Positions 1-64,000 of a DNA stretch of 64,000 nucleotides are shown here, in pieces. Source of the DNA: Owenia fusiformis. Lineage: Eukaryota; Annelida; Polychaeta; Sabellida; Oweniidae. The notes below the pieces were generated by a model that was given only the letters and a program-made list of their open reading frames with translations, was not told the DNA's origin and did not search any database. Position 1 is the first letter of the stretch; every line of letters begins with the position of its first letter. The stretch lies in assembly GCA_903813345.2 (NCBI GenBank), contig CAIIXF020000004.1, forward strand, positions 18,459,513 through 18,523,512, read 5' to 3'. The position numbers were made by a program, and so were the translations under genes.

Positions 1-2621
1 GCATTTATATAGAAGGTATAAGAAATTCTTTGAAGGATACATGCTGATAAAAGTCATGCTCATAGTAATTTGAGTAATGGCTGATGTTTGAATGTATTTT
101 TTTTATTCTCCAGCACTTCAAATTGCCTTGACATTTTATCCTTTATGTAACCCAATCCCAAAAGAGGGGTGTATAAATTCAAGAATCTGGCAAACTTCAT
201 TACGCTTTCATTTGGTTGGGTTAGTACAAAACATGGCATCGTGTCATGGCACAGGTACACCCTATGGCATAGGCCACAGCACCCCCTATGCCACACTGTA
301 GGCTCTAAAACACTATTTCGAGTAAAATTCGTGCATATTTATGCAGATTATGATTGCCTTTACTAATGTCTACCCTTCAAATCATTGTTCTTGAGCCTCT
401 TACTAAAGTTATATTATCTTTCTTGGCATAGTTTGCCATGAATGAACATTTGTCAATCTGAATCAAGTTACAAATGTATGTAGTACGTACGCAAGGATCC
501 ATCTCTCTGTGCCAAAAAACTTAAGTAAGAGGATCAAGAACAAAAATAATCTAAATAAATCTGAATCAGTATTCAAGAGCAAATGACACAGGGGCATCAT
601 AGCTCGGTGCCATGCCATGGCTCGGTGCCATGTTTTGTACTAATCCCATTTCATAAGCTTTCTTTATTTTTATTTTCGAATTAAAATACAAAATCACAAA
701 TTAAAAGGGTGTTTGTGATTCATTTCTGTAAATGTTAAGAATATAAAGAACAGGTCCATTTAACAGACTATTGGTCAACTTAGACTTTTTCCAAAAAACT
801 CATTCTTCCATTTACTTTTAAAACCGATTGCAAGTTGTAGATAAACCTTTTTTCTTGAGGTGTGCAATTTCAAAAAGTGGCATTAGTTTTCAGTTTCTTT
901 GAAAAATTGGCAGTAAGAACCCCTATCACAAGACTGTCTGAATATGGGTACACACTATGTTTACCATCAAAATAATATCAAAACTTATCATTACATAGAA
1001 TTTGTTATATGGAACATATGGCATACGAGCATTTGGAGTACAACATTAAAAAAATCAAGCTATGTATGAAGTTTACCAATGCAAATCTGGAAAACATTGT
1101 CATTTTTGTTCACTTTGTTATCAAGTTTTAGCATGGTGCTCATTTCCTTTCGTTGAAAATTTAACCATCAGCCCATTCTCCCACAAAAAAGATATTGAAA
1201 CTGTATAATGCAGATACTGTAAAGTAGCTTCTCTGCAAATATCATTGTTGTGGGAGTTTGGGCTCACCTCTAAAACTCAACTTTTGTGATGAAAATTAGG
1301 CTGACTGGTTTATGTTTTCAATATGGCTGCTAACCTGGGCAAACATGTACACTACATTACTGCATGTACAGATTAGGCCATTCAAAATTAATTATATGTT
1401 GGCATTCTGATGAAGGGCCTTATATGAAAAACTACAAAACCTTTATTTATTTAAAGGCTTTTATATATTATTTAATAGTGAAAATGCATTAACACATAGT
1501 GGAAAAGCAAGTAACACCTCTTGTTTCAGATGACCTTGTTAATGAAGACAATACTAAAGCTTATATACATGTAGTTTTTAATCAATTTTGGAACTCATTT
1601 CAATACAATATAATTCATGATCACAATACCCTCTGTCATTTATATGCATTACAAGTACAGAGTACATGGGAACATTTTGTGTTTGTAAGTGTTTATCTAA
1701 ACAGGGAATTAGTAGAAATTATTTTAGGCAATCTTTTGAGTGTCATGCCATTTATACATGATGCTGCCTTATATTTTATGATATATATTGAAATTCAAAT
1801 ATGGGAACTGTAAATTGGCAAATAACTTTAAAAACTAAGTCTCCATGCAATGGGCCCAATGGGCATCTACATTGGAAATGCCCATGTCATGGGCATTTAA
1901 AATAATAATCACATCCCAACTCTTAAAACATGCTTATATTAGGATACTGTTAGAGTCTCAAAAGGCAACAAGAACATTCATTTTTGAAACTAGAAAATTA
2001 AGTCCCTCCAAAAATGCCCATATGGGGATTTATTCTCAAGATTTTCATGTAATTGCCCTTGAGAATCTATCAAAAATATTTTTATTTCCATTCACATGTC
2101 TTGTTATCAGTCAAAATCAAAATTAAGCCAATTGCTTTCATTTCTTGTATTAGAAGCGGCAAAATTTTGACAATAGCATCTTTCAAAGTTGACCTTTAAA
2201 CCACCCTAATGTCAAGGTCAAATGTCTAAATTCTCAGAAATCACATTCTAAGTAATACGTCATACTTCCTCTTCAATTCCATGTCAATATATACTTGTTT
2301 TGTAGGGGGCTAAAAGAGGGGTTTACCGCCACCTGTCCTTTAAACTATACACATTTAGATGAAACAGTGTAAGAGGTGAAGATACACGGTGAGCCAATAA
2401 AGGTAACCGAAAAAATTATGCTAATAACTCAGTCATTCAGCATGGGTTTAAAATCATATTTGGCACAATTCAACCTTGTTCAAATTCAGTTCATTATACA
2501 TTTAATTCAATTATATTGCAGTTAAAAGTTACATAGGTCAATGCCTTGCGCAATATGCATAACAGGCTATAGCGTTTTGAAATGAATATATATCAAATTA
2601 ATTTAACTCATTGAGTGAGTT
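1..2621. other. Non-coding, no gene recognised
   Basis: No open frame here shows recognisable protein features. The one structure seen is a pair of inverted segments: about 220-250 (gttagtacaaaacatggca) and about 603-650, where the reverse complement (tgccatgttttgtactaat) recurs with extra copies of a 'ctcggtgccatg' motif. They flank about 350 bp and may be the ends of a decayed non-autonomous DNA element. The rest is low-complexity AT-rich sequence. Confidence 0.4.
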
Positions 2622-2650
2622 ATTCAATTCAATTCAATTCAATTCAATTT
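2622..2650. repeat. (ATTCA)n 3' tail microsatellite
   Basis: Five to six tandem copies of a 5-mer (attca on the plus strand; tgaat as the retrotransposon reads) sit at the 3' terminus of the minus-strand LINE. Its position directly after the 3'UTR marks the element end. Confidence 0.75.
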
Positions 2651-3988
2651 ATTTCCTTAATAATATAGTAAAATACAGTACAAATAAAAGGTTTAACAGG
2701 TGACATCATTTCTGATGTTTATACCCGTACATGTTAAAGCATAATATTACGAATATTAAGAGCAAGGTAAGGTCAAGGAATTATCAAACATATCAAGATT
2801 AAGTTTTGTCTAAGAGAAGATCGAAGAGGAAGTGTTGGTGGGGGAGGTGCATCACAGATATAAATATTTACAGGTTTAGTGTCCAGTACCCAGGCTTCCA
2901 GTTATATTTGTATATCATTTTTATAAAAAATACATGAATATGAAAAGTGTAAAATGAAATCATGTATACAAAGCCAAAATATGTTTCTTATATTTCGATT
3001 TAAGGCATTTACTCGACCTTGAATTTTTAATTTCTGAAGGGAGGCCATTCCAAATAAATGGTCCGGAAAATGAAAGCATCTTTCTTCCAAAGGATTCTGT
3101 TTTAAATTGGGGCAAGGCATAGTTGTATTTACCTCTTGTATCATACCTATGTAATTCAATATGCCTTGTAAATAAGTTAGGAAATATATCATGGATATTG
3201 TTTTCATTATTTTGCCACTTAAAGAAAAATTCAGCCACGTTGACTTTAAATATATCATGGATGGTTAGAATTCTTAATTCTTTAAATAATAGTGAACTAT
3301 GATCTCTATATCCACTGTGAGTAACTAATCTAGCAAATTTCTTTTGTATTAAATGAAGTGAATAAATTGAGGTGATATTGGCGTTTCCCCAAATGATATC
3401 ACTGTATGTTAAATAAGAATGAATTAGAGAATGATATATAGTCATGCAGGTTTTCCTATCTAGTAAGTGGTTAATCTTATACAAAATGCCAACTATTCTC
3501 GATATCTTCATTTTGACTTTACTAATATGGTCATTCCATGTAAGGTGTTGGTCAATGATCAATCCAAGAAAATTAGTATGTGTTACTTTTTCAATCTTTT
3601 TACCATCAATAAATATATCTAAATTTGTGGTATTTATCTTTTTTTGCTTAGAAGAAAATAATATGTATTTGGTTTTATCTATATTAAGAGAAAGTTTATT
3701 GGCTACAAGCCAATCTCTAATTTGATTAAGTTCAGTATTTAAAGTATCTTTAATTTCATTAAGGTTTTTTCCACTGATTAAAATATTCGTATCGTCGGCA
3801 AACAGAACAAAGAAGAAGTGTTGGAGAGGCCAGGCAGATATCATTAATATAAAGGATAAAAAATAGGGGCCCTAAAACAGATCCCTGTGGAACACCACAT
3901 TTGATAGTTTCAAAAGATGAACTTGTATTATGATATTTGGTACATTGTTTTCGATTTGTTAAATAACTCGAGACCCACCTAAGAGCAG

Positions 3989-5900
3989 AGGCCTCATTAT
4001 CATCTGGTCGCAAATAGTTGCGTTGCGTCTGCGATGCGATTGCGATCGCAATTCGTAACGCATGCGATGCGTGATATTATCAACTGAGCGCAATCGCAGA
4101 CGCAAAGCAATCGCAAAACAATTAAAACGTAGGCAAAGTTGCGATCGCAAGTCTAGAGTGTATTTCGGCGCGAAATTTAAAAGGACACTGGGGCTTGTTT
4201 TTGACATTGATTAATTGAAATTGATAGAAATCCAATAATTAATATGATTTGATTGGTCGGCATTCATTACACTTGTGCAAGATATAAGTGCGCCAAAATG
4301 CAAATCGATTTACATTGAACAGACGGTAGTCGAAGAAACATGTCGAGGGCAAGGAATTGGACAAATGATGAACAAGAATTATTAGTATCTCTCATTGAGA
4401 AGGATGCAAATATTCTTTTGGCACCACTTAGCTGTCAAATAACAATACAGTCACAGGATAGTTGCTGGGCAAGGGTAGCTGAAAAAATAAGTTCACTTGG
4501 TGTGGAAATGAGGACTAGAAAAAACGTTATGTAAGTCACACATCACTGAAAATAAATAACTGTTAAAACTTGAAGTTGTCATGTTACTGAAACTAACTGA
4601 AATAAAATGAACTTTTGGTCGTTGTTGTATGTATTCTACAATGCTTCTATCTAAAATCCGTCAACATAATTTTTCAACAGACAATGAAACGATAACAGCT
4701 AATGAGTTTTCTATTTGGTGGTGTATATTTTACATTTTATACACATGCAAGAAAATTGCAAGTTGTGGGTTCCATATCGATATATGTTTAAATATGTCTC
4801 GGAACAAAATATGAAACACGTCTTTTGCATTTTGATCAAAGCAAATCATGTTTGAATCAGGGTCGGGATGAAAATGTGAAAATCTACAATTTTGAGACGA
4901 ACTCTCATTTCAAATTGAAAATCTAACTCTTTCCGACGAGTCAACTTCAATGCGATGGGTGATGCTTGAACAACAGATACAGAGTACATGTCTATGTAAA
5001 AAATAAAATCGTGCTTTTTCATTTTTAAACTATTAAATAACAACTTAGTAATTTGCAGTGATATGCATTTATTCTATTATGTAGAATTAACAACGTTTCT
5101 ATTCATATTCAAACTCGATCAAATAAAATGTAATTTAATTTAATATTTAATCTATATCTGGGAACATGGTAGAGATCATTCAGAAAAACGAGCACCTCAA
5201 ATACTGTACAAAGATACCACAGGAGTTCAACCATTGTTTTAACAAATCCATGTTCCAATTCAGGAAGAAATGGAGCGACTTGCAAAGTTGGACAAAAGTG
5301 GCAGTTAACAGAAGGGTGACTGAACGATGTAGGTGAGGTACAAATACACTAGGAATACTCAGAACATTAGTGTAGTAGTGGCAAGATTAATTCACCAAAC
5401 AAGCTTTATTAGCTAGATAAATATTTAATTGGTGAAAATCCTATGCTCCAAAGAGCACGAAATATTGCAGGCACCAATCTAAGACGTATACAGTATGTGA
5501 TGCGTTCGCAATATTTAGAAACAAACGTGATTTTTAAGGATTTACAGGCTCAATTAAATGTATATTTTAATCATATTAAATAAATAAAATTGAACAATTT
5601 CTTCGATACTATTGATTAATACTTAACAGGTAGTGAAATGACCGATATAAAACACCACAAAATATCCATTAACATAGATAAAATAACGCTCAAAGATGAA
5701 CTAGATTTGCGATTTGATTTGCGACAGGGTAAACGTCGTCGCAACTTTTTGTTTAGTTGCGATCAGAAAATCGATAACTTTGCGTCAGACTTGCGATGCG
5801 ATGGAATGATAATAACATTTTTGGGAAATAGTTGCGTTGCGATATCTTGCGATGCGATTCGCATGCGATTTTGCGTTGCGACCAGATGATAATGAGGCCT
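3989..5900 (+). mobile_element. Harbinger-like DNA element with 3-bp CAG target duplication
   Basis: A 1912 bp insertion with terminal inverted repeats: it begins AGGCCTCATTATCATCTGG and ends in the reverse complement, CCAGATGATAATGAGGCCT. CAG flanks both sides (3986-3988 and 5901-5903). Removing the element plus one CAG rejoins the interrupted LINE frame at ...FRGP|ALRW..., the usual spacing of that RT motif, which supports a 3-bp duplication over an 8-bp one. PIF/Harbinger elements are known for 3-bp duplications (TWA or CWG). Just inside both ends are arrays of TGCGAT/ATCGCA motifs (about 4010-4160 and 5710-5885), plausible transposase-binding sites. It encodes a Myb/SANT-like fragment but no transposase that I can see, so it is probably non-autonomous. 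Confidence 0.85.
4340..5332 (+). CDS. Myb/SANT-like DNA-binding protein of Harbinger element, partial
   Basis: Exon 1 is 4340-4530 (ATG with A at -3) and exon 2 is 5264-5332. Donors are gtaagt and gtgagg, the acceptor is ccaattcag, and the phases match. The joined product begins SRARNWTNDEQELLVSLI, has a second tryptophan in CWARVAEKI, then crosses the junction into KKWSDLQSW followed by a basic helix. This regular Trp spacing over about 85 residues is a trihelix/SANT-like domain as carried by the Myb-like accessory protein of Harbinger elements, which helps bring transposase to the ends. No further exon with a stop was found before the element end, so the C-terminus is missing or unrecognised. 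Confidence 0.65.
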
Positions 5901-8077
5901 CAGGTCCCCTAAATCCATAAAATTCTAATTTTTGTAACAGTATGCTATGATCGATGGTATCAAATGCTTTTGAAAAATCCAAAAAGAGCCCAATGCTGAA
6001 TTCATTGCTATCAACAGATTTCTTAATTTTTTCAACAAATTGTAGAATTGCCATATTAGTAGATCTTTTTCTCTAAAGCCGTATTGATTTAAGTACAGAA
6101 TTCCAAATCTAACAATAAAATTACTCATCCGTGCATACATAAGTTTCTCTAGGATCTTTGAAAAAACAGGAAGAACTGATATAGGCCGATAATTAGTAAA
6201 TAAATTGAGTTCATCTTTTTTATGAATAGGGGTAACTTTAGCAATTTTTAGTTTATCTGGAAAAACACCCTTTAAGAATGAGTTATTGAATATATGTAAG
6301 AGAGGTTTAAGAAAATTATCGCTGCATTGCTTAATGATATTAGGTTTAAAGTCATCTACTCCAGCAGCCGAATATTTTAGTTGTTTAAATTCCCTGGGTA
6401 GTTCATTTGAGTCAATAGGATTTAAGAATATACTGGTTAACTGTGGGTTGAGATTTGTCATAAATTCTAAGGGTGTTTTATCTGAAGAGGGGATTTTTGA
6501 AGCAAGATTTTGACCAATTTCAGAAAAGAATAAGTTAAAATGATTTGCAATTTCCTGTTCATTTTGTATTTCTTTACCATTGTGCAAAAAAAGAAGTTAC
6601 ATTGCTAGAATTATGTTTTTTCCTTTTAAGTAAGTCATTAATTATTTCCCAATTGTCTTTAATACTCCCGGCAGCTGCTTGAAATTTTTGTCTATAAAAG
6701 TGTTTTTCAGAAGCATTTACAATTTTTCTAAGGATTTTGTCATCTGATTTGTAAGTGGTTTTGTTTGCATAAGATGGATTTCTTAAGTATCTTTTATAAA
6801 GTTTAGATTTTGTTTTAACAGATTTGATGATTCCTAAAGTTATCCAAGGTTTTGATACATCATTGAAAATTTTTATTTTCTTAGTTAAAAAAGGAAAGCA
6901 CTTTTCATATAAAGAACGGATGGTTGTGTCAAAAATATTGTAAGATTCATTAGGATCATTAATGGAGATTACATTATTCCAATCTGTGTTACTTAACATT
7001 GATTTAAATAAATTGATGCACTCCTTTTTGACTTTTCTGTATTTAATTAAGACTTTTTTAGCTTTTGGAAGTATTCCTTCATTGGTAGCATAGATGGGAA
7101 AATGATCTGATATATCGTAGATTAAAACACCACATAAATTAACTCTATTATCATTTGTAAATATGTTATCAATCAATGTTGCTGATGTTGAAGTTACACG
7201 TGTCGGTCTATAAATAAGTGGAGAGTGATTGTATGATTTCATAATTTCATAAAAGTTTTCTGTTTGAGCATGTTGTTCAATTTTAAAAAGGTCAATATTA
7301 AAATCACCCATGATATAAGAAATTTTCTTTTCTTTTGAAATAGTAGCCATATATATATCCAAATCTTCATTGAACTCTTCAATATTAACATTAGGAGGTT
7401 TATAAATAGCTGTAATTAAAATATTGCATGTATTTTCCATTATTAATTCCAAAGTGACAACATCACAACTATCATTATTAAAATTAAGATCATTTCTCTC
7501 AATAACAGTAAGGGATTTATGAACATAAAGACAAACACCTCCACCTTTGCTAGTCCTTGATTTAAAAAATCCATTGTATGTCAAATAATTCTGAAATCTA
7601 TGCTCGTCCTCATTAAAGAGCCATGTTTCTGATAATGCTATAACAGATACCTTTTTATCAAGAGATGCAATCAGGTTATCCAACTTCCACTGATTCTTTG
7701 ATAGACTTCTTATATTAGAATGGATAAGTGATATCTCAGTGGAATTATTTGAATTTAAAATATTATTTAATTTATTCAGTGATTTGTAGTTACATCTCTT
7801 AATAGAGGCATCTGTTGCGGAATCAAATTCAGGTGTATCTTCTTCTATTAAATCAATATCCATCGGATTAAAAATCTTATTTTCAAAATTGGGTAAAGCA
7901 TCTCCAAATGGTAGAAGTTCAAATAATTCATCACTATCAGATACTGTAAAAAAGGGAAAAAGAGACCAAGGCATGGACACCAAGTTGCTTGTTCTATCCA
8001 GTGTCAAATATATAAGTTATATTGATGCACCTTCCCCCAAAAGGTTTAAAATTCTTCCCAAACATTGGAAAGAATGA

Positions 8078-10534
8078 GTAAGTTAGGCCATCTGTCTGGC
8101 CTTGGAAGGAGATGAGAAAAAATGAGGTTATAGCAGGGGGTCGTAATATCAATAATATTATGCTATCTCAATTTAATGGTCATAAATCCACCCATGTTTA
8201 ATAATGTAAACAATAACACATAATTTGAAATTTACACATTTCATCCTAAAAGAATGAGCAGTAAAGATGACAAAGGCATGTCTGTACACATAGTATTGAT
8301 ATGTATATATTCATAAACATATTCTATTAGTATCAATAGCAAAAAAAGATCTAAGGCTAACTACATCAAGTGAACATAACATCAGTAGGTACACACCTCA
8401 TTTCATCCAAATAATGAAAATCAGTAAGTACCAATGAATTTTCGGTATGGTACTATGTGTATCCATTGCAGAATGTCAGTATGTAACAGTGAATATTCAG
8501 TATATCCACTGATGAACATCAGTAAGTATCAATAAGTATACTGTAAATATTCGTAGTAGAACATCAATATGTAAGAATGAGGCTCAGTATATCAATTGAT
8601 GGGCATCAGTAAGTACCGATAAATACCAAGTACATCCTCGCTCACTCAGAAGACTGAGTGTGCGAAGATGCACCAAGTAAGTATATTCACCGATGAACAT
8701 CAGTAAGTATTAATGAATGTTCGGTATATCCAGTGAAGCACATCAGTAAGTGCACTAAAGTACAGGGTGTTCAAAAAAAACGCAACCCAAAGAAATCGCT
8801 ATATCTTGGAAATTTTTTATCCAATTCAGATAAACCTGTGTGAAGTAATACCTCAACAGCATTCATTAACATAGTACTGCATATATGTAATAATATAAAA
8901 AGATAAACCTGACTACATTAGGTGAGGAACATCAGTACAGACCTTATTTCATCCAAATAATGAACATCAGTAAGTACCAATGAATGCTCGGTTTCTGCAG
9001 GGAAAAACATCAGTAAGTGCAGTGATATCCACAGGATTTATTCTAAAGTTGGTGCAAAATTCTCATTTACACAATTCAGACCAAAATTGGTCAAAATATG
9101 ACCATCTTTCATGATTTTTCTCATTTTTAAGTGGGTGCAAATAAACCTTCAGGTGCAAATAACTTTCAGGTGGGTGCAAGCATGTTTTCAAAATGTTAAA
9201 TGAATGCTGCGCTCATTTGCTTTAATGCTGGGGAGATCACTGAAGTATACAAAAGTAATATAAGAAGGCTGTATGAAGTAATACATCAACAATATTTATT
9301 GACACATTACCATAGGAGGAAAAATAAAATAAAAATGATAAGGCTAACTACATTGAATGAAAAACATCAGTAAGTCTGTAAGTACACACCTTAATTCATT
9401 CAAATGATGAGCATACTTACAAATGTCCCAACTGGTTGCCTAAACTTGATGGTGAAAAGTAAATCAGAATAAAATCGGCTAAAACCTTGTTCAACGTCCT
9501 TTTCTACTAAGTGTCATTGGTCTATCTATAATAGTCACGATTTTATGGTTATTTACAAAACATGGGCAAAACGCCGAAATGTGTCTCACTGAATGGACAT
9601 AAATCACCCCAGAGTTTTATCTTTGGGCCTATTTTCTACACTAACAACCCTTGAAACATTGAAACAAGAGATAAGAAGGAAGATAAGAGCCATAACACAA
9701 GATGTGTATGAGCGTGTTGTGTACAACTAAGCCCAAAACGTTCAAGTTGGTCTCCAGACATGACTCCCATATTTTGTGGCATGTTTTGTTAAATGGCCAT
9801 AAAATCGTAACCACTAGAGATAGACCATTAAAACTTGGTAGAACTAGAATGACAATATATTCACTGGGTCAAAAAGGATAAATCTGTTCAAATCCTGTAA
9901 ATGCTTACTTGTCTATTTAACCAATAAATGAGGTAAAATGCATTAAAATATACAAAATGGCATTTACACATAAATGAATTACTGTGCATTAATGGGGATT
10001 TATTAAACTAAGATTAATGTGGCTAATGTGTATGCGTATTTGTGGCGAAAATAAATAAGTTATATCATGGACTGAACGCATCAAACAAATAGTTGCATTT
10101 ACCATATTTATTTAAATACACAACATAACATTTATCAAAATCTATGCTAATATTCATTAATGCACTGATGAGCATTTACGGCACATCATTATCAACGTAT
10201 AGCTGATCAGATTACAAGTAGGTCACAGTAATAGTGTACACACAGTCGTATGGATATGAAGATTCAAAATAATGTCAGTTAAGATAGGGAGACTTGTTGA
10301 AGAACTTTAAATTTCATTTCTGAAAACGGTCACACACCGACTATCAACATGATTCTACGAAATACGATGATAGAAAGATTTGAGGAATGATGTATGCATA
10401 GAACTTATGTTCATCAGCTTTGTAAAAAGTAAGTATTTTACCATTTTACCATCTTCAGAATTTAAACTGTTCTATAAAAAGTCGATTGCAGTTTATTATT
10501 TTTTTCATGAAACGTTTTTGTAGGTACCTTAAAG
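8078..10534. repeat. Non-coding; degenerate 'aacatcagtaag' repeats
   Basis: From about 8376 to 9030 (with one outlier near 9365) the motif 'aacatcagtaagtaccaatgaat' recurs irregularly about every 40-90 bp with companions such as 'ggtatatccagtgatg', a decayed minisatellite. At 8763 the sequence 'acagggtgttcaaaaaaaacgc' resembles a mariner-type terminal repeat like those at 38917 and 55286, but no partner end is seen. At 9500-9560 and 9780-9830 two short inverted segments ('tggtctatctataatagtcacgattttatgg' and its imperfect complement) may bound another small element. No gene is seen. Confidence 0.5.
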
Positions 10535-13475
10535 TGTGACTCAGGACAAAACTATGGTGACACAAGATAGAACCTTTCATAAACAATTTAACGAGTACAA
10601 GAACCTATGTTGACACAGGATAGGACCTAGGTTGACACAAGAAAACATCTTTTATAATACAATTTAATAATTTTACCTTAAATTGTAACACAAGATAGAT
10701 TTTGATTCAAATATAATTTTATTTCTGAAGAAGTAGGACGGACATCCTACGAAACGTCAAAAAGAAAAAAAATATCTCTGAGAAAGAAAATCAACAATTA
10801 AGATAGACCTATGTTGACACAGGATATAGAACCTAGTTTGTCACAATATAGAACCTTTCATAAAACAATATAACAAGTATTTTAAATCGTGACACAAGAT
10901 GGAACCTATGTTGACACAGGATAGAACCTAGGTTGACACAAGATAGAACCTTTCATAAAACAATATAACAAGTATTTTAAATCGTGACACAAGATGGAAC
11001 CTATGTTGACACAGGATAGAACCTAAGTTGACACAAGATAGGACATTTCATAAAACAATTTAACAAGTACCTTAAATCGTGACATAAGATATAACCTATG
11101 CTGACACAGGATAGAACCTAAGTTGACACAAGATGGAACATTTCATAAAACAATTTAACACGTACTTTAAATCGCGACACAAGATATAACCTATGTTGAC
11201 ACAGGATAGAACCTAAGTTGACACAAGATAGAACCTTTCATAAAACAATTTAACAAGTACCTTAAATCGTGACATAAGATAGAACCTATGTTGACACAGG
11301 ATAGAACCTAGGTTGACACAGGATAGAACCTAAGTTGACACAAGATAGAACCTTTCATAAAACAATTTAACAAGTACTTTAAATCATGACACAAGATATA
11401 ACATATGTTGACACAGGATAGAACCTAGGTTAACACAAGATAGGACATTTCATAAAACAATTTAACAAGTACCTTAAATCGTGACATAAGATAGAACCTA
11501 TTTTGACACAGGATAGAACCCAAGTTGATACAAGAGAGAACCTTTCATAAAACAATTTAACAAGTACCTTAAATCGTGACATAGGATAGAACCTATTTTG
11601 ACACAGGATAGAACCCAAGTTGATACAAGAGAGAACCTTTCATAAAACAATTTAACAAGTACCTTAAATCGTGACATAGGATAGAACCTATTTTGACACA
11701 GGATAGAACCCAAGTTGATACAAGAGAGAACCTTTCATAAAACAATTTAACAAGTACCTTAAATCGTGACACAAGATAGAACCTATGTTGACACAGGATA
11801 GAACCTAGGTTGACACAGGATAGAACCTTTCATAAACAATATAACACGTACTTTAAATCGTGACACAAGATATAACCTATGTTGACACAGGATGGAATCT
11901 AGGTTGACACAAGATAGAACCTTTCGTAAAACAATATAACACGTACTTTAAATCATGACACAAGATATAACCTATGTTGACACAGGATAGAACCTAAGTT
12001 GACACAAGATAGAACCTTTCATAAAACAATATAACAAGTATTTTAAATCGTGACACAAGATAGAACCTATGTTGACACAGGATAGAACCTAGGTTGACAC
12101 AAGATAGAACCTTTCATAAAACAATATAACAAGTACCTTAAATCGTGACATAAGATAGAACCTATTTTGACACAGGATAGAACCCAAGTTGATACAAGAT
12201 AGAACCTTTCATAAAACAATTTAACACGTACTTTAAATCATGACACAAGATATAACCTATGTTGACACATGATAGAACCTAAGTTGACACAAGATAGAAC
12301 CTTTCATAAAACAATTTAACAAGTACCTTAAATCGTGACATAAGATAGAACCTATGTTGACACAGGATAGAACCTAAGTTGACACAAGATAGAACCTTTC
12401 GTAAAACAATATAACACGTACTTTAAATCGTGAAACAAGATATAACCTATGCTGACACAGGATAGAACCTAGGTTGACACAAGATAGAACCTTTCATAAA
12501 ACAAAAGAACGAGTACTTTAAATCATGACACAAGATAGAACATATGTTGACACAGGATAGAACCTAGGTTAACACAAGATAGGACATTTCATAAAACAAT
12601 TTAACAAGTACCTTAAATCGTGACACAAGATAGAACCCATGTTGACACAGGATAGAACCTAGGTTGACCCTTTCAAAAAACAATATAACAAGTACTTTAA
12701 ATTGTGACACAAGATAGAACCTATGTTGACACATGATAGAACCTAGATTGACACAAGATAAAACTTTCATAAAGCAATTTAACAAGTACCTTAAATCGTG
12801 ACACAAGATAGAACCCATGTTGACACAGGATAGAACCTAGGTTGACCCTTTCAAAAAACAATATAACAAGTACTTTAAATCATGACACAAGATAAAACCT
12901 CTGTTGACACAAGATAGAACCTATGTTGACACAGGATAGAACCTACATAGACACAAGATAGAACTTTCCATAAAAGAATATAGCAAGTGCTTCAAATCGT
13001 GACACAGGATTATGTAGGCGCCTTTAACGTGTGACACGAGAATTTTGTTGAAGTACAAGTACTTTAAATTGTGACACAAGATAGAACCTATGTTGACACG
13101 GGATAGAACCTAGATTGACACAAGATAGAACTTTTCATAAACAATATAAGTACTTGAAATCGTACCACAAGATAGAACCTATGTTGACACAGGATAGAAC
13201 CTAGGCTGACACAAGATAGAGCCTTTCATAAAACAACATAACACTTACTTTAAATCGTGACACAAGATAAAACCTCTGTTGACACAAGATAGAACCTATG
13301 TTGACACAAGATAGAACCTATGTTGACACAGGATAGAACCTACATAGACACAAGATAGAACTTTCCATAAAAGAATATAGCAAGTGCTTCAAATCGTGAC
13401 ACAGGATTATGTAGGCGCCTTAAACGTGTGACACGAGAATTTTGTTGACACAAGATAGACCTGTTTGATCTTGAT
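10535..13475. repeat. Satellite array, ~95 bp unit built of ~20 bp subrepeats
   Basis: About 2.9 kb of head-to-tail repeats, roughly 30 units. The common unit is about 95 bp: 'gtgacacaagatagaaccta' plus variants of 'ttgacacaggatagaaccta', then 'ttcataaaacaatttaac' and 'aagtaccttaaatc'. Within the unit the ~20 bp motif ttgacacaRgatagaaccta is itself repeated two or three times, so it is a two-level repeat. Three nearly identical consecutive units near 11490-11760 point to recent unequal exchange or slippage. Two longer copies near 12900-13040 and 13260-13440 share a non-unit insert ('ttatgtaggcgcctt'). Open frames on the minus strand merely translate the repeat. Confidence 0.95.
10725..10758 (+). 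other. Hammerhead-like core motif in a foreign insert
   Basis: Inside a ~110 bp stretch that does not match the satellite unit, the sequence reads CTGAAGA, then a six-base stem GTAGGA/TCCTAC with a short loop, then GAAAC. This matches the conserved hammerhead ribozyme order CUGANGA - stem II - GAAA. Such motifs are known at the ends of Penelope-like retroelements and in retrozymes. I could not find a convincing stem III and cleavage triplet, so it may be an inactive remnant or chance. Confidence 0.3.
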
Positions 13476-13891
13476 GATCACAAATTACACATATAGAAAA
13501 ACAAGCTCATCTCATGATTGATGGTCGTATACCACTTGTGTTTTTGTTTCAGGTTATTTGATGCTACTGATGATGAACTTCTCAGAACAGCTCAACAGCT
13601 CAACAGCTCGAATTGTTGTCCCGGCAACCAAGAGATGAAACCCAAAAAAATCTAGAGACGTTTTTTGTGATCTAAAGTGTGACTAAGGCAAAGACGTGGA
13701 GGAAAAAACAAAACGAATACAATATGAACAATTACAGAAAAGATTGGTAAACTTTAATTGGTGATACACGCAGTGAAACAAGCAGTAAACAACACTTGAG
13801 CTAGAGATCGAACTTTGTTGACATTTAAACCGGAAGTGGGATTGTTCGTCAACATCCGGTTCAAACTTTTCACGAAATTTGTCAAGTTTCA

Positions 13892-14671
13892 ATGTCGAAT
13901 CCTCAAGAAACTCAATCTCAAACGAAACTGGACCTATTTGTGATTAAAGGAAAAAGGAATAGAGAGGAAGACGAGTTTTGTGACGCCCTGGAAGCAATTA
14001 AACCAAGAGAGAAGAGAGATAAAATGGCGGCCATGACGACAGACGATTTCTTGAAAATAATGCCAAACATTCTAAAAGAAGCATTCAAAGACAAGCAAGT
14101 AGTAGCATCGCTTCAAGAGGCCGTAAGACCTCTCCTTGAAACCCAGAGTAAGAAAATAAACAAACTGGAGAAGGATCTCTCAGACACAAAGGCGAAATTG
14201 CAGGAACTTCATAAAGAACTTCAGTCAGAGCAAAACCAAAGACTGGCACTTCAAGTCAGAGTCGTGGGCATCCAGGATGACAACAACGAGAGAATTCAAG
14301 ACAAAATCGTGAACTTCGCCAAAGAAAAGATTAACTTGACAATCGCTACAGCTGACTTCTCGGCCTTCCGCATGGGGAAGTACCAAGACGGTAAAATGAG
14401 GGCAATAACAATTCGGTTCAATGACATGAATCTCAGAAACAAATTTTACAGAGGTAGAGAAAAACTTTTTAAAACGAAAGAAAGGGTATTTATAAACGAC
14501 GATCTCCCTCCCAAAACTGCAAAGGTTCTAACAGAAGGCAGAAAACTGAAGAGAGAAAACAAAATATATAAAGTCTGGACATACAGAGGTCAGGTATACG
14601 TCAAAAAGAAAGAAAAAGACGAGCCGAAGGAAGTAGACTTAGCAGACCTGAAAGACATGTCCCAAACTTAA
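13892..14671 (+). CDS. LINE ORF1 protein, coiled coil + L1-ORF1p-like C-terminal domain
   Basis: 259 residues starting at ATG 13892. Residues ~1-60 are polar and basic. Residues ~75-125 form heptad-rich coiled coil (KKINKLEKDLSDTKAKLQEL). Residues ~125-250 (VRVVGIQDDNNERIQDK, FRMGK, FINDDLPPK, GRKLKRENKIYKVWTYRGQ) follow the pattern of L1 ORF1p-like RNA-binding regions: an R-h-G element, a 'vfIneDL' element and a basic C-terminus. Its expected role is RNA binding and nucleic-acid chaperoning of the retrotransposon RNP. The family match is from memory of patterns. ORF2 follows 609 bp downstream, separated by AT-rich sequence. Confidence 0.75.
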   Translation: MSNPQETQSQTKLDLFVIKGKRNREEDEFCDALEAIKPREKRDKMAAMTTDDFLKIMPNILKEAFKDKQVVASLQEAVRPLLETQSKKINKLEKDLSDTKAKLQELHKELQSEQNQRLALQVRVVGIQDDNNERIQDKIVNFAKEKINLTIATADFSAFRMGKYQDGKMRAITIRFNDMNLRNKFYRGREKLFKTKERVFINDDLPPKTAKVLTEGRKLKRENKIYKVWTYRGQVYVKKKEKDEPKEVDLADLKDMSQT

Positions 14672-15280
14672 CTTAACTCAAATTACACGACTATTTTACA
14701 TAATCATACCTGTATTTTTCAGTCTGAAACACCTTCTTCGGCGAACATGAACATATTCTATCATAAAATCGTAAAACGATCCACTCACTTAAATTTCGAA
14801 ATTTAAATTATTTTTTTAAGCAACTTCCGGTGAGCGAACTATGTAATCAAACTCCAACTAACAATAAATATACCGATACACGAACGCGTGGGAAGGTGTT
14901 TCAGTTTAAAAAATACTTATATCCAATCAATTTGAAACCATGTTTTCACCAGAGGTAACTACCCAAAGTAAATTTTTACTCGAAAAGTATCAAATTAATC
15001 AATGGTGTACGCAGTCACCAATTAAAAAAAAAAAAATTATGAACATTGACTTCCAATGTATTTTTTTTTTCCTTTCAGAAAAGCTGACACGTTTTAAGAT
15101 ATAATGAACACTTTAGGTCACAATAAGTTATCTTTTCTATTCAACCATTGCTACAATAAATAATCTCTTAATCATAGTGCAGATGGCAAAGGGGGAGAAG
15201 GGAGATGGTAAAAGGAGGAAAACTTGTGAGATAAATGCCCTTAAATATCAAAAATCAAAAACAACAAAGCCACCATAACA

Positions 15281-18200
15281 ATGATGGCTAAGAATTGCAA
15301 CCAAGACGGGCATAATAGTAGCTCTGAATCATCAATCTCATCAACTCTATCAGCAGAAGAACAATTTCGAAACTCGACTCATTTCAGCATTATTCACATG
15401 AATGCTCAAAGTTTAAGGAACAAAATGGACCAACTGAAAATAGAATCAAAAAACAGTGACATAGTGTGTCTCTCAGAGACGTGGTTAGACGATAATGTAC
15501 CTAACAGCAACATTACCCTGGGAGGCTACCATCTACCAGTAAGATTAGACAGACTAGAAAGAAGGGGAGGAGGTGTTGCTATTTTCGTAAAACAAAATTA
15601 TATTTTCAAAAATGTAAGTAACTTGGTACCAAATGGACTAGAAGCATTATGCATCGAAGTCCTTATAGAAACGAAAAAAGTTCTCATAACTACAGTGTAC
15701 AGAGCTCCAAACAGCCCAGCAAACACATGGACTCTCATAGACAACTTACTTGAAAATATCAAAGAATATGCCAATGGTAAGAAATATGTCTATATGGTAG
15801 GCAATCTAAATTGTGACATGCTTAATGAGACGAACAACAAACTTGATGATCTGTTTCAAGAATACAATCTACATCAAATGATAGAAGAACCTACTCACAT
15901 AACAGATACAGCCGCAACCTTAATTGATATCTTGGCAACAACATCTCCAGGAACGATCATACGCACAGATGTACTAACACCATCAATGAGCAAGCACAGC
16001 CCCATATACACAGAAATTAACATTAAAAAACAGTCTGGTAAAGACTATAAGCGAACAATAAGAAACTATAAACTTGTAGACTGGAAAGCGATGAACGAAG
16101 ACATACAGAGTAGGAACTGGAATCAAATACTAAATATACATGATAACAACAATGACACTGACGTAAATGAAATTGTAAAGAATTGGTATAAAGAATTTAA
16201 AGGCATAATAAACAAGTTTATCCCAGAAAAGACAATAACTATAAGGCAAAATGATCTGCCATGGATCACAACAAAAATAAAACGTTTCATTAGAAGGCGG
16301 AACAGAGCTTACAAGATGGCAAAAACACTAGGAACAGACACGCTATGGGAAAAATACAAAAAGCTGAGAAATGAAACAATAACCGAACTCAGAAATGCCA
16401 AAGAAGAATACGAACTAAGACTCTCACAGAAATTGGTCAATGGAAAAACTGGAACAAAGACCTTGTGGACTGTGGTCAAACAGTTCTACAACGATTTCAG
16501 GGCATCAGATAACAATGAAACACCCTTTCTTGTCAATGGTCATTCAATATCAAACAACAAAGAAAAGGCTGAATTATTGAATAATCATTTTTTAGCCCAA
16601 AGCAGACTGGAAACTAATCAAGATCCACCAATTCTCCAAGCATCAACTGACAAAAGTATAGAAACGGTAAGATTGTCAAATCAGACAGTCGAAGACATAC
16701 TTATAAATCTGAATCCAGGAAAGTCACTAGGGCCTGACAATATAAGTCCACGTGTTCTAAAAATGACTGCAAAATCAATAGCCCCGATACTGGCACAAAT
16801 ATTCAATGCATCATTAAAACAGAATGTCTTCCCAGACATTTGGAAAGAAGCGAATGTAACACCAATATTCAAAAAAGACAGAAGAGAAATAGCAACAAAT
16901 TACAGACCAATATCTCTACTGAACTGTGTAGCGAAAGTATTCGAAAGAGCAATGTATACTCATGTACATAACTACCTACACAAATGGAAATTGCTGTCAA
17001 AATTCCAATCTGCTTATTCCCCAGGAAACTCCACAACAACGCAACTACTAGAGATGTACAACTACATCATGGAGACAATGGAGAATAATGAAAACACAAG
17101 AGCCGTCTTTTGTGACATGTCAAAAGCTTTTGACCGAGTATGGCATAAAGGCCTAGTTAACAAGTTAGAACGGAAGGGAATCAAAGGAAACTTACTAAAA
17201 TGGTTCAAAAGTTACCTATCCAACAGAAAACAAAGGGTAATTCTCAATGGCGAAACATCCAGCTGGGGGTATATCTCTGCAGGCGTTCCACAGGGCTCCA
17301 TCCTAGGACCACTGTTATTTTTGGTGTACATAGATGATATCTTGGAAAACCTAACTGATAAATGCACTGGAAGGATATATGCAGACGATACTACATTTCT
17401 TGCAAGTGGAAAAGAAAATGACAACATAATTGAAACTCTCAACGAACAACTACGATCAACAAACGAGTGGGCCAATATATGGCAACTAACCTTCAACCCA
17501 GAAAAAACAGAAACAATGTTATTCACGAGAAAACACCAAAATAATGGACAATTTCAACTCACTTTCAATGGAAAAGTTATCAAAGAAGTGACTAACCATA
17601 AACATCTAGGCCTGACATTAGACAACAATGGAACATGGGGATCACACATAAGGAACATAACAAATAGAGCTGCCAAGATGATAGATGTCATGCGAGGACT
17701 TAAATATAAACTTGACCGAAAAACATTGGAAATTATGTATAAAGCATTTATTAGGCCTATAATTGAATATGCCTCCCCAGTTTGGGACAACTGTCATAAC
17801 TATGAAAAAGACCAACTAGAAGAACTACAACTAAAAGCTGCAAGAATCTGTACAGGGGCAAAAAGAGGAACAAGCCACGAGTTGATATACAAAGAAACAG
17901 GTTGGGCAAAACTTCAAGAGCGTCGAACAACACAAAAACTACTAATAATGCACAAACTCATAAACAAAAAAATAACAGACTCGTTGAGCAATGTGATTGA
18001 ATCAACCAAGAGAAGGTCTGACCATGATCTCCGACGAGCTAACAACCTATTAATGCCTGTATGCAGAACTGAAGCGTACAGAAAATCATTTCTACCAGCC
18101 ACAATAAAAGTGTGGAATGACGTTGATGCATCAATAAAAAACACAAAAGCTGAGGAGCACTTCAAAAAATTGATAACAAACAAGAAGAAGGTACCAAATT

Positions 18201-18514
18201 ACTATTACTATGGGAAAAGAGACACTCAAATAATACACACACAGATAAGACTTAGATGCAGCGACTTAAACCAAGATCTACATCTCAACCATGTAAAGGA
18301 CAGCCCCAAATGTGAATGCGGAAACCCAATAGAAAGTGCCGAACACTATTTCAAAGAATGTACTTTATACCAAAGTCACAAAACAATTCTACCTAGGACA
18401 ACATTGACAGAACTTATCCATGGAAATGCAAGGAAAACAGATGAAGAAAACAAAGCCACATTCACTGCTGTTCACAATTACATAAGAGTTACAAAAAGAT
18501 TCTCTAACAAGTAG
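15281..18514 (+). CDS. LINE ORF2: endonuclease-like domain + reverse transcriptase
   Basis: 1077 residues, uninterrupted; ATG ATG at 15281. The N-terminal EEP-like domain (~35-245) has HMNAQSL (N41), LSETWL (E66) and YRAPNS. However, the usual GDxN reads GNLN (N175 in place of Asp) and the usual SDH reads SKH (K238 in place of Asp). The RT (~470-760) has NYRPISLLN, FCDMSKAFDRVWHK, GVPQGSILGPLLF and YADD (Y700-D703, coding at 17378-17389), and is complete. The C-terminal region has a CECG-x(5)-EHYF-x2-C cluster near 1010-1030, like the zinc-finger-like tail of many such LINEs; no RNase H domain is obvious. RT looks functional, while endonuclease function is doubtful. Confidence 0.9.
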   Translation: MMAKNCNQDGHNSSSESSISSTLSAEEQFRNSTHFSIIHMNAQSLRNKMDQLKIESKNSDIVCLSETWLDDNVPNSNITLGGYHLPVRLDRLERRGGGVAIFVKQNYIFKNVSNLVPNGLEALCIEVLIETKKVLITTVYRAPNSPANTWTLIDNLLENIKEYANGKKYVYMVGNLNCDMLNETNNKLDDLFQEYNLHQMIEEPTHITDTAATLIDILATTSPGTIIRTDVLTPSMSKHSPIYTEINIKKQSGKDYKRTIRNYKLVDWKAMNEDIQSRNWNQILNIHDNNNDTDVNEIVKNWYKEFKGIINKFIPEKTITIRQNDLPWITTKIKRFIRRRNRAYKMAKTLGTDTLWEKYKKLRNETITELRNAKEEYELRLSQKLVNGKTGTKTLWTVVKQFYNDFRASDNNETPFLVNGHSISNNKEKAELLNNHFLAQSRLETNQDPPILQASTDKSIETVRLSNQTVEDILINLNPGKSLGPDNISPRVLKMTAKSIAPILAQIFNASLKQNVFPDIWKEANVTPIFKKDRREIATNYRPISLLNCVAKVFERAMYTHVHNYLHKWKLLSKFQSAYSPGNSTTTQLLEMYNYIMETMENNENTRAVFCDMSKAFDRVWHKGLVNKLERKGIKGNLLKWFKSYLSNRKQRVILNGETSSWGYISAGVPQGSILGPLLFLVYIDDILENLTDKCTGRIYADDTTFLASGKENDNIIETLNEQLRSTNEWANIWQLTFNPEKTETMLFTRKHQNNGQFQLTFNGKVIKEVTNHKHLGLTLDNNGTWGSHIRNITNRAAKMIDVMRGLKYKLDRKTLEIMYKAFIRPIIEYASPVWDNCHNYEKDQLEELQLKAARICTGAKRGTSHELIYKETGWAKLQERRTTQKLLIMHKLINKKITDSLSNVIESTKRRSDHDLRRANNLLMPVCRTEAYRKSFLPATIKVWNDVDASIKNTKAEEHFKKLITNKKKVPNYYYYGKRDTQIIHTQIRLRCSDLNQDLHLNHVKDSPKCECGNPIESAEHYFKECTLYQSHKTILPRTTLTELIHGNARKTDEENKATFTAVHNYIRVTKRFSNK

Positions 18515-18712
18515 TTTTTCCTCCTTTCACTCTCTCATTTCTTCCCAAGCCTCCCATCCTGCACAAATAAATAAGACTTTAATAAATCTCTAGGACAACC
18601 AAAGGAGAGGACTTAGAATAGGCGAAAGCCTCTTGTCCGATCCATTTCGTCCAATTGTATTAATATAATGTATGTAAAACTTATAGACGAATAAAATATT
18701 TTTAATAATAAT

Positions 18713-19005
18713 AACAGCTCAACACACCGCAAAACCGTGAATAGAGCTGGCGTTGTAGCGGCCATTGGAATTCATGAATTTGATCATCAACGAGGTTGAA
18801 GACTCACCATATAGATTCAAAATCTGATGTAAGAAGTAAATTGCATTATATTGAACAAGTTCACTCCTTTTTGAGTTTGTTAGTTCATTACTTTGTTAAA
18901 CAATTAACTTCACGAACTTTACTACCGGCTGACGGCTGACGATCTAACCTTCTTTATTATCTACCTTTGAATCGAATAGTCACAAGTACTATTCATATTG
19001 AGTTA
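18713..19005. other. Non-coding flank of the LINE
   Basis: Contains the 3' target duplication, then about 280 bp with 'ccggctgacggctgacg' near 18925-18943, related to the palindromic repeat that starts at 19006. No gene is visible. Confidence 0.4.
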
Positions 19006-19420
19006 GTCATAAAAAGTTAATTCGTCAGCCGGAAGTTGAATTCCCGAATGTCCCGTGGGTTTGTTTTGTGGAATACAAGCCAGTTGTATTTGGTAGCATT
19101 CGCGGATTCAACTGCCAACTGACGGTTTAGCATACTTTTTATGGCAAATTAATCTTAATATGAATGGAATAATGACAGACCCTATTCATGATTAAATGAG
19201 TTGGTCATAAAAAGTTAATTCGTCAGCCGGAAGTTGAATTCCCGAATGTCCCGTGGGTTTGTTTTGTGGAATACAAGCCAGTTGTATTTGGTAGCATTCG
19301 CGGATTCAACTGCCAACTGACGGTTTAGCATACTTTTTATGGCAAATTAATCTTAATATGAATGGAATAATGACAGACCCTATTCATGATTAAATGAGTT
19401 GGTCATAGAGTAGTATGTCA
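19006..19420. repeat. 198-bp tandem repeat with internal dyad (tandem MITE)
   Basis: Two nearly identical copies, 19006-19203 and 19204-19401, then the start of a third (gtcata... ccgtcagccg). Each copy contains a near-palindrome: 'cataaaaagttaattcgtcagccgg' near one end, and the complement of a related string ('gactgacggtttagcatactttttatg' style) near the other. The unit therefore looks like a foldback/MITE amplified head-to-tail. Confidence 0.85.
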
Positions 19421-19502
19421 ATCCGTCAGCCGTCAAATGAATTCTCAAAATTAACCTTTAATCTTGACGTTTTAATATTGATATTTACACTTTTATTTGT
19501 AG

Positions 19503-19621
19503 GTGAGCAATATAGATTGCTTTCTGCAATCAAGAACACGTCAAAACAGGTAGCAGCTAACAAAGAGGCCACACAAAAAGAGCGAATAGGAGAAACATTT
19601 AGAAGCAGTTTACAAGAATGA
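19503..19621 (+). CDS. Candidate terminal exon, coiled-coil-like, unknown
   Basis: After a plausible acceptor (acttttatttgtag) the frame reads GEQYRLLSAIKNTSKQVAAN... for 39 residues to a TGA, and a poly(A) signal AATAAA follows at 19876-19881. Charged, helix-prone composition suggests a coiled-coil end of a larger protein. No upstream exon could be linked with confidence. The frame could instead be the tail of a decayed transposon gene, such as a Harbinger Myb-like protein. Function is not recognised. Confidence 0.25.
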
Positions 19622-20449
19622 GAGACAAGACAAACAAATAGTTGAGATTCCTTACATTACAAAGTTTGGTTGACCATCCGGGGACCGGATTATCTATTTA
19701 GAACATTGTACAACTCAAGGGAAATGTATAAAAGCATTTAGTTGAGACACTACTCTAGTCTAAAACTCAGAGATACATATCGCAACAATATCTTTGTTTC
19801 AAAATTAAATTAAATAATTTGTTATCTTTAATAAATTATATGATTCATTTGATAACTGTCTGTGTGTTGTTAAACAATAAAACTTCCAAAGGCCAAACAT
19901 TGCTACAAATCTGCCCTAAGCTAGCATCAAATTACATCATCCCTTCCCCATTGACACCCCCCCCCCCCCCGGGAACAACCGGATGCCTCTCATAGATACA
20001 ATAAATCCTAGATATGGATTTATGATAAATGTATTTAAATCTCTAGTAAATGCTTAAATTCATCTGCATTAAATGTGTCTCAATTTGATAAATACCTTAA
20101 TGTATTTACCGATGTTAGTTAATTACATAACTGCTTCAAAGTTGAAACATGTGTTAGATCGTATTAATGCTTCACAAATGCATTCTATGTATTTATAAAC
20201 CCACATTAATAAATTATAAATACGTAACTAATGTTTTCTGGATGTGATGTAAATGCACTATCGGATTTGCACTAGCATTTACTTATGGTATATGAGATAA
20301 ATACGTGAGAAGGATTTGTATGCATTTATCTAAATCAGAGATGTGCATTTAGGGAGATTTTTGGTGGTTTACGATAAATGCATAATGGATCCTATGTTAA
20401 TCCTGCGTATATTTAACATCATTTGACCCAGTGATTGGACAAATATTGT

Positions 20450-20777
20450 CATCTGGTTCACATTGTTAATTCGTGGAAATATTTTAGAATATTCATGTCC
20501 AGTTTTGTTTTCCTGGCCGTGGTCGGATTTTCCTGTTCTCTCAAATATTCCCACATTTATTTTCTCGAATTTTTTATTGATAAAGTGGATGCTCATTCCC
20601 TTTTTTAACCATCAAACAGACCCCGATTGTCTGTGTTTTCTCCTTTGCCGTTTACAGCCATTACCCGAACGTTACAAATTATGAACAAATATGCGAGCGG
20701 CGATTATGACGTAGCGGGCAGATATACTATATCTGCCCGCTACGTCATAATCGCCGCTCGCATATTTGTTCATAATT
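20450..20777. repeat. Dispersed repeat copy A ending in a perfect hairpin
   Basis: From 'catctggttcacattgttaa' to 'cataatt' this segment is closely matched at about 42694-43000. It ends in an essentially perfect palindrome at 20677-20777 with 50-base arms around a single central base (…gcgggcagata-c-tatctgcccgc… at the core). The neighbouring 'ggacgtaaagctttatcccatggttgcaagg' is also shared with the other copy. It is non-coding. Confidence 0.85.
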
Positions 20778-20844
20778 GGAGAGGGACGTAAAGCTTTATC
20801 CCATGGTTGCAAGGATATACCGGGTGGGCCAAACCCCCCCCCCC

Positions 20845-22345
20845 CCCTAGCCAATATTCCTGATAAATATTCATTTTTTAACATGCACACCACCAATGAT
20901 ATACCATTTTAAAGATAATTTAATTTGCAACAAAATGATATACAATAGAACAATTTTCAACAACCCTGGCTCGAGATATAACTATTTATGTGACATGGGG
21001 GTCAAAAAACACCTTTTCAATTTTCATCAATTTAACGAACAATAGCCTATTTCTACCAAATTTTACTATTCAGTTAAAATTGCAACATTGTCACGAGTCT
21101 TTCGTAATTTGGTATTATATATTGTTTTCATTCAGTTTTTGAACCACACATGCTCAATATACATGTGTGTGCTTATAAAACTAATTTATTTCTTCTTTAG
21201 TCAGTCCAAATAGGGCTCAATACACCAACCCCCGGACCCATCCTATGATTGGATTATTCGCCTCAGACGCGGAAGCCATTGGTTGATGGCATAATTGATG
21301 TATGTATGCGGAAGTACCATTCAACTGCTAGTTATTATTTCTTTTAGTTCCTCTACATCCCAGATAGGCTGAATATCTTTAAATACTTACTGTTCTAGAT
21401 GCCCCCGGGTATGGTAATCAACATTATTGGCATCTGGACTGCCAGTAAGCCATTTGTCTGAGCTCGAGATGGTGACATTTCGAATTTCCAAAACCATTAG
21501 AAATGTGTGATGGAGCACTGTTTATCAGAAAATGAGATTTCTTTCAAGTGTTTTTATGTCCTTGAGTAGTCCTTTTTAACACATCATTTCATTAATATTC
21601 AGAGTATATTTTTGCTTCTGGTTCAACAAAAACAGGGCCTGCATGGTCTTTCCTTGTTTGGAAACACCGAGTGGACACCAATACCTTTTCAGAAAAATGT
21701 CATCTTGATTTGAGTAACCTTTTATCGCAAATGTCACTATTCTTGCTTACTGATATGTCTGTTGATCCTGTTGATTACATTGTATAGTACTTGGGGGCAT
21801 TTAGAACAGTTGGACTATGAAGATCCCTAGCCCATCAGGTGTGTAGACAAAGATAAAGAATGAATAATTAGGAGTTGGATATGGAACTTCAGCAGAGATT
21901 CATCAATTATACCCATGGCTTTTGCGTTTAAAGTGAATAATCCGATCAGAAGATGAATGGGGGGGGTCTATTGAGCCATATTTGGATGGACTGAAGAAGA
22001 AATGAATTAGTTTTATAAGCATACACATGTATATTGAGCATATGTGGTTCAAAAACTGAATGAAAACAATATATGTACTACCCAATTATGAAAGACTCAT
22101 GACAATGTTGCAATTTTTAACTGAATAGTAAAATTTGGTAGAAATAGGCAATTGTTCGCGAAATCGATGAAAATTGAAAAGGTGTTTTCTTGACCCCCAT
22201 GTCACATAAATAGTTATATCTCGAGCCAGGGTTGTTGAAAATTGTTCTATTATATATCATTTTGTTGCAAATTAAATTATCTTTAGAATGGGATATCATT
22301 GGTGGTGTGCATGTTAAAAATGAATATTTATCAGGAATATTGGCT
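20845..22345. mobile_element. Foldback element, ~450 bp arms
   Basis: The left arm (about 20845-21300) and right arm (about 21905-22345) are imperfect inverted copies. For example 'tagccaatattcctgataaatattcat' at 20848 matches the complement at about 22318-22345, and 'cctggctcgagatataactatttatgtgacatggggg' is inverted at 22196-22230. The ~600 bp between them carries no recognisable gene. No terminal transposase motif or target duplication was established. Confidence 0.75.
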
Positions 22346-22349
22346 AGAT

Positions 22350-22471
22350 AATGTACATCTTTCGCATTTGCACAAATAGTGCACCGAGATACCCAGAAAA
22401 GAAATAATATTTCATATGCCTTCAATTGCAACAGTTGTTCCTGACACAATCATGAGTATGTTATTAACTTG
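22350..22471. repeat. Third copy of 'acatctttcgcatttgcac' block
   Basis: About 120 bp ('acatctttcgcatttgcacaaatagtgcaccgaga … gagtatgttattaacttg') recurs at about 23188-23308 and 24437-24560, inside the two copies of the larger duplication. Here it abuts the right arm of the foldback, so this block appears in three contexts within 2.2 kb. Confidence 0.8.
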
Positions 22472-23315
22472 CCGCCCTCACAAAAATAACAAAAAACCAA
22501 ACAATATTATTTCTAGGGTAAGATACGAACAATATCTTACGCCATTTTTACTGACATATACTATTCTTGTCACATATTAGACATCCGATAGTTTAGGGAA
22601 ACTTAGGCGACTAGATTATGTCTCCCAGGTCCCCACACACTGCATGAACAATGCGTGTACATAACTGGTGATGTCCCAAGACATTTTCTAAGTCATCAAC
22701 CCAAGAATCAAATTGAAGAGACATGTACTGTGTTGGCAGTTATCAACACCCATTGTAGAAACGACAAAATTGCAGAATATTTTGAGAAGGTATACATGTT
22801 TGGTTTCTAAATACGATGATTTTTGGATAATTCTCCAATCTAGGCGTCGCCTTCAGAGGTAGGGACTTATTAAGCTCACACGCACTGCAGCTTACAGTCT
22901 CACTATTCAGTCAGATCGCTAATGTATCCCTCTAAAGGATGTGTTCAGATACTAGAATTATAGTATCTCATCAACTGCAAATTGACTCTAGACTAAAGCT
23001 ATATCCTGCAGATCTGGCATTCTGAAAATGTACTGAAAATGTCAGATGAGCCTATATACCGAGTATACCTAGTCAACATATGTTCAAATTTGGTGTAAGG
23101 GAGATGTGTACTTTTTGGAATCTTTATGCAGCCGTCTTTATAGTCACATGTTATTTCCAGGAATACATAACTCATTTAATAAATGATGTACATCTTTCGC
23201 ATTTGCACAAATAGTGCACCGAGAAACCCAGAAAAGAAATAATATTTCATATGCCTCCAATTGCAACAGTTGTTCCTGGCACAATCATGAGTATGTTATT
23301 AACTTGCACAAGGAT

Positions 23316-23810
23316 CTTGGAGTTGCACTTTTAGCTATAATGCATCGTATCATCATGTAAGCAAGATGCTGATTGGTTCATAATTCACGGCGCTAATATG
23401 AACTCGACGGGCGAATAGATGTTTTTCAACGGGTGTTAGACACCCGCTATTGTATGGTTGGCCTATTAGTATAAAGAATGCATGCGTTGTTTACGGGTGT
23501 GTAGGCGTTAATTACGCTCGTGTAGATGTAAAATTACGCCCGTGCTGACGAAAAATTACGCCTGTGTAGGCGTAAATTACGCCCGTGAAGAAGTAAATTC
23601 TACGGGCGTTCAGAATTCATTTACAGGCGTGAACTTACGGCGTTAAAATTATTAATTACGGGCGTTAAGACTGTTATTTTACACGCACTGAGAAACATCT
23701 TCACGCCCGTGGAGTTTATTTTTAGCGCCGTAAATTATGAACCAATCAGAACCTTACTAAGTTACTTACATGATGATTTAATGCATCCTTGCTAAAAGAG
23801 CAACTCCGAG
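23316..23810. mobile_element. MITE with 'acgggcgtaa' repeats, copy 1
   Basis: Ends are inverted repeats of about 85 bp: 'cttggagttgcacttttagc' through 'gattggttcataattcacggcgctaa' on the left, and 'tttagcgccgtaaattatgaaccaatcag' through 'gctaaaagagcaactccgag' on the right. The interior is a chain of short inverted/direct motifs (aCgggcgtaa / ttacgcccgt), predicting a long structured hairpin. It is non-autonomous; superfamily unknown. Confidence 0.75.
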
Positions 23811-24567
23811 ATACTTGCGCTAGTAAACAACAATCAGAAGCCTGCTTACATTTTAGTGTGTTGCATTGAGGTCCTTAAATATTCGTTCAAGATTGAACTA
23901 GATTTAACCAAAGAAGTATTCATTTTTTAGAGCAAATTATATTAAAAGGCAAATTGAAGAGACATGTACTGTGTTGGCAGTTATCAACACCCATTGTAGA
24001 AACGACAAAATTGCAGAGTATTTTGAGAAGGTATACATGTTTGGTTTCTAAATACGATGATTTTTGGATAATTCTCCAATCTAGGCGTCGGCTTCAGAGG
24101 TAGACTAGGTAGGGACTTATTAAGCTCACACGCATTGCAGCTTACAGTCTCATTATACAGTCAGGTCGCTAATGTATCCCTCTAAAGGATGTGTCCAGAT
24201 ACTAGAATTATAGTATCTGATCAACTGCAAATTGACTCTAGACTATGTCCTGCAGATCTGGCATTTTTTGAAAATGTACTGAAAATGTCAAATGAGCCTA
24301 TATACCTAGTATACCTAGCCAACATATGTTCAAATTTGAATTGGTGTTAGGGAGATGTGTACTTTTTGGAATCTTTATGCAGCCGTCTTTATATGTCACA
24401 TGTTATTTCCAGGAATACATAACTCATTTAATATACGATGCAAATCTTTCACATTTGCACAAATAGTGCACCGAGATACCCAGAAAAGAAATAATATTTC
24501 ATATGCCTCCAATTGCAACAGTTGTTCCTGGCACAATCATGAGTATGTTATTAACTTGCACAAGGAT

Positions 24568-25120
24568 CTTGGAGTTGTACTTTTAGCTATAAGTATCGTA
24601 TCATCATGTAAGCAAGATGCTGATTGGTTCATAATTCACGGCGCTAAAATGAACTCGACGGGCGTGAAGATGTTTCTCAGCGCGTGTAAAATAACAGTCT
24701 TAACGCCCGTAATTAATAATTTTAACGCCGTAAGTTCACGCCTGTAAATGTATTCTGAACGCCCGTAGAATTTACTTCTTCACGGGCGTAATTTACGCCT
24801 ACACAGGCGTAATTTTTCGTCAGCACGGGCGTAATTTTACATCTACACGAGCGTAATTAACGCCTACACACCCGTAAACAACGCATGTATTCTTTATACT
24901 AATAGGCCAACCATACTATCTATTGAACATTTTAACGCCGTTAGTTTACGCCTGTATTTGTTTTAACGCGTATAGAATTCTCTTCTTAACGGGCGTAATT
25001 AACGCCTTCACGGGCGTAATTAACGCCTACACGGGCGTAAATTACGTCTGCACGGGCGTAATTTTACGTCTACACGGGCGTAATTAACGCCTACACACCC
25101 GTAAACAACACGTGCATACA
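24568..25120. mobile_element. MITE copy 2, interior inverted, right end lost
   Basis: The left end is the same as at 23316, but the interior runs in the opposite direction: the 'ttacacgcgctga … ttaacgcccgtaattaataa' side comes first, and 'aatacatgcgttgtttacgggtg' appears as its complement later. From about 24910 a second, partial set of the same motifs follows. The matching right terminal repeat is absent; the repeat ends near 25120. Confidence 0.7.
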
Positions 25121-25135
25121 TAGGGTAGGATGGCA

Positions 25136-26565
25136 AACCATATTAAATTGCGTGTAGAATTTATCGATATCAGGGCCTCTACATGCCAGTGTTAGTAAGT
25201 GTATATATATTTGCCAGTGGAGTTTCAGTACTACAAAATCTGACTGAGTCTTGAAAACTTCAATAGGACAACAGAATCTCATATTAGTTTCAGTGGGTCA
25301 TTTTATGTTTCATTGGTACCTAATGAGACTCAATTGAACTTTACTCAGAGTATAGCTCTTGTGGTATCACAATGTGAGATTGACGCATGTGGTATTGCAA
25401 TGTCCTGAGAGGAGCTCTTGAGATATTACAATGTAGAAAAATTCATGTGGTATTGCAATGTCAGAGTACCAAATGTGGTATTGTTATGTCAGAGTAGCAC
25501 ATGCGGTATTGTCAGAGATTGAAATATGGATGACAAATTGTGGAACGGTTACCAAAATCAGTTTCACAATTCATCCCCTTTTCATACATTTTCAAATTCA
25601 TACATAGCTTTACTGTACATCAGTTTTTCATTGGTCCAGTATAAGTCAGTCAATGTTATTATATTCATGCCTCGTTGGTATTGAATTAAATCCCCTCACA
25701 TAAATAACGGATTACATTGGATTCCCATGACCTAGCAAACTGTCATGTATTCATTAGGTGTCCACACATACATACATTTACAAATGTTCCTTCATTAATG
25801 CATCGATTTTCTCAAAGATGGCAGATGGGTAAACAGAACTTTCAAAGATGGACAGGGCGAACTCCATAACATGGGATTTCCCATTGGATAATCCTCATTC
25901 CCATGTTACTTTCATATTAACTTTTCAATCCATGTGCCCTTATATGAAGTGAATGCTACCTTACAGTGTAATCTTATACTGCAAAAAAATATGAAAAATC
26001 ATGGTCATCTTTTTCAGTAATAAGGTCAATATTATTGAAGGTGGGTTACTAATCCATTGCTAATCTCATTATTAAAATGAGATTTTTATTTTTTTCATGC
26101 ACTTTTGTTGAAGTCTAGATATTGTTTTAATATAAAATGTTCATTGTATGGTCGGGAAATACCCATGTCCAAAAATACAGCTGTCCAAAAATCTCTTGCC
26201 ATGTTGGGCCTACTCCTTTATAGTTTTGCCTTATCATGCGATTCTGACTAATGATATTTCTCGAATGAATGGGTATCGATATGGCGAACTTTTTGAACAC
26301 ACGTTTCTCTTAAACAAGTCATCAAAAATTTCTGAAAATCTTACAAATTGTCAATTTAATGGCCATCTTTTGAATGGTAACACTATAATTTGAAATAGAT
26401 ATACATACTTTCATCTATATTGTTTTAAAAAACACATCAAACACTTGTTTTGTTCTCGGTATCATGTTTCCAGAGTGAAATGAAACATCTTTCCGAACCT
26501 CATTGAAACAAAACGACATAAACACAAAATGTTTAGGTCTCTCAATATTGTAATTGTACAAAGGA
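25136..26565. other. Non-coding; shared 48-bp segment and short repeats
   Basis: At 25147-25192 'gcgtgtagaatttatcgat' and the following ~25 bases recur at about 45120-45165, a small dispersed duplicate. Between 25360 and 25520 'atgtggtattgcaatgtcagag' recurs four or five times with variation. No supported gene is seen. Confidence 0.45.
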
Positions 26566-26950
26566 AAGGACGATTCTCGGTTTGGAGAACGAAGTTCATC
26601 AATCTAAATGAGCATTATCCCTGCTTCGGACAAATTTGATTTTTTTTACAAAATATAGATTTGAATGTCTTCTTTGAATAGTCATAATTTAATTTAGGTA
26701 ATATTTCTAGATTGTTCGCAAAAAAATATATCAGTACACTGATGAACTTCTTTCCCCAAATCGAGACTTTTATTTTATTGAATCGGTCTAATTGAGCGTT
26801 ATCCCTGCTTCAGACCAATTTGTTATTTTTACATCTTGTAGATTCAAATATCCTCTTTTGAATATTCATAGTTTAATTTGGGTGATATTTCTATATTTTT
26901 CATGAAATTATTAGCCCGTGAGACTGTTCTCCAAACCGAGAATCGTCCTT
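26566..26950. mobile_element. MITE family 'aaggacgattctcgg', copy 1
   Basis: Inverted ends: 'aaggacgattctcggtttgg' / 'ccaaaccgagaatcgtcctt'. The interior contains two related halves around 'tgagcattatccctgcttc' and 'tgagcgttatccctgcttc'. A second copy with the same ends and interior lies at 39536-39925. It is about 385 bp with no coding capacity. Confidence 0.85.
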
Positions 26951-26970
26951 TTGGTTGATTTTAAAATACA

Positions 26971-27994
26971 CGCCCGGTGATCGTGAATATGGGACGGAGG
27001 GGGGGGGAGCAGGCAATTTCTGCTAGGGAATTCAACAAATCTGGAAGATTTATTTTTTCAAGAAAAAGTTTACTATTGAATTGCTAAATGGATAGGCGCA
27101 CGGTATGGTAGAATATGTTAGGTTTTCTGGGGTTTTTTCTGAAACGATACGCATCTAAGGTATGAGATCTATTAAAAAAGGCGCAAGGCCATCAACAGGC
27201 ACAAATCAACGTTTTTGCTATAAATCAAGCAACAATGGTCTGGACGACCTGTAATAAATACTTGTAAGTGATGTTATCATAACTAAATTAATGTCATTGC
27301 TGAATTTATGAAATAAGTTTCCATATGTGAAATAAAAAATAATCGAAAATAATGAATTTGGGACGGAGGGGGGGAGGGGACGGAGGGGGGGAGCAATATG
27401 TATATAAGACATGATTAGAGATGTTTCGCGACTTTAAGTCCTTTTACTCCAAATGTCCTCATTTTTCAGTCTCCAGGGGTATATCATCCAGTTTCTTACT
27501 AAGTTAATGAGTTCATTTTTCAAATACAAGAATTCGTGTGAAGTTGTTTCACTTTATAGAATTATTACTCCCCCCCCCCCTCCGTCCCCTCCCCCCTCCG
27601 TCCCATTATAATTATTTTCGATCATTTTTTATTTTACGTATGGAAACTTATTTTATAAATTCAGCAATGACATTAATTTAGTTATGATAAAATCACTTAC
27701 AAGTATTTATTACAGGTCGTGTAGTCCATTGTTGCTTGATTTATAGCAAAAACGTTGATTTGTGCCTGTTGATAGCCTTGCGCCTTTTTTAATAGATCTC
27801 ATACCTTAGATGCGTATCGTTTGAGAAAAAATCCCAGAAAACCTAACATATTCTACCATACCGTGCGCCTATCCATTTAGCAATTCAATAGTAAACTTTT
27901 TCTTGAAAAAATAAATCTTTCAGATTTGTTGAATTTCCTAGCAGAAATTGCCTGCTCCCCCCCCCCTCCGTCCCATATTCACGATCACCGGGCG
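26971..27994. mobile_element. ~1.0 kb foldback with ~425 bp near-identical arms
   Basis: The left arm (26971-27397) and right arm (about 27571-27994) are inverted copies that look well above 90% identical. They start and end with 'cgcccggtgatcgtgaatat' / 'atattcacgatcaccgggcg', each next to G or C runs (gggacggagggggg). The spacer is about 170 bp. Arms carry no recognisable protein. It may be a foldback transposon or a palindrome made by inverted duplication. Confidence 0.85.
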
Positions 27995-29574
27995 TGAAAT
28001 AGTATCTTGTTAATGAAATCTATCTAAATCAAAGCTTCTTGCATTAACCCTAATGCAGTGGTTTCAGTAACTTTGTGTACAAGAGGCAGATGAAAAATAC
28101 AAGAGGCGGCATTCAAATTAACCAATTTTACGCTCACGACAATGCAAATTCTTGTTACTGTGTTATTTTAGAGTCCATGGACTGAAAGAAAGATGTCCAA
28201 GGTTTGTCAAAGTCATTTCCACGTGTGATGTGGCAAGACATGGGCTCCACAAAATAGCGCCTGGAACTGTGGAATGACTAGGGCAACTTATATAGAATGC
28301 CATTTACCTTTTATAAAATAACTTACCCTTACACAGGTTGCATTTCACAAATCCAAATGCACCTGTTGAATTGAACACTTTTGATATAAATCAAAATCTA
28401 GAATTGTCATTATTTTATACACCAATTGTCTTCAAAATTTTACATAATGTACATTCATGTTTTGTAACTAAAATTGCCGAATTACATGATTTTTGTCGAA
28501 ACTGATTTAGAAATCGGCCGATGACCATTCATCGGCCAGCGCCCGGTGCATATGTGGCCTAGGCATTAGAGAGAGACCGAGGTGGGAGATATCCCCCTCC
28601 GATCTACACCAAACTTGTTCTCACTACGCTTTCGAAAATTGCCTGAAAGGCCTCCTCACACATTATTAAGGAAAACATATCTACACATTTTGCGCATTTA
28701 ACCATTTGATAACATATTGTGGATCTTATCTTAATTTGTTAATGTGAATTCGCACCTTCATTTACATGGAAGACTTTGATAAAATCCTTTTTTGATGATC
28801 TTTGCTATAATGCTGATGTTTGGCTAAGCTTCGAAATTCCAAATTGAACAGTCTACTAAGGATACCATGTTGTAAATATTGTTTTCTTTATAATATATTG
28901 AGCTAGGACTGCTCAAACAAATTCGCTTTTTGTAGCTACAAGTATTCAATTTCAATAGATGATAAACTTCTCAATATAAGAAATTACCCTCATAAGACAT
29001 TGTTGCAAGGTGTGTTGCAATTTATGTGACACCCCGCATTCTCGGGCCCGCATTTTGTATTCTCGAAGAAAGCCATCATGATAAACCATGACATCTCATT
29101 TCTTCTAAGCCCTGTGTTTCAGGTGAAACAGAAAGATGCTATGAGTATCAGAATGGACGAAAGCATATATTTGCATTGATGGTGTATAGATAGTTACTTT
29201 ATATAGTGTTTTTAGTTGTACGTGGAAACCTATTCTAACCAGGAAGGATATTGCAACTTTTTTCAAGATCCTAAAGTTGCAATTTTCGTTATTGTGTTTC
29301 ATTGTAAAGAAGCACCCGTGAAAGTGTGTCGCTGATATAAAGGCGTATAGTTCTAAATGAATCTAAGATACACGTTTTTTTAACTTGTACCTGAACGTGT
29401 AGAATTATGGACCTGATGGATTTTTTCTCCCTTTTGTACTGTTAATACTTGGCCGGTTGAGTATATAAAGGTATACATGTCCCAGCTTTTGGTAAGTGGG
29501 GGGTCAAACCTCCCCCTCCCCATCCACACATACACCTTTTATCATGCTTTAGTAACTTCGCATTGTAATTACAA
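27995..29574. other. Non-coding, nothing recognised
   Basis: AT-rich sequence without a supported gene, tandem array or clear terminal repeats. The short open frames have no motif content. Confidence 0.4.
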
Positions 29575-29820
29575 GTCCACCCGTGTAGCTCTGCGGTAGC
29601 GCATGTACCTCTTACGCAATAGGTCCCGGATTCGATCCCCGGTTCAGGCAAGACTAAATTTGCTTGTCTGCGTGAAGTACTCCAGGGTGTTTGACTGAGT
29701 GGCCCGCAACTCGTACAAAAAGGCTGTGGTGTGTACTTGTATGTCTATGTATAAGTGCACATAAAAGAACACAGGGCTCCTTCAAGGAGGGGTTTCTGGG
29801 TCTATCTTCCAGGTTAATTA
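29575..29820 (+). mobile_element. tRNA-derived SINE
   Basis: The head resembles a tRNA: an A-box-like 'tagctctgcggtagcgc' (29586-29602) and a B-box-like 'ggattcgatcccc' (29628-29640) at normal spacing, so an internal RNA polymerase III promoter is plausible. The acceptor stem is not paired and about 170 bp of unrelated sequence follows (… 'agggctccttcaaggagg' …), so it is a SINE and not a tRNA gene. The partner LINE and exact 3' end are unknown. Confidence 0.75.
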
Positions 29821-29953
29821 CGTAAATTACGACCGTATAATATGTACGGGATATACCCAAGAGGTATTGCTCACCTTCATTGGTGGTAAACAAAATACAA
29901 TACAAGGGTGTTCTAAACTAGACACCAGGATGATAAGGTAGGGGTACAATATA

Positions 29954-30092
29954 GGGCCCAAATCTTGAGAAAGAGTCGTAGGCATGCCAGGCGAATCCTG
30001 GAGACTCGGGTTCGGGAAAGCGGGGCCCAAATCTTGAGAAAGAGTCGAAGGCATGCGAGGCGAATCCTGGAAACTCGGGTTCGGGAAAGCGG
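29954..30092. repeat. Two-copy 69-bp tandem repeat
   Basis: 'gggcccaaatcttgagaaag … ggttcgggaaagcg' occurs twice head-to-tail with few differences. The period is a multiple of three, so minus-strand frames stay open across it, but no gene is supported. Confidence 0.75.
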
Positions 30093-32239
30093 GGTTCACT
30101 GTTTGGTTCCGTAGACACCTGTGCGAAACTACATTCATAATTTATCCGACAGTCGCTTTGATAAAGAAGAATTATCAAAGCTCATCAAGAATGGACGATC
30201 TTGCACAGGTTCTCATATAAGAACCTCTATATCTTTATAACACCAATATAAAGATTGAAAAACGGACACACTATGTTAAAAATAAAATGTTATATCTAAT
30301 GTGCCAATTCAATGATTTAGCATATCGAAAATATGTTCAACCTAAGTGACCACATCGTGACATCACTTAGGTGGCAACATTTTTCAATGTCAATCTTTTC
30401 TTAATATGCTAAACTTAAAAGATAAACCAATTTTGACTGTCTTACCAGGTTAAAAGGATGAATATATTATCTTTTTAATATTATTTTACCATTGGTTTCT
30501 ATGAGAATTAAAATTTTGAAATGCATCTTTCCCTGAACCACTTTCATGCATGGATGAGTTCATTGCTCGCTCATCTATCAACCAATTTTCTTGATTTTGT
30601 CGGCAAAAAAACAAGTGAGGATGATTGCTATGCATCGGTGTGAATTATCACTTCAAAGGATATGTGTGACCTCTTAAAGCTAGTTTTGAATAAATTCACG
30701 ATATTTTGAACAAAAAGTCCTTCAAAAACATTTTTGAAATTATTGAAAAGTTTCACATTTCACACTTTGATAACATTGGATAAGACAACAATATAAGCCA
30801 AAGTGGTTTAAACTTTATATGGGGCCTTTAACTGATTAACACAATTTTACACCCACTGGAAAGACTATTTGACTTCTAACAAACGGCGGATTATCGAAAA
30901 CAAACGGCGATTTTGGACACTCGCCCCCTGCAATTGAAAGCCCAGTAATGTGTACAGGGGAGGCATGTACTTCTCTGCCATGACATTTTTTCGTAATCCT
31001 AGTGGCTATACATATAAAAGAACAATTTTGGTGAAAAATCGACATGATTTGGGTACAATGGTTGAGTTAGGATGGTGGGAACTTTGGATTCTTTTCGGAA
31101 ATTGCTTGAAAATCACATCATCTCTGGCCATATTACAAGGTAATCGGACTTTTATTCTCTGAGATACAATGTTTTCAATTTTATATTGTGGTCCGCGACT
31201 CGCGTTTCGATCCAAATAATTTGAGTAAAAAATGATTTTTCAAAAAGTGCTGGTAACACGAGCACTTTACTTGTATATCAATGACATTTTTTGAGAGTCT
31301 CCCCTACCCCAAGATTTTTCCATTTCGATGCTATTTTTAGTCATTATTCCGTCTAAATATGTGTAATTTACAAACTTGAGAATGTATATGGATCAAAATG
31401 TTACAGAATTATTTATTAGTAACTAATAGGCCGAGATATATTAAACCCTTAATTTTCTCAGCTTATACTCAACCAATGTCCACAATTTACACTATATTAC
31501 AGCCAGGAGTATGTAATTTAAAAGAATTATTATATACTCAGTATTTCAGGTCCTGGACTGTGTTTTGTCTCCCCTTCATGGCATTTTATTTGCTTCTTTA
31601 TTCATTAAATTCAAATATATTCGATATATGGAATATTTATATTCGCTAAATCAATTTTCTATTCGGTAAAAACATTTATATATTTGTAACAGCAAATCAA
31701 GTTCTCAAAATAGCCAATGGATTAAATCTCTTGGTCTACATTAAATTACATATTTTATTCACTAAATGATATATTTCTTGCGTAAATTGTTATGGTATTC
31801 CTTGTTTTCCTTATATCCGCAATATCGAATTTCTATTTGAACCTTGTCGATATTAGTTTGTCTATATTTACCAAATGATTTATTTTTCTATGGCATAGTT
31901 AATGCAAAATGTTTTGCAAAATGATCGCACATCTATTTTACATGGCTTTCATTCTCACGACGTGATTGAAAGTCTCGCAAAGTAACGAAAAATAACGAAA
32001 TTTATCGAATATGGCATTCGATATTATCGAATATGAATTCAAATACCGAAAGTATACGTGCGTTAAGGAAAACAAATTGATTCGCTGCATCGCACAAATA
32101 CATGTATAAATATCAAATGTAAATCCCAACACAAAGACAAGTGAAACTATTTAGGAAATATAAACTGTATAGATTATTATATTCGATAAAATAAAAAGAA
32201 CATTCGATAGATGGGGTAAAGGTCTGGTAAATTGCTTGT
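30093..32239. other. Non-coding, no gene recognised
   Basis: AT-rich sequence downstream of the sulfotransferase gene. Near 30335-30385 a short inverted pair ('caacctaagtgaccacatcgtg' / 'acatcacttaggtggcaac') is visible. Nothing else is supported. Confidence 0.4.
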
Positions 32240-32245
32240 TTTATT
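32240..32245 (-). terminator. Poly(A) signal AATAAA of sulfotransferase gene
   Basis: AATAAA on the minus strand (tttatt on plus), about 60 bases after the stop codon of the sulfotransferase ORF, a normal distance for a short 3'UTR. Confidence 0.5.
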
Positions 32246-32304
32246 TGGTATGTATTTTTTACTGTACCTCTGTACCTCTGACCCCCATAAGGGACAAAAC
32301 AAGA

Positions 32305-33453
32305 TCATTTTAAAACCACTTTATTATTGAAAGATTGTAACCGTGAATTCTGATTTGGTCTTAAAATGTACTTAATGTACAGGGGTGAAGGTAGTAACAT
32401 ACGGTGACACAAATAATCGTCGGAATCAGAGTCCTCTTTTATGACAGAGTTAACGAACTCATCTGAAAGACCTAAGCTTTCTGATGTGTACTTGCATCTC
32501 TTATGAAAACTATCAAGCAATGCATCAAATTTTCCCAATCTTTCTTCAAATCTCCTTCCCATTGCTTTAATTTTCCTCCAAAGGGTTTTGTTAAAGAATT
32601 CAAACATTGCATAATCGACTTTACTATAGATTCTATAGTTTCTTTCTGCAAGCGCTCTGTTTGTAGTGTGATCGAAACTAGTTGTTGAAAGTGATCCCAG
32701 TTTACCATCAGCCGCTACTTTCTGGGATACATATAACATATCGTCCAATGTCCAACAGAGGAGCTCGCCTAGCAGTACTATCGATTCCTTCATATGGTCA
32801 GTTATCAGAATCAAATTAAACATAGAATCGACATGTAAAATAAATTCTTCTATTTCTTGAGATGTTGAAATTTTATTCAAATGTCCATAATATGAACTTT
32901 GCTGGTTTTTAGGTATTCTGACATATTGATATTTCCAGGGATTTTCTTCAAAATCAGCCAAAGAAACGATTGTCCCATTTTTCATGATGCCCTTTTTCGC
33001 AAAATTGTAAAGTGACTTGAGCTGTTCAAGTGGGTTGCGTAGAACTCCGATATATACAGTGCCTCTCGGCATTAATTTCCTCATGTCATTTTCAATAAAT
33101 TGCACATGATTTACAATCAAGTTGACATCATCACCAATGTGATCCCTAATATCTCTAGGTTTAATGAGAACATCCCCAAATTTTGGAAATAGGAATCTTA
33201 GACTATGTTTTTCACCATATCGCTGAAATACATTTGTTATTGTCGAGCCACCGCATTTTGGAACTTTGATAAAGACAATATTTCTAGCTGGTGTACACGT
33301 TCCTCTTATTGATGTTGATCCAAAATAATCATTTTCATAATGCTTAGACCTACCTTCACTGGGAACTTTATCAAAGTAGGATCCAAAAAGATATACGAAA
33401 AGACATGTTGCACTCAGAAGTAGAATGCTACAAATGGAAGTCCATTTAGCCAT
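32305..33453 (-). CDS. Galactose-3-O-sulfotransferase family protein (Gal3ST-like)
   Basis: 382 residues in a single exon. The ATG at 33453 is chosen because it has a good context (aaaATGG) and is followed at once by a type II signal anchor (~6-27, ICSILLLSATCLFVYLF). The frame extends 23 codons upstream only to a TTG. The lumenal part has the 5'-phosphosulfate loop IKVPKCGGSTITNV (K63-T71) with the family's following RYGEKH. It also has the 3'-phosphate motif GVLRNPLEQLKSLY (R139, S147) and the VNHVQF element between them. Length fits vertebrate GAL3ST proteins (~400). Family members transfer sulfate from PAPS to the 3-OH of galactose on glycolipids or glycans in the Golgi; the acceptor here cannot be told. 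It stands alone, with a poly(A) signal 60 bp downstream. Confidence 0.9.
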   Translation of the reverse strand: MAKWTSICSILLLSATCLFVYLFGSYFDKVPSEGRSKHYENDYFGSTSIRGTCTPARNIVFIKVPKCGGSTITNVFQRYGEKHSLRFLFPKFGDVLIKPRDIRDHIGDDVNLIVNHVQFIENDMRKLMPRGTVYIGVLRNPLEQLKSLYNFAKKGIMKNGTIVSLADFEENPWKYQYVRIPKNQQSSYYGHLNKISTSQEIEEFILHVDSMFNLILITDHMKESIVLLGELLCWTLDDMLYVSQKVAADGKLGSLSTTSFDHTTNRALAERNYRIYSKVDYAMFEFFNKTLWRKIKAMGRRFEERLGKFDALLDSFHKRCKYTSESLGLSDEFVNSVIKEDSDSDDYLCHRMLLPSPLYIKYILRPNQNSRLQSFNNKVVLK

Positions 33454-34145
33454 TTTTATTTCACGATATATCCTTCTGTTATTAATAAATATACATATCC
33501 TTAAGATGATAAATAAATCCAAACGTTTTGCATTCAGATGTCTCTAAATACGTTGTTGCTATCTTGTTACACTGTACTGTTCGTAAGATTATGAGCCTGG
33601 ATATTTCTTATTGAGCTGAAGGGCTGGCCCGGTTGAAGAAATCCATCTTATCAATATTACATGTTTTACAGTATTTTGCGATATTCGTTAGGCTTAATGA
33701 ACGTCAGCTGGACTGGCAATTCCCTTCTTTTGTTGTCCTTAATTGTATCCTCAAATCACAGATTTTTTAAATGTGGCTATTGATTTTTAATTTAATTAAG
33801 CGTCATTTTTAAATGGTGTAAATAATTCCTTTGTTATCGGTGATAAAAAAGTATTGTAGATTTGTGTATGAAGGTAAAATTTCTAGCAAACTTATTCCAG
33901 GGTGGAGAATCAAGTCGAAGACACGGCCGCGGACTGCGACTCCGTAACTTTTCACCGCAGCATAGCGCCAAATTAAAGTGGAGGAATATTCGGTGATCCC
34001 TTACATGTCGATGGACAAATCTGTGAAATCAAGACACTTCAAATGCTATAGTTTTGGTGTCTGTTTAGTTACGAAGAGATTACTCTGTATCCATTGTTCA
34101 TACATGTATCTTGGAAAGAAATAAACAGTTGTCGAGATTAAGTTG
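33454..34145. other. Upstream region of sulfotransferase gene
   Basis: Presumed 5'UTR and promoter side of the minus-strand gene. No TATA box or upstream exon could be assigned. No other gene is visible. Confidence 0.35.
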
Positions 34146-34535
34146 CGGCACTGTGAAAAAAGCCAAATATAGTTTGTTCTATAGCAAACTATTTTTTAGA
34201 ATATCCCCCATATAGTTCGAGTTTCACCTAAAATATGGGCGAGAATAGTTTCTACCATATTCCTAAAAACGGAACACTTTTATATAAGTCCTGATATACT
34301 CTCCGGTACGCCCATATAAACTGAAATAAGTTGCATATATCATTGCAGAGTGTATATCTTTACTGAACTATTTTCCACTTATACGCCTCAAAGTAGCAAT
34401 CAAACCTACTATATGCGGTGAAGAACAACTTATATTAAATAAAAACAGACTATATCAAACTATACTTGACTTATTCTTCTCTTATTCTACCTCAAAACAA
34501 ACTATACGCGTCTTATACGCGATATTACGTAATAG
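34146..34535. mobile_element. MITE family 'cactgtgaaaaaagccaaata', copy 1
   Basis: Starts 'cactgtgaaaaaagccaaat' and ends near 'caaactatacgcgtcttatacgcgatattacgtaat'. The reverse complement of both ends is found at 38640-39525 (…'gtaatttggct…gcagtg' and 'gcgtatagtttgtttttaaattacgtaat'), so it is a dispersed family of about 390 bp. Many 'actata/tatagt' motifs occur inside. It is non-coding. Confidence 0.7.
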
Positions 34536-34719
34536 CTTCAGTTCCCGAGTTTAACAGATTAAAAGCGAAGTCCAGCATTGAATGTATTTTGTTTTCAATG
34601 CTAATTAATTCGCTTGTTCAAATTAATCCGGTCATTTCTACAACTGAGGGTTCTAATTTCCATCAAAAAGTCATTTATAAATTAAGCTTTTTACTTTTAC
34701 TAAATTGGACAATGACAGT

Positions 34720-35600
34720 CGAATTATAATTAACACCGTGTTAAATTTTGGATTAATTTCATTAAGTCTGTGGAAAGTTACATTTTTCAATTCAATTACT
34801 TGGTATTGAAGTAAAAATAATATAGAATAAAATGTTTAATAGTTGCAATAAGAGGGAATCGTAGAAAATATTTTTTCCTGTGTAGTAGGTAGTTATTTCC
34901 TGTATTATAGCGAAATAATATATAATAACTATTTTTAAAAATTAATTTTTTTAAATAACATATTACATATTTATTTGATTGTATAATGTTCCTCGAGTTA
35001 TGATTAAGATTGTGTTAAATTTGGGATTCAATCGATCAATCCATTGGAAAGTTAATTTTTTATTCTTAATTAATGAGTTTTCCTCACATTTTTACTATAT
35101 TGTTTTTCTGTCACATCAGGTTTACAACAAACAACATTTAAATCCCCCTCTTATATTACACAGGCACAACCACCTGTATTCACTTTGTCAGCCACAAAAA
35201 AACAGTCTTGACACAGAAATGCTCAATATTGAGCTATACATTACGCATTTTATACAGGCCCGTACCTAGCGACCCCCTCCCCTTGGCCAACAATTCTTTC
35301 AAGATCATGCAGTTTTTCACCATCTCGTATTGACATGTCAGAGCAATATAAATAAAACTTTAATCCCCAAGTATTTAATTTTTATGACATGATTTTGTTC
35401 ACTGATAACTAATCTGTTTGTTATGAGTTGAACGATTAATATCTACAGCCATTCTACAGAAAAATAGTTTGCAAATTGAGTTTTTCTTACTTATTTGATT
35501 CTTTAGTGTCCCTCTTGCTATGATTAATATTGTGTTAAAATTTGGAATTAATTGATTAACTCATTGAAAAGTTAATTTTTGGATTTTTTGATGAATGACT
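34720..35600. repeat. Three diverged direct repeats, ~90-120 bp
   Basis: Segments near 34720-34800, 34978-35100 and 35502-35600 share the order 'tatgattaa-att-gtgttaaattt-ggatt … gaaagttaattttt'. They are clearly related but diverged. No coding function is seen. Confidence 0.55.
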
Positions 35601-36449
35601 TTTCTTCACTTTTAATCCAAAGTTATTACCCAAATGTTTTGCCAGGGGCACCCTTTGAATTTAAAGGTGATCAATGTGACCCATTATCCATATGTTTACT
35701 CTACATCGGAATGGAACACTTGATGATCCAGTCAAATTCAAGTGTTTATTCTTAGATCTTTATAAAAGAGACAAATGAGACTTCTAGATCATGATACGCT
35801 TTACTTCATTTTAATTTCAACTACAGCTAAATAGTGATGATTGGTGGTAAGAAAAAAAAAACTCCAAAGTAATACGCGCTAATTTTAATCAAAACGGGAA
35901 ATAAAGGATGTTCCGATTTAATGTTCATTTTTATATATCTCTGATTAAAATCATACACTTCAACATCATGAAAGTTTCAATTATTATGATTCTATTCTAA
36001 CCTACACTTAAGAAACATAACATTAACTAGCATGTGGCTCTGCGGCTGCGTGCTGCAGAAAAACCGAGTGTATTATTTGTACAATAATGTTATCGTATAT
36101 ACATGCTGGTTGTCAAAATGTGGCTCTACGGCTGCGTCGCCGCTGGAAAATATACAAAAATGTTTATAATGGACGATTGATTAGCTCAATAATGTAGTAA
36201 AAACATATCTCATTTTCAAAATTAAAAACTTTCCGACCACATGTAAAACCCTTTCTATCTTTAGCATCACAGACTCATTAATGCCCATTATTATTCTGTT
36301 GAGAACATGATGCTAAAAATCTTTGAAATCCTCAACAATTGAGGTTAAAGGAAAAGGGTTTGTCCGAAAAATTTTCATTACATTTTAATACATTTATTAT
36401 CATATTATTAATTATTATCGTATTATCATCTATTATGTTCATAGTACAT
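35601..36449. other. Non-coding, nothing recognised
   Basis: Holds a small duplicate ('catgtggctctgcggctgcg' near 36030 and 'aatgtggctctacggctgcg' near 36117) and no supported gene. Confidence 0.35.
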
Positions 36450-38560
36450 CCTTACAGTGAAAGGTTAAACTTGCCTCATGAGTATGTTTCAATTTGAGAC
36501 ACAGTATGTGATGTGCTGTAAGTTCATCAGTATATTAAAAAGTTCAATTTGGCGCATCAGTATAGTTCAAGTTGGCGCGTTATTTATGATGTTCATAATG
36601 CGCCAAATTGAACTATGCTAACATGCCAAATTGAACTTTTTAATATACTATTGAACTGAGAGTACATCACATACTATATCCCAAATTGAAACATATTCAT
36701 GAGCCAAGTTTGACGTTTCAGTATATAATGATGCACTTTAAAGGGTTCTGATAAGCTTCCCGTATAAAAACAATATGGCGGCTCCTGGATCAGTCCATTT
36801 TTAAGAAATAAGGGGAGTTCTGTAAAATCCAGTTTAAATTGTCTTTGAGATAAAGTAATCCGTTTATAATGATTTTGAAAACATTATCCATAGAGTGATT
36901 GCGTTCAAAGAATATGTACAACAGCCAATATAAATCCTTGTATTAGAACTGCTTTGTTTCATTTGTAGGATATTTCATATGCCAAGCTGTGTGCTATTAC
37001 GTTATGGGGAAATTTAGATGTCAATTTTTCCTTATTATACACAAATAGAAGATCCTGAAATTTCACCCATAAATGTGGAATTGATTTGTCAAAAAATCAC
37101 CCTTTTATAAATGTGTGACGATCTATAATATACTTATGCTATATAACAGTTAGAGGTGTTGACACAACGACCTCGAGCCTGTGAACCCTTGAGTATTATT
37201 CCGGGATCGGGCCTTTTATACTAAACGGTGAGCAACACCAGAAACGAGCGTTCGATTTGCTAAACGATATTGCGTCACCCTTTAAACATCATAAATAACG
37301 GGCCAAATTGAACTATACTAATGCATTAAATTGAACTTTTTAATACATTGATGAACTTAGAGCAGATCACATAAGATGTCCCAAAATGAAACATACTCAT
37401 GAGCCAAGTTTAAATTTTCAATACTTGTAATGATGTACTGAGTTAGTTCAGTTCAAGTTAGTTCAATTTGGCGCATTATTTATTATGTTCAAAGTTCATC
37501 CTTGTATTGAAAGGGTAAACTTGGCTCATGAGTATGTTTCAATTTGGGAAATAGTCTGTGACATGCTGTAAGTTCATCAGTATATCAAAAGGTTCAATTT
37601 GGCGCATTGGTATAGTTCAATTTGGTGCGTTATTATTATATTGAAAGGTTAAACTTGGCTCATGAGTATGTTTCAATTTGGGACATAGTATGTGATGTGC
37701 TCCAAGTACATCAGTATATTAAAAAGTTCAATTTGGCGCATTAGTATAGTTCAATTTGGCGCGTTATTTATTATGTTCAAAGTTCATCCTTGTATTGAAA
37801 GGTTAAACTTGGCTCATGAGTATGTTTCAATTTGGGAAATAGTCTGTGACATGCTCTAAGTTCATCATTATATTAAAAAGTTCAATTTGGCGCTTTGGTA
37901 TAGTTCAATTTGGTGCGTTATTTATGATGTTCAAAATACATCATTATATTGAAAGGTTAAACTTGGCTCATGAGTATGTTTCAATTTGGGACATAGTATG
38001 CAAGTTAGGTGTAAAAATCCACATGCGAATGAGCTAACTATCACCTTTAATTAACGATTAATTTTCACCTTAATAAACATTTAATTATCATCATTATGCA
38101 AATGAGCTAAACAACGGTCAATGTTTCTGTTTTTTCTAGATTAAGTTTTTGTATGTGATGTGCTCCAAGTACATCAGTATATTGAAAAGTTCAATTTGGC
38201 GCATTAGTATAGTTCAATTTGGCGCGTTATTTATTATATTCAAAGTACATCCTTACATTGAAAGGTTAAACTTGGCTTATGAGTATGTTTCAATTTGGGA
38301 CATAGTATGTGATGTGCTCCAAGTACATCAGTATATTAAAAAATTTAATTTTTCGCATTATCATAGTTCAATTTGGCGCATTATTTATGATGTTCAAAGT
38401 ACATCCTTACATTGAAAGGTTAAACTTAGCTCATGAGTATGTTTTAATGGGACATAGTATATGATGTGCTCCAAGTTCATCAGTATATCAAAAAGTTAAA
38501 TTTTGCACATTATCATATTTCAATTTGGTGCGTTATTTAATGATATTCAAAGTACATCCT
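36450..38560. repeat. Interrupted array of ~155-165 bp repeats in both orientations
   Basis: The unit reads 'gaaaggttaaacttggctca'-'tgagtatgtttcaatttggg'-'acatagtatgtgatgtgctc'-'aagttcaatttggcgcatta'-'gttcaatttggcgcgttatt'. Direct copies begin near 36460, 37498, 37632, 37795, 37958, 38259 and 38417. Inverted copies lie near 36585-36720 and 37290-37435, so 36450-36740 forms a palindrome. Unique sequence interrupts at about 36740-37280 and 38000-38150. Repeated 'caatttggcgc' motifs dominate. Confidence 0.85.
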
Positions 38561-38639
38561 TTTGTTTGTTTGCATGAGCGCTTACTTGAAAAATAAAATA
38601 TGATTAACTGCAAGCAAATTAAGGCACATCAAAGAATAT

Positions 38640-39525
38640 ATAGCCTCGCATATAAGAGGCGTATAGTTTGTTTTTAAATTACGTAATACATACTATACTC
38701 CTCTTTTCTATGTACTTATATCCTACTTTTCCTGGCTCTTAAGAATAATCGGAGAATAGTTCAAACGATATTTAGTATCGTAGAGTATATACCACCAATA
38801 CTAAATGTTCCGCTTCTGAGGCAAGAATAGTTTGTTTCCCATACCGAATACAATATAGTGAGGACATACTGAACTATATTCACAAATAGTTTGCCACTCA
38901 TACGCTACTATACGTACAGGGTGTCAAATAAGTCCCGTCCCCCCTGCTACAGCTAAAACCTTAACAGACGGTACCTAGTGTGATATACCATTGGAAAGAC
39001 CATTCAAAGTTATGTTAATTCACCAACTCTCAAGTATTTTTAATGAAATTTACCTATATTTTTATGATGTCTTTTATAGTTAACAAGTTAAATGACAAGG
39101 ATATGACCTCAGAAATACGTGAAAAGGTTAATCTTTTTTGCATTCAACTTTTTACAAAAAGGTTTTCACCACTTTCCTTGCACCTCTATTTTGTACACAT
39201 CTAACCTTATCCAAAAATTGGTTAAATTAATCGCCATAAACATATTTAGTCATCTTTTGGTCCCTTGACCTTTCTTATACCCGATTCTTAAAATCCTGCC
39301 AAATACGCCAAATTGCCATGTTTCTAGGCATATGGTCACCTCAATTGATACAATGTAAACATTTGTGAGATTGATTGACATGTGTCAGATATATGCCAAT
39401 CAACGTAACTTTGGAAGACCTTTCCAATGATATATCACACTTGGTACCAAATATCTTGGTTTTGGCTGTAGAGGGTGGGGCGGGACTTATTTGACACCCT
39501 GTATTTGGCTTTTTGCAGTGTTTGA
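38640..39525. mobile_element. MITE family 'cactgtgaaaaaagccaaata', copy 2 (inverted, split)
   Basis: The reverse complement of the element at 34146-34535, interrupted near its end by a 585 bp mariner-type MITE (38917-39501). The final piece 'ggctttttgcagtg' follows that insert. The nesting gives relative age: this family inserted first, the mariner-type MITE later. Confidence 0.7.
38917..39501. mobile_element. Mariner-type MITE, TA target duplication, copy 'cagggtgtc'
   Basis: Perfectly opposed ends CAGGGTGTCAAATAAGTCCC … GGGACTTATTTGACACCCTG, flanked by TA on both sides (38915-38916 and 39502-39503). TA duplication and CAGGGTG-type ends are typical of Tc1/mariner-derived elements. There is no transposase frame. 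Confidence 0.85.
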
Positions 39526-39535
39526 AACAGTGACA

Positions 39536-39925
39536 AAAGGACGATTCTCGATTTGGAGAACGAAGTTCATCAATCTAAATGAGCATTATCCCTGCTTCGG
39601 ACAAATTTGATTTTTTACATAATATAGATTTGAATGTCTTCTTTTGAATAGTCATAATTTAATTTGGGTAATATTTCTAGATTTTTCGCAAAAAATATTA
39701 GCGCAGTACACTGATGAACTTCTTTCCCCAAATCGAGACTTGTATTTTATCAAATCGGTCTAATTGAGCGTTATCCCTGCTCCAGACCAATTTTTATTTT
39801 TACATCTTGTAGATTTAAATGTCCTCTTTTTAATATTCATAGTTTAATTTGGGTAATATTTCTATATTTTTCATGAAAAAATTATTAGCCCAGGAGACTG
39901 TTCTCCAAACCGAGAATCGTCCTTT
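39536..39925. mobile_element. MITE family 'aaggacgattctcgg', copy 2
   Basis: Same terminal inverted repeats and interior as 26566-26950 ('gaacgaagttcatcaatcta', 'gagcattatccctgcttcgg'). Mostly small differences, including short indels in A/T runs. It lies 10 bp from the end of the neighbouring split MITE. Confidence 0.85.
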
Positions 39926-40961
39926 AAATTTTATTTGTAAAACCTGTACATATAATTCGACTTTACCATACATTTGAAAAGATTATCAACGGGTTCATTT
40001 TTGAATATCTATAGCTTGATTCACAGTCTAGTATCGAAAGATTTGTCCACTGTGACGGAGCATGCTATCATAAAAACACTAAGAATACTTCACAATTTAT
40101 TTTTAACATTTGCGCGTAACCTTTACTTCCGTTTGAAGTCCAATAACACTAGGAGTAAAAGCTATTTAAAACGGCGCCGGTCTAAAATGTCCCATTTATC
40201 TATTTTAACCTTTAAATGGCATGATATAATGACGCGATAATAATTACATATGTTCACTGGCATGTAGCGATTATAGCGGTCCTGTCTTGGCTTATTGAAT
40301 TGTTACGAAGTTACGTATGCGGTGCGGAAGTTAGAGAGCAAATGACCATCATTTCAATGTAATAGTTTATGCAGGAAAATTGAGATTAGGCCATTGGAGT
40401 ATTTGTTTCATGCATTTGTAAAACATTACCCACTCATAGGTCATACTTATCGTTAAACCAATAACTCAAATATATGCCCTTGTACACCGATCACCTGTTG
40501 AAATTAATACAGGCCGATTTCAACAAATGTAAACGGCGATATATTTAAAATCGTATTCAAGCATGACCACGTCCCAACTTCTTTTGTTTTCTTTACAACT
40601 AAGCTATGACTGCAGTCTATTCAGTGTTGCGTATCGAACCTTGTTTATTATAAAAATAGTGCAACAACAAGCAGAATTCACACATTTACCTTATACTTAT
40701 TCTCAACTGAAGACATTGAATTTATCTCTTAGGTTTTACATTATAAATATCTTAACATGCAGAATACGAAAATAGAGGCTTAGGCCCAACTTTGTATGAA
40801 TTTTATGAGAATAATCTGATTTTAGAGAAATGAAAAGAAAAATGTCCACACCCTACACAAAATATTTATGGTTCCCCGGGAATACGTATGTGCTGCTTGT
40901 ATATTAGAATCGTATTCCAGTTACAGAAAGAAGTACATATCATGCTAAACTATATACAACA
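39926..40961. other. Non-coding, nothing recognised
   Basis: Several short open frames but none with motifs, codon bias or splice context that would support a gene. Confidence 0.35.
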
Positions 40962-41069
40962 GTTATGCACTTGGAGGTTTTGGATACAGGGAATATCCCG
41001 AGGGATATATAATATATCTTGTATATCCCTCGGGATATTCCCTGTATCCAAAACCTCCAATTGCATAAC
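40962..41069. repeat. Near-perfect hairpin, 48-base arms
   Basis: 'gttatgcacttggaggtttt…gggatatata' is followed after about 10 bases by its complement 'tatatccc…aaaacctccaattgcataac'. A relaxed relative, 'gttatgtactgggaggttttggata … tatccaaaccgaccgtacataac', lies at 44168-44307, so this is a small palindromic repeat family. Confidence 0.85.
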
Positions 41070-41125
41070 CCCTATATATTGGCCAAGGGATAATCCCAAT
41101 ATTCTGAACCGCCCAAACAAAAATG

Positions 41126-42646
41126 AATTCAAGTTTACATCCAGTTTACACTTAATTTACACCAGACCTTGGTGTATACTTCGATGTTAACTTTACCTCA
41201 AGTAAATAGGTATTTACCAGCAGAAAGTAAACACTGATTTACTAGGTGTAAACTTGACTTTGAATTTGTTAAAAGTGAAAACTGGATGTAAATTAGACTC
41301 AGAAAAATCAAATATTGGTCAAAGTGTAAACTAAGTGTATACTTGACAGAATCCTAATTCCAAAACGAGGCTCATGCAGCCTCTCTTTCAGTCTTCACAA
41401 AATCCTATAACATCGGCCCTGATACAGTTTTACTTTATTTGATTTTGGTGTCAACTTTACCATTAGGTATTAGTTTTGCATTTGTTCCAGTTTCATCATC
41501 ATTGTTCATTTAGTTATCCATTTTCTTAAGCTTCAAATTTCTTTTCAATATATCCATTGAATCTTTCTACCTTTTGTGCTTGCCTGCTTGTTTTGATCTT
41601 TTCACCTAGAATTCATTCTAATCTGAATCATGATGGCATTATACCCTGGGCTGCAATTCAATATGAGTCAGTTTATTTGTATAGGTTTTACATAGGACAT
41701 ATACATTCATTAACTCCTTGGAGACTGGCAACTTTTAAGAAAAATGAAGAAAATAAAAAAGTTATTTGTAAAAGAATCTAGAAGCAAGAGAAGGAAGCAA
41801 GGCCCAATAAATTATACAGACCCATATTTTACGGAGTTTTTTCTTGAAAAAATTGAATATGCAAAAAAGTGTCATTGTGACATCATAATTCAAGATGGCG
41901 GATTTGGACTTTTTACAAAACAGAATTATTTTAGCATTTTTTGTTTAAAACTTCAATTTAAAAATCTGTGCAGAACTACTTGTATAGATCTCTAATGCTG
42001 ATCATTCTGTGATATTTGTACTATTATAGCATAACTCCTACAAATACTTTTTAAAGCGCTTAGACAGAAAATTCCAGGAAAATCCCCATGGCGATTTAAC
42101 ATGGGATTTTTGTTTTTGCAATTTTTTTCAATTCGTAACGCTTTGGACCCCCTGTATCTTCATTAATATTATTCTCTGATCACAGTGCTTCAAAATTCAG
42201 AATATCTTTGCATTCTCTCCCCCTGCGATAAGCAGTTAGCATTTCGCCAATTAAGGATTAGGTGAACTATGTGAACTAACTGTAAATTAAGTTTAAAATC
42301 TGACCAATCAGAATGAGCTCTTGATGTAAATTGGATATATACTAAAGTGTAAACTGAGTGTAAACTTAGGTGTAAATTAGCTCATTTGCATGTGAAATTG
42401 GTCACCTATTTACTGGGTGTAAAGTAAGTGTAAACTGAGTGTAAACTTAAGTGAAAACTAAGTGCGAACTGGATGTAAAGTAGATGTAAACTTAAGTGTA
42501 AAGTGGGTGTATACTAAGGTGTAAACTGAGTGTAAATTAAAGTGTAAATTAGCTCATTTGCATATGAAATTGGTCACCTATTTACTGGGTGTAAAGTAAG
42601 TATAAACTGAGTGTAAATTGTAGGTGTAAAGCCTTTGTAAATTTTG
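41126..42646. repeat. Region flanked by 'gtgtaaact' repeat clusters
   Basis: At 41126-41350 and 42255-42640 many copies of 'gtgtaaactgagtgtaaactta' or its complement ('agtttacacttaatttacac') occur, in largely opposite sense on the two sides. They may be subterminal repeats of one non-autonomous element with ~900 bp of unrecognised sequence between. Exact ends are not determined. Confidence 0.5.
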
Positions 42647-42693
42647 ATATGGGCGACTATAGGATAATAATATGTTTATCCCATACCAATCTT

Positions 42694-43020
42694 GGTCATC
42701 TGGTTCACATTGTTAAATCGTGGAAACATTTTAGAATATTCATGTCCAGTTTTGTTTTCTTGGCCGTGGGCGGATTTTCATGTTCTCTCAAATATTCCCA
42801 TATTTATTTTCTCGAATTTTTTATTGATTAAGTGGATGCTCTTTCCCTTTTTTTAACTATCAAACAGACCCTGATTGTCTGTGTTTTCTCCATTGCCGTT
42901 TACAGTCATTCCGCGAACGTTACAAATTATGAACAAATATGCAAGCAGCGATTATGACGTAGCGGGCAGATATACTATATCTGCCCGCTTGGAGCGGGAC
43001 GTAAAGCTTTATCCCATGGT
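42694..43020. repeat. Dispersed repeat copy B with shortened hairpin
   Basis: Matches 20450-20800 from 'catctggttcacattgttaa' onward with a few substitutions. The right arm of its hairpin is truncated after 'gcagatatactatatctgcccgct', so only about 15 bases still pair. It joins directly into the next foldback at 'atcccatggttgcaagg'. Confidence 0.8.
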
Positions 43021-44155
43021 TGCAAGGAGGATATAGATCGAATATCACATGATGATATATTTGATATGTGGATCAAGATATCATATTTTAGCAAACAATT
43101 TACAAACCATCGAATATCACTTTTAAACTATCGAATATCACATCTTGAATAGAGGATATCCTATGATTTATGAGTGATATGATTTTTATCCACGAATGGA
43201 TATGATATCTGCACGAGTGAGCGTAGCGAGAGAGTGCAGATATCAACATCCATGAGTGGATTAAAATCATATCATGAGTAAATCATAGGATGTTCTTTAT
43301 ATTCCATAGTTTAAGTCATCATCAGAATCGTCGGGAATTTTTAAGTGATTTAAAACGAATTTTCCAAACGATACGGCGATATTGACACTTAGCCTCGTTT
43401 TGAGTCTGAAGTAGCAAAAATCCATAAACCATGGCATACGGCGCCGTATGTCATGGGTAAAACACCGTATGCTATGGTGAAGTGAAAATTTGCCAAAAAT
43501 ATCATATTTTACCACTGATTTCAAAAATACCGTTTTTATTTTGACATGTTATCCTATGAATATCATGCTAACTATGGAATAATATAGGAATATCCTATGG
43601 CTCTGAAAAAATATCACTTATATCCATGAGTGGATATTGATATCTTCGCGAGGGAGCGCAGCGAATGAGTGAAGATACTGATATCCATGAGTGGATATAA
43701 GTGATATTTTTGAAAAACCATAGGATTGTCCGTTTATCCCATTGGGAATTATTATCAAGCGAACATTGAGTAGTCAGATAAATTGCAATGGAAATTCCAT
43801 TTCGTCTGACATTTTGATTGCGATAATTCAACGAACGTGACGTAACAGAGTGGTTTGTATTTAATGCGAACGCCGTAAAAACAAGATCCCAAAAAATAAA
43901 AATATATAATAAATATATAAACAATCGTTTTGCTGAATTAATAAAAAAAATTGAAAAAATCAAAACCATCGTATATCACTTTTGAAACCATCGAATATCA
44001 CTTTTGAAACCATCGAATATCACCTTTCAAAAAGTGATATTCGACGGTTTCAAAAGTGATATTCGATGATTTGGGAATTGTTTGCTAAAATATGATATCT
44101 TCATCCACGTATCAATTATATCTTCACGTGATATTCGATCTATATCCTTGTAACC
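43008..44155. mobile_element. ~1.1 kb foldback rich in 'gatatc' hairpins
   Basis: Outer ends are inverted: 'cccatggttgcaagg…gatatagatcgaatatcac' at 43012-43050 and 'gtgatattcgatctatatccttgtaaccatggg' at 44126-44160. Inside are two local hairpins around 'gatatctgcacgagtgagcg' (43207-43275) and 'gatatcttcgcgagggagcg' (43628-43700), plus repeated 'accatcgaatatcac'. It has no coding capacity that I can support. Confidence 0.65.
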
Positions 44156-44159
44156 ATGG

Positions 44160-45257
44160 GATAAATAAGGGTTATGTACTGGGAGGTTTTGGATATGGGG
44201 TTTTTCCAGAGGGAGATATGCAAATTATCTGAGGGACCGTAGGGACAGAAAGTAGATGTGCATATCTCACGAGGGATGAACCCAATATCCAAACCGACCG
44301 TACATAACTGCTTTATCCTATACCAAGTAGAGTTTTCAGTAGTACAAGGTGTAAAAAATAAACAAATCATTCATATGCAAAGTCATTTTATTGCATTTCC
44401 ACTTTTTTGGAAGCGGGAAGATACGCCCCGAAGCGGGAAGATATGCACCGAAGCGGGAGATGTGACGGGAGATATGGAGGTTCTTGATATGGAAACCTCA
44501 AAATCAGGATACGGGATATATCTTACCAACTTATCTCCCTAAACCCTACTTGGCATAGGATAAATCAAGATAATTCCTACTCGCATCTAGTCTAAGGTGT
44601 ACAGGAAAATCTCCATGTTCAATTGATGTATGATCAATATATACGAATCGAATGTATTCTCGTGTGCATTACAATATCCACATTGAAACATTTTTGGCCT
44701 GCAATGGACGTATAATGAATTAGAATATGAGGCCGTATTATCATTCTAATGTAAAGTCATGGTATTGGGTTGCAAGTTAATATCAGATTCAATGCAAATT
44801 AATCATCTAATATCAGATGCGCGATCAGTCCAATAATCTAATTTCAGGTCATCAGTTCGATATCTAGCACTTGTTCTAACGACACGGTATTACTAGGCTA
44901 TCATATTATAAATACACACACATATAAAACAATCAAACTGGTACACGATATAAGCACGACTGCTCTTTCAATTGAGTATAAATGTTGATAAACTTACCCG
45001 GAAGCCAAGACATACACGTTTAGACGATGCTATTTTCAGTTCAGTGTAAGAGTAAATGCCCGGATATCGAGGCTTTTTCGTGTAAAGTTTTAACCAAGCA
45101 TCTAAAATCGGGTTATATTGCGTGTAGAATTTATCGATATCAGGGCCGCTACATGCCAGTGTATGTTCGTGCTAAACTATTGAACATCTGAGCAACAAAA
45201 ATGTTATTGCAGGTGGAGTGTATGGATATTGATCACTGAATGGGACATACCTGTACT
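44160..45257. other. Non-coding; hairpin relative and short repeats
   Basis: Contains the loose relative of the 40962 hairpin (44168-44307), three copies of 'gaagcgggaagata' (44408-44455), and the 48-bp segment shared with 25147 (at about 45118-45165). No gene is seen. Confidence 0.4.
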
Positions 45258-45663
45258 CACGCGGTCCTAACTTCGACCGCTAATTTGAATTTTTGACCTA
45301 CCAGATGCTTGAAAATCAAGAATTGCGAGTCTCATACTGCACCGTTTTTCTTCAAACTTATACCATTAAAAGCAAAACAAAATTGCCTTTCTGTCGGTGC
45401 ATTACTTTATTGTAAAGAGTCCCTTGTTCTAGCAGTGTTTTGGTCCCCAGCTGCCAGAAGGCCTTCTTACAGCTGGGGACCAAAATGCCGCTGGAAGTAG
45501 GAACTGTTTAAGAGAATAATGTACCATCAGAAAGGGATTTTTGTTATGCTTTAAATGGAACAAGTTTGAAGAAAAACGGTGCTGTATGAGACTCGTAATC
45601 CTTGATTTTCAAACATCCGGTAGGTCAAAAATTCAAATTAACGGTCGAAGTTAGGACCGCGTG
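45258..45663. mobile_element. Palindromic MITE 'cacgcggtcctaacttcgacc'
   Basis: About 190-base arms: 'acgcggtcctaacttcgacc' … 'ggtcgaagttaggaccgcgt', pairing inward to a core at 'tggtccccagctg … cagctggggacca' near 45450-45485. Arms show scattered mismatches. It is a full-length hairpin type of MITE with no gene. Confidence 0.8.
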
Positions 45664-46687
45664 GTACTGTTCTTGCTTAGTTTATCCAAAGGAATGATTT
45701 ATCCCAAATCTTTAACATACTAACTAATAAGTTCGGCCTAAGAGCCATTTTACAGCAACATTGCGTAGCCTCGTTTTGAACTACACGTGAGTCGCAGTCC
45801 GCGTTTGTGTCTTCGACTTGATTCTCCAAGGTGTATTTGTTCGGACATTTTCTTAAAGGCCGGTTTTAAAGTTGCTAGCAACTCCCATTAAAATATCAGG
45901 TTACATCCACACTTTAACACGGTACAGAAGTCAGGATTAGTGAGTTTAATTAACAGCATTGATTAATACTTGATTTTGATTGGCTAAGCTTGAGGACTTT
46001 AAAATTTGAAAAATGTTATTTCTGTTTTTAAATGCCTTATCACAACCCAACAAAATGATGAAGTTAAAATCTAACTGCAAAATATGAACATCAAAACATT
46101 GAAATATGTACATGGCAAAATTGGAAGCAATACATTTTATCAATTATGAAATTTGAGAAAATTGACCAGCTTTGTGAAAATATTAAAAATCCAGTTATTT
46201 TGGCTGTTCCATTAGTCTGCCTCCTATTTATACCCCATGTCCCTCTTTAAAAGGGGTTTCAAACTCCCAATATATTACACGTAGTTTACATCGATGTTTA
46301 ACATGTTACAGAAAGTCAGGATTAATAAGTTTAATTAAAAACATTGCTGAACACTCAATTTTGATTAGTTAGCTAGAGGACTCTCTTTAATTTGAAAAAT
46401 ATTCTTACATTTTTGAATGTGCTAATACACCTAAAAAACAGATAAAGTTAAAATCTAATCGAAAGTTGCATTCCCAAGTACAACTGAATCTTGTACTGAC
46501 TTGTAGTTGATAAAGTTTGTGACAATAATCTATTTACGGATGAAGGTGTGTCAAAAATGAACGTTGCTAACAATATTGGTCCATATTAATTTACCAAGGT
46601 TGAGAAAGAACACCTGGCTGCCTTCGGCTAGGACATAGACTTGCAATATGGTTCTATTCGCCAACTGCCACTGGAACTAATACGGCC
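45664..46687. other. Upstream region of PHB-depolymerase-like gene
   Basis: Mostly unrecognised AT-rich sequence. Two diverged direct repeats occur near 45940-46095 and 46315-46460 ('caggattagtgagtttaattaa' / 'caggattaataagtttaattaa'). The last ~90 bases before 46688 are the likely 5'UTR; no TATA box could be assigned. Confidence 0.35.
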
Positions 46688-49600
46688 ATGTTGGGACTCC
46701 TCGCGCTATGTGTTGGCATAGTGGCAGCCCAGGAAAGGCTAGGTAAGATGAAGTATTTACAGCAAACTGTAATCAATGATATTGCTAGTTGCCCTGATTA
46801 TTTAATTTATTATGAATTATAATTTCGGAACTAGTCCCACAAAATTAAAACAATTCAAACTTCATATGAGAGGATATAGTAATCTGCTTTAAAAGAATTT
46901 CAGCCGTGCCATTGTCATACTCGTATAATCAAATTGTTAAACATACTTCCTATTATTTCCAATTTCGTGGTCTCCACTCTGACCATCCTCTTAGCAGCAC
47001 GTATTATTGGGTAGATTTGGATATTAGGCCAAATTCCTGCTGTATATAATTCTTACCTCTTTCCTTCTAACTTGGCTCCACCATCACGCTTCCTTCCTTT
47101 CTCGATGAGTTGTGTACATCATTTTTTCCTGGATGCACTCCTTTCCTATTGTAGAGGCCACTATTCTGCACTTTATATTGCTGGCACTTGATGTTCTCTG
47201 TTGGAACTGATGTGCCCGCAAGCTTGTCCACAACCTCATTATGATGCAATGGTGGCCTTGGATGTATACTAATGTGACGCTTGCTTTCTGTCCAACCTGA
47301 TATTGTGCCACGTGTCTGTTACAGTACCTGTCTCCACCTTTGATACTATGCATAATGAGTCGGTCAAGATGATAACTTTCTCATTCTCTTTCACATTGTT
47401 GGTTGTCCATTGCCCCTGTTTCTGCGCAAAATTAAGTTTCTCCCCATTTTTTCTAATTTTCTTCTGTTGTTTTTCCAAGTTCCACCACCCTATGCGCTGA
47501 TGTTGTCCCTTATGGAGCCATCTGTTAATTATACTATTAGGTTCCTCTGCCTCTATGTATTCTTGTCCTGCAATATTGTTTTCTGCTGTTCTTTTTCGCT
47601 CCATGAAAAGGCTTTTCCAAGCAAATAGCTTTGAAATCTCGTTAAAGTCTCGTTTTTAATGAGATTTTAACCAATAAATATGCCATCCTTTTTGATGGCA
47701 TATTTTTATTCATGATTCTGTGTGTAATTTTTCATCAGAACAACTTTGATTTGCACTGTTATTTACCTTTATTCAAATTCTAGAGATTTTCAAGTTTTCT
47801 GAAAATGGCCGGGCTAAATTCCCATTGACACAATGTTGAAAAACCTTTAAACGTTCATTAAAGCGGCTCTAAGGTCTGTGGAGAGAAAAATGGAGAAATT
47901 CTACCTTTTCTGAGCTATCGGGGTGAAGTTTGGTCCAACATCTTCTTCCTTATTCCTATTTTATAAAAATGTATGCATAATATGGCAATATTCATCAACC
48001 AGTTGAACTGGCAAATCGTTTAGAATCTACAATTCCATACAAGGAGTCCCACTCATAGATTTTTCAAATTCTTTCCAAGTCGACGTCGAAACACCTAGCG
48101 GGTGAAATTGAAACTAATCTTTCTGGCTGCTCGAATCGATAAATCTCTGATAGTGTGAGTCTTTTTATGAAATCTTTCTGATAGAAAACACTTAATTAAT
48201 ATTAGAAAGCATTAAATGTTGAATCCGAAGCGTAATCTGAAATAAAAGTGAAAAAACATTGCGCGGACGTCAGAGAAAAACTTCCGGTTTAATAAAAAAT
48301 GGCGGACGTCGAAGGAGAAATTATGACGAAGAATTAGAGGATTTTCCTTTGCCATTATCGATCGTTATAAGGTATGTGCACAAATTCTAGTAGCATACAT
48401 GGAAAATAGATACATTTTTAAAGGCAACAACATATTCAAAGCTTTCATTTTACGATAGGCCCAGGATCATTGGATACGACTCGGCAATCGATACTCCCAC
48501 TTTAACTCTTACAAGGATCACAATTTCAATGTGAAATCACAATCCACGTGTCAATAATATCATTTAGTTACATTCCGATGGTGTTTTAAGTTGATCCAAA
48601 TGTAATTACTTGTTAAAGAACTTAAGTGACTCTTGCTATTAAGTTGAAAATGTTATTTAGCCCTACCATTACCCATGATGCCATCTATTTTTCCATTTAT
48701 ATGGAAAAGGGTCAGAAACGTAATGATCAAATGTTTCTATTTCCACATATATACATTTTCTGTCACCCCCTTTTTTATTTAGATAATCAATCAACTTATA
48801 CGATCTCAACAAATCCAAATTCAATATGCCAAAAAATAAATGGATGATTAACGTGTTGAAGCGATCAACGTGTGCAATATCAGATAAGACGCAATGTACT
48901 GAATATAATTATATAAGAAATAGTTAATTCCAGGCCAATATAACGTCGACAAGAGCCAGATCTCTGTCTCTGGTTTGTCCAGCGGAGGTGGCTTTACAAC
49001 ACAGTTCCATGTGGTACATTCAGCGTCTATCATGGGCGCTGCCCCATTCTCGGGAGGTAAGTCATTTTGAATACGGTTCTACATGTCAAATATATCTTTT
49101 ATACTTTACATTCCTGAATAGGTGATAATAAAAACTGATGAAAAAAGTAAAATTTGCATATTCTATTCTGGAGCGGAGCTCCCTTTCGGCACTTGAATTT
49201 GACAGTTTTTCATATATTTATGTAATAATTTATATATGACGATACGTCAGCGTAACAAGATGGAAGAACTTCCGGGCTTCGTTTTCGGTAAGATGGTTTT
49301 ATTTCCCGATTCTTCACCACTTATAAGTCAAGTTGTGGACATTAATTTGGCTCAAAGTTAAGGGAGATTATAGTCTTGTTTGAGAATATGCAGGCGGTTC
49401 TATGTTTGGTATATTAACGAAGACGCAATTCACATATTTAGTCCCTCGCTTTTATTACGTTGACGACAATATTCATGAAGATCGTCAGCCATAAACATTC
49501 TCAAACTAGACTATCTTCCTTAACTTTGAGCCAAATTATTGTCCACAACTTGACTTATAAGTGGTGAAGAATCGAGAAATAAAAATATCTTACCGAAAAC

Positions 49601-52600
49601 GAAGCCCGGAAGTTCTTCCATCTTGTTACGCTGACGTATCGTCAGCGTAACTAGGTGAGTACCAGTGATAATGGAGTTTGGCAAGTTGTTCCAGAGCAAC
49701 TTGCAACCCAGAACCATAGATTAAAGAGCCGTATTCAATTTTAGAGAGGATAAAAGAAGTATACATTGTTTCAAGATGTTTTGAATTAACTCTCATTTTC
49801 AATGCTGACAGGGGATTTAGTAGTTTGTCAATTTTTGCTCGGACTTCGTTTATATGAGTTTTAAAGTTCAAGTTTTTATCGAGAGTTACGCCTAAATGTT
49901 TATGTGAATCGACTCGGTCTATTGAATTGTTTTTTGTTTTCAAAAGTGGATATGGCTTTCCATAGACGTTTTCTTTACAAAAGATTATTTCTTTTGATTT
50001 CGAAGGCTTGGAATTCATTTTCCAAGTTTGGGACCATTTAAAAATATTGTCGAGATCGTTTTGGAGGATTTCGTGAAATCTTGTTTGTCCCTTGGTATGC
50101 ATATTTGTGAGGATTCCTAAAATGACGATTTATTACGATTTCCATGGTAACAATAATGGATACATGAATATTCTTTGCAAAAACATTTCTATTAATGACC
50201 CCTAGATCATCAATTAAATCCGGTTGTGTTTCCTTAGTGCCTTATAACTGCATGACGCATCATGGAGGCGATTGTTCCCAAGACCCGGATGTGATAAACA
50301 TCGACACCTTGGTGACAGACACGAACAACTTTGCTGCTAATGGAGATATTGACCCCGTGTCAAATCTAGCACAATCCAAGGTGTTTGTCTTCCATGGCCC
50401 ACATGACTTCTTTGTAGAGGCCGGTAAGTTACCCCTTGTAACATATAAACAACAAGAAATAACCCAAATATACAATCGCGTAAAATAATGTTAAACTAAA
50501 AGGCTGAATATTTCATTGCCGTACGGATGGACAGCATCGAACTTCTACTACATTCAGCATCAATATTTCATATTACTAAATAACCATCCATTTTACTCGA
50601 AATCAAGGATTGTCAATTTTTCAGTTGAGAAATTCAATCGCAATTTTTCTTCCTTTATCTGTTCCGTGATCAATTCTACAACAATTCCTAATCCAACTGT
50701 TTATTAAGACTCAAAGAATATGACATGTTCAAATATTAATATACCCGATGACCTATTCTGCGAAAAGTGATCGTTTGATTGTGATTTATACAATATGAAT
50801 GTTTCAAAACAAACACAAATATGGTATTCGTGTACTACAGGTGCCGGCAGGAAGATCGTAGAATACTACCAACGATTTAATGCTGATGTCATCGGTGAAT
50901 TTGACATTCAGGCGGGTCATGGCTTCGTGAGTAACATACACAATTATAAGGGTTGGATTGAAGGCAGAAGCAGAGCTGTGGCTTAGCTATATTAATATAA
51001 AACAAAGGAGCAGGTAGGTTATCGCAAACAATTCCAGACGATTCTAACTTGAATTATGAATATTTCCTGATCATGAAGTATATTTAAAACCCATTCATAT
51101 CTCAAAGAAAAGTATATAATTTAATCAGACTAGGTGATTTTACGCGGCAATCGACCAATCAACTTTTTCAATGTTGACCCAATTTTCACAAAAATGCAAC
51201 CTTTTAATACAATATTGAATACATCATTAAAACTTGCTTTAAGACATGTTTATTTTATTTCCTAAAAAGAAAATTGGATTCCTCCAGGAACTTTAAATAT
51301 ACTGAATTTGGATGATAAAAATGAGCTGGAACCACTGAGTTTTCTCAATGGGGAACACTAATCTTAGAGGAATTCCGTTTTCATGAACTAGTTGATACCT
51401 CAAATCAAAGAATAGCAGCGCATTAAATATTCTAAAAATGATTGCAGTTTGGTGAAGATGACGTCAACATCTTTGAAAAAGTATGTTGATGGTTGATTGT
51501 TAGCTAAATATCTCAAAGACCGATTTACTTTATTATCATTGTATATACTTTTCTTTGAATCAAATGGATGGATCTAAAAAATATATTTCTCTTCATGGTC
51601 AGAAAATAGTTTTTATCCAAGATATAGCCGTGTGAAATGGTTTGCGATAACCTACCTGAACCTTTGAGTTAGAATACATGAATGTTAGTTATCTGTCATT
51701 TCATGAAAATGCACTGGCCTGGCCGAGGACGAAGAATATGTTTTACTTTTGACAGAAGAAATTGTTTTTATTTCTTACTTAAAACCGAACATTTATGATG
51801 TTCATATAGGTCCATGGACTTGTGGAATTTCTCAAATTCGAATTGGCCCAATCGATTTTGTTAAATTGGTGTATATACCTGTACATATAACCTGCCAAAT
51901 GTTTGTGTTATATTTTGTGTATGCAACCTGCCTAAAGGTTGTGTTATATATGTGTCATGTCTGTGTTGGTATTACTCAGAGTTTGTGTTATATTTGTGAA
52001 TATATTGCCTTATAGGGTGAGTTATATCTGTGTATGTATTGCTCAACATGGTATGTTATATTGGTGTATGTATTGCTCAACATAGTGTGTTATATTTGTG
52101 TATATATTGCCATAGGTTGTGTTGTATTTGTGTAGGTATTGCCTTATAGGGTGAGTTATATTTGTGTATGTATTGCTCAACAATGTGTCATGTGTGTGTT
52201 GGTATTACTCACAGGTTGTGTTATATTTGTGAATATATTGCCTTATAGGGTGAGTTATATTTGTGTATGTATTGCTCAACATGGTATGCTATATTGGTGT
52301 ATGTATTGCTCCACATGGTATGTTATATTTGTGTATATATTGCCTTATAGGTTGTGTTATATTTGTGTATATATTGCCTTATAGGTTGTGTTGTATTTGT
52401 GTAGGTATTGCCTTATAGGGTGAGTTATGTTTGAGTATGTATTGCTCATCATGGTGTGTAATCTGGGTGTGCTGTATTGGTGTATATATTGCCTTATAGG
52501 TTGAGTTATATTTGTGTATGTATTGCTCAACATGGTATGTAATATTGGTGTATGTATTGCTCAACATAGTGTGTTATATTTGTGTATATATTGCCTTATA

Positions 52601-55600
52601 GGTTGCGTTATATTTGTGTATATATTGCTTTATAGGTTGTGTTGTATTTGTGTAGGTATTGCCTTATAGGGTGAGTTATATTTGAGTACGCATTGCTCAT
52701 CATGGTGTGTTATCCGAGTGTGTTATATTGGTGTATATATTGCCTTATAGGGTGAGTTATATTTGTGTATGTATTGCTCAACATGGTGTGTTATACCTGC
52801 GTATGTATATATGTTTTGCTTTTAGCCAACTTGGGACTACGGAACTGACTGTGACGCTACGTTTATTCCAGGTAATTATACAAAAAGAAAAACTTTTTGC
52901 ATCCAAAATGATGAACTTGTAATTGTAATATAAACACAACATGATATAAACTATGATATAAAATGAATATTTCTGTGGTTATGTATGAAGGTATCAACAG
53001 ATGTCAGTATTGGGGCGCTTACAATGCATTGAACCACATTTATGGCGGGAACCTTCAAGCACCTGACCCGAACACACCGACGCCCGGTCAAGTAATCATT
53101 TAATCTATATCTTAATTATTTCGTAATTGACCTTCAGCTGGAGACTAGTATTAGGTAGTAAGCATTATGTATTTTTGAATTAGCTAGCATTCGCTAGTAT
53201 CAACTGCAGGCTGACGGTAACATAATCATTGGTAATATGCATAAATTAAGGTGAAGCTGGAAAATAACGTTTTGCTAAAAAATTGCTATACCTGCACATG
53301 GTATTTTCTGGTACAAAATAAAGTATGAAGGCATATGTCAATTTCCTTGCTTTTTTCAGGAAAGTATAACATTGTCTTCATTTAGAATATCTGGTAGGAG
53401 TTCAATGGGAACTCCAGGAAATTCTGATATTTCACACTTTTCATTTCATTTCACAATTTTCTTTCAAAGTTTCCAGACAACACAGGAGCTACTAAAAGTA
53501 GACAGTGTAATCTGTAATGATACGTTCCTGAAAAAAGCAAGGAAATACACTCATGCCTTCATACTTAATTTTGTACCAAAAATATGTGCAGGTATAGCAA
53601 TGTTTTACCAAAATGTTACTTTCCAGCTGAGCCTTAAACACGTCATTGGAAGTTCAAATAGCGATCAAATCGCTAGTTAGCTAACAGTTCATAGTGTAAG
53701 AAATAAATAATGGATATAAAAAAACATTTAACTAACAGTGATTACGTGACTTTTTATACAGTAATATGATTGATGATAATAAATAATACTTTTGAAATCA
53801 TCACCAGTCAGTCGATAGTTAAATTCGTGATGTATTCGTCAACATGTACACCAGTGGCATAACTCGAACCCAAAATAATGTTTTTCATTTTGTAGTTTAT
53901 TTCCTTCGACCAACATGAGTTCAGAAACGCTGTTAGTAACACTGCTGCGTTTGACCCCATCGGGTACATCTATGTCCCAATTGGCTGCCAGAACAGTGCC
54001 ACCCGTAAATATATAGTATTCCTTATTTATTCAGTTATATATTACATTGACAAACCCTATGAATCATGATCTTACCAACATTCTCCTTGATATGCTTGAA
54101 ATCAGGAATCAAGATAGTTTTGACTCAGACCCGTAAACAGAGGGTTAACAAAGTTCAGACGACGCCCATGCCCGTCAATTGAAAGTCATTGAAGCAAAAT
54201 TGAACTAAGATACATATATATTATATATACATTTCAATTTAGTTCCTTTCTTTAATTTTCACATATGCTTCAAGGTTTAACACAAGTTCTGAAACTAATA
54301 TCAAGTGGTTTGAAATATCGATCAGTCCCTTTGGTATAAATAAATCAATTATATGAATCAAAATATTAGTACAAAACACAATCGTATCCGAACACGACCA
54401 TGCAATCAAGTCATGCGTGTTGTGCATCTTTTTCATTGCAGCATGCAGACTACACGTTAACTTCCACGGCTGTTTCCAAGGAAGGTGAGTCGTTAATTAC
54501 GAAATGGATCTTGACTTTATTATTCCACAATGTGCCTGGCTGGAGAAGAAAAATGTTTTTTCATTGCATGAGAGTCGAGACAAACCAAGTCTTCCCTCCC
54601 CTTTTCCTCAAAACTTTTTCAATTCTCAATAATTTTTCACAATTCACAAATCTTCCATTGCTGCATGTCTCATACTGAACACATCTGCATTCTGCATTAC
54701 ATATCGAATGTAAACATGATATTTGTCTTGTAGACTATTGCTGGTTTTGACCCTTGCAGCATTGGGAGCCCAAATGGCTTCAGATGTCATTCTTGTAGAT
54801 CTGCTTAACTCTAAAATGCATTGTAAACCTGGATGCAGTGACAACAATTGAACCTGATTTTGGATTTCAGACAAGGGTGGATCATAGATGACGATGAGTA
54901 TGCTAGAAACACTGGCTATAATGAGGTTGGAGAATTGAACAATATCATTATACTCCACCCCCAGATTGAACCAACAGACGATAACCCTGGAGGCTGTTGG
55001 GATTGGAATGGACTGGACAGTGCCGATTACCGTAAGTTTTAAAAAATTCAAGGACTGCCATCATTAAACTCAAAAGAACGTTTGCAAATTGGAGCCTATC
55101 ATACAGTATATTCTTTAAGTGGCCATTTTAAAATATAATAGGGAACCTTCGTTTCCACATTAGAGCTTCATTAGATCAAAATAATCATTAACCTCATATC
55201 TTGCCACCCTATTATTTTCCCAGTATAACAATGTCATCTCCAATTTGGGATATACCAACCTGCTTTTTTATTTAAGTTACATATACAGGGTGGGCCAAAA
55301 AAACGCCACTTTTTTCAAAATGCTATAACTTTTTTAATTTTTGATACAAAATCATAATTCACATACCAAATGAAACTTGAGGTTGTTATCTAGCCATTGA
55401 TCATGAATTATACACTTTTACTTGAATAAAATATGTCACCAGCGTCTCACTTAAACATGTGGTGTGCCATGAGAAATAAGCATAATTTGCATAATGTTCC
55501 TAAACTGATACGCCCTGATGACCGCAAGCTAATAGCCCTAATTCAAGCCCAAGTGAGTATAGGGCATGGGGAGGTCTCCAGGAGATGGTATGAAGGCACC

Positions 55601-56008
55601 CGATCTAAAAAATTGCTCAACTAAAGCTGGCAATTAAGACACATTGAAAAAAATATAGCTAACATTTCATTGATACTGCTATATCAGCAAGGCGACTAAA
55701 ACTAAAATCTATCATCAAATGGGGTGGCGGACCAATTGAACTCCTCTTTTTAGATCAAATATAATCCCAGTTGAAGAACTTCTTAAATTATATTATGACT
55801 AAGAACCCTTGGCACTATATAACTGCAAAATTTGGGGTATGTAGGTTGGAAAATAAAAAAGTTATAGTGTCTTGAAAAAAGTGGCGTTTTTTGGCCCACC
55901 CTGTATATACATTATATTATTATGTGTATCGCCATTTATATTGCAGAGACAAAACGAGGACACCACGTACAAATCGTCAAGGCAATGATAGACAGAGTGA
56001 CTGGTTAG
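46688..56008 (+). CDS. Secreted PHB-depolymerase-like alpha/beta hydrolase, 10 exons
   Basis: Exons 46688-46742, 48934-49056, 50238-50423, 50841-50926, 52826-52871, 52991-53091, 53896-54004, 54442-54484, 54871-55031, 55947-56008: 972 nt, 323 residues plus TAG. All introns are GT-AG and phases close exactly. Residues 1-15 are a signal peptide (MLGLLALCVGIVAA). Motifs: SVSGLSSGGG with lipase box G32-L-S34-S-G36 (nucleophile Ser34), FHGPHD (Asp116), AGHGFPTWDYG (His148) and CRLHVNFHGC (oxyanion His244). The order Ser-Asp-His-oxyanion is that of 'type 2', circularly permuted extracellular PHB depolymerases. No substrate-binding domain follows. Likely role is extracellular or digestive cleavage of polyhydroxyalkanoate or a similar ester; substrate is inferred, not shown. 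Introns are full of repeats. Confidence 0.88.
47067..47604 (-). pseudogene. Decayed retrotransposon RNase H fragment in intron 1
   Basis: Minus-strand frames give VIILTDSLCIVSKVE (the TDS motif of RNase H). After a frame change come TLVYIQGHH and then HHNEVVDKLAGTS, which together match the GH-x-G-x2-N-E-x2-D-x-LA end of a retroelement RNase H. The pieces lie in the right order but different frames, so the copy is dead. The rest of the element is not visible. Confidence 0.6.
49238..49643. mobile_element. Palindromic MITE in intron 2
   Basis: Arms of about 155 bases: 'gacgatacgtcagcgtaac…' at 49238 and its complement ending 'gttacgctgacgtatcgtc' at 49643, continuing inward through 'gaacttccgggcttcgtttt' and 'acttataagtcaagttgtgg'. 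It sits directly against the 3' side of the RT fragment next to it. Confidence 0.85.
49660..50102 (-). pseudogene. LINE reverse-transcriptase thumb fragment in intron 2
   Basis: About 145 codons: WSQTWKMNSKPSKSKEIIF, HKHLGVTLDKNLNFKTHI and SILSK-like 'ILSKIEYGSLIYGSG' are the region just after the YADD box of CR1/Jockey-type RTs. It lacks both ends and differs from the two larger LINEs in the window, so a third family is represented. The 'YADD' that appears at the far end of this frame comes from the neighbouring MITE end and is not the catalytic box. Confidence 0.75.
51011..51658. mobile_element. Non-autonomous element in intron 4, TIR 'caggtaggttatcgcaaac'
   Basis: 'caggtaggttatcgcaaac' at 51011 and its complement 'gtttgcgataacctacctg' ending at 51658. 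The interior of ~600 bp has no gene and no other symmetry that I can follow. No clear target duplication was seen. Confidence 0.65.
51890..52800. repeat. ~34-bp minisatellite in intron 4
   Basis: More than twenty copies of 'gttatatttgtgtatgtattgc' + 'tcaacatggt' or 'cttataggttgt', about 34 bp each. Two variant types alternate irregularly. It ends about 25 bp before exon 5. Open frames in it are repeat translations. Confidence 0.9.
55286..55903. mobile_element. Mariner-type element remnant in intron 9
   Basis: Ends CAGGGTGGGCCAAAAAAACGCC … GGCG(T)nGGCCCACCCTG, flanked by TA (55284-55285 and 55904-55905). It is 618 bp. A 62-codon plus-strand frame (55436-55624; HLNMWCAMRNKHNLHN, IALIQAQVSIGHGEVSRRWY) may be a remnant of a transposase N-terminus with a helix-turn-helix-like stretch, but this is unproven. 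Confidence 0.8.
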
Positions 56009-56086
56009 AGAGGATGTTTAGAACATGCAATCTCTCATGTACAAATTAGACTACTAGTACATGTATTCTAAATCGAGTTGTTCATC

Positions 56087-56092
56087 AATAAA
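56087..56092 (+). terminator. Poly(A) signal AATAAA of PHB-depolymerase-like gene
   Basis: AATAAA 79 bases after the stop codon at 56008, plausible for a short 3'UTR. The next start-like exon (56115) lies only 23 bases further. Confidence 0.55.
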
Positions 56093-56114
56093 TGAATATA
56101 AGTTTAGGGTGAAA

Positions 56115-56184
56115 ATGCAAAAACTCGCATGTTTAATTTGTCTTATTATGGCATCTCTTAATATCGTTGGAGGCCTCGTGGAAA
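56115..56184 (+). CDS. Candidate signal-peptide first exon of another gene
   Basis: ATG at 56115 (gaaaATG) opens 23 codons reading MQKLACLICLIMASLNIVGG…, a typical signal peptide. A consensus donor (gaaa|gtaagc) follows in phase 1, the same phase as the first intron of the PHB-depolymerase-like gene. No continuing exon could be found on the plus strand before the minus-strand chitin-binding gene begins. It could be an orphan first exon of a damaged duplicate, or of a gene whose other exons lie further on. Confidence 0.35.
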
Positions 56185-57204
56185 GTAAGCACCATTTTGA
56201 CTTATTATTATAGTATGGTCACATTCAGTTTTATCAAGTTTTCATATAATGTAAACTTTGATCAGATTTTATTCAAAAATTAATTGTCCTTTTAAAAAAA
56301 CAAGCGAGAAAAATCCAGATCGTTCAAAGAATGTTCAAAAATGACTTGGATTCGTTTACATAAATTTTTGAATTTGTCATTACTTTGGTATGATATGTAA
56401 TTGATCTCTTTTGTATTTTTTCAATTTGCTAATGTTACCATACGGCTACTTTATGAGAATTTTCAATAAATTTGATGCATCAATTGGTGAGAAAATACTT
56501 GTCAAAAAGCAATTCCCTTCTTTGGGACACCCGATATACTTGTATTTAGATATTCCCTAGATAATAAGACAAGTGTAAATTATTCTAAATGATGCCAGTA
56601 ATATAATGAACATTTCCACTCGGTAACACCTCAAAAACAATGTTTTGAGATGCACCCTGCTACCTGTATTTTGACAAAAAAATTCATCCTCTTTTATCTA
56701 ATATTTTATTTTGTCCAGTTTGTCTTTACAATTTTGCAACGCACTATTTACATGATATATAAATATGATGATATACATAATTACAAATATAACGATGGGC
56801 TTATCAAATCAACTGCTTAAGCATCAAAGTCGTCAATCAATTAAAATAGTTACGGTTTTGAATAATAATTTGGCAAAGCAAATTATTGAATAAGTCTTAC
56901 AAAATCACATTGAGGTAGTGTTAAAAACATGAACATTGTTGATAAAGGCAATAAAAAATTAAGGCAATTTCAATGTTTCGATGCTAACAAGGTCAACAGT
57001 TGGCCCCTTCGAATCCTTTGGTTATTCACCTAGATTTACTAGATGGTTGATTAAATCCTTTACATTGAATCTGAGTCTTATGAGTAATTACATTCGCAAA
57101 ATATTGTCCTGTTTTTCAAAGTCCCTTCATAATATTACACGTCTCACATCTTTCGAAGGGTTGATGTCTCTTAAATTACGATGGTTCATCTACATAATAA
57201 ATTA
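56185..57204. other. Intergenic, tail-to-tail junction
   Basis: AT-rich sequence between two convergent genes. On the minus strand AATAAA (tttatt, 56705-56710) lies about 500 bases after the stop of the chitin-binding gene and may be its poly(A) signal. Nothing else is recognised. Confidence 0.4.
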
Positions 57205-58010
57205 TTATCCCTTTGCAATTAGAAATGCCTCCTCTGAGGCATCTGCCCCTGAATCAATCGTACAATTGTACTTTCCTTTTGGAACGCACTTTTTCTTTCC
57301 TGGATTGAAGACGAGCTTATGCGATGGGCAGAACATGATTCCTGTGTTGCCAGCAGCACATCGTATGATTCTGTGACAACTCTCTGGGTGAACATAAAGA
57401 CCATTCGGTTTATCCTCGCAGAATTTCTTTACTGGACTCTCTTCAACTTCAGTATCTTCGAGATTACACTCAAACTCCTCTGTTATAATGCAACGTCCTA
57501 AATCTGCGTCGAAATGGTACTCACCATTTGGACAAAACAAGGCCCGGTTCGTTGAGCCCTTATGGCATCTTACGAATTTATTACAATCCAGCGGATGTTT
57601 GTACAAGCCATCCGGAAGACCAGCGCAGTACTCGTCCGCATGGAAGGCGTTCGGGTCGTGAGGACAGTCGTACTCTGAGGCTGGGCCACACCGCGCCCTG
57701 CCTGGTAAGAATATCATTGGAAAAACACAGGTTAGGGTGGAAGCGATACCAGCGCGACATCTTATGAATTTTTTACAACTTCCAGGTTTTGGTAGGAATT
57801 TCTTTTCAATCCCCGTGCATGGGTTGATGTGCTTGCCAGGTTGATCACCGATACACTCATAGTTTTTCAAACTATCGCATTTGCGTATGAGTGGGTTGTA
57901 TACCATGTCTTCTGGACACTCCACGTCAAAGCGTTCATTCTTATAACATCTGATCATTGAATCACATCGCCTGTGTTCATAAAATCCGTTTGGTTTGTCA
58001 TCACAAAATG
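57205..58010 (-). other. Last exon with four CBM14 domains
   Basis: 806 nt terminal exon holding domains 4-7: FCDDKPNGFYEHRRC…, PCTGIEKKFLPKPGSC…, YCAGLPDGLYKHPLDC… and FCEDKPNGLYVHPESC…, each with six cysteines. It begins after a strong acceptor (tttgtttctttgtaaatgcag). The open frame continuing to 58107 is intron, since its hydrophobic-looking start uses no linked exon. Domains 1 and 2 are each on a single exon and domain 3 on two; four domains fused in one exon suggests intron loss or retro-duplication of modules here. Confidence 0.8.
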
Positions 58011-61000
58011 CTGCATTTACAAAGAAACAAAAAACAGAATAAAAACATAGAATTGAACTGACCGAAAAGCATAATAAAGCCATACAATATTTGGAAGACG
58101 ATTTCAATAAAATAAAAAGTATTCAGTTTTCTGGTTCGGCCTTTTCGAATCATGTAAATGTGTGACGGTTTAATTGTACATAGTTCTGCTACTTGTCAGT
58201 GTTTTTATGTCACAACCAAAAGTGTGACATATTGGTGTAGTCTCCAACCTTTTTGAGGACGGTGTTCGGCGTTCGAAGGTTGGTGTTCGGCGGTCGATGT
58301 CTGTAACAAATGACAGGCGGTGACAAATTTTGCAGGTTCATTCCTTGTTTTCTGTTTGTTACTCACATGCTCTGTCTTTCTCCTCAAAGCAAGCAGGGAC
58401 TTCTCTTCGTAATCTACAACCTTTGGCGACAGGGTCGAATACCTAAAAACAATAGCACTCAAAGATATTATTGATCCTACCCCGCTGAACCCCATTGAAC
58501 TATTATGGAATAACTAAAACAAAAGCCCTTTAGTTGGTCATCTTTCGATGAATGCGGGCTATTCTCTATGAATATGAAATAACGTATCATTAATCATTAC
58601 CATGTCACCGCCATCCTCAGCATCATCGCAGGTGAAGTTGTACCTGTTCCCCAGTGAGCACTGGAAGTATTGGTTGCAGTCGCTCTCGTGTGGGTAGAAG
58701 CCGTCATCCACACCTTTGCACAACCCGCTCTCTAAATAGTGCAGCATTGACATTCAATAATTATTGTAAATTTACACCCTTCCTAAATGTGTAAATTGTA
58801 TTGAACAATTAAACGAACATCTTTTTTGATTTCCTGCAAAACTAATTTGGGCTTTCTTTAAGCGCAATGTTAATGTTAAGGGAGTGATGTTTACATGTAG
58901 TTAGGTTTTCTTGAACTAATTTGGGTCTTCCCTATGCACAGTGATTAGGGAATATAATGTTTTGAGTATTCTCCTAGAACTACATAAATGCGTTACCTTT
59001 TTTCTTTTCCCCTGCTTTTCCGCAGAACGCATATTCTGCCCATTTACATTTTGAATCAGTTCTGTCGTACCTTTGTCCATCCGGGCATTTCAATAGGATT
59101 GCCCTCCTATTGTAGCATTGTACGTAAAGTTCACACATTTCCTTGAAAGGATAGATTCTCTCCAAAGTCTTCAAACAGTCGTAGTATACTACAACGGAAT
59201 CATGATAAGAACCTTGAATTAAGATGTCTTTACACTTCCCGTACAAGTTTGGAAATCAAATAATTCATCATCTGAGCACACAACTGAATCAACACAACCT
59301 GAGATTAACATTATGTTAGTCTCAGACACAACTCACTTTTTCTATAAGCCTTTCTGCTTGGTATGCACTCTTCTTTATCACATTCGCCAGTGAGTGGATT
59401 GAAGTTCTTGGCATCATCAGGACATGATAGGATAGTCCCATTTCCACCTCTACATACCACAAACTTACTGCAGTTGCTCGGATTCGTATACAAGCCATCC
59501 ATAAGATCTTCACAAAAACTTGAATCTGGAAAATGATTTATAAAATTATCTTGATTATTCACTGGCTGTATTACAATACTTAATAGTAATCAGCAAGTGC
59601 TACAGTTTGGGGGATTTGTTTTCCATAGTTCAAATAACTTATTTAGGGTGGACATGAGTTTTGATGAAATGTGTGTGTTTCCTTCTTTAGCATTGTATTC
59701 CTGAATTACCAGTGTCCGGAATAGGACTTAGAGGTGCCCCAGAGCGACTGAGATTCTTCTGAGCAGTGAGTCGAAGCCCCTGGCCCAATAGAGGGAGTGG
59801 TGGATCAGGTGGTCTGGTTGTTGTTGTAGTTGGCTCAGGTGTTGTAGTGGGAGGAATTGTTGTTGTATTGGGGACCGTTGTCATCTCCGTTGTGCTCTCC
59901 GTCGGCATCTCTGAGGAACAATCGAGAGGTTAAGAACGAACATTATGACCCTCTTTCTATTATTTTTATTTAATGACTCTACTATTTAAAAATAGCGCAA
60001 ACCTCATGGATCCAAAATGATACTTATGTCAAATCATTATTATATGTCAGTTTTATAAATGGACATGGACTTTTCCTATTGCAATCTCAAGAGACGCTGT
60101 ACCTGTTGTAGTAGTAGTTGGTTGTGTAGCGATGGTGGGTGGTGCTATATCAGGGTCGTCATACAGACTCAGTATTATGATTTCATTGGGGAAAACCTTC
60201 AGCTTGTTTAGTACTCCACCTACAATTTGTGCCATTACACTTTTAACAACTTTAGATACTGGCTCGTGTATATTATTTTGAAATCATGTCCCAGGTTAAG
60301 AATGCAGGTTCACTTTGATCATAAAAATCCACGTAACCATTAGTATACATTACTTCATTTGATTATGAAAGTTTGCAATAGCGTCTCATCACGTTCATTT
60401 TTTAAAAACTGTTTTAAGACAAGATGTATTCTAGCCCGTATTCTACCTTACTCTAGCTAAATAGTTATATGCTCTCATACTAAACACCTGTATTGCACCT
60501 GGAATAAACCCCAATATTCCACGTCTAAGATGGTTATAACACGTACAGAAGTTGGAGCAACTGAAACCTTGAGAATCAAGATGATAAACTCTGTTTTCGA
60601 AAGCCGATTTGATCTAAAGAGCCCACCTTTACGTGCTGCTGCCTGTTTCAGTGGAACCATCAGCTGTTTGAAGTGGATCTGACGATTGAATTCAAGACCA
60701 AATGTAACAATAACACTCCCCTCTCTGGAATGTAACATATATTCGGAATACATACAACGATTGATGAATTACTACAGTGCGTCCCATAAATACGCAACAA
60801 ACAAAGACATTGTAAAATCACAACACCAGTGACGATTATATCAATTTGATTTAGTTTACCAGGAAGCCAAATGTCTCCTCTTTCCAATGGTATGTCAATT
60901 ATTCATATAAGACAACAGACCACTGATCATTCCTTTTGCACAACGGGCCAAAATCTGCTCTGGACCAAGTTTTAGACATTGCAACAATTAACAAGGAGTC

Positions 61001-63888
61001 ACCAATGAGGTTGCTGCTCTCTGCCAGAATCCAAGTTGATTCAAAGAGGTGTGCGACATGGACACACAGGCCAGTCTCAGTGTGTAAAATAATAGTGGTC
61101 ATGTGAAAAGGCATGGAATATAATCTTTCAAGAGTAATCTTTTATAAGATGACAGACAACGACTGTTTATGCCACTTTTTCCATAGGTTTCGTTAACTGA
61201 ACCAACAAGGATACTGATAAACACTTAAAGTTAAATTTTCTTTCGATTTTTTTCTTAGTAAATCTAAATCAGAAACGTGTGTTATGTAAAACTTGTGACA
61301 AAAATTTAATCCCCAGTACCAATTACATAATGATTGCTCAATAATGATCAGTTGATTGATATTTCATAACTTGGCACAAAGGCCTTTCCCCCATGTACGA
61401 CAAAACAATGATATTTCAGTGGTCCATGATCAGATATGAACAAATGACATATCATTGGAAAGGAGAGACACGTGGCTTCATTATTAACTAAATGAAATTG
61501 ATTTAATCATCACAGGTTTTGTGATTACAGTTACTGGTTACAGTGCTTTTGACACAATACCAGACAAAATCAATGTTTATGCATAACAAATCCCATCAAA
61601 CATAATACATATAATCTTTCATTTTACCTGAATCATCTTTAGATGCATTGTATCATTTCAAAATGCGCATACAGCTAGAATATGTACTAATGAATCAATT
61701 TGACGTAAGAATGGGAATATGAATTGTAATGTTGCTTACTGTAAGGTGATCACCCAGCATTTTCTGATATCCTGGCCAATACCCGCGGATGCGTATACAT
61801 CTCCAATCTTATAAAATAAAATAATCTGAATAAACACTGCTACTACTACATTTCTAAAATAATTTTACTTGATAAAGCATAGTTGGAGATTGATAAAAAA
61901 TGAGCTTAAATACATGTATAAATAGACCCCGGCTCCAAGAGTGACATTTACAAAGACTTGAATCAAATTGAATTCATTGTGCAGCCCTTTCCACCGGCGT
62001 ATGGAAATAATCCATATATGTAAGGTAGCGGGGAAAAGTATACTTGTCTATACAACACTCTGGGGAGGGGAATAGTTGTTAAAACCACCCAAATGAGACT
62101 CGGGGGCCTGTTTTTCGTACCGTCGAAAATTCCGATTTGGTCGCAAGTCATTGTTCGTCAAAAAGTAGACGTTTCTCTTACCAAAAAACGCATCCCTTGG
62201 AAACTTAGGCGAAAGGAGGGATGATTTAGACAATAACTCACTGCTTACCTTACTGCAGAAATTGTTTGAGAGCTGTTTGAAACCTCTTGATTCTGGATTG
62301 CGAAATGCGGGATTAAATCGCATTTGGCGTAATCGCAAGGCAATCTCGGTAAAATCACCTAGGTAACAAAATAACACACGATTGATAACAGATTAATTGT
62401 ATATTATCTTTTATCTCGCTGACTTGCTCATGTTTCTAACTAAATTTATTTTACTTAATAAATCTGCAATTATGTTAAACATCATATTTGGTTTGCTTAA
62501 TATCTTGTAGCTTCAACCTACCGGTTGGTTGTATACCGCCTTTCCTTTCTCGTTCTTCATCTGCCGTCTCATTAACTATCAACCAATCTTCTAAAAATGT
62601 TGGATTGAAGATGATCAAGTTCATAATATACATAACAGGGACGTAGCCAGCTTTCAGTCAGGGGGTGCAATCACAAAAAAATTCGGTTTGCAGTCAGGGT
62701 GCGATCGTGGCATAAGCAAGCTAAAATAAATTTTCAAAGGTTTTGTTTTGAATTTTACAAAAATTGAAAAACCTCTGTGAAGACTGTGACTGTGGTAAAT
62801 CAACATACCGTTATCCGGTATCGGCGTCGTTGTTGTTGTTTTTCTCAATTTTGGTTTCGGTTTTTTGGGAGGAGGCGTTTCGTCCGGTTGCTTTACCTCT
62901 CTAAACAAAGCCCCTTGCAGTTGTGAAAACTGCATTTCCTTTACTAAAATGTGGTACAAAGTTATACATTTATATAACATGTTCAATCATCTCTCAAATT
63001 GCTTCATTCAACTTTTTGTTTTGCTTCTTGGAATGTGAGTACATGGTATTTGGATATGCTTTCTGAGATTAACATTTAATTTAAACTTTTTTAGCTTTAG
63101 TTTTGTAAAATGATGACTCTTAAAATGTTGACTTGAGATAGAGTAATACTTTGCTATAAAGGTATAGATAGGTTTTGCCTATCTGTTCGTTAAAGGGACT
63201 GTGACTTTAAATTCACTTCCCCATCTACTAATGTTTCTTTCATAACAGTTTGCAATTTTCACCATCAATAGACCTTGGTACAAAGTTACATTCATTGATA
63301 GAAAGGCTCACAGAGTAAGCGACATGATATGTACACATGTACATTATAAGAGGTGAATGTATCTCTTATAATTTCTTAAATACTATTAATTTACTAACCA
63401 TGTGAGCAATTTCTCTATCTCTAATATTAGAGATTAATATATGATAGAAAATAGGGGTTTTAAGTTTATTAAGTTTGCAAGTGACCTTTCATTCTGATTT
63501 TTTCAATACTATTTTAGGATTCGAAATAGGCACTGAGCCCCAATAAATCAAGAAGGTATTCATATAATCCAAAAGTCATCAAACTATCAAGAATGAACCG
63601 GAAGTAATCCATACCTCCCATGTATCCAGCGACACCTACTATGCAGATAATAAGTATGGCAACGCAGACAACTATAAACGTAATCTGCTTCCAATTTAAT
63701 TTCATATCCGAGGAACCTTTAGTCTGAGGTTCGTTTTTATTTTGAACAATTGGTGGGATGTTATTAAACGCCATATTTGGCATCATTTGAGGATAAGTCA
63801 TTTTAGGTTGCCGCGATTTCATATCCAAACGTTCTTGTTCCTTTTTGCGCCGTATTTTCTTTTCAGTTCTTAGTATATCCTTCCGCAT
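57205..63888 (-). CDS. Type II membrane protein: SEA + seven CBM14 chitin-binding domains
   Basis: Exons (minus): 63888-63615, 62943-62809, 62358-62249, 61807-61740, 60724-60627, 60219-60103, 59910-59710, 59525-59337, 59188-58997, 58731-58601, 58442-58367, 58010-57205: 2397 nt, 798 residues plus TAA; all phases close. An acceptor-like tgcag at 63893 suggests an earlier exon outside the window, so the N-terminus may be longer. Order: basic tail (1-~65), TM (~69-89, ITFIVVCVAILIICIVGV), Pro/Thr linker, SEA domain (~138-250; FNPAFRNPESRGFKQLS, then E-G198-S199-V-I-V-T-F), Thr/Pro-rich linker (~255-330), then seven six-cysteine CBM14 (peritrophin-A) domains. Probably a membrane-tethered chitin-binding protein of an apical surface, cuticle, gut or shell/chaeta matrix; tissue is unknown. 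Confidence 0.88.
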
Positions 63889-64000
63889 ATCCTGCAATTT
63901 AAAATGTTTTGTTTATAGTGAAAATGCAAGATGAGCTTTATCGTAACAAATTAAACTTTATGGGGCTATATCTCCACCTACTATGTGGAGCTGGCTGGAT

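Follow-up and report, generated by a model that had tools for sequence, protein, structure and literature searches.

A family of putative secreted type 2 PHA depolymerases in the genome of the annelid Owenia fusiformis

Analysis of the window, by which we mean the whole stretch of 64,000 nucleotides of Owenia fusiformis DNA presented here, led to a gene of 10 exons on the plus strand at 46688-56008 (Table 1). The exons join in frame to a 323 aa protein with no stop or frame break, and all nine introns are GT..AG (phases 1, 1, 1, 0, 1, 0, 1, 2, 1). The GC content is 0.49 in the coding sequence, compared with 0.336 in the introns. A spliced aligner returned an identical 10-exon model, although this is a consistency check only, as the aligner was queried with the protein of that very model. 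The N-terminus of the protein, MLGLLALCVGIVAAQ, is hydrophobic, ends in VAA/Q and, read by eye, resembles a signal peptide. The conserved motifs start at residues 32 (GLSSG, with S34), 113 (GPHD, with D116), 146 (AGHG, with H148) and 239 (LHVNFHGC, with H244). Both the exon structure and the positions of these four residues had been put forward in an earlier note drawn from the DNA letters, and all were reproduced in the spliced translation. That note had also taken the gene for an animal one, in agreement with a Wnt search that gave 42 matches in the same genome and none in 14 control genomes.

Table 1. Coordinates of the depolymerase-like gene and of adjoining features in the window.
Feature	Position	Strand	Remarks
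Exon 1	46688..46742	+	Start codon; signal-peptide-like N-terminus, aa 1-18, read by eye
Exon 2	48934..49056	+	Lipase box GLSSG, nucleophile S34; S35 (oxyanion amide by 2D80 alignment)
Exon 3	50238..50423	+	GPHD, catalytic D116
Exon 4	50841..50926	+	AGHGF, catalytic H148
Exon 5	52826..52871	+	
Intron between exons 5 and 6	52872..52990	+	119 bases; window copy only
Exon 6	52991..53091	+	
Exon 7	53896..54004	+	
Exon 8	54442..54484	+	CRLHVNFHGC; H244 and C246, oxyanion-hole region
Exon 9	54871..55031	+	NPGGCWDW; W295
Exon 10	55947..56008	+	Stop codon TAG at 56006-56008
AATAAA polyadenylation-signal-like hexamer	56087..56092	+	79 bases past the stop

Several other features were observed in and around the gene. 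Intron 4 holds a long degenerate AT-rich repeat array (approximately 51880-52810, by eye), and a segment of intron 9 (55285-55904) has near-perfect inverted ends (ACAGGGTGGGCCAAAA..., by eye), perhaps marking a mobile element with terminal inverted repeats. Downstream, an ATG opens a signal-peptide-like frame ahead of a GTAAG donor (56115-56184, by eye), perhaps exon 1 of another secreted-protein gene. The depolymerase gene is adjoined by minus-strand frames at 57205-58122, 58980-59255 and 59311-59589, which encode four, one and one chitin-binding Peritrophin-A (CBM_14) domains. Elsewhere in the window we annotated a long Galactose-3-O-sulfotransferase-like open frame at 32305-33543 on the minus strand (PF06990, E-value = 2.3e-42) and two retrotransposon-like frames, one with an endonuclease and a reverse transcriptase (15245-18514, plus strand) and one with an endonuclease (6574-8016, minus strand).

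The window protein matches NF050059 (NCBIfam e_dPHAscl_type2) over residues 19-321, on profile positions 2-305 of 305, with 274.9 bits against a curated cut-off of 280 (E-value = 8.6e-82), so that the homology is not a chance one. According to the excerpts of PMC2666664, the type 2 catalytic domain is defined by a lipase box, Asp and His with the oxyanion region after the triad, and the order found here is the same: S34, D116 and H148, then H244/C246 C-terminal to the triad. The circularly permuted motif order noted earlier is thus present, but it is normal for the known type 2 family and is no peculiarity of this gene. The assignment to a type 2 PHB-depolymerase catalytic domain with an intact triad was borne out by the full-length NF050059 match and by alignment with the fungal structure 2D80. 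The first variable position of the lipase box (Gx1Sx2G) is the hydrophobic Leu33; a hydrophobic residue at x1 has been suggested as a mark of PHA depolymerases and occurs in all type 2 members of the database described in the excerpts of PMC2666664. A Pfam search of the window protein gave no family over its cut-off, only three sub-threshold hydrolase families, and PF10503 (Esterase_PHB) had no match in the window protein or in the animal genome. We take PF10503 to model the other domain order, judging by the type 1 Pfam-like matches. Homology gives good support for the fold and the mechanism, and the gene encodes a known kind of enzyme found in an animal, not a categorically new one. Its interest lies in the family of about seven members, its separateness from the fungal enzyme and a paralogue without the serine.

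Conservation of the catalytic positions was followed through an alignment with 76 bacterial rows. D116, H148, C246 and W295 agree in all 76, S34 in 75 (the remaining row has a gap) and H244 in 70. Among the seven animal rows, D116 and H244 are kept in 7/7, S34 and W295 in 6/7 and H148 in all six in which it was read; the partly read copy on contig C11 has Thr at the W295 position. Eight cysteines (64, 72, 159, 170, 230, 237, 246 and 292) are invariant in 6/6 aligned animal proteins and 76/76 bacterial rows, as suits a secreted protein. H244 had been named earlier as the oxyanion residue. Its position is correct, but in the fungal enzyme, according to the excerpts of PMC5445757, the main-chain amides that form the oxyanion hole belong to Ser40 and Cys250. 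The counterparts of these two residues in the window protein are S35 and C246, and H244 is a conserved but non-catalytic His adjacent to the hole.

When the animal genome was searched with protein and profile queries, related exons were detected on contigs C3, C4, C9 and C11, with 37 matches up to an E-value of 1 and 26 at 0.001 or better. One match on C6 (E-value = 0.36) was weak and was taken for chance. Homology splicing yielded five further near-complete genes: one on C9, two on C3 at about 12.93-12.97 Mb and two on C3 at about 32.78 Mb. A seventh copy was partly read on C11. By these matches, the genome has about seven members of the family, the window gene included. The five near-complete paralogues are 56, 46, 46, 41 and 39% identical to the window protein, and all five score above the 280 bits of NF050059 (293-351), leaving the window copy the lowest of the six. 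The window protein served as the guide for every paralogue model. The N-termini of these models are unreliable, as are exons of only 1 to 17 bases in those of C3a, C3c1 and C3c2; the P_C3b model ends 15 query residues before the C-terminus. The C11 copy could be joined across its long introns only via implausible short exons and was therefore placed in the tree only as conserved exon pieces, with exon 4 unread. A second copy of its exon 2 is present: identical translations of exon 2 and a short preceding piece lie near 27524359 and 27565293 of C11, about 41 kb apart, and represent a local duplication or an assembly duplicate.

Six introns are common to all six spliced copies, on three contigs, at an identical alignment column and in the same phase, and at least six of the nine introns are consequently older than the duplications. 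The 119-base intron between exons 5 and 6 occurs in none of the five other spliced copies and has AG/GT at both junctions; it is likely a later gain and a candidate for a recent one. One of the paralogues, P_C3c2 (C3 near 32783964-32784117, locus L011, minus strand), carries GMAAG where the others have GxSxG, an Ala codon (GCC) replacing that of the serine. No stop interrupts its spliced model, and its dN/dS against the neighbouring P_C3c1 is 0.23 by a rough count. By its sequence it may be a pseudoenzyme beside an intact copy.

A scan of bacterial genomes with the single window protein gave seven pattern stretches and no relatives. When the bacterial and archaeal genomes were scanned with an alignment of the six proteins, 71 loci were found, all bacterial by their titles. 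At an E-value of 1e-10 or better, relatives occur in 23/398 genomes of the Pseudomonadota (the phylum of G001) and in 2/282 of the Myxococcota (the phylum of G002), each count including the centre genome; of the two Myxococcota matches, the second is only partial, covering residues 20-141 (E-value = 6.5e-11). The nearest of the 76 bacterial rows, from Pseudoduganella aquatica, is 40% identical to the window protein. The tree had 84 rows (seven animal, one fungal and 76 bacterial), the bacterial ones comprising 70 of the 71 loci of the six-protein scan and six of the 12 Pseudomonadota and Myxococcota loci. Those left out were L086 (partial), L095, L096 and L099 (no suitable frame found), L092 and L094 (in the genomes of L032 and L021) and L093 (weak and partial).

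In this phylogeny of bacterial, fungal and animal homologues, of the kind proposed in the earlier note, all seven animal rows cluster in a single clade (100/100) whose stem has a length of 0.57, apart from the fungus. The fungal row F_2d80 groups with four Burkholderiales-kind rows (L060, L079, L089 and L091; 100/99). Constraining the animal rows and the fungal row to a single clade was rejected (p = 1.0e-7), and constraining the animal rows to group with one Vulcanimicrobiota and 17 Actinomycetota rows was not (p = 0.373); the tree was already known when these two groups were tested. Fine placement is weakened by flags from the tree program, which listed P_C11 and P_C9 among the long end branches and marked W_C4 and P_C11 for an odd letter make-up. 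F_2d80 and L079, from a Burkholderiales bacterium, are 56% identical, and the grouping suggests a bacterial origin for the Penicillium funiculosum gene. On the evidence of the alignments, the annelid genes are an old resident animal family and not contamination, as the six shared introns and the fully supported animal clade indicate. The earlier argument that nine introns rule out recent contamination gains from six of them being shared across six copies on three contigs. An ancient transfer from microbes, also raised there, fits an animal clade on a long stem among bacteria, but with one fungus as the sole other eukaryote in the tree, neither its time nor its direction is given.

The product is probably a secreted serine esterase whose substrates are PHB or oligomers of 3-hydroxybutyrate, with a probable role in digestion. 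We infer secretion from the N-terminus as read by eye and the substrate from the family, and likewise infer activity and site of expression. Within the type 2 short-chain-length PHA depolymerase family, the protein would be an alpha/beta-hydrolase with a single domain, secreted and working through a classical serine-esterase cycle as the fungal enzyme does. H148 and D116 would activate S34 for attack on the ester bond, the oxyanion would be stabilised by the main-chain amides of S35 and C246, and the acyl-enzyme would then be released by water. Given the family, the substrate is most likely poly(3-hydroxybutyrate), or oligomers of it, derived from bacteria that are eaten or live in the animal. 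Cleavage would take place outside the cell, probably in the gut, and would yield 3-hydroxybutyrate that the animal could oxidise.

The same fold and triad might instead serve an animal clade that has shifted to another ester (e.g., dietary esters or lipids), with PHB hydrolysis lost or incidental. Such a shift would agree with the long animal stem (0.57), with an identity of at most about 40% between the window protein and any of the 76 bacterial rows, with the absence of a substrate-binding domain and with a score just below the NF050059 type 2 cut-off; the family has moreover diverged, P_C3c2 being without its nucleophile and C11 having Thr at W295. We nevertheless think it rather unlikely, as the window protein retains its triad and oxyanion Cys, together with the CWDW motif and the hydrophobic residue in the lipase box, and the five other spliced copies pass a profile named for PHA depolymerases.

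The remaining explanations concern the gene itself rather than its substrate. Ten exons without a stop or frame break, splice sites that are all GT-AG, catalytic residues that are all retained and a pN well below pS against the C9 copy (0.30 and 0.81, the latter saturated) make it very improbable that the window copy is decaying or unexpressed, with the active members elsewhere in the genome, even though it has the lowest NF050059 score of the six and an extra intron. Bacterial contamination or a recent transfer could draw on the patchy bacterial spread reported above for Pseudomonadota and Myxococcota, but is scarcely credible for a gene with nine introns, six of them at a common position and phase in six copies on three contigs, and with no bacterial row above about 40% identity. 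Returning to the depolymerase reading, we tentatively extend it to the whole family, with less assurance than for the single gene: an old, expanded set of about seven secreted type 2 PHA depolymerases, acquired separately from the fungal enzyme, could digest bacterial polyester, and its serine-less member may bind the polymer or regulate.

PHB is a widespread bacterial carbon store, and if animals digest it with their own enzymes, bacterial stores would be linked directly to animals as food. This, if true, would bear on the use of PHB as aquaculture feed and on what becomes of PHA plastics that animals ingest. With about seven genes in one genome, and intact and serine-less copies adjacent to each other, the question is testable.

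Among solved structures, the best matches to the window protein are those of the Penicillium funiculosum PHB depolymerase (2D80, E-value = 1.5e-30; 2D81, E-value = 3.8e-30), colinear over residues 18-302. The two proteins share the type 2 order, and S34, S35, D116, H148 and C246 correspond to Ser39, Ser40, Asp121, His155 and Cys250, with 2D80 residue numbers computed from a chain offset of 20. On the same numbering, the residue opposite W295 is Trp307, which we take to be a substrate contact. The 2D80 chain has 318 residues, 24 of them after the match, and thus little beyond the catalytic domain. The window protein ends 2 residues past its NF050059 match, the linker and substrate-binding domain being absent. 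In the excerpts of PMC2666664, a linker and a substrate-binding domain after the catalytic domain are the common architecture, and one other enzyme is named as the sole validated extracellular SCL depolymerase without a substrate-binding domain as of 2009. Set beside that statement, the missing polymer-binding domain counts against full polymer activity, yet the chain of 2D80 is similarly short there, as are many bacterial relatives: beyond the catalytic domain, 39 of 71 have fewer than 60 residues and 32 have at least 60. The bacterial relatives match over the full catalytic domain and have all catalytic positions in common with the window protein, at an identity of at most about 40%.

The type 1 PHB depolymerases (NF050058, TIGR01840 and probably 8DAJ) have the same pieces in another order and match more weakly. 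Profile positions 88-196 of TIGR01840 match residues 17-132 of the window protein, and positions 14-87 match residues 237-318 of the C9 copy, which shows the permutation relative to type 1. The same swap of pieces was found with 8DAJ, whose second piece is weak (i-Evalue = 6.7).

Gutless marine worms are among the animals whose PHA depolymerases have been worked on. Among the matches listed from the open-licence PMC literature, preprints excluded, no paper was devoted to animal PHB depolymerases. The Dictyostelium PHAZ gene (PF10503) is described in the excerpts of PMC4339202 as present in two copies per choanoflagellate genome, with matches in non-eumetazoan animal lineages. From gut tissue of an animal, a PHB depolymerase gene was reported among intestinal ESTs of the sea cucumber Apostichopus japonicus (GenBank JK730361.1), in the excerpts of PMC4764845. 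This likeness, compared by description only, favours a digestive role, if the gene is the host's own.
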